A DNA stretch of 64,000 nt from Phyllobacterium zundukense. GTDB lineage: Bacteria > Pseudomonadota > Alphaproteobacteria > Rhizobiales > Rhizobiaceae. The notes under the pieces are model-generated. The model saw nothing but the letters and a program-made list of their open reading frames with translations, had not been told where the DNA came from and made no database searches. Below are positions 1 to 64,000 of the stretch, piece by piece. Position numbers and translations under genes: made by a program. Position 1 is the first letter of the stretch. Each line of letters opens with the position of its first letter. Location of the stretch: the NCBI RefSeq assembly GCF_025452195.1, contig NZ_CP104972.1, forward strand, positions 682,001 through 746,000, given 5' to 3'.

Positions 1-255
1 TATCCTATAATTGAAAAGTATGTGGATGAGATTATTCTTGTTGACGACGAACATATCATCGCAGGTATGCGTACTCTTGCCAACGATGCAAAATTAATCG
101 CTGAACCGGCCGCCTCGATTGGTATTGGCGCTTTGTTGGCCGGCTCCATAAAAGTCAGACCGGACGAAAAGGTTTGCGCGGTGTTGACTGGAGGGAACTG
201 GGACTTATGCGACCTTGCTGAGATATACAAAGTTGCTGAGAGTAACGAAAGATGA
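1..255 (+). CDS. C-terminal end of a threonine/serine dehydratase-like PLP enzyme (cut by window edge)
   Basis: The reading frame is open from the first base and stops at TGA 253-255, so this is the last ~84 codons of a gene that begins outside the window. The segment with AEPAASIGIGALL, followed by VCAVLTGGN, matches the C-terminal part of fold-type II PLP enzymes (threonine ammonia-lyase, serine dehydratase), where a glycine-rich VLxGGN strand closes the catalytic domain. No ACT domain follows, so it would be the short catabolic type. A GTG at 22 is only an internal codon. The catalytic lysine lies outside the window, so substrate cannot be judged. Family call fairly firm, specificity open. 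Confidence 0.72.
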   Translation, partial: YPIIEKYVDEIILVDDEHIIAGMRTLANDAKLIAEPAASIGIGALLAGSIKVRPDEKVCAVLTGGNWDLCDLAEIYKVAESNER

Positions 256-514
256 AGACCGGACAGATGTGCATGCGCTCACGGTGACATGCCATGGCAG
301 CGAGCCGGTCTGCCCAGTGCGCCATCTGACACGAAAAGATCCGCCCGATCGTCGACGGTTTCGCGTCATGGCTCATCAAGGAACGGATTCACCAGGCAGA
401 AGACCAAGCTTATAGTCGCGGGTGTTGGCTAACGCACCCGGCAAGAAGCCTGATTTAATCTTCGATCTTCCGCTGATCACTGGCCCGGCAACCGCACTAC
501 GCGCTTTATAAGTA

Positions 515-531
515 GGGCGGTGCGGCCGCCC
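515..531. terminator. Weak GC-rich hairpin in the 256-633 gap
   Basis: GGGCGG (515-520) can pair with CCGCCC (526-531) around a 5-base loop, followed by only three T on the plus strand. It lies between the dehydratase end and the 3' end of the minus-strand oxidase, where a terminator would be expected, but the T tract is poor. I see no gene in the rest of 256-633. Confidence 0.25.
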
Positions 532-633
532 TTTGGGTGCAAGAATGCTGTCGTGTGATTTTGGGCTTCTCATTCGCTGAAAATCCGCTCTGATGTATCT
601 AGACGGGACGAGCGTTGTAATCGCGAACAACGT

Positions 634-1959
634 CTAGAAATCAGCGACATTTCCCCATGCGCTGCGGTTTAAGCGCTCCGGCCTGTAGGGAGTTGGATCG
701 ACTAGCGGTGAACGGCCTGTGATCAGGTCGGCTATCATATGACCGGCACCAGGGCCTATCCCAAAACCATGACCGCTGAATCCAGCTGCAAGAATAAAGC
801 CTGGTACAGCCTCTATTTCTCCGATCGCAGGGACACCATCCGGTGTGCTATCAATATATCCCGCCCAGCGGTGGGCAATCGGAAACTTGGCTAATTCCGG
901 TAATAGTTTCTGCGCTCTTTGATAGGTAAGGCGGATCTGTCCTTCATCAGGCTTCGGGTCAAGAATACGATTCTTTTCCATCGGAGTGATGTCATCGAGC
1001 GACCACTTTTTCAACGTTTCATGTCCCTCACACCAGCCGCCAAGCCCACCGGGCGCAAGGCTGCGCCAGCGGCGGATGAACATGGGAACGAACTCGCGGC
1101 TGAACCGCAATTGCTGGGGTGTTGTGTCTACTCGCGCCCGCCCGCTGATCGCCAGAGTATATCCTCCATCCATGCGGCGAGTTATCGATACTTGCGATGT
1201 GTGTAATGCATCAGGCAAGTCAATCGCCCCGGGCGCGACAGAAAGAATAGAAGCACGAACGGCCGCCTGTGGAAAGCGAATGCCCACCTGGTTACAGAAG
1301 GACGAAGCCCACGCGCCACCAGCCATTACCACCGTCTTGGTGCGGATCACTCCGGCTTCTGTGACCACGCCGGTCACCCGTCCTGCACTCAGTTCCAAAC
1401 CGCGGGCCGCGCAATTCTGATGCACTGTGCCTCCAGCCGCCATGATGCCCCTTGCAACAACCGGAACGGCTCTCGACGGATCAGCGACTCCGTCAGTTGG
1501 CGAGAAGACACCACCTTTCCATAAGTTTGCCGTTGTTGTGCTGCGTTCGGCAGCTTCTGCCGCGCTCAGCATATGTGTCTCGACACCAACAGTTTTTGCA
1601 AAATCACGCCATTTCGCCCAGCTGGCTATTTCAGCTTCATCCTGCGAAAGATAGAGCAGCCCGCATCTGCGAAAACCCGTATCCTCGCCGGTTTCCTCAG
1701 CAATCTTATCCCACAACTCAAGACTTCTAGTGGCCATCGGCAGTTCTCGCGCATCGCGGTTCTGTTGACGACACCAGCCCCAGTTGCGGCTCGACTGCTC
1801 GGCAGCAATTCTTCCCTTTTCTAAGAGGGCAACCTTCACACCGCTGCGGGCAAGGTAATAGGCTGTAAATACACCAATAACGCCGCCGCCTATGACGACA
1901 ACATCCGCCTCTGCGGGTAAAGTCGCGCTGGTCTCAATATGCAATAGGGGCGCAGGCAT
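634..1959 (-). CDS. FAD-dependent amine/D-amino-acid oxidase family protein (DAO family)
   Basis: A 441-residue protein with a Rossmann dinucleotide fold at the N-terminus (VVVIGGGVIG, GxGxxG at residues 24-29, with an acidic residue at the end of the second strand, LLEKG) and the DAO-family C-terminal FAD contact GFSGHGFGIGPGAG. Such enzymes oxidise a secondary or primary amine or a D-amino acid to an imine and pass electrons to oxygen or a quinone. The start is supported by GGGAG eight bases upstream of ATG 1957-1959. It is divergent from the Lrp/AsnC gene at 2196, which suggests control by that regulator. With the ABC transporter and aminotransferase downstream, it probably acts on the imported amine or amino acid. 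Exact substrate unknown. Confidence 0.85.
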   Translation of the reverse strand: MPAPLLHIETSATLPAEADVVVIGGGVIGVFTAYYLARSGVKVALLEKGRIAAEQSSRNWGWCRQQNRDARELPMATRSLELWDKIAEETGEDTGFRRCGLLYLSQDEAEIASWAKWRDFAKTVGVETHMLSAAEAAERSTTTANLWKGGVFSPTDGVADPSRAVPVVARGIMAAGGTVHQNCAARGLELSAGRVTGVVTEAGVIRTKTVVMAGGAWASSFCNQVGIRFPQAAVRASILSVAPGAIDLPDALHTSQVSITRRMDGGYTLAISGRARVDTTPQQLRFSREFVPMFIRRWRSLAPGGLGGWCEGHETLKKWSLDDITPMEKNRILDPKPDEGQIRLTYQRAQKLLPELAKFPIAHRWAGYIDSTPDGVPAIGEIEAVPGFILAAGFSGHGFGIGPGAGHMIADLITGRSPLVDPTPYRPERLNRSAWGNVADF

Positions 1960-2071
1960 GGGTACAACTCCCGGTGTTTCTGCATCCTAACGCGGTGAGC
2001 GCCGAGTCATGCTTCGGAGTTTGATCTTAAACAGAATTTCCTGTGGTTTGGCGTGCCTTTAGCAGGCGATT

Positions 2072-2083
2072 ATTGCATGCAAT
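2072..2083. promoter_or_regulatory. Perfect 12-bp palindrome in the divergent oxidase/Lrp intergenic region
   Basis: ATTGCATGCAAT is a perfect palindrome lying in the 236-bp gap between the divergent oxidase (start 1959) and Lrp/AsnC gene (start 2196). Lrp/AsnC proteins usually bind AT-flanked dyads next to their own gene, so it is a reasonable candidate operator. This is inference from position and symmetry only. Confidence 0.4.
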
Positions 2084-2195
2084 CAAGGCCTGCATCGCAC
2101 CTGAACTGAATATCATAAAACGGCCTGAAGCGATTGCAGCATAGAATGAAAAAGACGATATTCTTTTCTCACAGTACTAACTGATTGGTATCTCC

Positions 2196-2672
2196 ATGAA
2201 GCTGGACAAAATAGATATTAAAATTCTATCCCAGATGCAAAAGAACGGACGGATCACCAATGTCGAGCTTGCCGAACTCGTCAATCTTTCTCCCAGTCCC
2301 TGCCTGATGCGGGTAAAGAGGCTCCAGTCAGAAGGCTATATCACGGGTTATTCAGCGCAGATCGACGTTTCAAAACTTGGTCAGACACTGACGGTATTCA
2401 CCGAGATCACGCTAAAGAACCATCGCCAGACCGACTTTGCACGATTTCTTACCACGGTCGCAAAGGTCGATTCGGTCATCGAGTGTCACCTGGTTTCCGG
2501 TGGTTACGATTACCTTATGAAATTCGTCACCCCGGGGATCGTTGAATATCAGACCATTATGGAACGTCTCATCGACATGGATATCGGCATAGACAAATAT
2601 TTCAGTTTTGTCGTGCTCAAATCCCCTATTGTGAAAGCTCATCTTCCCTTGGATGCGATCTTCACTGAGTAG
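2196..2672 (+). CDS. Lrp/AsnC family transcriptional regulator
   Basis: A 158-residue protein of standard Lrp/AsnC length. The N-terminal winged helix-turn-helix covers about residues 4-50 (IDIKILSQMQKNGR, LAELVNLSPSPCLMRVKRL), and the C-terminal RAM effector-binding domain covers about 65-150 (VIECHLVSGGYDYLMKF is the typical glycine-containing turn). Members sense amino acids or related metabolites and control local uptake and catabolism genes. It is divergently placed from the FAD oxidase and stands beside the ABC/aminotransferase operon, so it is the obvious candidate regulator of this island. No strong ribosome binding site is visible upstream of the ATG. Confidence 0.92.
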   Translation: MKLDKIDIKILSQMQKNGRITNVELAELVNLSPSPCLMRVKRLQSEGYITGYSAQIDVSKLGQTLTVFTEITLKNHRQTDFARFLTTVAKVDSVIECHLVSGGYDYLMKFVTPGIVEYQTIMERLIDMDIGIDKYFSFVVLKSPIVKAHLPLDAIFTE

Positions 2673-2737
2673 ATGGAAACCGTCAAAGGCGGCTATTGCA
2701 ACATCGTTTGCCTCTGCTCGAAATCTGCCACGGTATA

Positions 2738-4399
2738 TCAGTTTCTGGTAAACTCCCGCACCAGGTCGGGATCCTGTTCCAGACTGTCCAACCAGCGCGG
2801 GTCTAGCTTAGGTACTGAAGAAAACAGGAGCCGCGAATAAGGATGGCTCGCGCTGCTGCCCATCATGCCCGGGCTCAATTGTTCGACCTTCCTCCCCGCA
2901 TACATGACCACGACTTCATCGCAAATGGCCCGGACGGTGGAGAGATCGTGGCTGATAAAAAGATAGGATAAATTAAGTTCACGCTGCAATTCCTTCAGGA
3001 GATCGATGATCGCTGCTGCAACAACGGTGTCGAGGGCGGATGTGATTTCATCGCAAAGAATAAGTTTGGGATCCGCCGCCAGCGCGCGCGCCAGGTTGAC
3101 ACGCTGCTTTTGACCACCCGATAATTCGCCGGGACGCCGATAACGCAGAGTTCGTGGAAGGCGCACCATATCGAGAAGCTGATCAATTCGCGCTTCACGG
3201 CTTTTTCTGTCCATCCCATGATAGAACGACAGCGGACGAGCCAGGATTTCAGCAGTGGATTTGAACGGATTAAGCGCCGTATCCGCAGACTGGAAAACAA
3301 TTTGTAGTTCGCGCAACTGATCGCGGCTGCGCCTGCGCAAGTCGCTCGGCATCTCCGCACCGTCAAAGTGTATCTGGCCGCGAGCAGCAGGCAAAATGCC
3401 CGCGATGACGCGTGCAAGCGTAGATTTTCCGCAGCCGGATTCACCAATAATGCCCAGGTTCCTGCCTCGCGCGAGTTGCAGGCTGACATTATCGACGGCG
3501 ATCATCGCAGGATCACCTGAACCTCCAACCATGCCATAGCCCGCAACGACATTGTCGACCACCAGAAGTGGTGCTGGCTTCTCGACCTCGACCATTTTCG
3601 GGCGTGCATACAGGGCTGGTTCAAATGCGGCCACAAGTTCCTTGGTATAAGGGTGCTGCGGGTTGTGAAGAATATCGCGGGTACTGCCGGCTTCCTGCAC
3701 TTCGCCGTTTTTCAGAACGACAATGCGGTCGGCAATCTGGGCAACAACCGCCAGATCGTGGGAGACGTATACACCGGAAATGCCGTGCTTTTTCATGACT
3801 GACTTGAACGCGCGCAGAACCTCAATCTGGGTCGTCACGTCAAGTGCCGTCGTTGGCTCGTCAAAAATCACCAGCCTCGGGTCACCGATCAGCGCCATCG
3901 CCGCTGAAAGCCTCTGCAGTTGCCCGCCTGATACCTGATGGGGGTACCGATCACCAATCGTATCGGGGTTTGGCAGTGCTAGCGCCTTGAACAGGGCAAT
4001 CGCCTTTTTGCGCGCCTGGTTCATCGGCATAAGGTGATGGATTTTCGCCACTTCGATGACCTGTTCCATGATCCGATGCGCGGGATTGAAGGACGCCGCC
4101 GCACTTTGAGGAACGTAGGAGACTTCCGTGCCACGCTTTCGTGCTCTTTGCCGCTCCGAAAGATTGACTATATCCTGTCCGCCTATGGCTATAGTGCCGC
4201 TCACGATTCGACAGCCGGGTCGCGTGTAACCCATCAGGGAGAGCGCAATCGTCGTTTTGCCCGAACCGCTCTCGCCGATAAGCGCTACGATTTCGCCTCC
4301 TGCAATATCAAAACTGACGTCCCTGATGATTTCCACCTTGCGCCCGGAATCGGTCTTTGCATCCACGCGCAGATTGCTGACCTCTACAATATTGCCCAT
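2738..4399 (-). CDS. Dipeptide/oligopeptide-type ABC transporter, fused double ATP-binding protein
   Basis: A 553-residue protein holding two complete ABC ATPase domains, equivalent to DppD fused to DppF. Domain 1 shows Walker A GESGSGKTT near residue 42, signature VSGGQ and Walker B LVIFDEPT; domain 2 shows GESGCGKST, LSGGQKQR and LILCDEIT, where the usual DEPT is DEIT. It powers the two inner-membrane permeases encoded just upstream. Start ATG 4397-4399 overlaps the permease stop (TAATG), so translation is coupled. It is the last gene of the minus-strand transporter operon. The peptide/nickel/opine subfamily is clear; the ligand is not. Confidence 0.92.
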   Translation of the reverse strand: MGNIVEVSNLRVDAKTDSGRKVEIIRDVSFDIAGGEIVALIGESGSGKTTIALSLMGYTRPGCRIVSGTIAIGGQDIVNLSERQRARKRGTEVSYVPQSAAASFNPAHRIMEQVIEVAKIHHLMPMNQARKKAIALFKALALPNPDTIGDRYPHQVSGGQLQRLSAAMALIGDPRLVIFDEPTTALDVTTQIEVLRAFKSVMKKHGISGVYVSHDLAVVAQIADRIVVLKNGEVQEAGSTRDILHNPQHPYTKELVAAFEPALYARPKMVEVEKPAPLLVVDNVVAGYGMVGGSGDPAMIAVDNVSLQLARGRNLGIIGESGCGKSTLARVIAGILPAARGQIHFDGAEMPSDLRRRSRDQLRELQIVFQSADTALNPFKSTAEILARPLSFYHGMDRKSREARIDQLLDMVRLPRTLRYRRPGELSGGQKQRVNLARALAADPKLILCDEITSALDTVVAAAIIDLLKELQRELNLSYLFISHDLSTVRAICDEVVVMYAGRKVEQLSPGMMGSSASHPYSRLLFSSVPKLDPRWLDSLEQDPDLVREFTRN

Positions 4400-5253
4400 T
4401 ACTCGCTCCGATCGCGGATCTTGTGAGGAAGATTATCGATCAGCAGATTGACGCTGATCGTAAGGCTCGCAATGGCAATAGAGGGCAACACCACGGCGGG
4501 TGCTGCAAAGGTTAGCCCACCGATATTTTCCTTGACCAAAGCACCCCAGTCAGCAAAAGGCGGTTGCACGCCCAGTCCCAGGAAAGACATGCTTGACAGA
4601 AGCAGGACGATGAAGACAAAACGCAAGCCAAAATCGGCGAGCACAGGGCGAATAATCCCGGGCAGAATTTCCGAGCGGATCAGATAGCCCATCTTTTCGC
4701 CACGCGCTCTTGCAACGGTAATGTAGTCCATCGCATTGATGTTGATTGCCAATGCACGCGCAAAGCGATAACTGCCAGGCGTGTAAATAACCGCCATAGT
4801 CGCGATCAAAATCGGAATGGACGAACCTACGCCGGCTACAATTACCAAAGCCAGAATCTTGCTTGGGATTGAGGTCAGCGCATCCAGAAAGCGGCTGAGG
4901 GCAGAATCGAACCAGCCACCGACCACGGCGGCCATCATCCCCAAAAAAACGCCAGCAAAGCAGGCCAGAAAAACAGCCGCAAGTGAAATCCCGACCGTGA
5001 ACCGTGCCCCGTAGATAATGCGCGAGAGCATGTCTCGTCCAAGATAGTCGGTGCCGAGCGGGAACTGGGCGCTTGTGGGGCCGAAGAAATCGAAATCGAC
5101 GATCTCACCAACCGGATGCGGCGCAATCCATGGAGCCAATACGGCGACAAGGGCCCAGGCCAGAACGATGAGGAAAGAAATGGCGCCAACCAGATTGATC
5201 CGGTATCCGAAGTATGCAGACCTTGTTGCCTGTTGATTTGTCATGGGGGACAT
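4399..5253 (-). CDS. ABC transporter permease, DppC type
   Basis: Inner-membrane permease of about 284 residues with an N-terminal membrane anchor (LVGAISFLIVLAWALVAVLAPW) before the periplasmic loop FPLGTDYLGRDMLSR, which is diagnostic of DppC/OppC proteins. The cytoplasmic EAA-type loop reads ARARGEKMGYLIRSEILPG. The frame stays open for another 25 codons upstream, but ATG 5251-5253 is preferred: it has GAGG eleven bases before it and begins two bases beyond the DppB-type gene. It forms the translocation pore with that protein and is driven by the fused ATPase. Confidence 0.9.
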   Translation of the reverse strand: MSPMTNQQATRSAYFGYRINLVGAISFLIVLAWALVAVLAPWIAPHPVGEIVDFDFFGPTSAQFPLGTDYLGRDMLSRIIYGARFTVGISLAAVFLACFAGVFLGMMAAVVGGWFDSALSRFLDALTSIPSKILALVIVAGVGSSIPILIATMAVIYTPGSYRFARALAININAMDYITVARARGEKMGYLIRSEILPGIIRPVLADFGLRFVFIVLLLSSMSFLGLGVQPPFADWGALVKENIGGLTFAAPAVVLPSIAIASLTISVNLLIDNLPHKIRDRSE

Positions 5254-5255
5254 TG

Positions 5256-6212
5256 CTATCGAAGCCTCGGGTTGGAGACGATGGCAATCAGATCCGCTAT
5301 CGTGATAAGCAGGAGATAACCAAAGCAAAAGATCATCGCGCAGGTTTGAATCAAGGGCAGGTCGCGCGTTGCCACTGCATCGAGCATCAGCTTGGCAATG
5401 CCGGGATAGTTGAAGATGGTTTCCACAATGATGACGCCGCCAAGCAGGTAGGAAAGCGAAAGCGCGACGGCGTTGACGATAGGCCCCAGCGCATTGGGCA
5501 GCGCATGGACGATTACCATCCGGAACCGCGAGGCGCCTTTGAGCAAGGCCATTTCCACATAGGACGTATCCAGCGTTTCCAGAACCGCGGCCCGTGTCAT
5601 GCGGATCATCTGCGCGGAAATCACAAAACTCAATGTAATGACCGGCATGGCGAATACCTTCAACAGGCCGGAAAGCGACGTGACCTCATTGGCCATGGAG
5701 AGTGCGGGTAGCCAGCCGAGATAGACCGCGAAAACGATGACTGCGATTGTTGCCACCATGAATTCTGGCACGGAAATCACCGCAATTGTAATGATCGAGA
5801 CAGCGCGGTCATAGAAAGTGCCGCGCATGATAGCGGCAGTAATACCGAGAAACAGTGCAACTGGAACCGAAATGGCAGCTGTGACGCTAGCAAGCTTGAG
5901 CGAGTTCACCAATCTCCCGCCGATCAGATCAGCGATGGGAACATTGTTGACATAAGATACCCCCAGTTCGCCCCTCAACAGGTGTCCGAGCCAGTAAAGG
6001 AAGCGAAAAAATGCGGGCTGATCAAGATTCATCGCATGACGAAGTCCGGCGACCGCTTCTGGAGTAGCCGCCTGCCCCAGCAAGATTTCTGCCACATCAC
6101 CCGGCAGCATCTCGGTCGCAAAGAAAATCGTGAACGCGACAATGAGAAGCGTAACGACTGCAACTACCAGGCGCTTGATGATAATATTGAGCAATGGGGA
6201 CTTCATGATCAT
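5256..6212 (-). CDS. ABC transporter permease, DppB type
   Basis: Inner-membrane permease of about 318 residues. It begins with a transmembrane helix, followed by ATEMLPGDVAEILLGQAAT, the usual early periplasmic segment of DppB/OppB proteins, and has the EAA loop near VEMALLKGASRFRMV. Starts at 6212 (MIMKSP) or 6206 (MKSP) are both possible; neither has a strong Shine-Dalgarno sequence. It sits 75 bases downstream of the binding-protein gene and 2 bases upstream of the DppC-type gene, in one operon. Function: partner pore subunit for uptake of a peptide-like or opine-like solute. Confidence 0.9.
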   Translation of the reverse strand: MIMKSPLLNIIIKRLVVAVVTLLIVAFTIFFATEMLPGDVAEILLGQAATPEAVAGLRHAMNLDQPAFFRFLYWLGHLLRGELGVSYVNNVPIADLIGGRLVNSLKLASVTAAISVPVALFLGITAAIMRGTFYDRAVSIITIAVISVPEFMVATIAVIVFAVYLGWLPALSMANEVTSLSGLLKVFAMPVITLSFVISAQMIRMTRAAVLETLDTSYVEMALLKGASRFRMVIVHALPNALGPIVNAVALSLSYLLGGVIIVETIFNYPGIAKLMLDAVATRDLPLIQTCAMIFCFGYLLLITIADLIAIVSNPRLR

Positions 6213-6286
6213 GCACCAGTCCGCAACTTGGGGAAAATATCGCCCGGACAAAGTCAGTGATTTGCCCGGGCCAAACAAAGAAATAG

Positions 6287-7897
6287 TCAGGCTTCCAGCC
6301 AGGCGTGCTCGGCAAATGTGTAGCCCATCATGCCGCCGAGCGGATTTGGCTCAAGGCCCTGCAGTTTTGGCGAAATCGCGTCAACATTCGACATGAACAC
6401 AGGAATGACAGTCCCTGCTTCGTTGGAAATCAAGGCCTGCATCTCGCCGTAGATTTCCTGGCGTTTCGCTTCGTCCAACATACCGCGCGCCTCAAGCAGC
6501 ATAGAATCGAACTTATCAGACTTGTACTGGCTTTCGTTCCAGGGCGCGTCCGACTTATAGAGCAGCGAGAAAAGAATGTCGGGAGTTGGACGTGCATTGA
6601 TATTGCCATAGTGCACGGCGTCTTTTAGCCAATGGTTCGACCAATATCCATCCGAGGGCACGCGATCGATAACAACCTTCTGGCCTATGGATGAAGCTGC
6701 CTGCTGCAGTACCATCGCATAATCGAGCGATGAAGAGGCAGCTTCCGCTGCGGTGATATGAATTTCCTGACCGAGCACGCCGGCCTTTTCAAGCAATGAT
6801 TTGGCGCGCTCTGGGTCGTACTCGCGCTGTTTGAGTTCGGCGTTGAAGTATTTGTTGGTATTCGGAATGGGATGATCGTTTGCAATTTCCGCCAGTCCAC
6901 GCAACACCGATTTCTGGATAACTTCGCGATTGGTGAGATATTTGAAAGCTTCCGCAACGCCAGCCTTGTTGCCGGGCGCCATATCAAGCCGCACATTCAG
7001 ATTGGTGTAGGTGCCCAGCTTGGAAATGAAGAGTTTTGCCGCCGGATTGTTCTCAAGAACCCGCAGCGAGCGCGGATTGAGGTTGGCAGCCAGTTGAATG
7101 TCGCCCGAGAGGACCGCGTTCATGCGGGCGGATTCGTCTGAAATTGCGAAGAACTCGAAGGAATCAAGATAGGGACCGTTGTCTTTCCAATAGTTCTCAT
7201 TGCGCGATGCCATCGAACGAACGCCGGGCTGAAACTCCTTGCAGACGAACGGCCCCGTGCCGTTTCCCTTGGAGAAGTCAGTCGTGCCGTTGGCCACGAT
7301 CATGAAATGGTGCATCGCAAGAATGGTCGGAAGGTCTGCGTTTGCGCTTTCCAGCGTAATCTCAACGGTCGTGTCATTGATCTTCTTTGCGTCGGTAATC
7401 TGTTTGGCCAGCGCATTGACTTTGGACCCGACGGCCGGATCAAGGTGGCGCTTTAGCGAAAAGACGACGTCATCAGCAGTGAGTGACTTGCCGTCATGAA
7501 AAGTCACACCCTTGCGCAGCTTGACAGTCCAGGCCTTGGCATCAGCGGTCTCAATACTCTCCGCGAGTTCCATCTGGGTCTGGCCTTGGCCATCAAGAAA
7601 GGTCAGGCGGTTGTAAAACGCGCAGCAACGAACGTAATCCGTCGCATTTGATGCCTTGGCGGGATCAAGCGTATCTGCAGTGGATGTGCTGAAACCCGCG
7701 GCCTTGATAAAGCCGCCTTTCACAGGGGTTGCTGCCAGTGCAGAAGTAGCACGCGCGAAAACAGAAGCACCGGCTACTGCTGCCACACCGCCCATCATCA
7801 TCATTTGGAGCAGTTCGCGTCGGTTCGCTCCGCGGCCAATTGCATTTTCAATCATCCGGTGGTCGGAAGAAGTCCAGTTGGTTATCTTCTCGCTCAT
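6287..7897 (-). CDS. ABC transporter substrate-binding protein, peptide/opine family (SBP_bac_5)
   Basis: A 536-residue periplasmic binding protein. Residues 26-27 are a twin arginine (NRRELLQ) followed by a hydrophobic stretch and an ALAA site, so export by the Tat route is likely. The mature part has the family-5 hallmarks DTLDPAKASNATD, WTVKLRKGVTFHDGK and LTADDVVFSLKRH. The start at ATG 7895-7897 is chosen because AAGGGG lies about seven bases upstream; the longer frame has no such site. It is the first transporter gene after the aminotransferase and delivers the solute to the DppB/DppC-type permeases. Ligand unknown. Confidence 0.9.
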   Translation of the reverse strand: MSEKITNWTSSDHRMIENAIGRGANRRELLQMMMMGGVAAVAGASVFARATSALAATPVKGGFIKAAGFSTSTADTLDPAKASNATDYVRCCAFYNRLTFLDGQGQTQMELAESIETADAKAWTVKLRKGVTFHDGKSLTADDVVFSLKRHLDPAVGSKVNALAKQITDAKKINDTTVEITLESANADLPTILAMHHFMIVANGTTDFSKGNGTGPFVCKEFQPGVRSMASRNENYWKDNGPYLDSFEFFAISDESARMNAVLSGDIQLAANLNPRSLRVLENNPAAKLFISKLGTYTNLNVRLDMAPGNKAGVAEAFKYLTNREVIQKSVLRGLAEIANDHPIPNTNKYFNAELKQREYDPERAKSLLEKAGVLGQEIHITAAEAASSSLDYAMVLQQAASSIGQKVVIDRVPSDGYWSNHWLKDAVHYGNINARPTPDILFSLLYKSDAPWNESQYKSDKFDSMLLEARGMLDEAKRQEIYGEMQALISNEAGTVIPVFMSNVDAISPKLQGLEPNPLGGMMGYTFAEHAWLEA

Positions 7898-8219
7898 TGC
7901 AGTTCCCCTTGTTGGTTGTGTCGGGCGCCGGCTTATGGTCACCGGTTACACCAATCTTTCAGATGGTCAGTTGTTAAAAATACCTCTTGCAGTGTCGGCC
8001 AACGCAGCTTGTGCGTATCAAAGGAGAGTCCAGCAGCTGCGGGAATAATTGTCGATACATCCCAGCGCGATCCATTGGATCTGACCTTTAACAGCTATGG
8101 CAGTGTGTTACGGAGGTGCGCATAAATTGCGCTGAATCGGTCCGGAACGGCAGCATAAAATTGCGAATTTCGGGGATTCACGAAATCCATAGCATCATCT
8201 CCTACTGTTTCTCGTTCTC

Positions 8220-9596
8220 TCATCCCTTCATTTCCGCGCGCACATCATTATCCGCCAGCGTTTGGTCCAGCGTGAGGCGAGTGCGCTCGATAATGGCATC
8301 AATGTCTTCATCCGTGCAGCAAAGCGGCGGTGCATAGCCCAGCACACCATTGGCAAAGGCGCGAATGACAAGGCCATTGTCCCAGGCGCGGTCAAAAATA
8401 CGCCGTGCTGGATCGGCAGTTGCCGGCAGCGGCGTTTTGCGTTCCTTGTCGGTCACCAATTCGATTGCGGCCAGCATGCCACGCCCGCGCACATCGCCGA
8501 CCAGCGGATGATCAACAAGTGATCGGAGCCCGGCTAGCAAACGCTTTCCTGCCTTGCGGCCATTGTCGAGCAACCCGGCCTCATAAAGGCGCAGACATTC
8601 AAGACCAACCGCAGCACTGACCGGATGCGCTGAATAGGTATAGCCGTGGCCAACTGCTGCTTTACCCGCACCATCCGCAATCGTAGAATAGATGTGCTCC
8701 GACATTAAGACGGCACCCATTGGCATATAGCCGGACGTCAAGCCTTTGGCAGTGGTGATGAAGTCCGGTACGACACCGTCTTCCTCACAGGCGAAAAGCG
8801 GACCTGTACGACCAAACGCGGTGATGACCTCATCGGCGACGAAAAGGACATCGTGCTCCTTGCACACTGCATGCATCGCCTTTAGCCAGCCAGTTGGTGG
8901 CACTAGAACACCGCCTGAACCCTGAATAGGTTCGACATAGAAAGCAGCTACACGTTCCGCGCCAAGTTCTTCAATTTTCGCACGCAGCGCCGCAACCGAG
9001 GCATTTATAATTGCCTGGGGATCCGGGCCGACAGGGTTGCGATAAGCATAATGCGAGGGGATTTTGTGCTGCCAGTCATAAGGCACCCCGAAGCCCACAT
9101 GGAATGCTGCAAGGGCGGTCAAGCCCGAACCTGCTGTAGAGGAACCATGGTAGCCATATTCAACCGAGATAAACTGGTCTTTCTGCGGTATGCCCCTGGC
9201 ATGATAGTAATAGCGAATAAAGCGGATCGTGCTGTCGATCGCATCAGAACCGCCCAGCGTAAAATAGACATGATTGAGATCGCCTGGTGCGCGGTCAGCC
9301 AGTTCGGCCGCGAGACGAATGCCCGGTTCTGATCCCAAACCAAAATAGCCCGTAGCGTAGGGAAGCTCGCGCAACTGCTTCGTGGCCGCCTCGACGATGC
9401 TGTCCTGACCATAACCGGCATTGACACACCAAAGGCCCGCGAAGCCATCGAGCAGGGTGTGGCCGGAGGCATCAGTGACCGTAGCCCCTTTGCCCGACTT
9501 CAAAATACGCACACCCGCAGCTTCGTGGCTGCGATAGGACGAAACCGGATGCACCAGATGGGCGCGATCAAATTCGATCAAGGAATTGCTCAGCAT
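8220..9596 (-). CDS. Class III (omega-amino acid/diamine) aminotransferase
   Basis: A 458-residue PLP-dependent class III aminotransferase. The PLP-phosphate and ring contacts are visible in FVADEVITAFGRTG, and the Schiff-base lysine in TTAKGLTSGYMPMGA. Family members move the terminal amino group of diamines, beta-alanine, GABA or aromatic amines to pyruvate or 2-oxoglutarate and leave an aldehyde. ATG 9594-9596 is preceded by GGAGA, better than the ATG four codons upstream. Downstream lies the ABC transporter and upstream a GNAT gene on the same strand. The aldehyde it produces could feed the two aldehyde dehydrogenases of the 12.9-19.5 kb operon. Confidence 0.9.
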   Translation of the reverse strand: MLSNSLIEFDRAHLVHPVSSYRSHEAAGVRILKSGKGATVTDASGHTLLDGFAGLWCVNAGYGQDSIVEAATKQLRELPYATGYFGLGSEPGIRLAAELADRAPGDLNHVYFTLGGSDAIDSTIRFIRYYYHARGIPQKDQFISVEYGYHGSSTAGSGLTALAAFHVGFGVPYDWQHKIPSHYAYRNPVGPDPQAIINASVAALRAKIEELGAERVAAFYVEPIQGSGGVLVPPTGWLKAMHAVCKEHDVLFVADEVITAFGRTGPLFACEEDGVVPDFITTAKGLTSGYMPMGAVLMSEHIYSTIADGAGKAAVGHGYTYSAHPVSAAVGLECLRLYEAGLLDNGRKAGKRLLAGLRSLVDHPLVGDVRGRGMLAAIELVTDKERKTPLPATADPARRIFDRAWDNGLVIRAFANGVLGYAPPLCCTDEDIDAIIERTRLTLDQTLADNDVRAEMKG

Positions 9597-9627
9597 GATA
9601 TTCTCCAATCAACTAGTCTTTTGCGGC

Positions 9628-10473
9628 TCAACCCAGTGCCTGATTTACAAGGGCATAGGTTCGATATGGCGACGCGATTCTGTTTTCTTGCTGGATGTTT
9701 GCGGCTCGGCGCATGGATATACCGCCACCAACATGGTCGAGCCCGCGTTGAGCTAGCCATTTCGCCAGATTTGTCGAGATGTGCGTGTCGACGCGGACAA
9801 ACTCCCCCATGTGGTGTGAGAGCAGGAAACCGATCAGCGCCCGTGCGTCGGTGTCGTTGCTCGCAACAACCGGGCCGATAGCAAACCCGCGTCCAAATGC
9901 GCGGATTGCTGCAAATGCATTCACCGCACCATCAGTGCGAACGACTGCAAATTGGGCCCGTTCAACCAGAAGCCGCATGAGTTCACAACGGTCATGTCCC
10001 GCTGCCAACCGATCCAGAACAATGAAATGAGCGAAATCTTCAGGCGTTGCCCACGATACATTGTCCGGCGCGTCCACCCCCGATACCGCACCCTGATGCT
10101 GAACGATCTCGCCAGTCGCGACGAAGCCGAGCTTCTCATAAAGAGGCAGCCCCTCCTGCGTTGCAATCAGAAGGCAGATGCGTTTATCAGCAGCTTCGAG
10201 AGCGGTCTGCATCAGCTTGCGGCCCAACCCGCGTCCGCGCATGCTCTCATCGACGATAACCATATTGATGGTCGCGGTATCGCCACCGAAAAGCGTGGTC
10301 ATTGCGGTCCCAACCACACGGCCGTCTTCAAGCGCGACCACGCCATTGCTCAAAGCCAGTACCAGCGCCCAATCTTCGCGGCGATGCGGCCAACCTGCTT
10401 GAGCAGACAGGGCAACAGCTTCACCGAGATGGTCTTGCGTCATTGTTCCAAAAATAATTTGTGATGCGTTCAT
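9628..10473 (-). CDS. GNAT family N-acetyltransferase with C-terminal second domain (copy 1)
   Basis: About 281 residues: an N-terminal GNAT domain with the acetyl-CoA loop RGRGLGRKLM near residue 85 and a second, GNAT-like C-terminal half (AFAAIRAFGRGFAIGPV). It is clearly a paralogue of the protein at 19730-20608: both share AGWPHR/VGWPHR plus DW, VVGTAM/VFGTAM and the IGPV motif in the C-terminal half. Members acetylate small amines or amino acids. It is the first gene of the minus-strand aminotransferase/ABC operon. The start at 10473 is preferred to 10488 on weak ribosome-site grounds. Having one copy at each end of the island hints at a role in its pathway. Confidence 0.85.
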   Translation of the reverse strand: MNASQIIFGTMTQDHLGEAVALSAQAGWPHRREDWALVLALSNGVVALEDGRVVGTAMTTLFGGDTATINMVIVDESMRGRGLGRKLMQTALEAADKRICLLIATQEGLPLYEKLGFVATGEIVQHQGAVSGVDAPDNVSWATPEDFAHFIVLDRLAAGHDRCELMRLLVERAQFAVVRTDGAVNAFAAIRAFGRGFAIGPVVASNDTDARALIGFLLSHHMGEFVRVDTHISTNLAKWLAQRGLDHVGGGISMRRAANIQQENRIASPYRTYALVNQALG

Positions 10474-10800
10474 AGCTGGTTCCGGCATGGTTCGTCATAG
10501 ACTCAGATTAAGATGCCTTAAGCAGCAGTTCATCCCGACCGGTATGTTTAGGCAGAGCGTTTTCACTGTCCTTTTGCACTGCCGCCGCATGTTATGCCGT
10601 GACCATGGCCAAACCGCTGCCGAACTCAGCTGCAAAGCTCCCATCGACAATCACCCGACAAAACTCTCTGCCAAAGCTTTGACCGGATACGAAACAATCT
10701 GCTTTGTGCCGATATGAATGCAGTGATTAGTCCGTTCACCACTCATTATGATGCTTGTGAACGGCACAGCCGTGCCTGCAATGCTTAGGAGGATCAGAGC
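10474..10800. other. Divergent intergenic region between the GNAT and HAD genes
   Basis: About 327 bases without a gene, between the minus-strand GNAT operon and the plus-strand HAD gene. It should hold the promoters of both. A TATGAT at 10747-10752 is a possible -10 for the HAD gene, but I see no convincing -35 partner and no clear dyad. Confidence 0.4.
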
Positions 10801-11469
10801 ATGACCCAATTTAGACCGAAATACATTACTTTCGATTGCTACGGTACGCTGACCAATTTCCAAATGGCGGAAGCCGCGCGCGACCTCTATTGCGACGAGG
10901 TTGACGAAGAACGCATGCAGCAGTTTGTAAAGGATTTTGCCGCCTATCGCTTGGACGAAATCCTCGGCGAGTGGAAACCTTACAGTGAAGTCGTTCACAA
11001 TGCGATTGAACGGACCTGCAAGAAAAACCGTGTCAGATTCCATGAAGAAGACGCACGCAAGGTCTATGAGAAGGTTCCGACCTGGGGTCCGCACCCGGAC
11101 GTACCAGCGGGTCTTGCCACGGTCGCGAAGGAAATTCCCCTCGTCATTCTTTCAAATGCAATGAATGAACAAATCCACTCGAACGTTGAAAAGCTCGGCG
11201 CTCCGTTCCATGCTGTTTACACTGCACAACAGGCACAAGCGTACAAACCGCGCTTGAGGGCTTTCGAATATATGCTGGATCAGCTCAACGCCGGTCCGGA
11301 AGACATTCTTCATGTTTCCTCATCATTTCGTTATGATTTGATGTCGGCTCATGATTTAGGCATCAAGAACAAGATCTGGGTCAATCGCGGCCATGAGCCT
11401 GCGAATCCCTATTACGGCTATACCGAAATCAAGGGCATCTCCGGTTTGGCCGGCGCCCTCGGGCTTTAG
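10801..11469 (+). CDS. Haloacid dehalogenase type II-like HAD hydrolase
   Basis: A 222-residue HAD-superfamily hydrolase. Motif I is ITFDCYGTLTNF, with the nucleophile Asp at residue 12; motif II is VILSNA; the motif III lysine is in YKPRL; motif IV is SSSFRYDLMSAHDLGIKNKIWVNR in part. This arrangement, and the length, fit L-2-haloacid dehalogenases, but many such proteins in catabolic islands act on phosphates or have unknown substrates. AGGAGG lies eight bases upstream of the ATG. It is co-directional with the FAD oxidase 106 bases downstream. The family is firm; true dehalogenase activity is unproven. Confidence 0.85.
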   Translation: MTQFRPKYITFDCYGTLTNFQMAEAARDLYCDEVDEERMQQFVKDFAAYRLDEILGEWKPYSEVVHNAIERTCKKNRVRFHEEDARKVYEKVPTWGPHPDVPAGLATVAKEIPLVILSNAMNEQIHSNVEKLGAPFHAVYTAQQAQAYKPRLRAFEYMLDQLNAGPEDILHVSSSFRYDLMSAHDLGIKNKIWVNRGHEPANPYYGYTEIKGISGLAGALGL

Positions 11470-11574
11470 AGCGCGCGGTTCGATCTGATTTGTTAAATGG
11501 CGCTCCAACAATCGTATTTGCGCGCATTTATTTGTAATTCCAGTTTCGGAAATGCGCTATCATCGCGAGGCAAA

Positions 11575-12852
11575 ATGCAATTCAAGCCCTATTGGCACGA
11601 TACTACACCGCCTTTCACACAAGCGGAGCAGCGCTCCCCGGAAGGACACTATGACATCGCCGTCATCGGCGGGGGCTTCACCGGACTTTCTGCTGCGTTG
11701 CACCTTGCCAAGGGTGGCGCGCGCGTCGCGGTCTTCGAAGCATCTCTCGTCGGTTCCGGTGCATCGGGGCGCAATGGCGGTCATCTCAACAATGGCCTCG
11801 CCCACAGCTTCATTGCGGCAAAACAGCACCTTGGCGCAGAGCGCGCCAAGACACTCTACAAGGCTTTTGACGACTCGATCGATACGATCGAACGGATTGT
11901 ACGGGAGGAGAATATCGACTGCTCCTTCCGCCGTGCCGGCAAGTTGAAGCTTGCGTCCAAACCAGCCCATTTCGATGGTCTGGCACGCAATTTCGAGGCC
12001 ATTCACGCGGAAATCGATCCTGACACAGCTTTACTGCGCCGCGATGAGCTTGCAGGCGAAGTCGGGTCCAGCGGCTTCCATGGTGCGATGCTTTCCAGGA
12101 AAAGCGCCATGATGCATATGGGCCGCTACGTTACCGGACTTGCGACAGCCGCAGTACGCCAAGGCGCGGCGATCTTTGAAAACACACCCGTGATCGAACG
12201 CAGGAACGTCAATGGTCTTAATCAACTCATAACATCAAGCGGCACGACTACGGCTGACAATATTATCCTCGCAACAGGCGCCTATACGACTGATAGTTTT
12301 CCCTATTTTCGCAAACGCATCATCCCTGTCGGCAGCTTTATCATTGCGACGCGGCCACTGACGGAAAGCGAAATCGCAGTCACCCTGCCGGGCAACCGCA
12401 CCTATGTGACGTCGATGAATATCGGCAACTACTTCCGGCTGGCGCCGGACAACCGCGTCATCTTTGGTGGCCGTGCCCGCTTTTCCACCACATCCGACCA
12501 GCGTTCCGATGCCAGAAGCGGCGCAATCCTTCGCGCAAATCTTGTCAGGATTTTTCCGCATCTGGCCAATGTCGAAATCGATTATTGCTGGGGCGGTCTC
12601 GTGGATATGACGCAGGACCGCTATCCGCGTGCGGGCTTCGCCGATGGCGTGTGGTATGCAATGGGCTATTCCGGCCACGGTGCCCAGATATCGACGCAGA
12701 TGGGCATCCATCTGGCCGATGCCATTCTTGGCCGCGGCGACTGCAATCCGGTTGCCGATCTCGCTTGGCCGGCTATTCCAGGCTATTCCGGCAAGCCCTG
12801 GTTCCTGCCGCTGGTCGGCCTTTACTACAAGATGCTGGATACGATTCAATAA
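11575..12852 (+). CDS. FAD-dependent oxidoreductase, gamma-glutamylputrescine oxidase (PuuB)-like
   Basis: About 425 residues with an N-terminal FAD Rossmann motif (IAVIGGGFTGLSAALHLA) and the DAO-family FAD contact YSGHGAQISTQMG near the C-terminus. The pattern GSGASGRNGGHLNNG after the second strand is typical of PuuB and related amine oxidases. ATG 11575 is preferred: the conserved MQFKPYWHDT opening starts there, with GAGG just upstream, while the frame upstream looks non-coding. PuuB oxidises gamma-glutamylputrescine; with aldehyde and succinate-semialdehyde dehydrogenases convergent nearby, a polyamine-like route is plausible, but no PuuA-type ligase is present here. Confidence 0.87.
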   Translation: MQFKPYWHDTTPPFTQAEQRSPEGHYDIAVIGGGFTGLSAALHLAKGGARVAVFEASLVGSGASGRNGGHLNNGLAHSFIAAKQHLGAERAKTLYKAFDDSIDTIERIVREENIDCSFRRAGKLKLASKPAHFDGLARNFEAIHAEIDPDTALLRRDELAGEVGSSGFHGAMLSRKSAMMHMGRYVTGLATAAVRQGAAIFENTPVIERRNVNGLNQLITSSGTTTADNIILATGAYTTDSFPYFRKRIIPVGSFIIATRPLTESEIAVTLPGNRTYVTSMNIGNYFRLAPDNRVIFGGRARFSTTSDQRSDARSGAILRANLVRIFPHLANVEIDYCWGGLVDMTQDRYPRAGFADGVWYAMGYSGHGAQISTQMGIHLADAILGRGDCNPVADLAWPAIPGYSGKPWFLPLVGLYYKMLDTIQ

Positions 12853-12861
12853 TCCAAAAAT

Positions 12862-12887
12862 GAGAGTCCGGTTAAACCGCGCTCTTC
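12862..12887. terminator. Possible bidirectional hairpin between convergent genes
   Basis: AGAG (12863-12866) and CGG (12869-12871) can pair with CCG (12877-12879) and CTCT (12882-12885) in the 41-bp gap between the convergent FAD oxidase and succinate-semialdehyde dehydrogenase genes. There are bulges and no T tract, so it is only suggestive. Confidence 0.28.
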
Positions 12888-12893
12888 ATTGGT

Positions 12894-14348
12894 TCACAAT
12901 CCACCGACATGCAGCGTTTTGACTTCCAGGTACTCGTCAATGCCAAGCCTCGATCCTTCGCGGCCAAGACCGGACTGCTTGACACCGCCAAAGGGAGCAA
13001 CTTCCGTTGATATCAGGCCGGTGTTGAGACCAACCATACCGAATTCCAGTGCCTCAGTAATCCGCCAGGATCTCTTCAGATTCTCAGTATAGAAATAGGC
13101 GGCAAGGCCGAACGGCGTGCCGTTGGCAAGTTCGATAGCCTCTTCTTCCGTTTCAAAACGGAATAGCGGGGCCACCGGGCCAAAGGTTTCTTCGGAAGCA
13201 AGCAGCATGTCGGTTGTTGCATCACCAAGAACAATCGGACGGGCGTACTGACGGCCTTCCGGCATTTTTTCGCTTTGTGCGAGGATTTTTGCGCCGCGAC
13301 CCAAAGCATCGCTCACGTGGCGCTCGATCTTTTCGATAGCCGAGCGGTTGATCATCGGGCCAATCGCGACGCCCTCCTCGGTTCCTGCGCCCACTTTCAT
13401 CGCAGAAACGCGGCTGGCCAGCCTGGCCGCAAATGCGTCATAAATTCCGGACTGCACCAGAATACGGTTGGAGCAGACACAGGTCTGACCGCCATTACGG
13501 AACTTCGATGCAATCGCGCCCTCAACTGCCTGATCCAAATCGGCATCGTCAAAGACGATGAACGGCGCATTGCCGCCCAGTTCAAGGCTGAGCCGTTTGA
13601 TGCTGTCGGCTGCGCCTTTCATCAGCAGCGCGCCAACGCGTGTCGAGCCGGTGAAGGAGATCTTGCGCACTGTCTCGTTTGTCATAAGCTCCTTGCCGAT
13701 TTCCGTCGGCATGCCGGTCACGATGTTGATAACGCCAGCCGGAATCCCTGCCCGTTCGGCAAGAACCCCCAGTGCCAGTGCGGAAAATGGCGTGAATTCC
13801 GATGGCTTGATAACAACCGTGCAACCTGCTGCAAGGGCGGGCGCGACTTTGCGCGTAATCATCGCATTCGGAAAATTCCATGGCGTGATGATTGCGCAGA
13901 CGCCTACCGCTTCTTTGAGAACAAGAATGCGGCGGTCAGACGAAGGCGAAGGTATGGTGCTGCCGTCAATACGGCGTGCTTCTTCGGCAAACCATTTGAC
14001 GAACGAGGCGCCATAGCGGATTTCACCCAGAGCTTCGCCAACAGGCTTGCCTTGCTCCAATGTCAGCAGCAGTGCCAGATCCTGCTCGTGCTCGCCCATG
14101 AGAGCAAACCAGCGCTCGAGAAGGGCTGCGCGCTCGGCGCTTGTCTTCTTTTTCCAGCTCTTGAACGCTCTCGCCGCCGCATCGATTGCGGCGCGCGTTT
14201 CCTCGACTCCCATATCGGGGACGGTGCCCAGCGTGCCGAGGCTTGCCGGATTGGTGACATCAACGACCGCTCCTGTGGCTGCATCCTGCCAGAGACCGCC
14301 GATAAAGCCCTGTTGCCTGAAAAGAGCCGGATCCTTTAATGTGTGCAT
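12894..14348 (-). CDS. gabD: NAD(P)-dependent succinate-semialdehyde dehydrogenase-like aldehyde dehydrogenase
   Basis: A 484-residue aldehyde dehydrogenase. The general-base Glu is in LELGGNAPFIVF and the catalytic Cys in NGGQTCVCSNR, where the CxC pair is typical of GabD enzymes. The coenzyme segment ITPWNFPNAMITRKVAPALAAG is intact, and the end GLGREGSRLGIDEYLE matches GabD. It would oxidise succinate semialdehyde, or a similar omega-oxo acid, to the diacid. It is the last gene of the six-gene minus-strand operon, 15 bases after the dehydrogenase at 14364. It links the pathway to the TCA cycle if the product is succinate. Confidence 0.88.
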   Translation of the reverse strand: MHTLKDPALFRQQGFIGGLWQDAATGAVVDVTNPASLGTLGTVPDMGVEETRAAIDAAARAFKSWKKKTSAERAALLERWFALMGEHEQDLALLLTLEQGKPVGEALGEIRYGASFVKWFAEEARRIDGSTIPSPSSDRRILVLKEAVGVCAIITPWNFPNAMITRKVAPALAAGCTVVIKPSEFTPFSALALGVLAERAGIPAGVINIVTGMPTEIGKELMTNETVRKISFTGSTRVGALLMKGAADSIKRLSLELGGNAPFIVFDDADLDQAVEGAIASKFRNGGQTCVCSNRILVQSGIYDAFAARLASRVSAMKVGAGTEEGVAIGPMINRSAIEKIERHVSDALGRGAKILAQSEKMPEGRQYARPIVLGDATTDMLLASEETFGPVAPLFRFETEEEAIELANGTPFGLAAYFYTENLKRSWRITEALEFGMVGLNTGLISTEVAPFGGVKQSGLGREGSRLGIDEYLEVKTLHVGGL

Positions 14349-14363
14349 GTTTTCCTCTTTTCG

Positions 14364-15407
14364 TTAGGCGAGGGCCGAAAGAACGGCCTGCGTGATCGCG
14401 TCCGTTTTGTCCTTGCCTGCGATCGTTCCGATACCCTGCATGGTGGCTGCCTCGATTGCCGCCATCACGTCTTTTGACGCTAGATGTTCGCCAAGATGGT
14501 CGAGCATCATCGCACCGGACCAGATCGCCGCAATCGGATTGGCAATGCTTAAATGGGCAATATCAGGCGCCGAACCATGAACCGGTTCGAACATGGAAGG
14601 TGCACTGCGATCCGGATTGATATTGGCCGAAGCGGCATAACCTAGCCCACCCTGAATAGCCGCACCAAGATCAGTGAGTATGTCGCCAAACAGATTTGAG
14701 GCAACGATAACGTCAAGGCTTTCGGGTGCCATCACCATGCGCGCCGCCATGGCATCGATATGGTAATGCGAAATCTCCACATCGGGGTATTCCTTGGCAA
14801 CGTCCCGCGTGACCTCATCCCAAAAAACCATGGAATATTTCTGTGCGTTTGACTTCGTTACCGAGGCAAGCTTCTGACGGCGTGCGCGGGCTTGCTCGAA
14901 GCCGTAGCGTATGATGCGCTCGACGCCGGTACGCGTGAAAATTGCAGTCTCAACCGCGACTTCATCTTTGGTGCCGGAATGCACGCGCCCGCCAGCTCCC
15001 GAATATTCGCCTTCGGTATTTTCACGGATGCAGAGGATATCAAAACCGTCGGAGCGCAGTGGCCCCGTTACACCGGGCAGAAGCCTATGCGGTCGTATAT
15101 TGGCATATTGCACAAAGGCCTTGCGGATTGGCAGCAGCAAACCGTGCAGGGATACTGAATCTGGTACTTCCGCAGGCCAGCCCACAGCGCCTAGGTAAAT
15201 TGCATCGAATTTGCGCAGGGTTTCGATAGCATCCGCTGGCATCATAGCGCCGGTTTCATGATAATAAGCGCAGGACCACGGGAAACGAGTGCCCTCAAGG
15301 TCAACACCCCTGCGCTTGGCAACAGCCATCAAAACCTGCAGTGCCGCATCTGTAACTCTCTTGCCAATGCCGTCTCCCGGAATCAAGGCGATCGAATAGC
15401 TTTTCAC
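14364..15407 (-). CDS. Isopropylmalate/tartrate dehydrogenase-type decarboxylating dehydrogenase
   Basis: A 347-residue beta-decarboxylating dehydrogenase of the isocitrate/isopropylmalate family. It begins IALIPGDGIGKRV, contains FDILCIRENTEGEYSG and the metal/NAD segment NLFGDILTDLGAAIQGG, then the NAD loop FEPVHGSAPDIA. FEPVHGSAPDIA with the LGAVGWP sequence upstream resembles the tartrate dehydrogenase/D-malate group more than LeuB. It would convert a 2-hydroxy diacid to a 2-oxo acid with loss of CO2. It sits between the two aldehyde dehydrogenase genes (12-15 base gaps), so it is co-translated with them. Substrate within the pathway is inferred only. Confidence 0.85.
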   Translation of the reverse strand: MKSYSIALIPGDGIGKRVTDAALQVLMAVAKRRGVDLEGTRFPWSCAYYHETGAMMPADAIETLRKFDAIYLGAVGWPAEVPDSVSLHGLLLPIRKAFVQYANIRPHRLLPGVTGPLRSDGFDILCIRENTEGEYSGAGGRVHSGTKDEVAVETAIFTRTGVERIIRYGFEQARARRQKLASVTKSNAQKYSMVFWDEVTRDVAKEYPDVEISHYHIDAMAARMVMAPESLDVIVASNLFGDILTDLGAAIQGGLGYAASANINPDRSAPSMFEPVHGSAPDIAHLSIANPIAAIWSGAMMLDHLGEHLASKDVMAAIEAATMQGIGTIAGKDKTDAITQAVLSALA

Positions 15408-15419
15408 GATGAGTTCCCT

Positions 15420-16883
15420 TTAAAGTTCTATGAGCACGCTTTTTGATCTTCGGTTCGCCAGATAGGCTTCCCGGCCGAGGTCCTTGCCGATGCCCGAGCT
15501 CTTGTAGCCGCCGGTTGGCAGAATATGGTCGCGCGAGCGGCCATAACGGTTCACCCAGACCGTGCCCGCCTGCATCGTCTTCGTCACTCGAATCGCCCGC
15601 GACAGGTCGCGCGTGAAAAGTCCTGCAGCCAGTCCATACGTCGGATGATCGGCAAGCGCGAGGGCCTCCTCTTCTTCCTTGAAGGTCTGGATAGTCAGCA
15701 CGGGCCCAAAGATTTCCTCGGTTACAGCCGGTGAATTTTTGCCAACGCCGCGCAGCAGTGTTGGCTCATAGAAGTAACCATCTCCATTCATCGAACTGCC
15801 GCCGACAACACACTCCGCGCCGAGGCTCACAGCCTTCTTCACGATTTTATCAATACGGCAGAGTTGCCGCTCGGAGATGATGGGTGAGTACTGGGTGTTC
15901 TCGTCCCACGTCATCCCCGGCTTGATGTTCGCCATGTGTCGCGCGATAGCTTCGCTCAAGGCGTCCGCGATGTCTTCTGCCACGATGAGGCGCGAACCGG
16001 CCACGCAGACCTGTCCGGCATTGGACAGAATCCCAAGCGTGATGGCTGATGCTGCCAGGTCAAGATCGGCATCGCTGAACACGACCTGAGGGCTCTTGCC
16101 CCCGAGTTCAAGCGTCATAGGCTTGATGCCGGTGCGGGCAATATTTTCCATTATCGCGGCACCAGCCGCAGTGGAGCCGGTGAAGCTCACTTTGGAAATA
16201 TCCGGGTGGCCGGTGATGGCGTTGCCAGTCGTTGGTCCGTCTCCAAGGACGATATTGATCAGCCCCGCCGGGATACCGGCCTTTTCGGCCAGTTCAGCCA
16301 TGTAGAGAGTGGAGAAAGGCGTAATTTCAGATGGCTTAAGAACAACGGCATTGCCTGCGGCCAGTGCCGGCCCAAGTTTCCAACCGGCCATGGATATTGG
16401 GAAATTCCACGGGGTGATGGCACCAATGATGCCGTAAGGTTCGCTCAACGTCATGCCAAAATTGCCGGCGCTCGTGGGAACGACACTACTCCCTTCCTTA
16501 TCGGCAAATTCAGCGAAAAAACGTATCTGCTCAGCAGTAGAGGCAATATCGCCTTCAATGAGCTGCGCAATCGGACGGGTTGAGGAAACGGCCTCGAGGC
16601 GGGCCAGAGCAAATGCCTCCCGCTCAATAAGATCGGCCCAGCGGTGCATTGCATTGAGCCGTTCGCGCGGGCGCACATCAGCCCAGCCACTTGATTTTAA
16701 TGCTGTTTTTGCGCCCTGCACCGCTTGGTCAACCAGCCCACTGTCGGCAACAGGGCAATCGCCATAGGCCTTTCCGTCAGAAGGTCTGCGCATTTCGATG
16801 CTTCCTGCTGAATCCACGCGCTGCCCGCCAATGAAGTGATACAATGGAAGCTGAAGCGTTTGCGGATCAAAGCTTAATGTCAT
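15420..16883 (-). CDS. NAD-dependent aldehyde dehydrogenase
   Basis: About 487 residues of a complete aldehyde dehydrogenase: ITPWNFPISMAGWKLGPALAAG for coenzyme binding, LELGGKSPQVVFSDADL with the general-base Glu, and SNAGQVCVAGSRL with the catalytic Cys. The C-terminal WVNRYGRSRDHILPTGGYKSSG region fits the betaine/gamma-aminobutyraldehyde-like branch (PuuC type). ATG 16881-16883 is chosen because GAGGTG precedes it. It lies downstream of the frameshifted cupin and upstream of the decarboxylating dehydrogenase. Likely role: oxidation of the aldehyde released by the amine oxidase or the class III aminotransferase. Confidence 0.88.
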   Translation of the reverse strand: MTLSFDPQTLQLPLYHFIGGQRVDSAGSIEMRRPSDGKAYGDCPVADSGLVDQAVQGAKTALKSSGWADVRPRERLNAMHRWADLIEREAFALARLEAVSSTRPIAQLIEGDIASTAEQIRFFAEFADKEGSSVVPTSAGNFGMTLSEPYGIIGAITPWNFPISMAGWKLGPALAAGNAVVLKPSEITPFSTLYMAELAEKAGIPAGLINIVLGDGPTTGNAITGHPDISKVSFTGSTAAGAAIMENIARTGIKPMTLELGGKSPQVVFSDADLDLAASAITLGILSNAGQVCVAGSRLIVAEDIADALSEAIARHMANIKPGMTWDENTQYSPIISERQLCRIDKIVKKAVSLGAECVVGGSSMNGDGYFYEPTLLRGVGKNSPAVTEEIFGPVLTIQTFKEEEEALALADHPTYGLAAGLFTRDLSRAIRVTKTMQAGTVWVNRYGRSRDHILPTGGYKSSGIGKDLGREAYLANRRSKSVLIEL

Positions 16884-17033
16884 GGAGCACCTCACACTAT
16901 TGTCCACTTAACGATAGTGCTGGACGCACCGCATTTTCCGTTGAGAGTAGACCGCCTGACGGCTTTCAATCGCGTCAGGCGGGTTATATGCAGCGGATTA
17001 TTCTGGACCGGCACCGCCATCAATGCCGATAGC

Positions 17034-17389
17034 CTATTCGTAAACGCAGACGTATATCTTGCGGACGGTTTCAATGGTGCGCCAAATGCCCACGAAACCA
17101 GGTTTCATCACAAAGCTGTCGCCCGCGCGATATATGTTTGTTTCGCCGTCTTTTTCCTCGATCTCCACAAGACCGGATAGGATATGACAGAACTCAAAGG
17201 TTGCGCCCTTGATGGAGTGCGTTCCCCCGGTGTTGCCTCCCAGATGCCTGTCAAGACCTTTTCACCCTTCGAGGCATCCAGCGCCCATGCCTTGAAAGCT
17301 GGGTTGCCTGAGATAAGCCGTTCCGGGGTCGGCAACGCCTCTTTTGGTGCAAAGCTTGGATTTGTGTCGATGGTAGTCAGGAGTGACAT
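17034..17389 (-). pseudogene. Cupin (DUF861-like) gene interrupted by a one-base frameshift
   Basis: The gene starts at ATG 17387-17389 (AGAGGA upstream) as MSLLTTIDTNPSF and reads normally to GIWEATPG. There the frame is lost at a run of five G on the coding strand (five C at 17224-17228). Adding one G restores GGTHSIKGATFEF and a complete cupin barrel ending RKIYVCVYE at TAG 17034-17036, about 118 residues. Such small cupins often accompany amine oxidation or ureidoglycolate-type operons. The rest of the operon is intact, so either the enzyme is lost in this strain or the base is missing through a homopolymer sequencing error. Confidence 0.8.
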
Positions 17390-17406
17390 GTCATTTTCCT
17401 CTTGCG

Positions 17407-18330
17407 TTAATAACCTAGCGTTCGGTCGATCAGGCCGATCAGTTTTTTTCCTGCGCGATGACGCTGGATATTGTCGATGACGAATTTTGCAGCCGTCTGC
17501 GGTTGGGTTACTGAAGCGATATGCGGCGTGATAAGTACCTTGGGATGCAGCCAAAGCGGGTGTCCTGCCGGAAGCGGTTCGGGGTCAGTTACATCCAACA
17601 TCGCGCCAGCCAGATGGCCGCTGTCCAACGCCTCTATGAGTGCCGCCTGATCGAGCTGTGGCCCGCGACCGACGTGCAAGAGTCGGGCGCCGCTGGGCAA
17701 ATGGGCAAACAAGGGGGCATTGAGTATGCCACGCGTTTCATCCGTAAGCGGCAGAAGACAAATGAGAATATCCGTCTGCTCCAGAAAGCTGACGAACTGG
17801 TCTTCACCATAAAAGCATCCGACGGCCTCAATCTCCTTCCGCCTGCGGCTCCAGCCAGTAAGGGGAAACTGAAACGGCTTGAGACGTTCTATTGCCGCCT
17901 GCGCCAGCATCCCAAGTCCAAGAAATCCGACACGTCGCGCGGTTGCGTGAGGAACAGCAAGCGCTCGCCATTCCTCGTGGTCCTGATGTTCGCGATAGGC
18001 AATCACCTCGCGATGAAGCGTCAACACGCCAAGAACCACATATTCCTGCATCATGCGGATAATGTTGTCTTCCACCATGCGCACGAGCTTCACATGTTCC
18101 GGCACGCTGGCGAGCTTGAACTGATCAACCCCCGCGCCGATCGAAAAGAGTATTTCAAGATTGCGATAGCGCGCGATGTCATCGGGCGTCACCCAGCTGA
18201 TCAAATAACGTATCTTGTCAGGATCAACGTCTTCGCCAGCTTGAAAGAACTGGAGATCTGGAAGCCCACGCGCAAAAGCCGTGCGAAAGACGGCACCGCG
18301 TGCTGCATCGGAATTGAAGAGAAATGCCAT
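17407..18330 (-). CDS. D-2-hydroxyacid dehydrogenase, glyoxylate/hydroxypyruvate reductase A-like
   Basis: A 307-residue NAD(P)-dependent 2-hydroxyacid dehydrogenase. The Rossmann part shows VGFLGLGMLAQAAIERL near residue 135; the catalytic Arg is in LLHVGRGPQLDQAAL, the Glu in DVTDPEPLPAGHPLW and the His in LITPHIASVTQP. The early SIGAGVDQF and the lack of a tight GxGxxG fit GhrA-like proteins. It reduces 2-oxo acids such as glyoxylate or hydroxypyruvate. It is 24 bases after the deacylase gene and 17 bases before the cupin start, in one operon. Confidence 0.87.
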   Translation of the reverse strand: MAFLFNSDAARGAVFRTAFARGLPDLQFFQAGEDVDPDKIRYLISWVTPDDIARYRNLEILFSIGAGVDQFKLASVPEHVKLVRMVEDNIIRMMQEYVVLGVLTLHREVIAYREHQDHEEWRALAVPHATARRVGFLGLGMLAQAAIERLKPFQFPLTGWSRRRKEIEAVGCFYGEDQFVSFLEQTDILICLLPLTDETRGILNAPLFAHLPSGARLLHVGRGPQLDQAALIEALDSGHLAGAMLDVTDPEPLPAGHPLWLHPKVLITPHIASVTQPQTAAKFVIDNIQRHRAGKKLIGLIDRTLGY

Positions 18331-18354
18331 CGAAAGTTGCCGTCTGCTCGAGTA

Positions 18355-19488
18355 TCATGCTGCAAGGCGTGCGCCGAGATCTTCGATCATTTTCTGGCAC
18401 GCCTTGAGTTCATCGAGCTCGATATATTCGTTGGGACGATGCGCACGGCTTATGTCGCCAGGACCGCAGATAATCGCATCGATGCCGGCCTGCTGATAAA
18501 GCCCGGCTTCGGTGCCGTAACTCACGGCAGGAAGCGTTTCCTTTCCGGTGAGTTCGACCATAAGCATTGCGAGCTTGGCTTCCCGCGGCAGCGATAGTGC
18601 CGGATACGCGCTCAATTCGTGCCAAACCACCTCATAACCTCGCTCTCTCAAGGCAAATAGCTGCTCTTTTACCTCTTTGAGCAACAGCCTTGGCGAGACA
18701 CCGGAAATGGCACGCACTTCGATATCGGCAGTACATCGATCAGGGATGATATTGACTGCCTGACCGCCAGAAACGACACCAAACTGTAAGGACGAATAGG
18801 GCGGCTCGAAATTGTCATCAAAGGGGCCCTGCTCCAGAGACCGGCCGTAGACCACCGCCTGTGCGATGACGTTCGCCATGGCATGAACCGCATTCAATCC
18901 CAGATCAGGCCGAGACGAATGTCCTGAGTGCCCCACCACGTCAAGCCTTGCCGCTGCTTTCCCCTTATGCGCACGTACAGCTTGCATCCGGCTCGGCTCA
19001 CCGATGATTGCCCCCAAGGGCTTCGCGCACAAATCGGGTAAAGCTGCAAGCAAATGCGGTACCCCACGGCAACCAGCCTCTTCATCATAGGAAAAAGCAA
19101 GGTGTACAGGACGTTGCAGATTGCTGGCGGCAAGTTTCGGCAAAGCAGCCAATGCGCAGGCCAGAAAGCCCTTCATATCGGTCGTTCCGCGGCCGCAAAG
19201 CCTCTTTCCATCCTGTCGGAGTTGGAAGGGATCCGTTTTCCACCCTGCCTCGCCGGCCGGCACAACGTCCATGTGACCTGAAAGAATATAGCCGGGCACA
19301 TTATGCGGCCCGGCAGTTATCAATAGATTGGCCCTGTCGCCCTCCGGTCCTGGCAGCACAGTTGCTTTCGCGCCAGCAGCTTGCCCGTAAGTGCTGATCC
19401 AGTCGACGATCGCATCATTGGGTTTGCCCACAACCGAGGGAAACCGTATCAGCATTGCCAGAATTTCTTCGACCTTCATATACGCCAC
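18355..19488 (-). CDS. M20 family deacetylase, acetylornithine deacetylase (ArgE)-like
   Basis: A 377-residue zinc peptidase-family deacylase. Metal-binding and catalytic motifs are in place: LSGHMDVVPAG, GRGTTDMKGFLA, SYDEEAGCRG with the Glu pair, and GEPSRMQAVRAHKG; the dimerisation lid follows, and the last His is in ISRAHRPNEYIE. ArgE-type enzymes remove N-acetyl from ornithine and related compounds. As the first gene of a six-gene catabolic operon it more likely deacylates an imported N-acylated amine or amino acid than makes arginine. Divergent from the second GNAT gene (19730), with 241 bases between them for both promoters. Confidence 0.87.
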   Translation of the reverse strand: MAYMKVEEILAMLIRFPSVVGKPNDAIVDWISTYGQAAGAKATVLPGPEGDRANLLITAGPHNVPGYILSGHMDVVPAGEAGWKTDPFQLRQDGKRLCGRGTTDMKGFLACALAALPKLAASNLQRPVHLAFSYDEEAGCRGVPHLLAALPDLCAKPLGAIIGEPSRMQAVRAHKGKAAARLDVVGHSGHSSRPDLGLNAVHAMANVIAQAVVYGRSLEQGPFDDNFEPPYSSLQFGVVSGGQAVNIIPDRCTADIEVRAISGVSPRLLLKEVKEQLFALRERGYEVVWHELSAYPALSLPREAKLAMLMVELTGKETLPAVSYGTEAGLYQQAGIDAIICGPGDISRAHRPNEYIELDELKACQKMIEDLGARLAA

Positions 19489-19729
19489 GCCGTGAGAGAG
19501 CAGAGTTTCGAACGGTTATCAGCATAATTGCCTTGAGAAGTATTCCGTGCCGAATAACGCCAAGCTTCAAACAAAGATTGCGAATTCGCCCTGCCCAGAA
19601 GCAATACGTGCCGGCATTGCCGTGCGATGATGCACAAAATATGCCTATAACGTGATGGCATTCATCGACAGGATAACAAACTGCATGCCCCAGGCTCGGT
19701 TACGGGGTGAAGAAAGCGGATAAGCTGAA

Positions 19730-20608
19730 ATGCAAAATTCAGTGCGACTGAAATCGTTTGAACTGGTAGCGCGTGATATCGCAGAGGTGGATATCAGCTT
19801 CCTTCATGCCCTATCGCTGGGTGTTGGCTGGCCGCACCGTCCCAATGACTGGGAAATGCTGTTGCAGAGCGGACAGGGCCTTGTTGCCGTCGATGGCATC
19901 GGACGGGTTTTCGGAACGGCAATGTGGTTTCCGCACGGAGTAGATTTCGCCACTATTGGCATGGTGATTACTTCCCCGCGCACGCAGGCACAGGGCAACG
20001 GCCGCTGGCTCATGGATCAGGTTCTGGGGCGCTGCGCCGGCAGAAACCTTAGCCTCAACGCCACCAACGCTGCCTACAGTCTCTACGTTTCGCTCGGCTT
20101 TTTGAACGAAGCAACCGTGTATCAGTGTCAGGGCGACGTCGCCCTGACACTGCCGGCCACTCCTCCCCTGAGCGGAGAACTGGTCGCCATGCCATCAGAA
20201 GAATTAGGCGCCATCGCGAGCCTGGATTGTCAGGCATTCGGGACCGATCGCACCAGTCTGCTCGCTCTGATCACTGAAAAATCCACGATTTACGGACTGA
20301 GACGCAATGGTCAACTTGTTGGGTACTCCTGCTGCCGTGAGTTCGGTCGCGGCAAGGTTATTGGTCCAGTTGTCGCCGCCAGCGATCAAGACGCAATCAA
20401 TCTGACCGCGGTCCATTTTCAACATCTCAAGGGGGAATTTGCACGCGTCGACACCCGTGAGAAAGACGGCGCTTTTGCAGACTTCCTCGCGCAATGCAGG
20501 CTCGGCGTTTTCGATACGGTCACGACGATGTCGAAGGGGGAAAAGTTCCTGAATCGGAAGGCCGGCGAGCCATGGGTTTACGGACTGGCAGCACATGGAT
20601 GGGGCTGA
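19730..20608 (+). CDS. GNAT family N-acetyltransferase with C-terminal second domain (copy 2)
   Basis: A 292-residue protein of the same two-part architecture as the gene at 9628-10473: an N-terminal GNAT fold with TQAQGNGRWLMDQVL as the acetyl-CoA loop and a C-terminal half with YSCCREFGRGKVIGPVVAA. The shared VGWPHR...DW, FGTAM and IGPVVA motifs mark it as a paralogue. It is divergent from the M20 deacylase; an acetylase and a deacetylase flanking one promoter region suggests that an N-acetyl group is put on and taken off in the pathway. Substrate not known. Confidence 0.85.
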   Translation: MQNSVRLKSFELVARDIAEVDISFLHALSLGVGWPHRPNDWEMLLQSGQGLVAVDGIGRVFGTAMWFPHGVDFATIGMVITSPRTQAQGNGRWLMDQVLGRCAGRNLSLNATNAAYSLYVSLGFLNEATVYQCQGDVALTLPATPPLSGELVAMPSEELGAIASLDCQAFGTDRTSLLALITEKSTIYGLRRNGQLVGYSCCREFGRGKVIGPVVAASDQDAINLTAVHFQHLKGEFARVDTREKDGAFADFLAQCRLGVFDTVTTMSKGEKFLNRKAGEPWVYGLAAHGWG

Positions 20609-20659
20609 GGGGTTGCCACGTTGTTTGAAGCAGGCAGCAACGGTGTCCGTCAGAGAATT

Positions 20660-21099
20660 TCAGACCGTCATGAAATACTGCAGCGGCGATGCTCCGAGGC
20701 CCTTATCAGCGAGCACCGCCGAGCGGTCGTCGTTCGTAGAATGGATCAAATATTTTTGCATGATCGGCGCCAGCTCGACACAAAAGTGCCGGATCCGTGC
20801 CATGCCGCGGGCATGCACCATGTCCTCGATGGCGACCTGCACGGTGCGCACAAAAGTGACCAGGCCAATGAAGAAAAGACCAGGAAGCAGAACCAGGCTG
20901 AACAGCACGAAAGGGTTTCCCATTTGCGTAACTTGCGCGACGAATGACAGGGCGATCGTTACGCTTGAGACCGACGTAAGAATAGATTGGCGCGCTGGTT
21001 GGCTTCCTGAATCGTGGCTGCCTGGGCGGTCTGCAGTACAAAATGCTCGGTTGTCATGCACTGCAGGATTTGCTGTGTGTTGTTGCGCTCTTCTGACAT
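20660..21099 (-). pseudogene. Small inner-membrane protein gene split by a frameshift
   Basis: The gene starts at ATG 21097-21099 behind GAGGAAGTG (MSEERNNTQQ) and reads to EANQRANLFL, where it stops early. In the next frame the same protein continues as SVSSVTIALSF, followed by a membrane segment (FVLFSLVLLPGLFFIGLV) and VQVAIEDMVHARGMAR. Inserting one base near 20975 joins the two parts. The end at 20660 may also be early, because the protein stops without obvious tail structure. I recognise no function. It lies just outside the catabolic island, next to a Crp/Fnr gene read in the same direction. Confidence 0.7.
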
Positions 21100-21297
21100 C
21101 ACTTCCTCATTTGGCTGCGAACGCCAACTTGACAGACTCGAGGAACGGGACCAGGAGCGAAAACCTTCTTCGCTCAACGTGTGCGTAGGAGTTCGCAATC
21201 AGTTGTTGTTCCAACCGACCAGCTGGTGTTCTGCTGGACAATACTCTCTTGACCACATTAACAGATTATCCATGGCCGGATAATGGTCTGGATATGC

Positions 21298-22017
21298 TCA
21301 GCGAGATATCGATGCGCCTAGCAAGTTCTGATATTCGCGCTCGGCTTCACCGTAAAATCCGTTAGCCTCAGCCAACAAACCCGCGCGATCAACGATGGTG
21401 ACCTTGCCGCGGGTAGCACGGGTATAGCCCTCGCCCTCAAGGGCATGCAGGGTTTCTGTCACCCATGGACGTCGCATGCCCAGCATCACTGCCATGAACT
21501 CATGGGTGAGATATAGATCATGACCCGAAGTGCGATCATGCACCATCAGCAGCCATCGGGCCAATCTTGTCCGGGCGTCGGCTTGACCATTGACCAAAGC
21601 TGTCGTGGCGGTCTGGACAACCATCGTCTGGACGTAAAGAAGCAACACCCGCTGCAGCGTCCGGCTTTGCTCCATTGCAGAGAGCAATTTGCCGGCAGCA
21701 ATCCGGTGGCCAGCACCGGGAAGCTGAATGTAGACGGAGAGCGGCGCGCTGGTATTCCCGAGCACGAGCGAAGTCCCCGTCATTCCATCCAGGCCGACCA
21801 AACCAATTTCGATATCGCCGCCGGAAGGGCTTTTTGCTACAATTGAGGCTATGCCGTCCTCGATAAACAGCGCGGCGTCAATAGGCTCCCCCGGACTTTC
21901 AATGGGATCTCGTAGGGAAAATGTTACGTATTCGAGATCCGCGACAAGCAGCTGGAAATCAGCCGGTGACAACAATCTAAGGAGTTTGTTTTGAACAGAG
22001 GATTGGACCAAGTTCAT
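21298..22017 (-). CDS. Crp/Fnr family transcriptional regulator
   Basis: About 239 residues: an N-terminal cyclic-nucleotide-binding-like barrel (IVAKSPSGGDIEIGLVGLDGM) and a C-terminal Crp-type winged helix (EFMAVMLGMRRPWVTETLHALE). There are no N-terminal cysteines of the Fnr iron-sulphur kind, and the cAMP-binding arginine motif is not obvious, so it is an orphan member of the type common in Rhizobiales. ATG 22015-22017 is chosen because GGAAGGAG lies upstream. It is divergent from the small gene at 22187. Targets unknown. Confidence 0.88.
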   Translation of the reverse strand: MNLVQSSVQNKLLRLLSPADFQLLVADLEYVTFSLRDPIESPGEPIDAALFIEDGIASIVAKSPSGGDIEIGLVGLDGMTGTSLVLGNTSAPLSVYIQLPGAGHRIAAGKLLSAMEQSRTLQRVLLLYVQTMVVQTATTALVNGQADARTRLARWLLMVHDRTSGHDLYLTHEFMAVMLGMRRPWVTETLHALEGEGYTRATRGKVTIVDRAGLLAEANGFYGEAEREYQNLLGASISR

Positions 22018-22186
22018 GTTGCTCCTTCCCGCGAGGAACAAACTGACGATCCAGCGCTTTCAAAAAAACCATAAATATCAAGTTGGAAACCAGGAACAAT
22101 GGTATGTCCTCCAGAGGACAATCCGGGAATATAGGCCACTCGGAAAATGTCGGTTAAAACAGAGCTGCTGCGCGCCTGAGGTCAGG

Positions 22187-22465
22187 ATGGATCGTAACGC
22201 CACATATCGCAGGCTCCTCAACGAGGATGATATACCCGTTGATGCGGTATGCCTACGGATAATCGAAAAGGCTGGCCGGCCGCTCGCCGAAGTCGAGTGG
22301 CCAGAAAATAGCCTCACCAACAAGGGCGACTATTTCTATGCCACACCCGTTCCGCTGGCGCTTGAGCGGGCACTTGACGTTAAAGACAATTACGGTTTTC
22401 GCGAAATAGTCATCATTATCGACGACCTAGCGCTTTGGAACGACGCATGTGGAATTGTCATCTAA
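22187..22465 (+). CDS. Hypothetical protein, 92 residues
   Basis: A short gene with GAGG five bases before its ATG, divergent from the Crp/Fnr regulator. The protein is acidic and soluble with no signal peptide or membrane segment; it opens MDRNATYRRLLNEDDIPVDA and ends in an alternating hydrophobic strand (REIVIIIDDLALW). I recognise no family. Its clean ribosome site and position suggest a real gene rather than a chance frame. The frame is open upstream into the Crp/Fnr start, but those codons look non-coding. Confidence 0.5.
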   Translation: MDRNATYRRLLNEDDIPVDAVCLRIIEKAGRPLAEVEWPENSLTNKGDYFYATPVPLALERALDVKDNYGFREIVIIIDDLALWNDACGIVI

Positions 22466-22640
22466 TGCCGGGTTGCAAAGGATCGAATGCGAATGCAATC
22501 CCGCGCTTTTGCCAAGGCTCTATCACAGGGCGGCTCACTCATCTGGCCTCCTGTGCAATCCAGCAGCATCATCGGAAATTATCCATCATTGACCGCGTTG
22601 CTCACGACGATTCAACCCTCAAATTGGGTGCTCGACATTG

Positions 22641-22760
22641 ATGCTCGCTTCAACGCTTTTGTTATTTGACTGGCAAGCCCTCCTGGCTGCCGTCTTTGTG
22701 GCGTTTCTCTGGCTCCATTTTGCCCTTCATGTCCTAAGGCCTTGTCTGGTCAATTTTTGA
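22641..22760 (+). CDS. Possible 39-residue single-pass membrane protein
   Basis: ATG 22641 opens a 39-codon frame whose centre (ALLAAVFVAFLWLHFALHVL) is one hydrophobic helix, with a short tail and a TGA at 22758-22760. No clear ribosome site precedes it. Small hydrophobic proteins of this shape are common in alphaproteobacteria but also arise by chance. Nothing else convincing is seen between 22466 and 23106. Confidence 0.25.
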   Translation: MLASTLLLFDWQALLAAVFVAFLWLHFALHVLRPCLVNF

Positions 22761-23106
22761 CCATTCCAAGCGATCAAGCAGATGCTGAAACCTCGCATCC
22801 GTCCTTATGGGAAAGTGGCCAGACTTCCTTCCCGCCTGGAACTCGTAATCCCTTCCGCTGCAACCAGGTGGCGGTAGCTACCAAGCTAGATTTTGGTGAT
22901 ATCACTAGCAGACACCACTACCATTATTTCGCTGAAACCCCATCGAACAGGTAGAGGAGCGTCGCGTTGGCCCTTGCTGACTGATGCCGAGTGCGCACTG
23001 CGATTGCTACCGCAATTTCTCATTCTTCGATTGGGTTTTGCTGGAACTTGCCCGCGTAGGAGGGCGTTGGATCTCTTTCGATCAACTGAACTGCACGGAG
23101 GCAATG

Positions 23107-23346
23107 ATGGACTTCCATTCAACCGTGGCCGAACCGCGATGTAAATTTAAGCGAGGCGATCCGGTCAAGATCCTAAAACATGAGGCGAAGAACGCGCGAG
23201 GTCGCGACCCAGGTGAATGGATTCAGGCGTGGGTCGTGTCAAATTCCGAAGCTGCTGTGACCGTTCTATTTCGAGACGGAACGCGTGAAGTCATTCCTTG
23301 GTCCTCAGGCAGAGTTTGCGCCGCGAAAGACAAGTTTCGAATTTAG
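23107..23346 (+). CDS. Hypothetical protein, 79 residues
   Basis: The start at ATG 23107 is set by GGAGG at 23097-23101; another ATG lies three bases earlier. The protein is small and soluble; the middle KFKRGDPVKILKHEAKNARG and VVSNSEAAVTVLFRDGTREVI look like a small beta-barrel (SH3/KOW-like) fold, which is only an impression. No neighbour gives a function: downstream is a relic stretch and upstream are unassigned bases. Confidence 0.45.
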   Translation: MDFHSTVAEPRCKFKRGDPVKILKHEAKNARGRDPGEWIQAWVVSNSEAAVTVLFRDGTREVIPWSSGRVCAAKDKFRI

Positions 23347-23412
23347 CAACAATCGACCGAGCGGCTGTAGTGTCTGGCGCCGCGAAGAACAAAATTATTG
23401 AGGTCGACTGGC

Positions 23413-23933
23413 TTCACGACGCTGTACCAAGATGAAGCTTGATCCGTTCCGTCGCAGGGTGCGTACCGAAGAAGTGTCGAAGCCTCTGCTGCTTTTGAAG
23501 AAGCCTCCGACCCCAAGCTTCCCAATGTGCCTGGCAAAAACATCAAGGGCATACTGGTGGAGCTTGAGTCGGGCGGCTCGATCCGCGGGCAGGTCAATGG
23601 CGGGCCCTCTACCACGCCGGCGAAAGCTGCGAGGAGTTTCCAGGCGACCATCACGGTGTCAGCGAGGATGGGAGCAAGGCTAAGGCTGCGGGGCTCCTCG
23701 CAGTTTTCGTCGTCGACACCGACCAGAAGAGCCTATGGCCTGCGAAGGTGGGCGTGACAGAGACACTAAAACTTGCCGGAATTTCAGTTCCCGCGACACC
23801 TCTCATAGAGCGCGCGCTGGATTATGCGCATGAGGCATACGAATCCCATCCATACAATCACATTGTCAGGTCGTGGCTCTTTGCAGAATGGATCGGACCA
23901 AAATACCGCCCCGGAGAGGTTTTTAGAAAGTGA
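23413..23933 (+). pseudogene. Relic of a cupin gene joined to a truncated HD-domain gene
   Basis: One frame reads TTLYQDEA, then TGA at 23440-23442, then SVPSQGAYRRSVEAS, KGILVELESGGSI. A different frame continues LYHAGESCEEFPGDHHGVS and LLAVFVVDTDQKSL. These are the two halves of a cupin barrel from which the middle strands are missing. The second frame runs straight into TLKLAGISVPATPLIERALDY and HIVRSWLFAEWIG, the N-terminal part of an HD-domain (cyanamide-hydratase-like) protein, and stops at TGA 23931-23933 before any HD dyad. So two genes have been cut and fused; neither can work. The end overlaps the 3' end of the porin gene on the other strand. Confidence 0.65.
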
Positions 23934-25260
23934 CGGCAGTTCGCAGCCCGAAAACGGCAGCATTCCCAATCGCCGAGCCGGGATCGTTCGGATCGGCCGC
24001 ATTGCCGCCCGGATGAATGATATATTGGAAGAAGGGCTGCACTGCCAGCCACTGCGTAACTTGCGCTTGGTATGTAACTTCGATCACGGCCTCGTAGTCT
24101 GGAATGGGTTGCGACATGCCGCTGAACGCAATGTCCGCTTTCGCTAGATTCGACACGCTGTTGCTTAATTTCGCGTAAGCGAAGCCGATCCCTGCGGTGT
24201 CGTTGTCACGTCCCGGCAAAAGCCCCTTGTAGGCCATACCCATATCGACGTACCAGGTGATGCTGTTGCGATCTTGCTCGGGTGCGATGGCAACGCGGAC
24301 AAATCCGTTGAGACCGTTGTCACTGCTGCCGGGCTCCTGCCAGAGTGTTTGGTCGGCAATGGCGTAGATCGCGTAATCTCCAGACAGTCGCCTCGGGCTA
24401 CCGCTCGCCAAGGGGTTGGCTAGCAAAACGCCATTCGAGGCGGTGGAGAGGCTGTCGAACGTTTCCGAATTATACCACATGCCAATCTTGTATGTGCCGG
24501 GTAGGCCGGGATCACCCTTGGCAGGCGTATAAGCATAAGATGCCTCGGCAATGGCGAGAACTCCATCGCCAAGCGAAATACCGAACCCGCTGGCATCATG
24601 TGTTGGACGGCCGTTGAATACCGCCGCCTGCAGCGCCCATGCATCATCGGGCTTTAAAATGACTTGCACCCCCGGCGCGGCGAAGGGATAAGCTGGTCCT
24701 CCTTCGGGGAGGTCGACAGCAAAAAGGCCGGGAAAGCCGAACGTGGAATTCACAAAAAGACCTGCAGTGTTGCTGATCGCAAAATTCTGGTCTGCCAGAA
24801 TCTGCCCGACCTTCAGCGTAACGGAATCTTTCATCAGGCTTTGCGCAATATAAAATTCACCGAGCCTGACACCGCTTTCGGCCTCGACCGAAGTCACGGT
24901 CAACAGGTTGTTAAGGTCGTGCTTCGACAGACCTTCGCCTTGGATTGCATATCCCGAGATATGGATCTTGCCGCCAGTCCAGCCGCTCAGCCGATCCATA
25001 TCGAAATCGCCCTGCAACTGGAAAACGCCGTCATAGGCAGTCCCCGTTCGCACGCCGCCTGATACGTTGCCGAGCCAGTCGCTGGTTTGAGAAATTGTGA
25101 AGACCACACCCTTATCTCGCAGCCAACTCCGATAATCGTTCCAGTCGCCCGTGAGCGCGGTTTCTGAATAGGATGGGGGAGCGTCCGCACCCGCATTCGC
25201 TTGGGTTGCGGATAGGATCATCGCAAGTACGATTGGGACAAGGGCGCCGTTTCTGATCAT
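23923..25260 (-). CDS. Carbohydrate-selective porin, OprB family
   Basis: About 445 residues: signal peptide (ALVPIVLAMILSATQANA) and then an OprB-type beta-barrel. Typical are LTGDWNDYRSWLRDKGV at the start of the mature protein, alternating amphipathic strands, TLKVGQILADQNF and SAIGNAAVFGLRTAVTF at the end, with a terminal aromatic Phe as expected for outer-membrane barrels. It would let sugars or other small solutes cross the outer membrane. Starts at 25260 or 25263 are equivalent. It is transcribed alone, away from the PoxB-like gene which shares its strand 198 bases upstream. Confidence 0.87.
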   Translation of the reverse strand: MIRNGALVPIVLAMILSATQANAGADAPPSYSETALTGDWNDYRSWLRDKGVVFTISQTSDWLGNVSGGVRTGTAYDGVFQLQGDFDMDRLSGWTGGKIHISGYAIQGEGLSKHDLNNLLTVTSVEAESGVRLGEFYIAQSLMKDSVTLKVGQILADQNFAISNTAGLFVNSTFGFPGLFAVDLPEGGPAYPFAAPGVQVILKPDDAWALQAAVFNGRPTHDASGFGISLGDGVLAIAEASYAYTPAKGDPGLPGTYKIGMWYNSETFDSLSTASNGVLLANPLASGSPRRLSGDYAIYAIADQTLWQEPGSSDNGLNGFVRVAIAPEQDRNSITWYVDMGMAYKGLLPGRDNDTAGIGFAYAKLSNSVSNLAKADIAFSGMSQPIPDYEAVIEVTYQAQVTQWLAVQPFFQYIIHPGGNAADPNDPGSAIGNAAVFGLRTAVTF

Positions 25261-25457
25261 CATACCCTTCCGAGGGCGCAATTGCCTTGTCTATCCGTAT
25301 CGGAGGCAGCGCTACCTTATTCCCAAATACCGTAAATCATCCCAGGTCACTATTCGCAGCGGATGCGCCTGATTGCGATTATCGCCTCAAATCCGCAACA
25401 TCATCGCCTACAGCCACAGAGCCGCATTTATCGCCCGTCCGGCAAGACGATGCCAGG

Positions 25458-27170
25458 TCAAAGGAAGTTTTCCCTCACCATTTCCCAAACATCCTTTCCC
25501 CGACCGTGCAAAACGGCGCGAGCTGAATAAAGCGCCATGCCAACTGCTGGTGCCGCAGCTATGAATGGTGGCATGACCAGCTGCATGGGACTGACGTGCA
25601 CGTGCAGCAGTGCAGGCCCCGGTTGGGCAAGCCAGTCCTTGACGCTCCCTTCAAGTTCGTCCGCCTTGGAAACCGTTTGGCCCCAGAGGCCCAGCACTCG
25701 CGCAGCTTCCCCGAAATTCGGGTTTTTCAGCCGCGTGAATGTATCGAGCATCCCCTCAGCCCTCTGCTCGATCTCCACGAAGCCGAGTTTGCCATTGTCA
25801 TAAACGGCAATCTTGATCGGCAATTGCTCCTGGACCACGGTCATCAGGTCACCGAAAAGCATTGCGAGCCCGCCATCGCCGGCCAGACAGACGACCTGGC
25901 GGCCTGGCTGAGACTTCTGCAGCCCAAGGGCCGAGGGCATGCCGCCAGCCATGGTTCCATGCAGGAGACTGGCAAAGGTGCGGCGCTGGCCATTGGTCTC
26001 GATGTAGCGAACAAGCCAAACGGCCGGTGTGCCAATGTCCGCAGAAAATATCGCGTCCTTGGCGGCATGGCGGTTGATCACTTCAGTCAGATAGGTTCCA
26101 GGAATACTCCCGTCGTGACCCGCGACAGCCTTGGCCTTTTCCGATTTCCTGGCTTTGGCGTAGCGCTGTACGTATCGGTCACGGAAGGAGGCGTCAGTGC
26201 GCTCGACCAGCTTCGGCAGCAATGCTTCCAGGGTTGGTCTCACATCGCCGACAACACCCTTGGTGATCGGATGGCGGCGCCCGAGGTGTGTTGGATCGAT
26301 ATCGACCTGAACAATCTTCGCCTTGTCGGGATAGAACTGCCGCCAGGCAAAATCGGCCCCCAGAAGCAGCAGCGTGTCGCAATCGAGCAAGGCGTGATAT
26401 CCGGCTTCATTGCCGAGGATGCCGGTCATCCCGATGTTGTAGGGATTGTCAAACTCGAGAAAGTCTTTCCCGCGCGAGGTATGGGCGATCGGGGCCTTGA
26501 CCTTTTCGGCAACCGCCAGGATTTCCTGGTGTGCCCCCTGGCAGCCCGCTCCTGCATAGATGGCGATGTCCCCGCCGTTGTTGAGTATCTCGGCGATTTC
26601 GTCGAGATCGGCATCGCTCGGTCGAACGACGGGCTGTGCAACGTGAACTGCGTAGGGGATGTCATCGTGTACCGTTGAGGCGGAAACGTCCGCCGGCACG
26701 ATGAGAACGGCGACCCCGCGTTTCGCCAAAGCGGTCTGGCAAGCGATGACGGTTTTGCGCCGCGCCTGCTCCGGTGTATAAATCATGTCACAGAAAACGC
26801 TGCAGCTGTTGTAGATCTGCTTGAAATCGACTTCCTGGATGAAATCGAAGCCCAACTCATCGCGAATGATCTGGCTTGCAATGAGAATGACGGGCGCGCG
26901 GTTTCGGTTTGCTTCAAAAATCCCGTTGATGAAATGGAGGCTCCCAGGCCCGCAACTTCCGGCGACGGCCGTCAAGTGACCCGTCAGTTGTGCTTCGGCC
27001 TGTGCGGCGAAAGCGCCGGCCTCCTCGTGTCTCACCGGCACCCACTCGATCGTGCTTCGTTCGAGCGAACGCGCGATCAGATTGAGCGTGTCACCCACGA
27101 CGCCGTAACAATGTTCGACGCCTGCGCTCTGCAGCGTTTCAACGATGATGTCTGCTACCTGCTTGCTCAT
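25458..27170 (-). CDS. Thiamine diphosphate-dependent enzyme, pyruvate oxidase/dehydrogenase (PoxB)-like
   Basis: About 570 residues with the three ThDP-enzyme domains: N-terminal Pyr domain with the conserved Glu in VPVRHEEAGAFAA, a central FAD/nucleotide domain, and the C-terminal PP domain with GDGGLAMLFGDLMTVVQEQLPIK, the metal-binding GDG...N motif. The overall order and the CYGVVGDTLN start fit pyruvate:quinone oxidoreductases more than acetolactate synthases. PoxB makes acetate and CO2 from pyruvate and feeds the quinone pool. The C-terminal membrane-binding segment of E. coli PoxB is not obvious. ATG 27168-27170 has AGGAG upstream. Confidence 0.85.
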   Translation of the reverse strand: MSKQVADIIVETLQSAGVEHCYGVVGDTLNLIARSLERSTIEWVPVRHEEAGAFAAQAEAQLTGHLTAVAGSCGPGSLHFINGIFEANRNRAPVILIASQIIRDELGFDFIQEVDFKQIYNSCSVFCDMIYTPEQARRKTVIACQTALAKRGVAVLIVPADVSASTVHDDIPYAVHVAQPVVRPSDADLDEIAEILNNGGDIAIYAGAGCQGAHQEILAVAEKVKAPIAHTSRGKDFLEFDNPYNIGMTGILGNEAGYHALLDCDTLLLLGADFAWRQFYPDKAKIVQVDIDPTHLGRRHPITKGVVGDVRPTLEALLPKLVERTDASFRDRYVQRYAKARKSEKAKAVAGHDGSIPGTYLTEVINRHAAKDAIFSADIGTPAVWLVRYIETNGQRRTFASLLHGTMAGGMPSALGLQKSQPGRQVVCLAGDGGLAMLFGDLMTVVQEQLPIKIAVYDNGKLGFVEIEQRAEGMLDTFTRLKNPNFGEAARVLGLWGQTVSKADELEGSVKDWLAQPGPALLHVHVSPMQLVMPPFIAAAPAVGMALYSARAVLHGRGKDVWEMVRENFL

Positions 27171-27399
27171 GGCGTCCAACTCCTGGTGAGACCGTTTCGA
27201 GCCTCGCATAAATGGACCAAATCCATGAGATTTCTACTATACGGATGTATGAGCTGCTATTTCGTTGGCCCAGTTATACAAGAACGGGCTCGAACCCGTC
27301 CTAAGTCGAGATCTCCCGAACAGGCTGCTGAGGGCAATTGTCTAGAGACACAAGCTGCCCAATTTGGCCTGTGGTACTGCGGGAGCGTTGTCGTTTCCA

Positions 27400-27482
27400 A
27401 TGCGCCGTTTATCGACAGCGTGCTTGGTTTGGCGCGATTAGGCGTTCGAACGCTGGGACTTTTCGACAGGGTCGCCGCATAA
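27400..27482 (+). pseudogene. 3' fragment of a panE-like gene
   Basis: The last ~27 codons here (PFIDSVLGLARLG then LGLFDR) match the C-terminus of the intact panE-like gene at 55184-56197, and the bases are nearly the same over CCGTTTATCGACAGCGTGCT and further. The rest of the gene is absent, the upstream bases being unrelated. It is therefore a relic of a second ketopantoate-reductase copy, left after deletion or recombination. Confidence 0.75.
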
Positions 27483-27693
27483 AGATTATGCGAAACCGGT
27501 AGTGCAATCCTTACTGGCACGTTTAGGCAAATCATACCTTGGGCAAACCATACCTACGTATACTTTCGCATCGGGCTGATTGTTTGTACCTCTACTACCG
27601 CGCCTGTCGAACACCGATGGGCCCAGGTAGTTTCCCCGGCTACCACGCTTCAGTTTCCCCCTGGCTGAAGCCCGGACATCCTCCCGTGTCCGC

Positions 27694-27727
27694 AAAAGAC
27701 CGCCCGAAGCCCACCGGGCGGTCTTTT
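27694..27727. terminator. Perfect 13-bp hairpin, bidirectional terminator
   Basis: AAAAGACCGCCCG (27694-27706) pairs perfectly with CGGGCGGTCTTTT (27715-27727) around an 8-base loop. The GC-rich core flanked by A and T tracts is the form of a terminator that works in both directions. It ends whatever is read across the panE relic and shields the small gene at 27764. Confidence 0.85.
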
Positions 27728-27763
27728 GTTCTCAACAAGCGGGAGACAACAAGGAAGAGAAAA

Positions 27764-27901
27764 ATGAAGCTGCCACTTGCAATCGCTTTTCACTCGATCC
27801 TGTTATCCGGTGCCTTGATCTCCCGATCATGGGCTTCTCCCCACGGACACAACGTTCACCATGGCCGAGTGCAAAGTCTCCCATCAAAGGGACAGACATG
27901 A
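27764..27901 (+). CDS. Small exported protein, 45 residues
   Basis: AGGAAGAG precedes ATG 27764. The product has a lysine start, a hydrophobic stretch (LPLAIAFHSILLSGALI) and an SWASP site that could be cut by signal peptidase, leaving a very short His-rich tail (PHGHNVHHGR). It lies 55 bases before the DUF3455 gene on the same strand and may be co-transcribed. Function unknown; it could also be a truncated secreted protein. Confidence 0.4.
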   Translation: MKLPLAIAFHSILLSGALISRSWASPHGHNVHHGRVQSLPSKGQT

Positions 27902-27956
27902 GACGCCAGGTTAGACAGAGATTTCGTAATATCGATCTCCGGATTGGAATCCCCCA

Positions 27957-28451
27957 ATGTTCACTCGCTTGCTATTCACTTTTGCGGCTCTTGCGGTTTT
28001 TTCGGTTTCTGCGGTCGCTCAGGATTTTCCTGCAGAGCTTGCGCCTCCGCATGGTGCCACGCTGCTCGGCAGGTACGCCGCAAGGGGCGTCCAGATATAT
28101 GTCTGTCGTGTCAAAGGGACCACACGCGAATGGGACTTCAAGGCTCCTGAGGCCGAGCTTACCGATGCACAGGGCAGGCCATTCGCCAAGCACTATGGCG
28201 GCCCTACATGGGAAGCGGGCGACGGCTCCAAGGCCGTCGGCAAGGCCTTGGTAACCGAACCCGCACCGAAGCCAGGCGCGATTCCCTGGCTGTTACTGTC
28301 GGCGGATTCTTCGGCGTCGGGGATACTTGCCGGGGTGCGTTTTGTCCAACGTATCAACACTTCCGGCGGAGCTGGACCGACCGGCACGTGTCCGACGGTC
28401 GGGTCAGAGCAGCGTGCCGATTACACTGCCGACTACATCTTCTATAAGTGA
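27957..28451 (+). CDS. DUF3455 domain-containing exported protein
   Basis: 164 residues with a signal peptide (LLFTFAALAVFSVSAVAQ) and a mature DUF3455 domain: PPHGATLLGRYAARGVQIYVC, EWDFKAPEAELTDAQG, HYGGPTWEAGDGSKAVG and the closing cysteine-containing GTCPTVGSEQRADYTADYIFY. Length and order match the family, which is periplasmic or secreted and has no established function. Two cysteines in the mature part could form a disulphide. No clear partner gene. Confidence 0.87.
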   Translation: MFTRLLFTFAALAVFSVSAVAQDFPAELAPPHGATLLGRYAARGVQIYVCRVKGTTREWDFKAPEAELTDAQGRPFAKHYGGPTWEAGDGSKAVGKALVTEPAPKPGAIPWLLLSADSSASGILAGVRFVQRINTSGGAGPTGTCPTVGSEQRADYTADYIFYK

Positions 28452-28573
28452 TCATGTTCTCTGGAATCGGCTTCGTGAGTTGCGTCTATTGCGGCGACGC
28501 CGCCGGAGTATCTGTGTTCCCCACCAATCCGGGAGACCCTCCAGCGACTGCCGGATGAGCCCTGCAATAACGT

Positions 28574-28939
28574 TCACAAGGCCAAGTTTTCGATGCACTC
28601 GATCACCTCTTCACAATCAAAAGGTTTTTTGAAAAAGGCAGTAGCCCCTGCTGCCATGACCTGCCTGTGTATCCGCTCATCCTCGAATGCCGTAATGAAT
28701 ATGACCGGTGTAGTGTCGCCGGCCTTACGCAGGATATTGAACAGCGCTACCCCGCCCATCCCATCCATCTGCACATCCGTGATCAGGCAATCAATTTCGA
28801 CGGAGTCTCTTTGAGTCAGGAAGGCTTCGGCATTTGCAAAAGCATGGACATCGAGTCCGTGAGCACCGATCAGATTCTCCAGTGCAGCCCGCAATGATGC
28901 GTCGTCCTCGACGACAGCTATGGATTTCAGATTGGACAA
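28574..28939 (-). CDS. Single-domain response regulator (CheY/FixJ-like receiver)
   Basis: 121 residues forming one receiver domain: acidic pocket VVEDD at residues 9-13, phospho-acceptor Asp55 in CLITDVQMDG, Thr in VIFITAF and Lys in FFKKPFDCEEV. No output domain follows, so it acts by protein contact or as a phosphate sink. It lies 108 bases after the FixJ-type regulator and reads the same way, so it belongs to the same signalling group as the kinase at 29674. Confidence 0.9.
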   Translation of the reverse strand: MSNLKSIAVVEDDASLRAALENLIGAHGLDVHAFANAEAFLTQRDSVEIDCLITDVQMDGMGGVALFNILRKAGDTTPVIFITAFEDERIHRQVMAAGATAFFKKPFDCEEVIECIENLAL

Positions 28940-29047
28940 GGATGCCCTTTTGCGTACTCAACGCGCTTTAATAACTTTACAGACAAATGCGCCCGAGCCC
29001 GACGAAATTCAACCATACTCAGGTTTACCCTTCAATACGTTCAGTGA

Positions 29048-29674
29048 TTACCTTTTCAGGCGAGGCAAAATCGTCTCATATTTCTTGACAAGCTCGGCAA
29101 GCGTCCGCACACCCATCTTTTCCATTACGTGGCCGCGATGAATTTTGACTGTTATTTCACTGACGCCCAGTTCGCCGGCAATCTGCTTGTTCATCAGGCC
29201 GCTTGTCACCAGGGCGATTACCTCACGCTCCCGGCTCGTCAGACTCTCGTACCGCTTCACCAGCGCGGACAGTTCGCCATCGCTCGTCCGACGAGCCCGA
29301 TCAAGCACGAGCGCATTCGAGACCGCATCGAGCATATCCTGGTCGCGGAACGGCTTGGTAAGGAAATCAATGGCGCCAGCCTTCATCGCCCGCACAGACA
29401 TGGGAACGTCACCGTGGCCGGTCATGAAGATGATGGGAATATTGTTGCCAAGGTTAGCGAGCTGGTTCTGGAAGTCGAGGCCGCTGACGCCTGGAAGGCG
29501 GATATCGAGAACAAGGCAGCTTGCGGCGGTAACCGTCGCAGGGCGGTCAAGCAGTGCCGACGTAGAGCCGAACAGCTCCACACGCATGCCGACCGAGCGG
29601 AAAAGATTGCCCAGCGCTTCTCGCAGGTGCGCATCATCGTCAACGACAATGACGAGTGATGTGAGTTCGGCCAT
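29048..29674 (-). CDS. FixJ/LuxR-type response regulator
   Basis: About 208 residues: receiver domain (VVDDD at 10-14, phospho-acceptor Asp57 in LVLDIRLPG, Lys in FLTKPFRDQD) joined to a C-terminal LuxR helix-turn-helix (LTSREREVIALVTSGLMNKQ, then SEITVKIHRGHVMEKM). ATG 29672-29674 shares bases with the kinase stop codon (TGATG), so the two are translationally coupled. It is the DNA-binding partner of the kinase. Targets are not evident in the window. Confidence 0.92.
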   Translation of the reverse strand: MAELTSLVIVVDDDAHLREALGNLFRSVGMRVELFGSTSALLDRPATVTAASCLVLDIRLPGVSGLDFQNQLANLGNNIPIIFMTGHGDVPMSVRAMKAGAIDFLTKPFRDQDMLDAVSNALVLDRARRTSDGELSALVKRYESLTSREREVIALVTSGLMNKQIAGELGVSEITVKIHRGHVMEKMGVRTLAELVKKYETILPRLKR

Positions 29675-31311
29675 CACGCGGCTTCCTTTTCCAAAGGAAT
29701 GGTGAATTCGAACGTGGTGCCTGCTCCCGGTTTGGAACTTGCACGGATGCTTCCACCATGGGCAGTCACGATCGACCGGCAAATCGACAACCCCATGCCC
29801 ATGCCGTCTGGCTTGGTCGTATAAAACGGGTCAAAGAGGTTAGCGCGGACTTCAGGCGTCAGGCCTGGGCCATTGTCGTGGATTTTCACAAGAGCGGACC
29901 GTTCCTCGGCAAAGGTTTCTATAAGCAGCTTGCGGGTGTTGCCAGCGGCATGTGCCATTGCCTGGATGGCGTTTAACAGCAAATTCAGGATGACTTGTTG
30001 CAGTTGTACGCGATCACCGTTGACCTCTGGCAGATCGGCTGCAAGATCGAACCGCAAGCTTACCTGATTGATGTCAATTTCGCGCCGGACAAGCGCCACC
30101 GTCTCATCGAGAACCGCATTCAGGTTGATCTGTATCGGCTTTGGAGGCGACTTTACTGACAGCGCCCGCAAGTTCTTGATGATGTCGCTGGCACGTTGTG
30201 CATCGGCAATCATACCCTCCATCGAAGACCGGACTTTCTCAAGGTCCGGTACGTCCCGTCGAAGCCAGCGCAAGCCGGCTCCTCCGTTGGTGACCACGGC
30301 GGCCAAAGGCTGGTTGAGTTCATGCGCGATCGATACCGTCAGCTCGCCAAGCGTTGCCACGCGGGTGACATGCGCCAATTCTGTTCGCGCTGCATGAAGC
30401 TGGTTCTCGGCTTCCCGTCTCGCCGTGACATCCATGATGCTGATCAGGACCATGTCGAGAGCCGGGCGATTGGCGGGGAAAGCGACATTGTATAAAACGG
30501 CCAGCTGGCGGCCTTCCGCATTGTTGATCACCGTTTCGGCCTCATAGCTCGACTGGCCGGACCAGATTGCCGCCAGGAATGTCCAGGCTTTGTCGATGTC
30601 CGCGGTGATAAGTCCAGGCAGCATGGTCTCCAGCGCGTTGCTGTCTGCGGCATTGAACATCGTCAGCGCCGTATCATTCGCGTTGATCAACTTTATGGTT
30701 TTTGCAACCTTGTAAGGAAACCCCGGATCAAGCCTCCGGGCATGATCGATGTCCCGCACGCCGTCAACCTTGAGCCTGTCGATAGCCGCCTTGAGGCGTG
30801 TGAAATCCATCTGCAGGATGCCGACACCCGTCGCCAGGAAAATCGTGCGGTAACGCTGTTCACTTTCGGCCAGAACACCGATCGCAGCTTGCACCCTGAA
30901 GGCAAGGAGTGTTGTGATCCCGATGGCCGCAAGGCTGACCAAGCCACGCCCCATCGACTCTTCAAATGCAGGCAGTCCTTCGCCATGCGAAATCAAAAAG
31001 CCTAGAACCGTCAGTCCCATGCAGCCAGCACCGATCAGAACGAGCCCTGCCTGGGTCGCAAAATTGAGCGACAGCAAGACCACGAGCACGTAGAGCACCG
31101 CAATGGCAATGTCCAAGGATGTCAACGTGTCCAGCATGAAAACGGCTGCCGCGATAATGGCAGCAGCGGTTCGCGAAAATCTTAGCGTGTTTAGGCATGC
31201 AAAATTGATAATAGTATTAAAACGTTCAGCTGCCAGCCACTGAACAATGGCTGTTCCGATACCTCGTGAGGCCCCTGTCTCAATCGCTGTTTCTCTCTCT
31301 TTCGTAGACAT
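29674..31311 (-). CDS. Sensor histidine kinase with an N-terminal short-chain dehydrogenase remnant
   Basis: 545 residues. Residues ~10-38 read TGASRGIGTAIVQWLAAE then FNTIINFA, which is the cofactor-binding start of a short-chain dehydrogenase, not kinase sequence. From ~40 a kinase follows: transmembrane helices (AAAIIAAAVFM, VLYVLVVLLSL, GLVLIGAGCMGLTV), a PAS-like region, the H-box TVSIAHELNQPLAAVV, N-box LNLLLNAIQAM and G-box DNGPGLTPE. The kinase core is complete. AGAGGGGA precedes ATG 31309-31311. The fusion suggests recombination inside a former dehydrogenase gene; the first helix may still be displayed correctly. Signal sensed unknown. Confidence 0.85.
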   Translation of the reverse strand: MSTKERETAIETGASRGIGTAIVQWLAAERFNTIINFACLNTLRFSRTAAAIIAAAVFMLDTLTSLDIAIAVLYVLVVLLSLNFATQAGLVLIGAGCMGLTVLGFLISHGEGLPAFEESMGRGLVSLAAIGITTLLAFRVQAAIGVLAESEQRYRTIFLATGVGILQMDFTRLKAAIDRLKVDGVRDIDHARRLDPGFPYKVAKTIKLINANDTALTMFNAADSNALETMLPGLITADIDKAWTFLAAIWSGQSSYEAETVINNAEGRQLAVLYNVAFPANRPALDMVLISIMDVTARREAENQLHAARTELAHVTRVATLGELTVSIAHELNQPLAAVVTNGGAGLRWLRRDVPDLEKVRSSMEGMIADAQRASDIIKNLRALSVKSPPKPIQINLNAVLDETVALVRREIDINQVSLRFDLAADLPEVNGDRVQLQQVILNLLLNAIQAMAHAAGNTRKLLIETFAEERSALVKIHDNGPGLTPEVRANLFDPFYTTKPDGMGMGLSICRSIVTAHGGSIRASSKPGAGTTFEFTIPLEKEAA

Positions 31312-31326
31312 TGTAAATCCCCTCTT

Positions 31327-31791
31327 TCAGCAGTCGTCTCGCAGCAAGGAAATGCCGACTTCGTCGGCGAGGAAGGCCTGTTCGGCCGCCTGTTTGGTCA
31401 GGACCGGCACGCCGCCTTGCTTGACCATGTGGCCGATGAGATTGACGGCGAGACGTTCGTGGTCGTTGACGGCAACCTTCTTTTCGTCGGGCGAGAGCAT
31501 GGCGCCGCCATTGCCGAAGATCATCGCTGAGAAATTCCAATCGTCGCCCTGCCAACGCAAATCGATGCCTTCATTGCCATCGCCCCCTTCTTCATAGGTC
31601 GCCGAGGGGTTGGCGAAATTGATACGAATGTCCGGATTCGCTTCCATAAATTTCTTGGAAATGACATCCATCCCATCCTGGAAGAAGTCCGGCATCGGGG
31701 AATGGACATGCAGCGTCGTATCGGCAAAGGCCGGAACGCAGAGCCCTATAGCGATCGCTGCCGCGGCAATCGTCTGCTTGAAGAAGTCCAT
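31327..31791 (-). pseudogene. Relic of a carbohydrate ABC transporter substrate-binding protein
   Basis: Starts at ATG 31789-31791 behind GGAGACAACC with a normal signal peptide (TIAAAAIAIGLCVPAFA) and the family-1 binding-protein opening (DFFQDGMDVISKKFMEANPDI). After INFANPSATYEEGG the frame jumps to a later part of the fold (DLRWQGDDWNFSAMIFGNGG, LTKQAAEQAFLADEVG) and stops at residue ~154, far short of the usual ~400. An internal deletion and a C-terminal truncation are both implied. It ends 13 bases before the start of the dehydrogenase-kinase fusion. Confidence 0.75.
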
Positions 31792-31824
31792 GGTTGTCTC
31801 CTGTGGTGATATCAAAGAGGTGGT

Positions 31825-32502
31825 TCAGCCCTTCAGGCCGGTCAGAGTGATGCCTTCGATGAAGCGCCTTTGCGCCAGAAACGCGACGACCTGGGGAAAG
31901 TGTGATCAGCGCCCCATAATCATCGCCGGCCTCGGCGGTACGAAAGAGCAGACCAAGCGGCGGCGGCCCTTTCGGTACAGGAGCTGACGAGTAGCGGCCA
32001 GAACAGTTCGTTCCAGTGCTCGACCACAGGGAGGATCGCGGGCGCCGTCACTGCCGGCCAGGCATTGGGGGACAATGACGCGGTTGATGAACGGCGCCGA
32101 CAGTGCAAAATAGCTGTTAAGCATTTCGACCTGGTTCAGCACCACATAGATCGGCAACGCGGTCGCATGAATCAGCATGAGCAGTCCGAGCAGGACCATT
32201 GTCATCATTGTCTGTGCAGGCCGGAGTTTCAGTTTCGACACAGCACAGGGTATGGCGATGACCACCTGCAGCACAAAGATCAGCCCGCAAACAATGAAGC
32301 CGTTGAACGGGAGCTGCGTCACCGGATCATGCGTAGACGCCTTGCCGAGATCCTCCCACAAGGCCCAGCACTCCGGCCAGAGCGATAGCGAAGACGAAAA
32401 AATCTCCTCGCGGGATTTTGCTGCGGTCGAACGCATCCAGATATAGGGCGCGAGGAGCAGCAATGCACCCCCAGACAGAATCGAGAAGCACAGATTGCGC
32501 AT
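31825..32502 (-). pseudogene. Relic of a MalG-type carbohydrate ABC permease
   Basis: ATG 32500-32502 opens MRNLCFSILSGGALLLLAPYI and WMRSTAAKSREEIFSSSLSLWP, the usual start of a MalG-type permease. The frame then shows other membrane segments, loses family order, and near the end GLLFRTAEAGDDYGALIT and QVVAFLAQRRFIEGIT and TGLKG (stop 31825-31827) appear in separate frames. The last shift is at TTTCCCC (31893-31899, complement), where one base too many is present. It is a decayed gene lying directly upstream of the binding-protein relic. Confidence 0.65.
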
Positions 32503-32522
32503 GGAGAACAGGGCCAGCGGGT

Positions 32523-32756
32523 TCAAGTGTAGTGCAGCCGGCGATCGACAATCGGGTGTTGCAGGAATATCAGGACGACCGGTACCACCAGGAGAAGAAA
32601 AACAAGACATGCACCAGCATTGACTTTGAGGCCGACAGGTGCGCCGGTTGCCAGATTCAGAATATCGGCAGGTGCAGCGCTCAAGGTGACGCCGTTTTCG
32701 CTGCCGGTAACAGGTGTGAAGGCAAGCACTCCGGAACCAAGGATTTCCAGTCGCAA
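32523..32756 (-). pseudogene. C-terminal fragment of a membrane protein, perhaps the partner sugar permease
   Basis: The frame reads NLATGAPVGLKVNAGACLVF then LLLVVPVVLIFLQHPIV and ends HYT with a stop at 32523-32525, 21 bases upstream of the MalG-like relic. A single strong membrane helix near the C-terminus and the position fit the end of the other permease of the same transporter, but the fragment is too short to be sure. The bases from 32760 to 32945 carry an open frame of unknown origin (RSGYIADHLNKLSEQLLDMR). Confidence 0.35.
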
Positions 32757-32945
32757 TAGGAACTGGTACTGGCATGGCGCTTGCTGCGGTCGAGGGTGCG
32801 GATGTGTCGGCGATTGCTGTCAGATGACGGGCGGCCCGGTTGGGTGTGATATAGGCGTCAACGGCAGGGCGCATGTCCAAGAGCTGTTCTGAAAGCTTGT
32901 TGAGATGATCTGCGATGTATCCGGAACGCTGCTTTGCCACCAACG

Positions 32946-33908
32946 TTAAGCCCGATCCGTCCGAGACATGAAATAAACGGCGATGACTATCAGCGCGCCT
33001 TTGAAGAGTTGCTGGACGTAAGGATCGACCCCCGTCAGGTTCAAAATGTTTGCCAAGACACCAATGATCAATGTCCCGAGAAACGTACCTCCGACAGAGC
33101 CTTTGCCGCCGAAAAGCGAAGTGCCTCCCACTACCACCGCAGCGATGGCGTCGAGCTCGTAACCCTGTCCGGCAATGGGGGTACCAATACTGAGCTGCGA
33201 GGCATAGACGAGGCCGGCAAGACCCGAAACACCTCCAGCAATGACGTAGACAATGATCTTGTAGAAGCGAACCGGTACGCCCGAAAGCCGGGCCGCTTCT
33301 TCATTCGAGCCAATGGCGTAGATGCTTCTGCCAAAGGCAGTGAACGACAGGATTACCGCGCTAACCGTAAGGATAGCGAGCAGGATGAGCGAGGGAATGG
33401 GAATTCCGAACAAATAGTCATTGCCAAGATTATAGAAATCTTCATTCAGGATCGGAATCGGGGTTCCGCCCGTATAGAGAAATGCGAGTCCCCGTGTAAA
33501 CGACAGCATTCCGAGCGTCATGATGAAGGGCGGTATACCAGCCGACGCCACTCCGAGGCCATTGACCAGGCCGGCGGCCATCGCTACCAGAAGCCCGATG
33601 GGTATCGCCACTGCCATACCATGCGTTTGCAGCAAGCCCGCATAAACGACAACCGAGATCCCAAGGATTGATCCCACGGACAAATCGATACCTCGTGTCA
33701 GAATGACGAATGTCAGGCCAATGGCCAGAATTCCTACAATTGCGACTTGCCGCAAAATATTGAGAAGATTCGATACAGTCAGAAATCTGTCGGAAAGGAA
33801 GGAAGCGGCGACAACCAGGATGAGCAGAGCTGCGAGCACTCCAACCCGCCGCCAAATCTTGGCGACGGAAACAGAGTAGGTGGGAAGTGATGCTGACATC
33901 TTCGGCAT
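32946..33908 (-). CDS. Ribose/galactose-type ABC transporter permease (RbsC family)
   Basis: 320 residues with eight or more predicted membrane helices. Family signatures are VILTRGIDLSVGSILGIS, the loop around VNGLGVASAGIPPFIMTLGM, and AVVVGGTSLFGGKGSVGGTF. ATG 33906-33908 is chosen, since the frame upstream overlaps the ATPase gene and looks non-coding. It lies 24 bases after the ATPase stop and is the last gene of the sugar operon. It forms the homodimeric inner-membrane channel. Confidence 0.92.
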   Translation of the reverse strand: MPKMSASLPTYSVSVAKIWRRVGVLAALLILVVAASFLSDRFLTVSNLLNILRQVAIVGILAIGLTFVILTRGIDLSVGSILGISVVVYAGLLQTHGMAVAIPIGLLVAMAAGLVNGLGVASAGIPPFIMTLGMLSFTRGLAFLYTGGTPIPILNEDFYNLGNDYLFGIPIPSLILLAILTVSAVILSFTAFGRSIYAIGSNEEAARLSGVPVRFYKIIVYVIAGGVSGLAGLVYASQLSIGTPIAGQGYELDAIAAVVVGGTSLFGGKGSVGGTFLGTLIIGVLANILNLTGVDPYVQQLFKGALIVIAVYFMSRTDRA

Positions 33909-33931
33909 TGCTTTAATCTTCTGGTTCCAAA

Positions 33932-35419
33932 TCAGTCTGCCAGAGCAGCTGCTCTCATAATTGTATTTTCGCTCGCTTCGTCTCGCGACAATGTCGTTGC
34001 AACTCTGCCCCGGCGCAGGACTACAATCCGGTCCGCCAGCCGCAGGATCTCCTCCATCTCGGAGGAAATGAGAATGACACACATGCCGGATCTAACGAGT
34101 TCATCGATTAAAGTGTAAATCTCGCTTTTCGCGCCGATATCAACGCCTCGTGTCGGCTCATCGAAAATCAAGATGCGCGGCTCGACCGCTAAGGCCCTGC
34201 CTATCAATACCTTTTGCTGGTTTCCACCGCTCAAAGTCCGGATTTCTGTGTCGATTCCGGAAGGGCGAACATCGAGGCGCTTCACGGCATTCCCTACATA
34301 TTTCCGCTCCAGGGACCGGTTCAAAAAACCAAACTTGCGAAAGCGCGCGAGACCAGAAATTGTTGCATTCTCCAGAACGGGCCGGTTCGGCAAAAGTCCA
34401 AGCGATTTGCGATCCTCACTAACGTAAGAAATACCCAACCTGGCGGCAGCCTTGGGATTGCGCGGCCGGACAACTTCGCCGAACACCCTGATTTCACCGG
34501 ATGTTGGACGGGTTATTCCAACGATGGCTTTCGCGACCTCCGTGCGTCCGGCGCCGACAAGTCCTGCCAGGCCAACGATCTCGCCTTGCCGGGCCAAAAA
34601 AGATACGTCCTCGAAGCTGCCACGAACACTCAGTCGGTTGACTTCGAGGGCAGGCGAACCGAATTTCCTGGCGCTTGCCTTGTGTACCGGAAAATCCCTT
34701 CCGATCATTTTGGCCACAAGCCATTCCTGGTCAATGGACGAGACCGTGTTCAGGCCGGTTCGCGACCCGTCCCGCAACACTGTGACCGTGTCTGCGATGC
34801 GGAAAATCTCTTCGAGATGGTGCGAGATGAAAACCACCCCGATGCCGTCGGCCTTCAATCTCCCGATCAAAGTGAACAGCGTCGCCACCATAGCCTCATC
34901 GAGGACAGCGGTCGGTTCGTCTAAAATAAGAACCTTGGCTTCAAACGAAATCGCCTTGGCAATCTCCACCATTTGCTGTTGAGCGATACTGAGTTCCCCG
35001 ACCGGGCGTTTGGGATCGATATCGATGGACAGACGTCGTAAAAGCTCGCCCGTGTGCTCACGCATGCGTCTGCGATCGACGAAACCCGATTTGGTGCGAG
35101 GAAAGTGGCCCAGGAATATATTTTCTTCAGCCGAAAGGTGCGGAGCGAGCGACAACTCCTGATGAATGACAACGACCCCACGGGCAATTGCGTCGCGGGG
35201 AGACCGCAGCGTCGTTTCGACGCCGTTGATCCGCAGTTGGCCTTTGTCAGGGCGGTGAACACCAGCCAAAGTCTTTATCAGCGTCGATTTGCCAGCGCCA
35301 TTTTCACCGACGATAGCGTGGACTTCGCCTGCATGAACCTTAAGGTCGACGCCAGAGAGCACGGTATTGCCATCGAACGCCTTTGTCAGCGCTATGGCTT
35401 CAAGGAGGATCTTGTCCAT
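33932..35419 (-). CDS. Sugar ABC transporter ATP-binding protein (RbsA family)
   Basis: About 495 residues with two ABC domains in tandem. Domain 1: Walker A GENGAGKSTL near residue 38, signature LSIAQQQMVEIAKA, Walker B VLILDEPTAVLDE. Domain 2 has the degenerate Walker A GAGRTEV usual for RbsA/MglA and the signature LSGGNQQKV and FDEPTRGVDIGAK. ATG 35417-35419 follows AGGACAGGCC. It is 85 bases downstream of the binding-protein gene. It energises import of a monosaccharide or polyol. Confidence 0.93.
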   Translation of the reverse strand: MDKILLEAIALTKAFDGNTVLSGVDLKVHAGEVHAIVGENGAGKSTLIKTLAGVHRPDKGQLRINGVETTLRSPRDAIARGVVVIHQELSLAPHLSAEENIFLGHFPRTKSGFVDRRRMREHTGELLRRLSIDIDPKRPVGELSIAQQQMVEIAKAISFEAKVLILDEPTAVLDEAMVATLFTLIGRLKADGIGVVFISHHLEEIFRIADTVTVLRDGSRTGLNTVSSIDQEWLVAKMIGRDFPVHKASARKFGSPALEVNRLSVRGSFEDVSFLARQGEIVGLAGLVGAGRTEVAKAIVGITRPTSGEIRVFGEVVRPRNPKAAARLGISYVSEDRKSLGLLPNRPVLENATISGLARFRKFGFLNRSLERKYVGNAVKRLDVRPSGIDTEIRTLSGGNQQKVLIGRALAVEPRILIFDEPTRGVDIGAKSEIYTLIDELVRSGMCVILISSEMEEILRLADRIVVLRRGRVATTLSRDEASENTIMRAAALAD

Positions 35420-35504
35420 CGGCCTGTCCTGATTGTGCAGTTGCAATGCTAAGCTTCAAGTATGTGGCTGCCCGTCAAATACATCCGGACAGCCTCGGCT
35501 CGTG

Positions 35505-36608
35505 TTACTTGCAAGGATCGAGCGTGGGTTCGAAATTGCCCCAGCCGCGGCCGATCCATTCATCGGCATTTTCAGCAACCACGGTCGGTGAATCAGGCAA
35601 AAGCAGACGCTTTCCTGGCATGTCATAATCTTGCATACCGGCAATCTCCTTTCCCATGAGCTTATAGAGCGCCGCCCGAAGGCCAATGTCAGCTATGAAC
35701 GGAGTATAGTTGCCATCAGCGCTGAAGGTACCGGCTTTTACTGATTTGAATCCAGCGTTGGACCCGTCAAACGTGTAGTGGCGTATATGGTCGCCGCAAC
35801 GCTTCGCCCGCGCAATCGCAAGCTGTGCGCCCCAAGATGACTCTTCCGCATGGGAGAAAATGGCGTTGATATCTGAGTGCGCGGTCAGAAAGTCTTCCAT
35901 CAGTGGCACAGCTGGTTCGCGTATCCATTGGCCATCACCGACTGCGAGCACTTTGATATCCGGATATTTGCCCAAGACATTCTTCATGCCTTGATCGCGA
36001 TCAACAGCCGGAGACGAACCTTTAAGTCCGGTGATGACGACGATGTTGCCCTTCCCGCCAAGATCTTTCGCCATCCGTTCAGCAACCTGTTCTGCCATCG
36101 TGACATTGCTCTGCCCGATGAAAAGCGTCTTGTCTGTCGGCACATCACGGTCCATCACGATAAGTGGAATGCCCGCAGACTGAACGGCTCTGGCCGCAGG
36201 AACTAGCGCAGCCGATTCTACCGGGCTGAGAAGAACTGCGTCGACCCCGCGAGCCAAGAGATCGCGGACATCATTACTCTGCTTGGCAACATCGACGTTG
36301 CCATCAAGAACCACAAGCTTCACATTGGAGTGACGGCAGGTTTCGGCCTGGAGCGATTCTAACATGGATACACGCCAGGGATGGTTGAATGCGGTCTGTG
36401 AGAACCCGATGGTAATATCCTTCGTTTCTCCACCAACGGTAATCGGACCGTCCTCGAGTGGCAGAACCGACGTGAATGGTAGTTTGTTATATTCCTCCAG
36501 AAGCTGAGTGCATGTCTTTTGCGAGATCGGCTGCGCGTCTTCCGCAAAAGCTATCGTCGCGGGAGGCAGAATGACTATCGGCAAGATCGTAAGCAGCCGT
36601 TTCAACAT
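35505..36608 (-). CDS. Sugar ABC transporter substrate-binding protein (RbsB-like)
   Basis: 367 residues with a signal peptide (MLKRLLTILPIVILPPATIAFA in its first 22 residues) and a periplasmic-binding-protein type I fold: IGFSQTAFNHPWR, DVRDLLARGVDAVLLSPVES, VMDRDVPTD and IFSHAEESSWGAQLAI. The IGFSQ and ...NHPWR opening resembles the YtfQ/galactofuranose and erythritol/inositol groups. AAGGGGAATT precedes the ATG. It is the first intact gene of the operon under the divergent GntR regulator. Its ligand is probably a sugar or polyol; which one cannot be read. Confidence 0.9.
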   Translation of the reverse strand: MLKRLLTILPIVILPPATIAFAEDAQPISQKTCTQLLEEYNKLPFTSVLPLEDGPITVGGETKDITIGFSQTAFNHPWRVSMLESLQAETCRHSNVKLVVLDGNVDVAKQSNDVRDLLARGVDAVLLSPVESAALVPAARAVQSAGIPLIVMDRDVPTDKTLFIGQSNVTMAEQVAERMAKDLGGKGNIVVITGLKGSSPAVDRDQGMKNVLGKYPDIKVLAVGDGQWIREPAVPLMEDFLTAHSDINAIFSHAEESSWGAQLAIARAKRCGDHIRHYTFDGSNAGFKSVKAGTFSADGNYTPFIADIGLRAALYKLMGKEIAGMQDYDMPGKRLLLPDSPTVVAENADEWIGRGWGNFEPTLDPCK

Positions 36609-36702
36609 GGTTTAATTCCCCTTTGCCTTATGGCGATTATGTTGATGAACGATTTGAAAGTGTGATCTCGTTCCTTCTCGTTTTGGATGCTTGAGAATTA
36701 TC

Positions 36703-36916
36703 CTACCGCTTGGCGAGCCAAGTCGCGATATTGAGCCAAAGCTTGGGATAGCCTTCCCGTACAACCAATTCCGGGGGGGCACCAATGAGGGCCGCAGTCA
36801 GACGAAAAGACACTCCGTCCATCGCCTGTTTCGCGCACGGCAATAAAACCCTTCACATGAACGCTGTGGGTCGTCCGCGGTTCACCCGCAAACAGGAGTT
36901 TTATCGGATCAGCCAT
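36703..36916 (-). pseudogene. Relic of a ThuA-like glutamine-amidotransferase-fold gene
   Basis: ATG 36914-36916 opens MADPIKLLFAGEPRTTHSVH, the start of a ThuA/glutamine-amidotransferase-like protein. After a few codons it jumps to the C-terminal motif SVFSSDCGPHWCPP; then a run of seven C on the coding strand (G at 36773-36779) throws the frame, and removing one base restores the ending EGYPKLWLNIATWLAKR with a stop at 36703-36705. So the middle of the gene (about 170 codons) is deleted and the end is frameshifted. ThuA-like proteins often accompany sugar ABC transporters, which fits its place as the former first gene of this operon. Confidence 0.7.
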
Positions 36917-37051
36917 GTCCTTGCCTTCCATCTTCAAATTTTGTCCGCTAGATGTGCTTGATCCGTATCTGCCGCAGGCAAGTACCGTGCAGGAGAAAGG
37001 TTCCGTATGCTGAAGTGGTCGTGCCGATACAAGTTCATAAATTCTCTTTCA

Positions 37052-37080
37052 TTGACTTGTCATGACGTTCGTACGATATG
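37052..37080 (+). promoter_or_regulatory. Possible promoter of the GntR gene
   Basis: TTGACT (37052-37057), 17 bases, then GATATG (37075-37080) resembles a sigma-70 promoter. If used, transcription would begin near 37087, exactly at the ATG chosen for the GntR protein, giving a leaderless message. GTCAT (37060-37064 region) and ATGAC (37078-37082) form an imperfect dyad that could be the autoregulatory operator. Inference from sequence only. Confidence 0.35.
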
Positions 37081-37086
37081 ACTTTA

Positions 37087-37839
37087 ATGTGGAACAAACC
37101 GCTCCCCGAGTCCAGCCCTCTTCCGCTATGGTTTCAAATCGCCGAGCGATTGCGCGATGCAATATCTAAGGGCGAGTTCACACCCGGCGACACGCTTCCA
37201 TCGGAGAGTCAGCTGAATGCTACTTTTGGGGTTAGCCGGTCGACGTCACGTGCCGCGTTGGACAAGCTTGAGCAAGAGGGTCTGATTGTCCGCAAATCCG
37301 GCAAGGGCTCCATTGTCGTCAGACCACGCATAGACCAGCCCGCAAATGAAATGTTGGGCTTTTCGGATGACATGAAGCGAAGGGGTCTCAAACCGTCATA
37401 TTCAACGCTTTTTGCAGGACGGGCAAGGGCTCCGATAGAAGTTGCAGAAGCGTTAGGCGTAAAAGTCCATTCATCCATCTATCAGTCGCGCAGGTTGTTG
37501 AAGGCCAATGATGCGCCCATTGGGATCGCAGTATCGTGGTTATCTCCGACATTTCTCCAAGGAGGCGGCCTACCCTCTGCAACGGCATTGAATGAAGGGT
37601 CATTGTACGAATGGTTACAGCGTGAATTTGGAGCAAAGGTTGTTCGCGCATCCGAGTATATTGAGGCCGCCGTCGTCGACAGTGAAATGGCCGCCGAACT
37701 CCATGTCAGGAAAGGGGCGGCTGTCTTGATTATCCGCCGCCAGTCTTTTGGTGAGGATAATCTGCCTATCGAGTACGCCATCCTGTATTACCGCGCCGAC
37801 CGATATCGCTTGCAGCTTGAATCCGGCGTTGTAATCTAA
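37087..37839 (+). CDS. GntR family transcriptional regulator (HutC/UTRA subfamily)
   Basis: About 250 residues. The N-terminal winged helix is PLWFQIAERLRDAISKGEF, then LPSESQLNATFGVSRSTSRAAL; the UTRA ligand domain follows from ~95 (RGLKPSYSTLFAG, SIYQSRRLLKANDAPIGIAV and the closing DRYRLQLE). Start at ATG 37087 (MWNKPLPE) fits the family better than ATG 37078. It is divergent from the ThuA relic/sugar ABC operon, so it most likely represses that operon until a sugar ligand binds. Confidence 0.9.
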   Translation: MWNKPLPESSPLPLWFQIAERLRDAISKGEFTPGDTLPSESQLNATFGVSRSTSRAALDKLEQEGLIVRKSGKGSIVVRPRIDQPANEMLGFSDDMKRRGLKPSYSTLFAGRARAPIEVAEALGVKVHSSIYQSRRLLKANDAPIGIAVSWLSPTFLQGGGLPSATALNEGSLYEWLQREFGAKVVRASEYIEAAVVDSEMAAELHVRKGAAVLIIRRQSFGEDNLPIEYAILYYRADRYRLQLESGVVI

Positions 37840-37882
37840 AATTCAGCCCTACTCTCAGACCATCGCGCGGCAGTGGTCTTCC

Positions 37883-38975
37883 TCAATACCTGTGGTGTTG
37901 CGGCGTGATTGACCAATTCTCGTCGACGACGATCCGCTTGCCGGTTTCGCGGCTCAACGCGTAGCCGAAACCGTCATTGCCATTGATCAGGCTCTGGCCC
38001 AGCGTGTCGGAGGTAATATCGCTGTCGTACCAGTTGAGCTGCATCTGCCCGTCGACATAGAAGCCGTTCTGGGCAAGCCAGGTCAGCGTACCGCCAAAAC
38101 CGTAGCCGTCAGTGTCGATGGAACCATTACCGAACAGGGACGAGACGTCGGTTGAAATCTCGCCGTATTGGAATGTCACGCCGCCCATCAGCGTACCGGA
38201 CTGGTTTTCGTAGAGCTTGCCGTCAAGACCCGACTGCAGCCGCCAGGTGTTGTAGTCATATTCCGCCTGCGTGGTCGAGCGGTCAGGATCGACGCGCGAA
38301 TGTGCACCATCGATACGTGCCCATATGGCGCCCGCATCGATGGTGGCCGTGCCGCCTTCGGAAGGCAAAGGTGCAGCCTCGGGCGTTCCCGGCCCGTCGC
38401 CTTCGGCAATCATCGCACCGCCTGCGCCTGCCCAATAGCGGTTGCCGATGCGTTGCTGCATCGAGCCGACGCCATTGAGCACCTGCAGGCTCTGGGCGTA
38501 GGCCTCGTAAAGTGGCGCCCCCGGCTGGTAGAGCGGGCCAGCAGCTGGCGGCGGCGTCGTCGGCGGCGTCGTTGTCGGGGGTATGGTTGGGGGTATGGTT
38601 GGCGGTGTCGTGGGGGGCGTGGTTGCCGTCAGCTCGGATCGCAGATACCAGTCGCCATCGCCAGGGGTGCTCACCCCGTTCTTGTTGAGCGTATAGCCAT
38701 AGGCACCCGCCACCACAGCCTGCTGCCCGCCGATCACTAGTCACCCAGCAGCGAAAAGGCGCCGTTGGAAGCACCGCCGACGTCGACGATCTTGATGCCT
38801 TCGACCGTCTGGCCGCCCGCGTTATCGGGATCAAGATTAACGACCTTGACGTTGGTCGTGCCTGCGGTGTCGCCGGTGACGACGAGACGGTCTGTGGGCG
38901 ACGCGTCGCCGCGGAGCTCGGACTCGATCACCAGCGTGCCGCCATTGCCGGTGTAGTTGCCGTCGACCGGCAATA
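37883..38975 (-). pseudogene. Autotransporter gene fragment (passenger end and part of the beta-barrel)
   Basis: The frame begins in DNA of another origin near 38975 and reads ILPVDGNYTGNGGTLVIES, DRLVVTGDTAGTTNVKVVN, the repetitive passenger/pertactin region, to SNGAFSLLGD, where TAG stops it. One base lower the same protein resumes (VIGGQQAVVAGAYGYTL), runs through a Pro/Thr linker (PPTTPPTIPPTIPP) and into an autotransporter barrel (ATIDAGAIWARIDGAHSRVD, GGTLTWLAQNGFYVDGQMQL). It ends at ITPQ, in the middle of the barrel, so the last strands are missing. Both ends are cut and one frameshift is present. Such proteins act as adhesins in Brucella and its relatives. Confidence 0.75.
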
Positions 38976-38980
38976 TCGAT

Positions 38981-39109
38981 GCAGTTGGCCTCTTCGCCGG
39001 TATCATCATCCTGACGGTGTTCGTGCTTGTGATAGAACGAATACTGGATGTGGTGGACGATCGCCTGACTGGACGGCGGCCAAATGCCTCGGAGGAAAAG
39101 GCGGCTTAA
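38981..39109 (+). pseudogene. C-terminal fragment of a NitT/TauT-type ABC permease
   Basis: The plus-strand frame from 38981 reads AVGLFAGIIILTVFVLVIE, then RILDVVDDRLTGRRPNASEE and a stop at 39107-39109. The last membrane helix followed by RxLDxVxxR is how taurine/nitrate/sulphonate ABC permeases end. Nothing of the rest of the gene is present, because the autotransporter fragment begins directly before it on the other strand. It marks a recombination joint. Confidence 0.55.
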
Positions 39110-39527
39110 TTGGAACAGACGATGCAGGCTTTAAACGGTGGCGGCAACATGAAGTGGCCACCTGTACAAATTTATATTCTGTCAAAAACGGTTCCTTTGA
39201 AAAGGCCGATAAGAGCAAATTTCGGGCAACTTCAATTGTAGCGCTGGTGACTACAATCCGTTGTCGAAGTGCGTTTCACAACATTCCCTACCGGTCGCCT
39301 TGAACCAAGTCCGAATCGATAACGGCGCTATTCTTCTCATCATCACGCCGCAGAACAGTTGAAATTCCTCATCTCACCTTTAAAAGTAAAGCGACACTGA
39401 AATCAGCTGCATGGATGCCTCTGCGCGGCAACGGTGTGAGCCGCAGTCACGCAACCTTGAGCGATACGGCAAATTGCGTTGGGGAAGCACACACTCCCGC
39501 GTGGACGGTTGCCTTGGTCCCCTATGA
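39110..39527. other. Gene-poor stretch
   Basis: I find no gene here. At 39372-39396 CTCACCTTTAAAAGTAAAGCGAC resembles CACCTTTAAGGGCAAAGCGAC near 56797, so the two may be ends or scars of the same kind of mobile element. Confidence 0.35.
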
Positions 39528-39956
39528 CTATGTGGATGCATTCCATATGACCTCCCAGAGATGGCCATCCGGGTCTTTGAAGTAACCCGAATAAATACCC
39601 CATGGTCGGTCATGAGCTGCGTCAGTGAGCGTGGCGCCAGCTGCTTTCGCCTGGTTCAGTATTTGATCGACCTCGCCTTTGCTGCCGGCGAGGTACCCAA
39701 GACTGAACTCTGTGGAGCTTGGTGCCCCAATGGCGTGGTGCGCATCTTTGGCAAGCTCACTTCGAGGATAAAGGGCAAGGGTAAGGCCGCCTTCCAGGTG
39801 AAACATCACTACGGCCCCGGCGGCATGCGTGTCGTCGCCTTTGAAGTCGTCGGCGGTAATACCCTTTGTGGGCCAACCAAGGCCGTCGCGATAAAACGCA
39901 AGCGCCCGATCCAGGTCGTCGACCCCAAGCGTGACGATACCAATCCGTGGCTTCAT
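39528..39956 (-). CDS. VOC family protein (glyoxalase/dioxygenase fold)
   Basis: 142 residues with the vicinal-oxygen-chelate layout: RIGIVTLGVDDLDRALAFYRD at the start of the first repeat, VVMFHLEGGLTLALYP as an early strand pair, and the second repeat ending RPWGIYSGYFKDPDGHLWEV, where the Glu is the usual metal ligand. Proteins of this size may be glyoxalase I-like, fosfomycin- or bleomycin-resistance-like, or of unknown use. It stands alone between two gene-poor stretches. Confidence 0.88.
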   Translation of the reverse strand: MKPRIGIVTLGVDDLDRALAFYRDGLGWPTKGITADDFKGDDTHAAGAVVMFHLEGGLTLALYPRSELAKDAHHAIGAPSSTEFSLGYLAGSKGEVDQILNQAKAAGATLTDAAHDRPWGIYSGYFKDPDGHLWEVIWNAST

Positions 39957-40643
39957 TACCCACCAACCTTCGGTTCGTGATTTGATTTATATATGTGGTG
40001 GATAAGTTCGGCGACAAGAGGTCAAATGCAGCTCGGTTTCGATTGCCTTCACAACTGATGCAATTGATACTCCGGATCGACCGGAACGAGTCGGCACATA
40101 TGACACGTGGAGCTGAAGATCTACAAAGGGACCGGTACAGGGACGGCCGTTTTAGCCATAGCTCTCGATTGCGGACAGTCGGGTAACGCCCCAAGCCGCC
40201 CGGCTACTTTGATTAAACCGGTAGACTGTACTCCGCTTCCTAATAGCCGACGAAGCGGAATGAACACGCGCGGCCTGATCCGGCTAGCTGCATCGGAAAA
40301 CTGTTCCGGACGGCAGTTTTAACGGTCGTGTTAATTACTTGATTTTCAAGGAAAAATAAGTGAGAAATCTGGAAAAGTAATCCAACTTTCATTAAGGCCC
40401 ATGATGCAAAATAACCTATTACAAACGAATAGCTTATTTTCTGTGACTGTTCCGGATTTTCCGGAATAGTGCTACCGATGGGGCGGATTTGGCAAGGGTG
40501 CATATACCAACGACGTCGCGCTACCCACTAGGCGAGGCCGGATGTCCCGCTCGACCTAATAGATCATTATGGCATCACGACGCGCAAAAAGTCTCTGCGC
40601 ACCACCGACCCTTGCTTGTGGCGTGGTATGCAAGGCTCGTGGC
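39957..40643. other. Gene-free stretch of 687 bases upstream of the mdc operon end
   Basis: No convincing gene is seen on either strand; short frames lack ribosome sites and family features. Near 40300-40475 there are two TGTTCCGGA copies (about 40303-40311 and 40448-40456), the second followed by TTTTCCGGAA, so a small dyad is present (TTCCGGATTTTCCGGAA). It may be an operator or the scar of a mobile element, and it also marks the far end of the mdc operon. Base composition looks more AT-rich than the mdc genes. Confidence 0.45.
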
Positions 40644-41564
40644 TCAGCCGGATGTGAGCCACTTGCGGATTCCTCCTATGGTATGGAAGGCGGCGGCGGC
40701 GTAGCACTGGACTTCGGGAAGCTCTGCACGCGCCATCTCGGCAAGCGCGTGTCCGGGCCCGAGATCCAGGGCGCGGTCGACGCCCAGTTCGGAAAGAACT
40801 TCAAGGGTAGTGGCCCAATCGATTGGGGTTGCGACTTGGGCAGCCAGCTTGGCCGCTGCCGTCGCTGCCTCGACGACGCGTTCGCCGTCGCCGCCGGCCA
40901 GCAGCAGGCGACCGGTTACCGGCCCAGCCGATGTCTCGGCTGCCAGCGCCGCGCGTAGCGGGGCGACGGCGGTCGCGAGATGACTCGTGTGCGAGGCGAT
41001 TTTCACGGCGAGAAGATCGGCGTGCATCGCGCCAGCCGCCAAGGCCGCGTTGCAGACCGCGATGACATCGGCTTCACGGCCGCCTATGACGAACAGGTCT
41101 CCGGGATTGGTGATGGCGATTGCGCAATGATGACATTCTGTCAACCGTTCGATCGCCGGCCGCCGCAGCCCGCGGACATAACCTAGCCGTCCGCCGACGC
41201 CTCCTGCGACGTCCATCGCACGCGCGCGTTCGTCAGTAAGCCTCAAGGCAGTCGCGGCGGTCCAGATTCCGGCGATGCTCCAGGCAGCCATCTCTCCAAC
41301 ACTATAGCCGGTGACAGCGAACCGCTCCGGCAGCGCATCCTGAATGCAGGCAAGCATCGTCAGCGCTGCCGTCACGGAGAGGATCTGGCTGGTGCGGTTG
41401 GCGACCAATCGATCGCTTCTTGTGCTTTGCACCAGATGGCGCGGATCTTCGCCGAGGAGGTGCGTCGCCACCTCGAAGATCGTAGCCGCTTCCGGTCTGT
41501 CGGCAACGAGGTCGAACATATCCGGGGACAGCAACCCTTGCCCGCCGCAAAGCAGAGCTAACAT
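40644..41564 (-). CDS. mdcH: Malonate decarboxylase subunit epsilon, malonyl-CoA:ACP transacylase type
   Basis: 306 residues of an FabD-like acyltransferase: LALLCGGQGLLSPDMFDLV at the start, catalytic Ser in VTGYSVGEMAAWSIAG and the His near KIASHTSHLA. In malonate decarboxylase systems this protein (MdcH) loads malonyl from malonyl-CoA onto the special carrier protein to start the cycle. ATG 41562-41564 overlaps the end of mdcB by seven bases. It is the last gene of the operon. Confidence 0.9.
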   Translation of the reverse strand: MLALLCGGQGLLSPDMFDLVADRPEAATIFEVATHLLGEDPRHLVQSTRSDRLVANRTSQILSVTAALTMLACIQDALPERFAVTGYSVGEMAAWSIAGIWTAATALRLTDERARAMDVAGGVGGRLGYVRGLRRPAIERLTECHHCAIAITNPGDLFVIGGREADVIAVCNAALAAGAMHADLLAVKIASHTSHLATAVAPLRAALAAETSAGPVTGRLLLAGGDGERVVEAATAAAKLAAQVATPIDWATTLEVLSELGVDRALDLGPGHALAEMARAELPEVQCYAAAAFHTIGGIRKWLTSG

Positions 41565-42406
41565 GATGCTTCCAGATGATCGACAAACAGCGTCATGGCC
41601 AAGAGGTCCGCGCACCCGCCCGGACTAAGATTGCGGACGGTGAAAGCTTTGTGAATGGCAGTGGCCCGGGCTTGCCAATCCGTGTGTGCAACACCGCCTT
41701 CCGTCAGGAAGTTTGACGCCTGCACCTGTGCGAAAGCCAGCCCGTCCGATCCAGCTCGATGCAGGAGATTGGTGTCTTCGACCGAAGCGATCAGAGCCAT
41801 GCAAGCATGGACGCGCGCTGCCTCTTCGCCGCGAGCAAAGGCGCGGCCGGCTCGCAGTGCGGGCAAGGCGATCTCGTAGACCGACGGTAGGCCCTGTGCG
41901 GCTTCGGCGCGGGCGCCACCAGCGCCATAGCGGCGTGCCGCACCGGCGCCGTGGCTGTACAAAGCAGCCGGGCCTGTCAGGATGGCCTGCCCCCAGCGCT
42001 CGGCGATGATCGCACCGAGAGAGCGGGGAATGCCGTAAGCATGTCGGAAACCCGCGGCGGCGGCAAGAAGCCCCAGGCCGAAGATTGCGCCGCGATGGGT
42101 GTTCACGCCCCCGGTCGCAGCGAGCATTGCACGTTCGGCGGCGATGCCGATGGCACGCAGGCGATCCATGGCAGCGCTTGCGGCGCCCGCCGCCGCGAGG
42201 TCGGCGAAAAAGGGGGCGAGCGTTTCTGCGCTGCGGATCAGCAGCGCGGCGTCCATGTCACGATGCGCGCCATTGTCGATGTGACTGACCAGGCCGGGCT
42301 TGGGATGGGTCTCGACTTCCAGCCTCAGACACAGCACTGCGAGACCGCCTATATCTTCACTCTTGAAGCTCGGCTCGGACGTGTAGGCAAGCAAAGTGGC
42401 GATCAT
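41558..42406 (-). CDS. mdcB: Triphosphoribosyl-dephospho-CoA synthase
   Basis: 282 residues of the CitG/MdcB family. Characteristic are LEVETHPKPGLVSHIDNGAH, RDMDAALLIRSAETLAPFF, GVNTHRGAIFGLGLLAAA, and VEDTNLLHRAG. It makes 2'-(5''-triphosphoribosyl)-3'-dephospho-CoA from ATP and dephospho-CoA, the precursor of the prosthetic group for MdcC. The ATG overlaps the mdcG stop by four bases. The gene lies directly next to mdcG, whose product attaches the group. Confidence 0.92.
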   Translation of the reverse strand: MIATLLAYTSEPSFKSEDIGGLAVLCLRLEVETHPKPGLVSHIDNGAHRDMDAALLIRSAETLAPFFADLAAAGAASAAMDRLRAIGIAAERAMLAATGGVNTHRGAIFGLGLLAAAAGFRHAYGIPRSLGAIIAERWGQAILTGPAALYSHGAGAARRYGAGGARAEAAQGLPSVYEIALPALRAGRAFARGEEAARVHACMALIASVEDTNLLHRAGSDGLAFAQVQASNFLTEGGVAHTDWQARATAIHKAFTVRNLSPGGCADLLAMTLFVDHLEASC

Positions 42407-43050
42407 TGCATGCCTACCGTGAAGAGATCCGCTCGGGAGACGGCCCGCACGTCGCGCAGTTCTTTGACGACGACGACGTCAGCGCCGGCATCCCGCAGTT
42501 CTCGCCACTGCACGGCACCCGTGGCGTTATGTACCTCGCCATCGACGCGCATCGGCGCGATCTCGTCAATGGCCGTGATGCCTTCAAGCAGGGTGTCGAC
42601 ATCGCCACCGTGCGGCAAATACCACAGTAGATCGAGGTCCGAACCAGCGGAAAGATAGGGCAACGCCGTAAGGTGCTGCCAGGCCAGACTGCCGAAGACC
42701 CGCGTAGTTGGATCGAGGCAGATCAATTGGTCGATGCATCGGCGCCAGCAGGCGGGTGCCGATACGGCAGCGGCGAACAGCAACGGCGGCGGATCCGCGC
42801 GCAGGATATCGTCCGGATCGAGCGTCACCGCGATACGATGTTTGCCCTGTGCCGGTGGCAGGGGTAGGCCGAGGGACACCGTTCGCGGGTCGTCGCTGAG
42901 TAGCTGCCGTCTGACAACAAGCGGATAGCCGGCATCGGCCCATCCCGCCACGACGGGCTTTTTCGCCAGGTCGGGGCGCTGCATCATCAATGCAGCCCAG
43001 GCGCGCGGCGAGGGTTTTACCATGGTGTGGCGCGGCAAAATCTCAGGCAC
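42403..43050 (-). CDS. mdcG: Malonate decarboxylase holo-ACP synthase (phosphoribosyl-dephospho-CoA transferase)
   Basis: About 215 residues from GTG 43048-43050 (VPEILPRHTMVKPSPRAW). A start upstream would lie deep inside mdcE; an ATG at 43021-43023 is the alternative. The nucleotidyltransferase-like motif GSDLDLLWYL and the C-terminal DVVVVKELRDVRAVSR fit MdcG, which transfers the phosphoribosyl-dephospho-CoA group to the Ser of the carrier protein. It overlaps mdcE by eight bases and mdcB by four. Confidence 0.88.
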   Translation of the reverse strand: MPEILPRHTMVKPSPRAWAALMMQRPDLAKKPVVAGWADAGYPLVVRRQLLSDDPRTVSLGLPLPPAQGKHRIAVTLDPDDILRADPPPLLFAAAVSAPACWRRCIDQLICLDPTTRVFGSLAWQHLTALPYLSAGSDLDLLWYLPHGGDVDTLLEGITAIDEIAPMRVDGEVHNATGAVQWRELRDAGADVVVVKELRDVRAVSRADLFTVGMQ

Positions 43051-43759
43051 GGGATGCCTCCTTTTCGACGCGCTCAGCAATGGAGGCGGCCTTTGGGCGC
43101 CCGCCTCGACTTTCGCCCAAGCGATCACGTACGTCGCGACCGCCCTGCTCGTCGAGAAGTGCCAGAAATTGTTCGGCAAGCGATTGATCGGGATTCCATA
43201 CGGCGCGGATGGCCCCGGTCTGCGCCAGGTTGTCGAGACCCGGCGCGAATACCGGCGTTTTCTCGGCCTTCGTCTTCAGCACCTCGATCGGCAGTTTGGT
43301 GACACGCGCCATCGACGGCAGATCCATCACAGCCGGGTAGGCACCCGGGAGCGCGACAAGTGTTCCGGTAGCCAGTGCAGTGGCAATGAAGGCGCCGGCA
43401 GCGCTTCCGCCGTACAGCAGGCCTATGGTCCTATGACCTCGCACCTCCGCCAGCAGCAGCGTCTTGGCCAGGTGGGCCAGGCATTCGCTGAGGCCGAGCA
43501 GTTCGTCGCGCCGGCTCATCTGTTGACTGGAAGAATCGATCAGCACGAGAATGGGCGCAGTACTCCCACCGCGCACAATTTCCAGCACATGGCCGGCGAG
43601 GATGAGCGCGCCGTCGCAGCTGAGCGCGCTTTGACCGGCGATGCCGATGACGTGAACCTTGATCGGGTTGATGATCCCGATACCGGCGATCAGATTGTCC
43701 GTGACAGTCACCTCATGGCCGCCCGGGAACAGCGAAGCCAAGATATCAGCGAGCTTCAT
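43043..43759 (-). CDS. mdcE: Malonate decarboxylase subunit gamma
   Basis: 238 residues. MKLADILASLFPGGHEVTV opens the protein, and GIGIINPIKVHVIGIAGQSA and LYGGSAAGAFIATALATG belong to the crotonase-like carboxyltransferase half found in MdcE. With MdcD it removes CO2 from the malonyl-S-carrier. ATG 43757-43759 overlaps the mdcD end by 14 bases. The frame is open another 17 codons upstream, inside mdcD, which is unlikely to be used. Confidence 0.9.
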   Translation of the reverse strand: MKLADILASLFPGGHEVTVTDNLIAGIGIINPIKVHVIGIAGQSALSCDGALILAGHVLEIVRGGSTAPILVLIDSSSQQMSRRDELLGLSECLAHLAKTLLLAEVRGHRTIGLLYGGSAAGAFIATALATGTLVALPGAYPAVMDLPSMARVTKLPIEVLKTKAEKTPVFAPGLDNLAQTGAIRAVWNPDQSLAEQFLALLDEQGGRDVRDRLGESRGGRPKAASIAERVEKEASRA

Positions 43760-44645
43760 TGGCTGTCTCCCGCTTGTCGGTGACGCGTCGCAGAAATTCA
43801 TCGGTTGCAAGGCCTGGTATTTCGGCCGGATCGCTGACGCCTAGATCTGTCCAGATATCAACGGCATCATGCGCCCTGCCGAAACGCTGGAGGCGGCGTT
43901 CGAGACGTTGCTGCTCGGCCTCTAGCACGGCGGCATCAAGCCGGCCGTTGCCGGCAAACGCCATGAGCGCAGCGTCGCGGAAGGCCAGGACATCGTCAGC
44001 GACGAAGGCATCGGCTCCGCCGATCAAATAGCGGTGCTTGCCGCCCATCGTCCGCCAGACGAGGGCGCGGTCACGTGAGTCGAATTCCTCAACCCCCTTG
44101 TTGGTCTCGATCACTTCCGGACCGCTGACGCCGATGCGACCCTGTTCCGAAACGATCAAGGCGGAGCAGCAACCGGCAATCAGACCGCCACCGCCGTAGC
44201 ATCCGGCGCGGCCGCCGATCAGGCCGACCACCTGCACGCCAACCATTCGCACCTCGACAATCACGCGCATGATTTCGGCGATAGCGATCTCGCCCGCATT
44301 GGCCTCCTGCAGCCTGACACCACCGGTGTCGAACAGGATCAGCACTGGTTCTCCGAGCGATCGAGCGGCCCGGAGAAGGCCGGTGAGCTTTGCCCCATGG
44401 ACTTCGCCGAAAGCGCCGCCCATGAAGCGTCCCTCCTGGGCCGCTACCAATACGCGGCCTCCTTTGAGAGTGCCGCGACCGACGATGATGCCATCATCGA
44501 ATTGTTCCGGCAGATCGAAAATCGCCAGATGCGGGCTGATCTCGCGCTGCTCGGGGCCGATGAATTCTACGAAGCTGCCGAGGTCGAGGAGAGCCGCGAC
44601 ACGCTGGCGAGCGCCCGCCTCATACCAACTGGTTGCGGATGTCAT
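43746..44645 (-). CDS. mdcD: Malonate decarboxylase subunit beta
   Basis: 299 residues of the carboxyltransferase (crotonase-like) family: VGRGTLKGGRVLVAAQEGRF then MGGAFGEVHGAKLTGLLRAA, LFDTGGVRLQEANAGE and the glycine-rich GGRAGCYGGGGLIAG, which shape the thioester oxyanion sites. MdcD and MdcE together form the decarboxylase. It starts three bases after the mdcC stop. No biotin protein or sodium-pump subunit accompanies it, which makes this the biotin-independent type. Confidence 0.93.
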   Translation of the reverse strand: MTSATSWYEAGARQRVAALLDLGSFVEFIGPEQREISPHLAIFDLPEQFDDGIIVGRGTLKGGRVLVAAQEGRFMGGAFGEVHGAKLTGLLRAARSLGEPVLILFDTGGVRLQEANAGEIAIAEIMRVIVEVRMVGVQVVGLIGGRAGCYGGGGLIAGCCSALIVSEQGRIGVSGPEVIETNKGVEEFDSRDRALVWRTMGGKHRYLIGGADAFVADDVLAFRDAALMAFAGNGRLDAAVLEAEQQRLERRLQRFGRAHDAVDIWTDLGVSDPAEIPGLATDEFLRRVTDKRETANEAR

Positions 44646-44648
44646 GCT

Positions 44649-44960
44649 TCAGAGCTCCTCAATCAGACGGACACCTTGGGCGAGACGCAGGGAGACCATA
44701 TCTGGCCGTGCCCCGCCGTCGTTGATGGAGATGTGCAGGCCGCCGGCCGGCTGCCGCGTCACGAAGTCGCCTACCACCGCTTCCCACACAGCTGCAAAAC
44801 CGTGCGCTGCAGTGGCGACATCGATTACGCAGACGTTCGCTGGCAAACCACGCTCGAGAAGGACCTCCAGATTGCCCGAGGCGACGACGCCGACGATGGC
44901 TCTTGCACGGGTGCCAGTGGCGGCGGTTGACGGCCGCATTGTGAAGCTGAGCTTTTCCAA
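44649..44960 (-). CDS. mdcC: Malonate decarboxylase acyl carrier protein (delta subunit)
   Basis: 103 residues starting at TTG 44958-44960 (MEKLSFTMRPSTAA), with AGAGGA about ten bases before it; this start is inferred because no ATG is suitably placed. The Ser in VVASGNLEVLLERG (residue 28) corresponds to the site that carries phosphoribosyl-dephospho-CoA. The end SLRLAQGVRLIEEL is usual. It lies 17 bases after mdcA and three before mdcD. A longer frame runs upstream through mdcA, which is a shadow. Confidence 0.88.
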   Translation of the reverse strand: MEKLSFTMRPSTAATGTRARAIVGVVASGNLEVLLERGLPANVCVIDVATAAHGFAAVWEAVVGDFVTRQPAGGLHISINDGGARPDMVSLRLAQGVRLIEEL

Positions 44961-44976
44961 GGGCTGATCTTCCTCT

Positions 44977-46623
44977 TCACCAATTCCGGAAACGGCTCGG
45001 AGGCTGGTAGAGCCCACCCGAGGCGAGCATGAGATCCTTGATCGAGCGCGCTGCCAGCATGCGGCGGTCCGCATCGAGCGGATCGATGCCGAGATCCTCC
45101 GGGCGGCGGATGACACCGCGCGCGCGCAGCCGTTCGACCATCTTGCGATCACGTGCCCGGCCGACATCGGTGTAACCGGCAACACCGCGGATTGCCTGTT
45201 CGCGCTCGTCCTTGTCACGACACAGCAGCAGGTTGGCGATGCCATCCTCGGTAACGATGTGGCTAACGTCATCGCCGTAGATCATGACCGGCGCGAGATC
45301 AAGGTCGAGCTTGTCCGCAAGTTGCAGAGCGTCGAGCTGTTCGACAAACAGCGGCACGTTCTTTTCGCCGAAGGTCTCGCCGATCTGGGCCACCAGTTTA
45401 CGCCCGCGGCGCAGGCCCGCTGCGGCGTCGGGATCGGCATCGGCGCCCGCCTTTAACCAGGGTTCGCTTGGATGGCGACGCCCGCGCGAATCAGACCCCA
45501 TGTTGGGGGCACCGCCAAAGCCGGCGATGCGGTTGGTCGTGACCGTCGAACTATGGCCCTGGAGATCGATCTGTAGAGTGGAGCCGATGAACATGTCGCA
45601 GGCATAGAGCCCCGCGACCTGGCAATACGCGCGGTTGGAGCGGAGCGATCCATCCGGACCGGTAAAGAAGATGTCGGACCGCGCCGAGAGATAATCATCC
45701 ATGCCGACTTCGGAGCCGAAGCTGTGGATCTGCTCCACCCAACCGGCCTCGATCGCCGGAATGAGCGTGGGATGCGGATTGAGCGCAAAATGCGTGCAGA
45801 TCTTGCCCTTCAGACCAAGTTGTTCGCCATAGGTCGGCAATAATAACTCGATGGCGGCGGTGTTGAAGCCGATGCCATGGTTGAGACGGCGAACACCGTA
45901 GGGCGCATAGAGCCCCTTGATGGCGAGCATGGCCGTCAAGATCTGCGTCTCCGTGATCGCGCCCGGATCGCGAGTGAACAGCGGTTCGACATAGAACGGC
46001 TTCTTTGCGTCGACTACGAAATGGACGAGGTCGCCGGGGATATCGACACGCGGCACCTTGTCGACGATCTCTGCTACTTGCGCCACAACCAGGCCGCTCT
46101 TGAAGCTGGTGGCTTCCACGACGGTCGGCGTGTCCTCGGTGTTGGCGCCGGTGTAGACGTTGCCGTCCCGATCGGCACTGACCGCGGCGATCAACGCCAC
46201 CTGCGGCGTCAGATCGATGAAATAGCGGGCAAAGAGCTCCAGATAGGTATGGACGGCGCCGAGCTCGATCTTGCTGCCGAACAGCATGCGCGCGATGCGC
46301 GCCGATTGCGGGCCCGAATAGGAGAAGTCCAGCCGTCTGGCGATGCCCTTCTCGAACACATCGAGATGCTCCGGAAGCACGACGCCCGATTGCACCATGT
46401 GGAGATCGTGGATTTTGCCGGGATCGAGATCGGCAAGGGCTTTGGCGAGGACATCGGCCTGCTTCTGGTTATCGCCCTCCAGGCAGACGCGATCACCTGG
46501 CCGGAGGACTGCTTCGAGGAATCGGGGAAGGTCGTCCAAGGCGACTTTCTTGCCGCAGGCGTAGCGCTGGCCAGCATCGCGCCGCAGTGCGAGAGCCTCC
46601 TTCTGGGTATTCCAGTTCCGCAT
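44977..46623 (-). CDS. mdcA: Malonate decarboxylase subunit alpha, acetyl-S-ACP:malonate transferase
   Basis: 548 residues of the MdcA family. Recognisable are LRRDAGQRYACGKKVALDDL, DNQKQADVLAKALADLDP, LHMVQSGVVLPEHLDVF, TGANTEDTPTVVEATSFKSG and GRRHPSEPWLKAG. It exchanges acetyl for malonyl on the carrier protein, releasing acetate. ATG 46621-46623 follows GGAGG by seven bases. First gene of the operon mdcACDEGBH; promoter region is 46630-46710. Length is typical. Confidence 0.94.
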   Translation of the reverse strand: MRNWNTQKEALALRRDAGQRYACGKKVALDDLPRFLEAVLRPGDRVCLEGDNQKQADVLAKALADLDPGKIHDLHMVQSGVVLPEHLDVFEKGIARRLDFSYSGPQSARIARMLFGSKIELGAVHTYLELFARYFIDLTPQVALIAAVSADRDGNVYTGANTEDTPTVVEATSFKSGLVVAQVAEIVDKVPRVDIPGDLVHFVVDAKKPFYVEPLFTRDPGAITETQILTAMLAIKGLYAPYGVRRLNHGIGFNTAAIELLLPTYGEQLGLKGKICTHFALNPHPTLIPAIEAGWVEQIHSFGSEVGMDDYLSARSDIFFTGPDGSLRSNRAYCQVAGLYACDMFIGSTLQIDLQGHSSTVTTNRIAGFGGAPNMGSDSRGRRHPSEPWLKAGADADPDAAAGLRRGRKLVAQIGETFGEKNVPLFVEQLDALQLADKLDLDLAPVMIYGDDVSHIVTEDGIANLLLCRDKDEREQAIRGVAGYTDVGRARDRKMVERLRARGVIRRPEDLGIDPLDADRRMLAARSIKDLMLASGGLYQPPSRFRNW

Positions 46624-46679
46624 TCCGGGGCCTCCGTGCACAACTGTCCCAGTTTTAGCGAGGCAACGATCGAAGCTCT

Positions 46680-46708
46680 ATTATACTTAGGTGTGATCGC
46701 TAAAAGCC
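46680..46708 (-). promoter_or_regulatory. Possible mdc promoter
   Basis: On the minus strand TATAAT (complement of 46680-46685) lies about 57 bases before mdcA. The -35 region (complement of 46703-46708, GGCTTT) is poor, so activation by a regulator might be needed. CGATC occurs at 46669 and 46697 and could be part of an operator pair. Weakly supported. Confidence 0.35.
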
Positions 46709-46709
46709 G

Positions 46710-47229
46710 AGCGGTCTCAAAATGTGCGTCAGGCTGACGACCTATCGGCCGCCACCGCTTGAGCGTAGCCAATATTGCTACACGATACCTCCGAGCAGCC
46801 GGTCGTGCGGGGCGATTTCGATGCTCATTGGGGCGGCGACCGAGCGGGGCCACCACCGGTTCGGGTTCAGGCGCGAGAGTCCTTGAGGATGCGCAGGTCG
46901 GTCACCGAATAAGACATGGACAGGCGATCTCCCGGCCCACGCGCCGCGGCGCTATCTGGTGAATGTTTTCCCCCGGACTTGGGGGATAGTTAGCTCGGCA
47001 CTGCCAGCCCAAAGATTGACGATCGCGGGATTATCGGTAAGAGGCAGGGTTAGCTCGTCGAGGTATACTTGGGTTTTGTTTTGTGTATTTATGCCCACAA
47101 CGGTTTTTTTCCTTTCGCGCGAGTGAGCCGCTGCGAAAAATACGGCACACATGCCCAGTTCAGCCGACTAGATCGGCGGCCTTTCGCAGCGCAGGCGAGC
47201 TTCCGGTTGATGGATTCTTCGATGCCGCA
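46710..47229. other. Gene-free stretch between the mdc operon and IS relics
   Basis: No gene is supported on either strand. The usual mdcR (LysR) and mdcL/M or mdcF transporter genes are not found here. Short frames lack ribosome sites. Confidence 0.5.
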
Positions 47230-47345
47230 GTCCGAAGTGGACGAGACCTACATCAAGCTCAAAGGCCCAGTCGATGTATCTCAGCCGGGCGATCGACAGC
47301 ACGGGCGATACGGTCAATTTCTGGTTCAGCGAGCAGCGTGATGCC
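47230..47345 (+). pseudogene. Internal fragment of an IS6-family transposase
   Basis: SEVDETYIKLKGPV in one frame and MYLSRAIDSTGDTVNFWFSE in the next are adjacent pieces of the IS6/IS26-family catalytic core; the first Asp of the DDE triad is in VDET and the second in AIDSTG. A one-base shift near 47270 separates them. Neither end of the element is nearby, so this is only a remnant. Confidence 0.75.
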
Positions 47346-47453
47346 CATCAACCAGCGAAAGCCCGGATAGTGTTCACAGCGACGCTCCACCCCCTCGGTT
47401 GTAAGAGCAGATCCAAAGCTCACCAGAAGCGGCGGATCATAGGCGGGTCGCCC
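47343..47453 (-). pseudogene. N-terminal fragment resembling IS1182-type transposase
   Basis: The minus-strand frame reads GRPAYDPPLLVSFGSAL, TTEGVERRCEHYPGFRWLMG, which resembles the N-terminal DUF772 part of IS1182/IS5-like transposases (RPAYDP...LL, then EGVGSAR...RWL). The fragment ends at the same place where the IS6 remnant on the opposite strand ends, so two relics are joined. Bases 47454-47627 hold no recognisable gene. Confidence 0.5.
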
Positions 47454-47627
47454 GGCAACGTCTTCAAGCAGCCAATGCCTTGATTCCTCCGAGCGACAAG
47501 GTGGCCACCTACATCTTGCACCCGCTTGGCGCGAGAGCCCTGAAAGATGAGCGGTGGCATACTCGTGTTTGTTTTTGTCATACTCATGGTTAATTTCCTT
47601 CAGCCTGTCCAAGACCTAGTTTTGCTA

Positions 47628-47633
47628 GCTAGC
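47628..47633. repeat. Target-site duplication of the IS481 element (left copy)
   Basis: GCTAGC at 47628-47633; the identical right copy is at 48666-48671. It directly abuts the TGTG end of the element. Confidence 0.9.
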
Positions 47634-48582
47634 TGTGGAACCTCAACAGGTTGTCCCGATCCAGGCCGAGACGGCTGATAGGTGGTTTTGATCCTAAACT
47701 GCCGTGCGGCCTGTGCCAATTGTAGCGATGAAGCCAGTGCGGCAGCTCCTCCGTGCGTTCTTGAGAGTTGTTGTAAGCACGAGCGTAAGCCCATTCGCGT
47801 AGGCTCGTCTGAATGAAGCGTTCGGCCTTACCATTGGTCTTAGGCGTGTATGGTCTTGTGAAGACTTGACGCAAGCCCAGACGTTTGCAGGCTGTGCGGA
47901 AAGCCTTTGACCGGTAGCATGACCCGTTGTCGGTCATCACGCGCTCGATACAGATACCCAGCTTCGCATAGTAGGCGACGGCAGCCTCCAGGAAGGCAAC
48001 GGCGCTCTCTTTGCGCTCATCTGGCATGACCTGCACAAAAGCGACCCGCGAAGCGTCATCAATGCAGACGTGGACGAACTCCCAGCCGATGCCCAGATGG
48101 CGGTTGACAACGCCCGTTTGCCGTCCGGTGATGCGGTGTCCCACCGAGCCAATACGGCCAAGCTTCTTAATGTCGAGATGAATGAGTTCGCCCGGATGTT
48201 CCCGTTCATAGCGGCGCACGGGTTCGGGATCCAGGGCGCTCAGTTTGTTGAGGCCCAACCGGCGCAGAACACGGCTGACAGTTGCCGGCGAGACGCCGAC
48301 CTCGGCAGCGATCTGCTTGCCTGTCCAACGCTGGCGGCGTAACCGCTCAATCGTCCCGACAATGGCTTCAGGGGTCGGCCGGCGCAAGCGATGTGGTCGC
48401 GACGAACGATCCTCCAGTCCGCTCAAGCCCTCGCGGCGATACCGATCGACCCATTTGCGCACCGTCCGCGGGCACACGCCTGCGGCTTCGGCAACGGCCT
48501 GCGGCGTCTGCCCGCCCTCGACCTGGCTCACAATTCGCTCTCGACCATACCGCGTAAGACGGGCATTCTTGTGGATGTTCAT
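47629..48582 (-). CDS. IS481-family transposase
   Basis: About 317 residues: an N-terminal helix-turn-helix (GQTPQAVAEAAGVCPRTVRKW, and EVGVSPATVSRVLRRLG as a second unit) and an rve-type DDE core with HLDIKKLGRIG (first Asp), VMTDNGSCY (second Asp) and FIQTSLREWAYA with the preceding KAERF Glu. Start ATG 48580-48582 (MNIHKNARLTRYGRE). The stop TAG 47629-47631 lies outside the left inverted repeat, in the GCTAGC duplication, so the target site itself supplies the stop codon. Confidence 0.95.
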   Translation of the reverse strand: MNIHKNARLTRYGRERIVSQVEGGQTPQAVAEAAGVCPRTVRKWVDRYRREGLSGLEDRSSRPHRLRRPTPEAIVGTIERLRRQRWTGKQIAAEVGVSPATVSRVLRRLGLNKLSALDPEPVRRYEREHPGELIHLDIKKLGRIGSVGHRITGRQTGVVNRHLGIGWEFVHVCIDDASRVAFVQVMPDERKESAVAFLEAAVAYYAKLGICIERVMTDNGSCYRSKAFRTACKRLGLRQVFTRPYTPKTNGKAERFIQTSLREWAYARAYNNSQERTEELPHWLHRYNWHRPHGSLGSKPPISRLGLDRDNLLRFHS

Positions 48583-48665
48583 CCGGTCCTCCAAGAGTCA
48601 CTGAAGCTTCGACAACCTCAGTCTCCCCGGTTTGGACCGGATGGACAACCTATTGAAAGCTCACA
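47634..48665 (-). mobile_element. IS481-family insertion sequence, complete, with 6-bp target duplication
   Basis: The left end starts TGTGGAACCTCAACAGGTTG and the right end, read inward, TGTGAGCTTTCAATAGGTTG: inverted repeats with the TGTG...CAATAGGTTG form of IS481. Both sides are flanked by GCTAGC (47628-47633 and 48666-48671), a duplicated NCTAGN target, the known preference of the family. Length is 1032 bp with one transposase gene on the minus strand. Ends and duplication intact, so insertion was recent. Confidence 0.93.
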
Positions 48666-48671
48666 GCTAGC
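48666..48671. repeat. Target-site duplication of the IS481 element (right copy)
   Basis: GCTAGC directly after the CACA end of the element, identical to the left copy. Confidence 0.9.
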
Positions 48672-49027
48672 CGGAACCGCCGACGCTGATCCCAGCGCGT
48701 ATCAATGCCCTGCGGAGAGAAACCTAATGTGGCGCCCCTCGGACGTTCTCGTAGCGAGACTGGGGGCCCTCGAAGCCTCTTCGCGCTTTTTTACGACTGA
48801 TCACGAATCGACGGCAGTGCCTCTTTTTCTGTGCCGTATTTGCTGTCGGTGTAACACTAAGGATAGCCGCGGCGCTCGGGATTTGCCCTTCGGGCGGCGG
48901 CTGTCGCTGCGGCTTGCAGCGCTCGCACTTTGTATTGGAAAGCTGGCATGAGGCATACCTACGAGACTCATCTGCGGTGCCGCGCGCGTTCGGTCGTCCA
49001 GGCAGAACAGCGGGCTGAGGCGGCACG
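48672..49027. other. Leader region of the RND operon
   Basis: 356 bases without a supported gene between the IS481 element and the RND pump gene. It should hold the pump promoter. I see no regulator gene next to it and no clear dyad. Confidence 0.45.
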
Positions 49028-52000
49028 ATGAACTTGGTATCGGTTGCGTTGCGACGCCCGATCTCGCTTTTGATGATGGTCGTCGCCGTTGCTTTGGTGG
49101 GTTTTCTGGCGCTCGATCGCATGTCGCGGGATATCTTCCCCGATCTGGGGGTGCCCGTCCTGTACGTGGCACAGCCTTACGGCGGTATGGACCCGGCGCA
49201 GATGGAAGGGTTCATCGTCAACTACTACGAGTACCACTTTCTTTACATCACCGGCATCGAGCACGTCGAAAGCAAATCGATCCAGGGCGTAGGGCTCATC
49301 AAGCTCCAATTCCATCCCGGCACCGACATGGCGCAGGCCACGGCGGAGACGGTCGCCTACGTCGACCGCGCCCGCTCCTTCATGCCCACGGGAACGGTGC
49401 CGCCTTTCGTGATGCGGTTCGACGGTGGCAGCGTTCCAGTCGGCGACCTCGTCTTCTCCAGCAAGACGAAAACAGTCGCCGAGCTTCAGGACGCGGCGCT
49501 CTTCAAGGTGCGCCCGCTGTTCGCGACCCTGCCGGGCGTGTCGGCACCGCCGCCCTTCGGTTCGAGCCAGCGCACCATCCTCGTTCATTTGGATCCCGAC
49601 AAGCTGCGTTCCTACAACATGTCGCCCGACGAGGTGGTGCAAGCGTTGGCTGCCGGTAATACGGTCAGCCCATCGGGCAACGTCCGCATCGGCGACCTCA
49701 TGCCAATGGTTCCCGTCAACTCGGTTGTCGGGGATTTCAAGGGCCTGAACGACATTCCCATCCGCTCACAGGGAACGCAGACGATCTTCATACGCGACGT
49801 CGGATCGGTTGAAGACGGCGCTGACATCCAGACCGGGTACGCGCTGGTGGATGGACGCCGCACGGTCTACATCCCGGTTACCAAACGCGCGGACGCCTCG
49901 ACGCTCACGGTCGTCCAGGCCGTCAAAGCCAACTTGCCACGCTTCCAGTCCGCACTGCCGGACGATATTCAGGTCAGTTACCAGTTCGACCAGTCCCCCT
50001 ACGTGACGCGTGCCATCCAGGGCCTGTTCGTCGAAGGCGCTCTCGGCGCGGTGCTCACAGGCCTTATGGTGCTGCTGTTTCTGCGGGATTGGCGCAGTTC
50101 GCTCGTCGTGGTCTTGAACATTCCGCTCGCGATCCTCGCGTCGGTGGCGGCGCTCTGGGCATCGGGTCAGACGATCAACATCATGACCTTGGGCGGGCTG
50201 GCTTTGTCGGTCGGCATCCTGGTCGACGAGGCGACAGTCACCATCGAGAACATCCATACCCATCTTGCGCATGGCCGTAGCCTTCCCCGAGCGGCCAGCG
50301 AAGCCACTGCCGAGACGACGCTGCCGCGGTTCGTGGCGATGCTCTGCATTCTGGCGGTGTTCATTCCCGCCTTCTTCATGACCGGCGCTGCGCACAACCT
50401 GCTCGTGCCGCTGGCCCTGGCAGTCGGCTTCTCGATGGTGGGGTCGTATCTGCTTTCCAGTACCTTTGTGCCGGTACTGTCGGTCTGGATGCTGCGCAAC
50501 CCGAGCACGCACCAGCAGCCGCAAGAGACCTTTTTCGACCCGCTGCGTGCCAGGTACGATCGGTTCGCGCGCGCCGTCATGAAACGACGGCATGTCGTGG
50601 TACCTTCCTATCTTATCATCAGCGGCGCAATCATTTTTCTGGTCGGTGGCTCCCTCGGCACCGAGATTTTTCCAGTCGTGGATACTGGCCAGTTCCTATT
50701 GCATCTGCGGGCGCCGGCGGGAACGCGTATCGAGCGCACCGAGCAGATCGCGCTGCAGACACTCGACGCGATCAAGCGCGAGGTCGGCCCGGATAACGTG
50801 GAAATCAGCCTCGCTTTTGTCGGCACGCAGCCGCCCAATTACCCCATCAATACCATCTATCTCTGGAGTTCCGGCTCCGAGGAAGCGGTGCTGCAGGTGC
50901 AGCTCAAGCCCAACACGGGGATCGGCATCGAAGATTTGAAGGAGCGGCTGCGCCAGAAATTGCCTCAGGAATTGCCGAATGTACGCTTCTCGTTCGAGCC
51001 AAGCGACATCGTCAGCCGGGTGATGAGCTTCGGCGCACCGACACCGATCGAAGTGGCGGTGAGCGGGCCGAACCTCGCCGATAGCCGCCAATACGCCGAC
51101 AAGCTACGAGCGAAATTGGCACAGGTGCCGACGCTGCGAGACCTGGAATTCGAGCAGGAGCTCGACTACCCGACCGCAAAGGTCACTGTAGACCGCGAGC
51201 GAGCTGGCGTTCTCGGGGTAACGACGGATGAAGTGGCGAAATCGGTCGTCGCTGGCACGTCGTCCAGTCGCTACACGTCGGCGAATTATTGGGCCGATCC
51301 CAAGAGCGGCATTGGCTATCAGGTGCAGGTCGAGATCCCGGAGCAGCAGATGAACTCCCTTGAGGAATTGAGGAACCTGCCCATCGCTTCCCGATCGGGC
51401 CATCAGATCGACCTGCGCAATGTGGCCGACGTGACCGACGGCACGGCGCTCGGCGAATATGACCGCTACAACATGCAGCGCATGCTGACACTGAGCGCGA
51501 ACGTCTACGGCGAGGATCTGGGACGTGCTGCGGCCCGCGTACAACAGGCGATCAGCGATACGGGAAAGCCGCCCGATCGGGTGAACGTGACCGTGCGGGG
51601 CCAAATCCAGCCGATGGCGGAAATGTTCGGAGGCCTCAGTCTTGGGCTTTTGATGGCGGTGGGTGTCATCCTTATTCTGCTGGCCGCCAATTTCCAATCG
51701 TTCCGGCTTTCCCTCGCGGTGGGGTTGACGATTCCCGCCGTCATCGCCGGGGTCGTGCTCATGCTTTGGCTCACCCGGACCACGCTCAACATTCAATCCT
51801 TCATGGGCGCGATCATGGCCATCGGCGTGGCCGTTGCAAACGCCATCCTGCTCGTGACTTTCGCTGAGCGCAGTCGGATTGGGGGCCGCGAACCGTGGGA
51901 GGCTGCAATAGAAGGCGCACGGAGCCGTCTGCGTCCGATCCTGATGACCAGTTTCGCGATGCTGGCCGGGATGGTGCCGATGGCGCTGGGCCTGGGCGAA

Positions 52001-52267
52001 GGCGGAGAGCAAAGCGCGCCGCTTGGGCGGGCCGTGATCGGCGGTCTGTTGGGCGCAACGTGCGCCACGCTCATCATCCTTCCGGCGATCTTTGCCACGC
52101 TCCAGTCGCGGCATGCCCGGATTTCCGCGTCGCTCGATCCTGACGACCCGCACAGCCCCTATTTCGAGTCGGAGCCGCGGATCGCGACGATGCCGGATCG
52201 TGGCGACGGACGCGCTGATAACGATCAAGCAACAGTCGCAACGGATTTTAAAGGGGGAACTCAATGA
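49028..52267 (+). CDS. RND-family multidrug efflux transporter, inner-membrane subunit
   Basis: 1079 residues, the usual size for AcrB-type proteins. It starts in a first membrane helix ([19 protein letters not shown]), has two large periplasmic loops, and two six-helix bundles; TM4 carries [18 protein letters not shown] with the proton-relay acid region and the second half [19 protein letters not shown] and [24 protein letters not shown] lies seven bases before the ATG. The stop overlaps the adaptor start (ATGA). Proton-driven export of drugs, solvents or other toxic compounds; substrate unknown. No outer-membrane channel gene follows. Confidence 0.94.
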
Positions 52268-53499
52268 TGTTCATGAACCGAACGGGCATAATGGTATTGG
52301 TGGTGGTCGGCGTCGGCGCGGGGGGCATCGTTGCCGAACGGCACTCGGCGGCATCGCCATCGCCGGTGAATTTAGTGAGGGAAGACAGCCCCCCGAGGGT
52401 CGAGGTGGTGCGTCCGCGCCGCGGGACGGTGGCCCGAAGTCTTCAAACCAACGCCACCCTCGAAGCCTTTGAGGAAACGGATCTCTTTGCCAAAGTTTCC
52501 GGATACCTCTCCGACGTTCGCGTCGATATCGGCGATCATGTGAAGGCGGGTCAAGTGCTCGCGGTGATCGACGTCCCCGAAATGGAGCAGGAGCTTGCCG
52601 AAGCCAAGGCCCAGCTCGAATCCAAGCGAACTTCTCTGGAGGTCGCGCGCCGCCAACTGGACCACTTCGGAGCGAACGTGAAACTTCAGAACGAATTGTT
52701 GCGGCGTCGGGAGGAGCTCTCCGCCGGACAGGGGTGGATCAGCGACCGAACGCTTGACGAGGTGCGCGCCAACGCGGAAATGGCCAAGGCGGATCTCAGC
52801 GTTGCCGAAGCGAACGGCGACCTCGCGGCCGACCAAATCGACGTCGCCGCCGCGGCCGTGGAGAAAATCAAGACGCTGCTCGCCTATACGCAGATCGTCG
52901 CGCCTTTCGATGGCGTGGTGGCTCGGCGGCTGGTGAACCGGGGCGATTTGGTCCAGGCCGCCACGGCCACGCGGACGACACCGTCCGCAGGGTCACTTTT
53001 CACGGTGCAGCGGATCGACATGATCCGGGTGTTTTGCGACGTTCCGGAGAACGACGTACCTCACCTTCACGTTGGCGATCCGGCCATCGTCAAGCCGTCT
53101 GGCTTCGACGGTAAGCAGTTCATCGGCAAGGTAACCCGTTTCTCCCTACGTCTCGACCCCGAAACCCGCAACATGCGCACCGAGATCGACCTGCCCAACC
53201 CCGACGAACGGCTTTATCCGGGCACCTATGCGGACGTCTCGCTGGAAATGAACCAGCGCCCCGATGCGCTCACGGTACCCGCCGCGGCCATAGGTTCGGA
53301 TAGCGAAGGCAACTTCGTGTACACCATCACCGACAAGCGCATCACACGCCTCGCCGTCAAGACTGGTCTGACCGATAACGGTCGCATCGAGGTGACCGCA
53401 GGCCTATCGGATGAAACACCGGTGGTGGCAAGCGCCCAGGGCACGCCACCCCTGAGAACGTCGGTACAGCCGCAGATGGTCCGCGAGAACTCCTTGTAA
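52264..53499 (+). CDS. RND efflux periplasmic adaptor (membrane fusion protein)
   Basis: 411 residues with an N-terminal membrane anchor/signal ([18 protein letters not shown]), the biotinyl-lipoyl half-motifs ([20 protein letters not shown], then [10 protein letters not shown], and [20 protein letters not shown]), an alpha-hairpin between them ([20 protein letters not shown]) and a beta-barrel end. It bridges the pump to an outer-membrane channel. Its gene overlaps the pump gene by four bases. In most operons the adaptor precedes the pump, so the order here is reversed. Confidence 0.92.
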
Positions 53500-53689
53500 T
53501 GGATCAGGAGCAGCCAACGCCGTTCCGGCTGCTTATCGCTAAAGATGAGCTTGTGCGCGGTCTTGATAGGCCCGCTGTATGACGGCTATGTCTCAGATCA
53601 GTGACAGTTCAATGACTTTCCTGTGAAATGGTATGGGTTCGTATGGGACGTTCAGGAAGACGCATCTCGGATGGCACGGTAGTCTGTCT

Positions 53690-53870
53690 GGCTTTGTCGC
53701 AGACGCTTCCGTGAGGGAAGGGGATCTATGCATTTTCCGGGGAAACTTCAAAGGTATCAAGTGTTCGAAGGGCGTCACTTTCAGTCATTCATTCTGTTTT
53801 ACATGCGCTGGTACCTGGCTTAGGGGCTGAGCTTTCGGGTGATCGAGAGCCTTAGCGACACGATACGTGC
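53690..53870 (+). pseudogene. Left end and N-terminal fragment of an IS6-family element
   Basis: GGCTTTGTCGCA at 53690-53701 resembles the IS6 terminal repeat (GGCTTTGTTGCA). From ~53760 the frame reads FEGRHFQSFILFYMRWYLA, then an in-frame TAG, then GLSFRVIESL: the N-terminal helix-turn-helix of an IS6 transposase with a nonsense change. The homology is lost near 53860. Upstream 53500-53689 holds nothing I can name. Confidence 0.65.
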
Positions 53871-54101
53871 TTTCACAACGATTGCCTTGTCTGCTCAATC
53901 GTTTTGTTCCTGAATCGCTCACTTCAATTGGGATGATTGCCATCGCCAGCGTTCAATGCGCGCCGGCATCCATCATAATGTCGTTGAACTGTCCAACAGC
54001 ATCCAAGTACCCAAGCTGATCACAATATCCACGTGGGTGATGAACCAGAACCATAAGACTACATGCATAAACCAATGTATAATATAGTGAACAACTTGGT
54101 C

Positions 54102-54151
54102 CTCCTAAGTTACAAAAACCTTCCAAGCGGTAGGCTTTTGTAACTTAGGAG
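54102..54151 (+). promoter_or_regulatory. 16-bp perfect inverted repeat covering the ribosome binding site
   Basis: CTCCTAAGTTACAAAA (54102-54117) is the exact complement of TTTTGTAACTTAGGAG (54136-54151), with 18 bases between that can add three more pairs. The right arm ends in AGGAG, the ribosome binding site of the gene at 54159 (spacer 7). In RNA the hairpin would hide this site. A TATAAT at 54078-54083 could be the -10 of the promoter, with no clear -35. Alternatives: a DNA operator dyad, or the arms of a mobile element. Confidence 0.7.
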
Positions 54152-54158
54152 TGAAATC

Positions 54159-54518
54159 ATGAAAAGATCAGCAACTATCTTGGCGATAGCAGCTTTGGGC
54201 GCAATGATGGCCGCCGGCTCGGTAACTGAATCGATGGCGCGCGGCGGTGACCATGATGGCGGTGGCCGTAGCGGGGACCACGGTGGTATCGGCCGTGGTT
54301 TGGGCGGCGGCGATCATAGTTTCGGCGGCAGGGACCATGGCTCCCGAGAGGGCGGGATCTTCGGAACCGGTGGCGTCTTCGGTGCCCGCGCGGTTGCGGT
54401 GAGCCATGATCGCTTTGGCGACCGCAGGGATCACCTTAGGGATTTCAACCGTGACGATAATTACGGATCCTGCGAATATCCGCACTTTGGCAATTCTCCT
54501 ACCAGATACTGTGAGTAG
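54159..54518 (+). CDS. Exported glycine/histidine-rich small protein
   Basis: 119 residues. The start MKRSATILAIAALGAMMAAG is a signal peptide; the mature part is rich in Gly, Asp, His and Arg (ARGGDHDGGGRSGDHGG, GGGDHSFGGRDHGSREGG) and ends NSPTRYCE with two cysteines. The His/Asp-rich repeats might bind metal, but this is a guess. AGGAG seven bases upstream sits in the hairpin arm. It lies between the two IS6 relics, together with the next gene. Confidence 0.6.
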   Translation: MKRSATILAIAALGAMMAAGSVTESMARGGDHDGGGRSGDHGGIGRGLGGGDHSFGGRDHGSREGGIFGTGGVFGARAVAVSHDRFGDRRDHLRDFNRDDNYGSCEYPHFGNSPTRYCE

Positions 54519-54647
54519 TTGATGCACTTCGAAGCCCCGCTCCCGGCAGAATCCGGGGGCGGATGGATGACGGATGGAAACAGCGTGGATTGCGTGCAGT
54601 CCACATCCATGTCGAATGGCGATAATCGCCAGGAAATGGGCAGGAAA

Positions 54648-54986
54648 ATGTGCTTTTACAAATCATCGATACCCATTTTGGCGGCGGCTGTGTTTGTCGC
54701 AGCCACTGGACCCGTATTTGCCACCGTCAAGAACCAGGCGGAATCTACTGAAGTCGGAAACAGAAAGTTCGAACAGGCTGCCATGATGGAGGCTCGTGCC
54801 TCTATATGCGGCACCGATGAAGCCAGCGATACAGCCATGAGAGCTGGCATGCGGGAAACAGGATTGCCCGAAGATACTGCAGTAGAGATCGTGTCTGATC
54901 TTGCGTCCGGTATTATTGATAAGGCGCAGGAGTCCGGATCGAAAAAGATATGCGGAAAAGCCAAAGTGCAACTTTCTGGTTTTTAG
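54648..54986 (+). CDS. Exported protein of unknown function, 112 residues
   Basis: ATG 54648 or 54636 (MGRKM...) both give a positive start and a hydrophobic signal stretch (IPILAAAVFVAATGPVFA). The mature part has MEARASICGTDEAS and SGSKKICGKAKVQL, two cysteines that could pair. Neither start has a well-spaced Shine-Dalgarno site. It is 129 bases downstream of the glycine-rich protein gene and probably in the same transcript. No family recognised. Confidence 0.5.
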   Translation: MCFYKSSIPILAAAVFVAATGPVFATVKNQAESTEVGNRKFEQAAMMEARASICGTDEASDTAMRAGMRETGLPEDTAVEIVSDLASGIIDKAQESGSKKICGKAKVQLSGF

Positions 54987-55029
54987 TCTGCATTCGATGC
55001 GGCGAAACGATTTATTTTGCAGCGCTTTG

Positions 55030-55151
55030 GCGCGTCATCGACGACCCGGATTGTGTCACGATTGACGGCAGTCAGACCAATCGGATGGCGATCGTTCAAT
55101 GGGATACGGAGAGCCGATGGTTCTGTCGCATGCAATAGCCAAAGCCACGCA
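55030..55151 (+). pseudogene. C-terminal fragment and possible right end of an IS6-family element
   Basis: The frame VTIDGSQTNRMAIVQWDTES is the region around the third DDE position of IS6 transposases (IDGSQTN is the family signature). It ends in a stop at 55136-55138. TGCAATAGCCAAAGCC (about 55130-55145) looks like an altered TGCAACAAAGCC end. Together with the fragment at 53690 it suggests one IS6 copy split by the 54 kb genes. Confidence 0.65.
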
Positions 55152-55183
55152 CGAGCTGTCAAAGACGACTGTGAGAAAGACCA

Positions 55184-56197
55184 ATGGACGCCATGACGAA
55201 ATCCGACCGTTTAAAAATATGCATCTACGGCGCTGGCGCTGTGGGCGGGACTATGGGTGTACTTCTGGCCCTGGCCGGGGCTGAAGTCAGCGTCATCGCG
55301 CATGATGCGACACTGGCGGCAATCAAACATGACGGCCTTCAATTGACGAAAGACGGCAAGACTCACCGTGTTCAGGTACGGGTCACTGCTGACCCCGCTG
55401 AACTGGCGCCGCAAGATTATGTGATAATATCCGTAAAAGCGCCCTCGCTTGCGGATGTGGCGTCACATATAGCGCCTCTATTGAGTCCTGGCACCGGGGT
55501 TATCACCGCCATGAACGGCGTCCCTTGGTGGTTTTTCGTCGGCGGCAATGGGGTACTCAGCAACACACGGCTGGCTGCCGTGGATCCACATGGGATTGTC
55601 GAAAAGTCTATACCCTTGGCCCAGACGGTCGGCTGTGTTGTCTACATGGCTTGCTCGCTCGATGCGCCGGGGAAAGTCCGGCACTATAGTGGAAATAAGC
55701 TCGTTATAGGCTATGCCGACAACAAGTCCGTGTCCGGGCTTTCAGACATTAATGACATGTTCAATTCTGCTGGTTTCTCAAGTCGGGTTACAACCACTAT
55801 CCGGCATGATATCTGGCATAAGCTGTGGGGGAACCTCAGCATAAACCCGATCAGCATGCTTACGGGTGAGACGAGCGACATTATTATCAATGATCCTCTG
55901 CTATACGAGCTCTGCCTGCGGATGATGCGTGAAGCCGAGGTGCTTGGTGATGCCATTGGTATCCCGATGGACGCTTCGACGACTGAAGTGATCGGAAGAG
56001 CCAGGACATTGGGCGCGTTCAAGACTTCGATGTTACAGGATACAGAAGCTGGAAAGCCCGTTGAGCTGGACGCCCTGCTGACGGTAGCGCATGATATCGG
56101 AAAGATCCTTGATCTGCCGACACCGTTTATCGACAGCGTGCTAGGCTTGGCGCGATTGCGTGCCCGAAAACTGGGACTTCTCGACAGGGCAGCATAA
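55184..56197 (+). CDS. panE: 2-dehydropantoate 2-reductase (ketopantoate reductase family)
   Basis: 337 residues. N-terminal Rossmann motif KICIYGAGAVGGTMGVLLA, substrate-linked Lys in VISVKAPSL, then the C-terminal all-helical domain with KLWGNLSINPISMLTGETS and the catalytic region HDIGKILDLPTPFIDSVLGL. Such enzymes make pantoate for vitamin B5, though many paralogues act on other 2-oxo acids. It stands alone, so a second, catabolic role is possible. Its last codons are found again at 27400-27482. Confidence 0.85.
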   Translation: MDAMTKSDRLKICIYGAGAVGGTMGVLLALAGAEVSVIAHDATLAAIKHDGLQLTKDGKTHRVQVRVTADPAELAPQDYVIISVKAPSLADVASHIAPLLSPGTGVITAMNGVPWWFFVGGNGVLSNTRLAAVDPHGIVEKSIPLAQTVGCVVYMACSLDAPGKVRHYSGNKLVIGYADNKSVSGLSDINDMFNSAGFSSRVTTTIRHDIWHKLWGNLSINPISMLTGETSDIIINDPLLYELCLRMMREAEVLGDAIGIPMDASTTEVIGRARTLGAFKTSMLQDTEAGKPVELDALLTVAHDIGKILDLPTPFIDSVLGLARLRARKLGLLDRAA

Positions 56198-56394
56198 TTC
56201 GATTTCTGATATCGGCATGATGAATCCGCTTGCTGGCCGGGAAGAAGGCAGCGCCCGGGCTATCTTGTCCACGGAGCCACGGCGTCGTTCAAATCCTGAC
56301 GGACTGTTGTTTTCGCGACAGACAGCGATGGATTTCGAGTGGCCGAAATAGTCTGTGTTCTCTGTGACGATCCGGTTGACCGATATCCCAGAAC

Positions 56395-56640
56395 TTATGG
56401 CAACGCACGCAAACCTTCAATGCTCTGCGTATCGAATGAGGTGATCGGCGATTGATTGCATTGGCTGAATTTCATCCCGATGTGAAACCAATCGATGATG
56501 TGGATTGTCGGCGTCGGCATCGTGCGGAGCAACCGTTTGAGGATCCCAGCGCCATCCGGGATCACCGTGACATCGCCAAAGCCGCAATACCCTTCGCGTC
56601 GAAGGTAAGAAGGGTGCGATCCGAACTGCCGTTTGATCGG
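56395..56640 (-). pseudogene. Fragment of an ISKra4-like transposase
   Basis: The minus-strand frame contains GDVTVIPDGAGILKRLLRTM, then PTIHIIDWFHIGMKFSQCNQ. The DG...DWFHI pair is the signature of the DDE core of ISKra4-family (and distantly ISL3) transposases. Start and end are missing and the fragment is flanked by unrelated DNA. Confidence 0.6.
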
Positions 56641-56709
56641 TACTGCCGGTGACGAAATAATGGCCGCCGACTTCGCCCCGCCCACCGCGGCTTGTGAACG
56701 CTGTCTCAC

Positions 56710-56819
56710 TTTTAGGGCAAGAATCTCGATTTTAAAGGCAGAATTTCATGTTTAATGGCAAAGCATCGCCATCGATTTGTTGAGTTTGCTCATTTCACCT
56801 TTAAGGGCAAAGCGACCAA
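56710..56819. repeat. Short AT-rich direct repeats (TTTAANGGCA)
   Basis: TTTTAGGGCA (56710-56719), TTTTAAAGGCA (56730-56740), GTTTAATGGCA (56750-56760) and, after a gap, CTTTAAGGGCA (56809-56819) occur in the same direction, the first three 20-21 bases apart. They lie next to the ISKra4-like fragment, so they may be the repeated end of that element. Confidence 0.5.
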
Positions 56820-56864
56820 AATGGTGTACGCCACTCAGCACCGCTCACTGACCAAACGCCCCAG

Positions 56865-58028
56865 TCATCGCCTGCCCTGAATACCTTGCGCTGCGGCGAG
56901 TGCGAGGCAAAGCAGGCCGAGGGTCAGCGCAAATCCCTGGATACCGACTAGTTCCATGACCGCGCCGGTAACCGGCGGACCAGCGATGCCGCCGACACCC
57001 CATACCATGGCGAAAGCCGCATTGCCGGCCATAAGCATCGAGCCGGAAAAGCGTTCCCCTAGTTCGATCAGAGCCATGGTGTAAATACCGAACGACGTGG
57101 CGCCCCAAACGAACACGATCGGCCAGGCAAACACCGAATTGAACGACAGCGGTAACAGCAGACAGCCAAGCGCCGTCGTCAGCGCGCACAACATCAGCGC
57201 CCGCTTCGAGCCCTGCCTTTCGGCCAACATACCGAGGGGAACCTGCAGCGCGACATTGCCGGCGACAAAGACAGCGAGCAGCGTTGATATCCTGGCTTCC
57301 GGGCTGCCGTAACCTTGACCATAGGTCGACATCAGCGCCAGCGTTACTTGCTCGAAAGCGGCAGCGGTAAACACCGCGAACAGTAGCAGCGACGCCCGGG
57401 GTACGAAACGTCTGACGGAAGCCTGCTGCGCATGGCCATTGTCGAACTTGGGCAGTTTCGGCAGCACCCTGAGCAGACAAAGTCCGCACAGCACGAAAGC
57501 CGTGATGCCGACCAGGAAAGGCGGCCAGCCGTGCGTTCCAACGACGGTCAGGGTGAGCGGCCCCAACGCAAAGCCGGCGGAAATCACTGACGTATAGACG
57601 CCCATTATGCGGCCGCGCTTTGCCGGTGGCGTCAGCGCGATCATCCAAGTTTCGCTGATCACGTAGAGCGGATTGACCGCAAACCCGAGCAGGAAGCGGA
57701 GCGGAAACCACAAGAGGGCGTTCTGCTGCCAGCCGATAAGTGCAAGCAGCAGAGCTGCCAGGCCGGCGCACGACAGCGCAGTTCGCCCTGCCCCGAAGCG
57801 TCGTGACAGCCATGGGATGAGCGGCGCCGACAGGATAAAACCAAGCGGCGTCATCGCCGCCGACAAGCCGATCGTGCCGGGCGACATGCCTTGCCGCTGC
57901 AGGATAAAACTGAGCAAAGGATAGCTCAGCCCTTGCGCGATAGCGAAGACAGAAACCGTCGCTATAATGCCTGCTAGCGCCGGCCACGGCTGTGCGTTCA
58001 ATTGAATCTGCAACTCGTCATTTGTCAT
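56865..58028 (-). CDS. MFS transporter (YcaD/UMF-like)
   Basis: About 387 residues with 12 predicted membrane helices. The inter-helix A-loop is around LSRRFGAGRTALSC and the second-half one near LAERQGSKRALMLC. KPFRIGLS-like elements are missing, but PLLSFILQRQGMSPGTIGLS and RFLLGFAVNPLYVISETWM resemble the YcaD/CynX-like exporters. ATG 58026-58028 follows GGAGC. The substrate is unknown. It lies alone between IS relics. Confidence 0.88.
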   Translation of the reverse strand: MTNDELQIQLNAQPWPALAGIIATVSVFAIAQGLSYPLLSFILQRQGMSPGTIGLSAAMTPLGFILSAPLIPWLSRRFGAGRTALSCAGLAALLLALIGWQQNALLWFPLRFLLGFAVNPLYVISETWMIALTPPAKRGRIMGVYTSVISAGFALGPLTLTVVGTHGWPPFLVGITAFVLCGLCLLRVLPKLPKFDNGHAQQASVRRFVPRASLLLFAVFTAAAFEQVTLALMSTYGQGYGSPEARISTLLAVFVAGNVALQVPLGMLAERQGSKRALMLCALTTALGCLLLPLSFNSVFAWPIVFVWGATSFGIYTMALIELGERFSGSMLMAGNAAFAMVWGVGGIAGPPVTGAVMELVGIQGFALTLGLLCLALAAAQGIQGRR

Positions 58029-58276
58029 GGTTTGCTCCAAAACGCTCAGCCAGAGACGCGCTCTGCTCGGCTTTAAGACTCTTCTCACGACCATTGAGCT
58101 TCCGACGAACCGACAGAATTGGCGAAGTGCGGGTTGTCACTCTGGCGAACATCCTCACCTGTTCCTTTGAATCCACTACCCCAACTTCCTTGAGTCGATC
58201 CAATCCTACAATCGCGATGATGTAGCGGCCATCAGTTTCTAAGCGGATCCAGTTCCAGAGGAGACGGCAAGCGAAT

Positions 58277-58979
58277 TTCGAAGTGTAGGGATGGATTCTA
58301 TTTCGAAGTGCGACACGTTAATAATATCAACGTGTTGGCTTTGGAGAAGAATGCATGCCTCGCCTCTACGTGCAGCTCGATCTGGATGAATGTCGCAAAC
58401 TGTATCGATATTGAGAAAAGAAACTGCCCGTCGATGAGATAGCCAGACTGCTCGGCAGGCATCGTTCGACGATTTATCGCGAACTGAACGCAACCATTTC
58501 CACGACCCGCAATTCAAACAATATAGCGGCTATTACCCGCTGACGGCCAACGACCTGTGTTTGCGTCGCCGTCATGTCCGGCGCAAGCTTGTCCGTTATC
58601 CAGGTTTGCGCGCTATGGTGATCGATCGTCTGCGCAACTGGTCACCCGAACAGATCGCCGGACGATTGAAGAGCGATGGCATCAATCCTTTTCGGATCTG
58701 CACGGAAACCATCTATCGGTTCGCTTATAGTCAGCATGGCGGCGAGCTGATGCTGTACCGGTATTTGCCGGAAGGCCGCCGGGCACGCCGCCGTGGCAGC
58801 CGTAAGCCGCGCGGCTCATATCCCCGTGAACTGCAGCATTCGCAAGCGCCCCCGATGCGATCAAGGAACGCAGCAATTCCGGCCATTGAGAGTGCGATTT
58901 GATGGTGTTCCGAAAGGCATACGGTCAGAGCAATCTCACCTCGCTGGTCGAACGCAAAAGCGTCGAGGATTGAATGACA
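58277..58979 (+). pseudogene. Decayed IS30-family transposase and left end
   Basis: ATG 58355 opens MPRLYVQLDLDECRKLYRY, then an in-frame TGA, then EKKLPVDEIARLLGRHRSTI and YRELN, the IS30 helix-turn-helix. Near 58490 a base is lost; the next frame continues HFHDPQFKQYSGYYPLTAND, RLRNWSPEQIAGRLKSDGI and later DLMVFRKAYGQSNLTSLVER, from the start of the DDE core, before a stop. The acidic triad is not complete. Upstream ACACGTT (58313-58319) pairs with AACGTGT (58329-58335), a feature of IS30 left ends. The right end is missing. Confidence 0.8.
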
Positions 58980-59082
58980 AGCGATAAGAAGGTCCATAGA
59001 ATACTTTCGGTTCGCTGATAACGGCGAATGAAAGGACACAAGGATCATTTCCCTTGATGGATCAACAGGCCGCGCTCGAAAA

Positions 59083-59994
59083 ATGATGGACATGGCTAAG
59101 TCGCACTATTTCGATATCGTCTCGCCCGAGTTTCACGCAAACCGTTTTCCGACGCTCGATCGCATGCGAGCCGAAGGTCCCGTGGTTCGCATACAGTTGC
59201 CGATAGTTGGCCAGACCTGGCTGGCCGTCACACATGGCAGCTGCGCAATGTTGATGAAGGATTTGCGCGCGACCCTGACTCAGGCGCGAATAGTAAGGGT
59301 CCTGCCGAGGACGATCAGCCTTTTGGCGCTCAATATGATGGGTCATGATGATCCTCAGCACCGTCGCACCTGCGTAGCCTCGTTGAGCCAGCGTTCCAGC
59401 GCAAGACGATAGATGCCTTGAAACCGATAATCGAAGACATTGCCGATCGGCTTCTCGACAGGCTGAAGGGGAGAACGGAGGCCGAACTCATGCTTGAATT
59501 TTGTCGGGATCTGCCACTTTCAGTCATCTGTGCGATGCTTGGCCTGCCGGAAGAAGATCATGACCGATCAAGAACTGGGCGGGCTAAAGGACACCGCCAA
59601 TATTGGCGCGGTTATCCGCGCTATTCCCGGTAATCCGTGTCCTTCGCTACCTTCGCCGAGTTTCGCGACCGCAGGGAGGAGCACTATCCGTTGCAAGGCT
59701 GCGTGACGCTGAAACGGTCGGACCACCTCTCAGTGAAGATGAATTGGTGTCGATGATCTTCCTCCTCTTCGGCGCTGGACAGGAAACCACACCCCATCTG
59801 ATCGCCGGAGGACTCTTCGCGTTGCTGTCGCATGAGGATCAGCGACGTCAGCGGCAAAACGATCCAGGCCTGATGCCGACCTGCGTCGAAGAGTGCCTGC
59901 GCTACGTCTCACCAGTGCAGATGACCAAGCCACGCTTTTGCAACCCAAGATTTAGTCTGGCAGGGACGGCAATTCCGCCGGGACCGACGCAGTG
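59083..59994 (+). pseudogene. Cytochrome P450 pseudogene
   Basis: Three frames in turn give parts of one P450: the N-terminal SHYFDIVSPEFHANRFPTLD and HDDPQHRR; then from ~59400 FQRKTIDALKPIIEDIADRL and LPLSVICAMLGLPEEDHDR; then the I helix LLFGAGQETTPHLIAGG and the ExxR segment EECLRYVSPVQ. The haem-binding Cys loop is absent: the frame stops after AGTAIPPGPTQ. So at least three frameshifts and a C-terminal truncation. With intact sequence it would be a class I bacterial P450. Confidence 0.85.
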
Positions 59995-60559
59995 ATGCGA
60001 CGTATGCCGGCGTGGTCGGAAACGGCGTGCTCGTCCTGCAACGCAAAGGCGGTTGTCCGAACGGTGTTGCAACTCCGAATAATTTCGTTTCAGTCTCGCC
60101 GCGGGAAATCAACTTCTCCATAATCTTTGTCCTTCCCCCAGGATTAATTTTCGCCCTTGACTGGCCGATTTCATCAACATGGCTCTGGATACTGAGCCGA
60201 TCCAGCGAGGCAAGCGGCAGGTTGATAAAGATCTTCAGCCGCCGGCCGAGTTCCGCCATTGCCCGGGAAGCGATTTTTGTTCTGAGTCTGGTTCGAGTCC
60301 GATCAAACCTCCCGCCCCTGTGCGAATTCGCATTTGGAGCATCGCCCAGTATTTGATCTAGCGAACTAAGAATTGCGCGCTCCACATGCCTCGGAGCAAG
60401 TGCGCCGCTCGCTTACCATGAACCAATGTCTAACGTTCTGATACGAGGGTATAATATAAAACGCCTACAATTTTCCCCAAAACTATAATGATTGCGGCGG
60501 CGATCCGTTGCTGTTGTGGCAACGCCCGCTTATGGCGGGAAATGTTGATTGGAACGCAA
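59995..60559. other. Stretch without an assignable gene
   Basis: Frames are open on both strands between about 59909 and 60385 (on the minus strand, LGRRLKIFINLPLASLDRLS), but with no signal for either strand and no recognised family. Nothing clear is seen in 60390-60559. Confidence 0.35.
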
Positions 60560-60787
60560 ATGCCTAGTAGATCAATGAATGGAGAAACTCCCCAGGCGGC
60601 CAACCAAACGCGTAGCCTCCAGGTCACCATAGACGGCCTCAAAGCCAACCTCGACTGTGCCGTGGAGGCAGCGTTTCTTCATGGCGCGACCGAATGGGTT
60701 CGTCTTAATCACCCAACACATTACGAGCGGCTGCTCATGAGATTTGACGACAGCGCCTTGCTGGGCGCGCGCAGGTATCTCCACTGA
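60560..60787 (+). CDS. Small protein of unknown function preceding the ADP-ribosyltransferase-like gene
   Basis: 75 residues from ATG 60560 (GGAA upstream; ATG 60542 is possible). It reads SLQVTIDGLKANLDCAVEAA then FLHGATEWVRLNHPTHYERL, a mixed helical soluble protein. Nine bases separate its stop from the next ATG, and the TGA sits against the GAGG of that gene, so the two are translationally coupled. Its place is that of an antitoxin or immunity gene, but no known antitoxin family is recognised. Confidence 0.5.
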   Translation: MPSRSMNGETPQAANQTRSLQVTIDGLKANLDCAVEAAFLHGATEWVRLNHPTHYERLLMRFDDSALLGARRYLH

Positions 60788-60796
60788 GGTCGTACG

Positions 60797-61264
60797 ATGT
60801 CCACATTCACTCTGATCCTGTGCCACGGCACCGATGCCGATTTCAGAGGCTTCGACTTTAGCGAGTGCAACGACAGCGGTGCATTCGGCCGCGGATTCTA
60901 TTTCTCCAACGATATGGAGCTTGAGCGGCAATATTCGAATGGTCTCGATCCGGTCGTCGCCAAGGTGACACTGCGGAACCCTTATGTTCTTGATAAACGT
61001 CTTTCGTACGATGAGTGGATCGCAGCCACGAGAATTTTTCGGCCGATCGAGCGTGCACGCGAGAGATTGATAGGATTGGGGTATGACGGGGTTCTGCTCC
61101 TGCAAGACAGCTACGTCGAAGTCGTCGCTTTCTACCCGAGACAGATTCAAAGCTTCGACCGCAGCCCCGATCTCGCAATTCCGGATACGCGAAAACGGAA
61201 CACCCCGCCCTTGTTGAAGCTCAGATCCTTCTTGGGGCGATTTCGAACATATCCCTCAAGCTGA
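60797..61264 (+). CDS. ADP-ribosyltransferase-fold protein (ART, polyvalent-protein type)
   Basis: 155 residues. ILCHGTDADFRGFDFSECND then GAFGRGFYFSND resembles the ADP-ribosyltransferase core: His10-Gly11-Thr12 for NAD binding and the GxGxYFS strand with Tyr35. GYDGVLLLQ and VEVVAFYPRQIQS are the later core strands, with Glu or Gln near the end. This matches the H-Y-[E/Q] class found in phage/plasmid polyvalent proteins and toxins. GAGG lies seven bases before ATG. The C-terminal 35 residues are basic (KRNTPPLLKLRSFLGRF). A toxin-like role is inferred from fold and neighbours. Confidence 0.65.
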   Translation: MSTFTLILCHGTDADFRGFDFSECNDSGAFGRGFYFSNDMELERQYSNGLDPVVAKVTLRNPYVLDKRLSYDEWIAATRIFRPIERARERLIGLGYDGVLLLQDSYVEVVAFYPRQIQSFDRSPDLAIPDTRKRNTPPLLKLRSFLGRFRTYPSS

Positions 61265-61317
61265 ACATTAGTTGGTGTTCATGAACTCGCTGAAGAATGA
61301 AAGAACGGAGAACGAGT

Positions 61318-61989
61318 ATGCCTCTTGGAATCGCCAAAAAATTGCTGCTGGGTCTTGCGCTGGGAATAACCTCTCTGATGTCGTTGTCGCTAGAAAGCAA
61401 TGCACAAAGCACGATGATGAAGTCAAACAACCAGCCTAGCGCCGCCCAAACATCCAGTCACGTCAATGTACGCGGGACAATCGAAAGCATCGCCGGAAAG
61501 ACGTTGGTTATCAAAACGCTGGAAGGCGGCGAGACAGCAATCACCCTTGCAGACGATTTGACTGTCAACACCTTGACCAAGGCGTCGATAGACAACATCA
61601 AACAAGGTGATTTTGTCGGCATTGCCAATGTTCCGACAAGCGGAGGCACCAGCAGTGCGCTCGAAGTCGTCATTTTCCCGGCAGCCCTCAAGGGTACTGG
61701 TGAGGGCAACTATGCATGGGATCTGAAGCCGAACAGCAGCATGACCAATGCGACCGTTGCAAATGCCGTCAAGGGCGTAGACGGTCACACCGTCACAGTC
61801 ACCTATCGCGGCGGTCAAAAGAAGATCGCGATCCCGGACAATACGCCCATCGTGGCATTGGCTGTCGGGAAAGCAGATGATCTAAAGGCTGGTGCTGCAG
61901 TGTTTGCCCCCTCGGAATTCGGAGCCGATAGCAAGTTCACCTCACATCGTGTCGTCGTCGGCACTGATGGCGTGGTCCCACCAATGTAA
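61318..61989 (+). CDS. Exported protein with DUF5666-like repeats
   Basis: 223 residues from ATG 61318 (GGAG seven bases before). A signal peptide (KKLLLGLALGITSLMSLSLE) is followed by two beta-rich modules: VNVRGTIESIAGKTLVIKTL with FVGIANV, and KGVDGHTVTVTYRGGQKKIA with VALAVG. GTIESI...LVIKT, then a statement about exposure (IKQGDFVGI), is the form of DUF5666/OB-like extracytoplasmic domains. Function unknown. It is transcribed alone after the ART gene. Confidence 0.65.
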   Translation: MPLGIAKKLLLGLALGITSLMSLSLESNAQSTMMKSNNQPSAAQTSSHVNVRGTIESIAGKTLVIKTLEGGETAITLADDLTVNTLTKASIDNIKQGDFVGIANVPTSGGTSSALEVVIFPAALKGTGEGNYAWDLKPNSSMTNATVANAVKGVDGHTVTVTYRGGQKKIAIPDNTPIVALAVGKADDLKAGAAVFAPSEFGADSKFTSHRVVVGTDGVVPPM

Positions 61990-63060
61990 CGGCGGTCTGC
62001 CAGCAAAGTTCACCGTAAATGATCGAGCGCCAAATGATGGCCGAGCTCTCGCACTATCTCGGCCATCTATGGCGATTTGGGATTGTTCTTTCCCTCGACA
62101 ACCATATTGCAGAAAAGCTTGTCGAACAGACATGCATCTGTGCGCTTGAGAGCGATCCATGGCCGATATGACGAGAACAGCGACACCTAAAAGAGACAGG
62201 ACCGAAAACACACTCACGGGTCCGAGCGTCAACTCATTCCATATAAGATTAAGCCTATCTATCCGTCGATAACCCCCGCGTTGCGCCCTGCAATAACAGC
62301 GGCGGGTAAATGCGCCGTCAATAGCGCCTTGATATTATCCAACAAAAGATGCTCGGTGGAGGGACACCACCACCGCTTCCGAGCATGTTTCTATAAGCAG
62401 AATTTCCTTTTTCTATTCGTCAAAATCTTGGATGTTATTGGTTCTAAGGGCCTTTGCCCGGGCGCATGTCAGCATTCCGCTGAGCTTGGGTCTTTGGCTT
62501 GTCGACCAAAAATCGCATTAGCTGCCCTGGAATGCCTTGCTTATCTGTTTTGGTCGAGGGAAACACTCGCCGAGATTCTTGAGTGTGACCCGATTTTGGT
62601 GAAGGAGTGAGCTGAAGGGCGAGAGCCGGTTCCGCCTCAACTTGCCGCTTGGCTAGAGCCATTGGCGCTGGCGCATGCCACGGCGGGAATCCTGACCGCC
62701 TATGGGTTAAGAAAGCCGCGTGGGTGCGACTCAATCGCGCTTCCTGCTGGCGGTTGAAGGTGTGCGCCAGACAAGCCTTGCAGTCGCAAACCATGCCGGA
62801 TAAAAGTTATTCCCAACGCCCAGCACAAGATTGACGTGTCGCAGCTGGCTGCAATGATTACCCAGCTTGAAAGCGTCGTTCCGGGTGCAGCAAAGACCCG
62901 GGGAGATTTCCGCAATATCCGCATACAATGCAAGAGCGTGTCGCCTGTCCCGCCAATCTCGCCGGAGCGGACCCCGCCCCCGATTCTGTCCATAATGGCT
63001 ATTTAAGCTAATTGGTCGCAACAGCCAAAGCGAACTTTGGTTATATCCCTTTCGACTAAC
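61990..63060. other. Gene-poor stretch before hipBA
   Basis: About 1 kb without a well-supported gene. A minus-strand frame (61942-62232) starting near TTG has a hydrophobic start (VFSVLSLLGVAVLVISAM) and could be a small membrane protein, but its end overlaps the previous gene. Another plus-strand frame (about 62810-63005, AQHKIDVSQLAAMITQLESV) has no start site. I would not call either. Confidence 0.4.
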
Positions 63061-63061
63061 C

Positions 63062-63164
63062 ATTATACGTAAAAGCGTATAATCTTGTTTTAGGCGCCTT
63101 CGCGTATATCTCAGATTTAAACGCAAACACGTATATTGACGAGTTATACGGCCTCGCGTATATT
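63062..63164. promoter_or_regulatory. Four hipBA operators at exact 27-bp spacing
   Basis: Each operator has the plan [TTAnnCG]-N6-[CGTATAt]. O1: ATTATACG 63062-63069, CGTATAAT 63076-63083 (perfect). O2: TTTAGGCG 63089-63096, CGTATATC 63103-63110. O3: TTTAAACG 63116-63123, CGTATATT 63130-63137. O4: GTTATACG 63143-63150, CGTATATT 63157-63164. Centres lie at 63072.5, 63099.5, 63126.5 and 63153.5. In E. coli, HipB also binds four dyads upstream of hipBA; the same plan is likely here with a different sequence. Confidence 0.85.
63136..63164 (+). promoter_or_regulatory. hipBA promoter
   Basis: TTGACG (63136-63141), 17 bases, TATATT (63159-63164), a good sigma-70-type promoter. Operator O4 fills the spacer and the -10 hexamer, so HipB binding would block polymerase. 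The start of transcription would be near 63171, close to the GGAGG of hipB. Confidence 0.7.
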
Positions 63165-63181
63165 GATGATGGAGGCTCGTC

Positions 63182-63436
63182 ATGACCGATTCCATTGCCC
63201 GCACTGAAAAACAGCTGGGCGCTATTATCCGCCGCGCCCGTAAACAATCCGGCCTGACGCAGGGGGCTTTAGGCGATCTGATCCATCTGCGCCAGGGGAC
63301 GATCTCACGTCTTGAAGCCGGACAGCCTGCCGTCCAGTTGCGCACGCTGATGGAGGCGCTCTCCGCCCTCAAGCTGGAACTGGTAATCCGTCCCCGGACG
63401 CAGGCCAGCGCTTCCGACATCGAGGATATATTCTGA
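63182..63436 (+). CDS. hipB: HipB-like antitoxin, helix-turn-helix regulator
   Basis: 84 residues: an XRE/Cro-type helix-turn-helix with SGLTQGALGDLIHLRQGTISRL and a short C-terminal extension (LSALKLELVIRPRTQ). Such proteins neutralise HipA and repress their own operon through dyads upstream. GGAGG lies six bases before the ATG. It overlaps the hipA start (TGATG). Its operators are the four dyads described. Confidence 0.9.
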   Translation: MTDSIARTEKQLGAIIRRARKQSGLTQGALGDLIHLRQGTISRLEAGQPAVQLRTLMEALSALKLELVIRPRTQASASDIEDIF

Positions 63437-64000
63437 TGGCACGGCGCAAGGCGCATGTGCCTCTCAATGTTTATTTGAATGGCCGCGTTGTCGGCGTGCT
63501 GCGCCGGGAAACCTCCGGCGCTATCGACTTCACCTACGCGCGCGACTGGCTGGATTGGAGCGAGACCTTCCCGGTGTCACTCTCTCTGCCGCTGCGCGAA
63601 GACCGCTATATCGGCGCGCGCGTCACTAATGTTTTCGACAATCTGCTGCCGGACAACGAACCGATCCGCAAACGTGTCGCAGAACGCGTGGGCGCAGAGG
63701 GCATTGATCCTTACAGTCTGCTGGCAGCGCTCGGCCATGACTGCGTCGGGGCTTTGCAATTCCTGCCCGAAGGCAGCGAGCCCGGCCCTGCAGGAAGCGT
63801 TGAAGGGAAACCGATCAGCGATGAAGAAATCGCAGCGCTTCTTGCCAATCTGGCAACCGCTCCGCTCGGGATGGGCGATGATGCGGACTTTCGGATTTCG
63901 ATTGCCGGTGCGCAGGAAAAGACGGCCTTGCTGTTCAGGATGGCCAGTGGTTCAAGCCTTCCGGCACGGCAGCGACCACTCATATCCTCAAGCCACAGAT
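63436..64000 (+). pseudogene. hipA: HipA-like serine/threonine kinase toxin, N-terminal part, frameshifted and cut by the window end
   Basis: The frame starts at 63436, overlapping the hipB stop, and reads VYLNGRVVGVLRRETSGAID, FPVSLSLPLREDRYIG and NVFDNLLPDNEPIRKRVAER (the HipA N-subdomain 1) and RISIAGAQEKTALL. At 63931-63937 (CTGTTCA) the frame shifts: adding one T gives FQDGQWFKPSGTAATTHILK, the expected ATP-binding start. As read, the toxin is truncated or out of frame after ~166 codons. The end of the gene lies outside the window. Confidence 0.8.

Follow-up and report, generated by a model that had tools for sequence, protein, structure and literature searches.

A possible toxin-antitoxin-like operon of Phyllobacterium zundukense that joins an ADP-ribosyltransferase-fold protein to a small protein bearing a phage-shared motif

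DarTG and MbcTA/RES-Xre are toxin-antitoxin systems of the ADP-ribosyltransferase (ART) type; the former combines a DarT domain with a macrodomain partner, and RES-Xre combines a RES domain with an Xre-like partner. To our knowledge, little functional work has been done on proteins that are related to the ARTs of polyvalent phage proteins but stand alone. The ART-PolyVal family (PF18760) corresponds to Tox-ART-HYD2, a clade seen in polyvalent proteins and polymorphic toxins (PMC5512222, PMC3482391), and DUF3990 (PF13151) belongs to the Pfam ART clan (PMC7955679).

The locus considered here lies in a stretch of 64,000 nucleotides, referred to below as the window, on the 990-kb contig of the P. 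zundukense genome (6.4 Mb, 5 contigs). The host is a plant-associated soil bacterium. An earlier, sequence-only reading of this DNA had pointed to a 75-residue ORF followed after 9 bases by a 155-residue ORF, and place, sizes and spacing (small stop to ART start) are as it claimed. We call the two products small and ART. The features needed for what follows are:

60388..62158, + strand: 1.77-kb block delimited by blastn, holding the small gene, the ART gene, the gene of a 230-aa protein and a sigma factor piece
60440..60456, + strand: GATACGAGGGTATAATA, a conserved 17-bp ATAC-N4-GTAT inverted repeat overlapping a TATAAT box; candidate promoter/operator of the pair
60560-60787, + strand: small, 75 aa, ORF call; an alternative start is possible at 60575
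60797-61264, + strand: ART, 155 aa, ORF call
61297..61989, + strand: 230-aa protein, its start resembling a signal peptide by eye
62034..62159, + strand: N-terminal piece of an ECF-type sigma factor gene, found by tblastn

The interpretation that we tentatively favour, at a little short of an even chance, is that the two genes form a phage-derived, toxin-antitoxin-like operon whose first product also has a role independent of ART.

The two proteins

The ART domain and fold claimed for the second protein were borne out. ART matches PF18760 with E 5.3e-10 and 40.6 bits (curated cut-off 31.2), it carries a triad of H-Y-E type (H10-Y35-E108), and a PARP-like ART fold was predicted for it at modest confidence (pLDDT 67). 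By domain ART belongs to the known family ART-PolyVal, but not by architecture, as it is a stand-alone domain of 155 aa and no part of a polyvalent multidomain protein. Across diverse relatives H10 and E108 are kept in 14/14 and Y35 in 13/14, with F in P0067. Family, fold and triad together suggest that ART would use NAD+ to modify an intracellular target. A Pfam scan at E<=1 returned PF18760 and PF13151 only, with neither DarT nor RES, and the two PHROG matches of ART are to families of unknown function. None of the sequence matches of ART to solved structures was credible (best E 0.84; none at E<=1 in a profile search).

Sixteen relatives of ART came from protein searches. The databases contain short ART proteins of 87-103 aa (P0015, P0016, P0055, P0058), and a Mesorhizobium relative, P0053, is named 'DUF3990 domain-containing'. 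In another database protein, P0036, ART is fused with region 4 of an ECF sigma factor, perhaps through deletion of intervening genes.

The small protein is predicted to be all-helical (pLDDT 80). The earlier statement that it matches no known antitoxin family agrees with our scans of Pfam, NCBIfam and PADLOC, in which no family was reached at E<=1; the best PHROG match had E 0.4, and Foldseek gave nothing at E<=0.001. When 20 members of the small alignment, small included, were compared with Pfam, the best value was E 0.19, for one member, and no antitoxin or DNA-binding family appeared. The best match to a solved structure (E 0.018) was a designed helical repeat and is not credible. Protein searches yielded 19 relatives; a match in genome G114 (E 1.2e-4, within a 419-aa frame) and a fifth one in the own genome (E 1.76) were dropped as chance.

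Neither gene is a chance ORF, since both have relatives, and the dN/dS values of most pairs are low: 0.07-0.29 for ART, and 0.09-0.51 for most pairs of small, two close pairs of which are higher (0.66 and 1.81). These figures refer to pairs with unsaturated dS, saturated pairs giving no ratio.

A motif shared with phage proteins

Residues about 24-58 of small form a motif of about 35 residues that is common to 11 phage or viral records. A search of phage records at E<=1 gave four matches, with the motif 49-57% identical: Rhizobium phage RHph_I4 (E 2e-8), the Brevundimonas phages Kikimora (1e-5) and Gurke (3e-5), and RHph_I1_18 (1e-3). Relatives were also found in 7 IMG/VR contigs, with identity up to 71% over 35 residues. 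In eight aligned sequences, of small and of phage proteins, the motif reads L-x3-L-x2-AV-x2-A-x3-GA-x2-WV-x2-N-x-P-x4-RL, and 13 positions are invariant, GA, WV, N-x-P and RL among them. Match H13 was left out, as it lies for the most part ahead of the motif, in a different part of the L051 protein. The phage proteins that carry the motif have about 59-265 aa, and in most of them it lies internally or close to the C-terminus. None of ten phage motif proteins reached a Pfam cut-off; Ead/Ea22, considered as a name for the motif, appeared in one of 7 proteins at E 0.24, below the cut-off, and was rejected. Among 347 genomes of the order, the motif was found at E<=0.001 in the own genome only; genus members that bear small gave no match there, presumably because they were absent from the draw.

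The flanks fetched around the phage motif genes yielded no ART. In Rhizobium phage RHph_I1_18 a 59-aa small-like protein is encoded two genes before a NADAR-domain protein (L078:2441-3263); relatives of the latter were not found at the other phage motif loci at E<=0.01.

Units, upstream element and separability of the two genes

ART is present in 5 of 20 genomes of the genus, and the same five were the only ones among 149 relatives. Named relatives that turned up in scanning the genomes were Phyllobacterium sp. KW56, P. trifolii, Ca. P. onerii and P. bourgognense. Farther away it is rare. A search for distant ART in 397 genomes of the order gave one match, in the own genome, and one in 394 genomes of the family gave three (the own genome, G018 and, in G632, part of a 5494-aa frame), both with up to ten first-look candidates scored per listed genome, so that misses are possible; 146 genomes of the genus of G223 gave none, in a search run without a positive control. 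The five genomes hold 7 full-length ART loci, and small lies directly upstream in all of them, at a distance that varies (53 bases after the small stop at L055, G002:C19, versus 9 in the window). The small gene is more widespread: its 18 loci in 6 genus genomes comprise 7 with intact ART, one with a 20-residue ART remnant (G008:C5), one with ART deleted (G006:C6), 5 without ART and 4 that are degenerate or partial.

Two types of unit can be distinguished. Unit 1 consists of small, ART, the 230-aa protein and an ECF-type sigma factor (the window, L054, L055, L058 and L063), and unit 2 of small, ART and a 90-aa protein (L062 and a second copy in the own genome, which lies 8.3 kb downstream). The unit blocks measure ~1.8 kb and ~1.3 kb, respectively, and their flanks partly differ. 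The 1.77-kb block of the window is 95% identical to that of G018, the immediate left flanks being different (blastn and edge comparison). As no terminal repeats were seen by eye at the unit edges, we do not call these blocks transposable elements. At L054 (6908-7060), L058 (6986-7138) and L063 (7441-7593), with small set on the + strand, unit 1 is followed in three genomes by a further, incomplete copy of the small gene that has a TGA in frame.

The order of genes in unit 1 would suit a stress-response operon run by the neighbouring sigma factor, in which ART modifies a protein of its own cell as regulation and not as a toxin. The state of the sigma gene makes this improbable: it is truncated in the window, can be matched only in part or in split form at L054, L058 and L063, and is nearly whole, with Sigma70_r4_2, only at L055, while small and ART are intact; moreover, unit 2 has a different downstream gene. 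The 230-aa gene, following ART at all five unit-1 loci, is intact at four and cut short at L054. Its product reached no Pfam family at cut-off; 'DUF5666' is a provisional label for it and was returned by no scan.

Upstream of the pair, we propose the element at 60440-60456 as a candidate promoter/operator with no clear -35 box. Between the two units of the own genome small has nearly reached saturation at its synonymous sites (pS 0.67), yet a 42-base upstream block keeps 31 positions. At <=1 mismatch, the own genome has two copies of its core, GATACGWGNGTATAATA, and 19 genus genomes together have 8, always (8/8) 97-104 bp before the small gene of unit 1 or 2, whereas reversed-pattern controls gave none. 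Since the two copies of the own genome served to define the pattern, two of the eight matches are the source sites and the rest their relatives, so that the telling part is that no matches occur elsewhere. Both unit-2 loci that lack ART retain the element, which was not found at L055 or at solo small genes. Taken by itself, the ATAC-N4-GTAT core is not rare: the window has 3, against 0.5 in shuffles. A scan of 60300-62300 for the sigma-70 consensus gave no promoter, with 1.3 expected in shuffles, which counts against reading TATAAT as a promoter box.

The surroundings had been described as full of mobile-element relics, which is borne out in part, with hipBA nearby and a fit to a defence or addiction island. 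The hipB gene (63182-63436) and the hipA start (63436) are where hipBA was expected. However, hipA is split in two ORFs, an N-terminal one with Couple_hipA and a C-terminal one with HipA_C (window 63436-64000, L034:10437-11758), so that hipBA looks broken. A ParDE-type pair, its ParD match barely at the cut-off, lies ~8 kb past the window end (L034:19043-19590), near the second small-ART copy. Beyond these neighbouring toxin-antitoxin genes and two weak PADLOC matches of ART (E 0.0015 and 0.021), which cover only ~43 residues and were set aside, no evidence of a defence island was found. The transposase-like piece at 58561 has a sub-threshold HTH_32 match and no other. At 59083-59995, upstream of the unit, lie two ORFs resembling cytochrome P450 pieces; the second matches P450 above the cut-off and the first matched nothing. 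A glycine-rich, exported-looking small protein is encoded at 54159-54518, and is also repeated near L052, L054, L058 and L063. No Rfam match was found in 58000-64000.

The broken hipA and the P450 piece, together with the short ARTs of 87-103 aa and a cut ART at L059, would be expected if the pair were a decaying relic of phage or mobile-element genes with no present function. We find this very doubtful, for the frames are intact, the triad is kept, dN/dS is well below 1 for most pairs, and the upstream block is conserved between units that are otherwise near synonymous saturation.

L056 and L059 have a common ART deletion with identical replacing sequence, and small is intact in both; as deletion and replacement are shared, the loss was probably inherited. 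Between these two small genes about 13 of 174 nonsynonymous and 12 of 51 synonymous sites have changed (p 0.004; counts rounded), and in the small tree it is the branch leading to G006 that bears most of the change in the protein (0.18 versus 0), which may hint at relaxed constraint along it. No ART was found in G006, where two solo small genes are constrained, and a clade of 67-aa small proteins has ART at none of its four loci.

At L055, ART is 94% identical to that of the window and the small protein 65%, so that the two are not locked together. Synonymous differences number 16/108 in ART, 24.5/51 in small and 65.5/170 in the 230-aa gene (Fisher test, ART versus small p 2e-5, ART versus the 230-aa gene p 1e-5), and identity in sliding comparison goes from 0.6 at the small end, through an indel, to >0.9 at the ART start and ~0.8 near the ART end. 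In the small tree L055 groups with a solo gene (support 96/89), and in the ART tree with the other ART of G002 (92/82, modest). The simplest reading, strongly suggested by these comparisons, is that the ART gene alone was exchanged at L055.

These observations are at the centre of the main rival explanation, in which small is a resident gene with its own job, such as a captured phage adaptor or regulator, and ART an effector that it helps or targets, with no toxin-antitoxin relation. The constrained solo small genes (including the two in G006 and the 67-aa clade), the apparent exchange of ART alone and the occurrence of the motif on phage proteins of differing length with no ART in the fetched flanks all speak for it. 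However, ART was not found without small at any of its loci, the gene order is antitoxin-first and the coupling tight. Moreover, solo antitoxins can be kept to neutralise ART copies elsewhere. We regard this explanation as rather unlikely on balance.

Proposed mechanism and relation to known systems

In the toxin-antitoxin-like operon that we favour, small, encoded by the first gene and translated first, would be a helical protein carrying the phage-type motif; it probably binds and restrains ART, and probably helps to control its own promoter through the inverted-repeat element ~100 bp upstream. It would have a further role with no need of ART, and we therefore regard ART as a cargo gene that can be exchanged but persists only when a small gene precedes it. 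Of this, gene order and spacing, the family and triad of ART, the constraint, the place of ART behind small at each of 7 loci, the loss of ART where small is retained, the phage relatives of small and the locus-specific element are observed, whereas binding, inhibition, toxicity, autoregulation and the target are inferred. Counted against this reading are that small has no family and no Foldseek match, that no sigma-70 promoter was found, and that the ART model has a pLDDT of 67. The idea of a toxin-immunity pair holds in part: the ART fold and triad, the operon layout, a small protein outside known antitoxin families, the constant presence of small before ART, the locus-specific promoter/operator candidate and the toxin-antitoxin genes nearby agree with it, but small appears not to be solely an immunity partner, because it is under purifying selection at ART-less loci and one ART was apparently exchanged independently. 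The same solo constrained genes and exchanged ART disfavour a strict one-to-one antitoxin role.

One could also imagine that small is a decoy, which holds ART inactive until a phage protein with the same motif displaces it, frees ART and triggers defence; in that case, copies of small without ART would act as decoys or dampers. We assign little probability to this. If small does inhibit ART, as the favoured operon model supposes, phages of Rhizobium and Brevundimonas would carry, in this motif, a candidate module for inhibiting or triggering it.

Plasmid pRlX5 of Rhizobium leguminosarum shows a different arrangement: a relative of ART (52% identity) starts at or beside the stop of an upstream ORF readable as 132 aa (pI 4.05, no family). 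The bicistronic layout is thus found again with an acidic, unrelated gene in first place, in a single case and in an unannotated record.

Neither in the family libraries scanned nor in those parts of the literature that the searches reached did we find the small family, its motif from phages, the element or the pairing, and the accessible part of the toxin-antitoxin literature on Phyllobacterium has nothing on the small-ART pair. As in DarTG and MbcTA/RES-Xre, by their general description, an ART-fold, toxin-like enzyme is part of a two-gene unit. In contrast to DarTG, ART has no DarT match and small no Pfam match at E<=1, and in contrast to MbcTA/RES-Xre, the pair has neither a RES nor an Xre-like match at that threshold; the MbcTA complex 6fkg stands in row 49 of the ART match list, at E 0.015. 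The two-gene layout with the small gene first and a short gap in the window is that of type II toxin-antitoxin operons, from which the pair differs in that small is in no known antitoxin family of the libraries scanned. To DUF3990, the N-terminal third of ART is weakly similar (E 2.4e-4, 21.3 against a curated cut-off of 32.2). With ART-PolyVal it shares the domain, above the cut-off, and H, Y and an acidic third residue in order; this residue is E here, where the 2017 paper describes D. Unlike the ARTs of that family, it is not a domain of a large injected protein and stands alone, on a bacterial replicon, behind the small gene. Finally, small shares its motif with the proteins of RHph_I4, RHph_I1_18, Kikimora, Gurke and the 7 IMG/VR contigs, in which it mostly sits on longer proteins. 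The motif thus recurs in phages while being named by none of the family libraries scanned, and the small-ART pair, a short and testable system, ties an ART to it.
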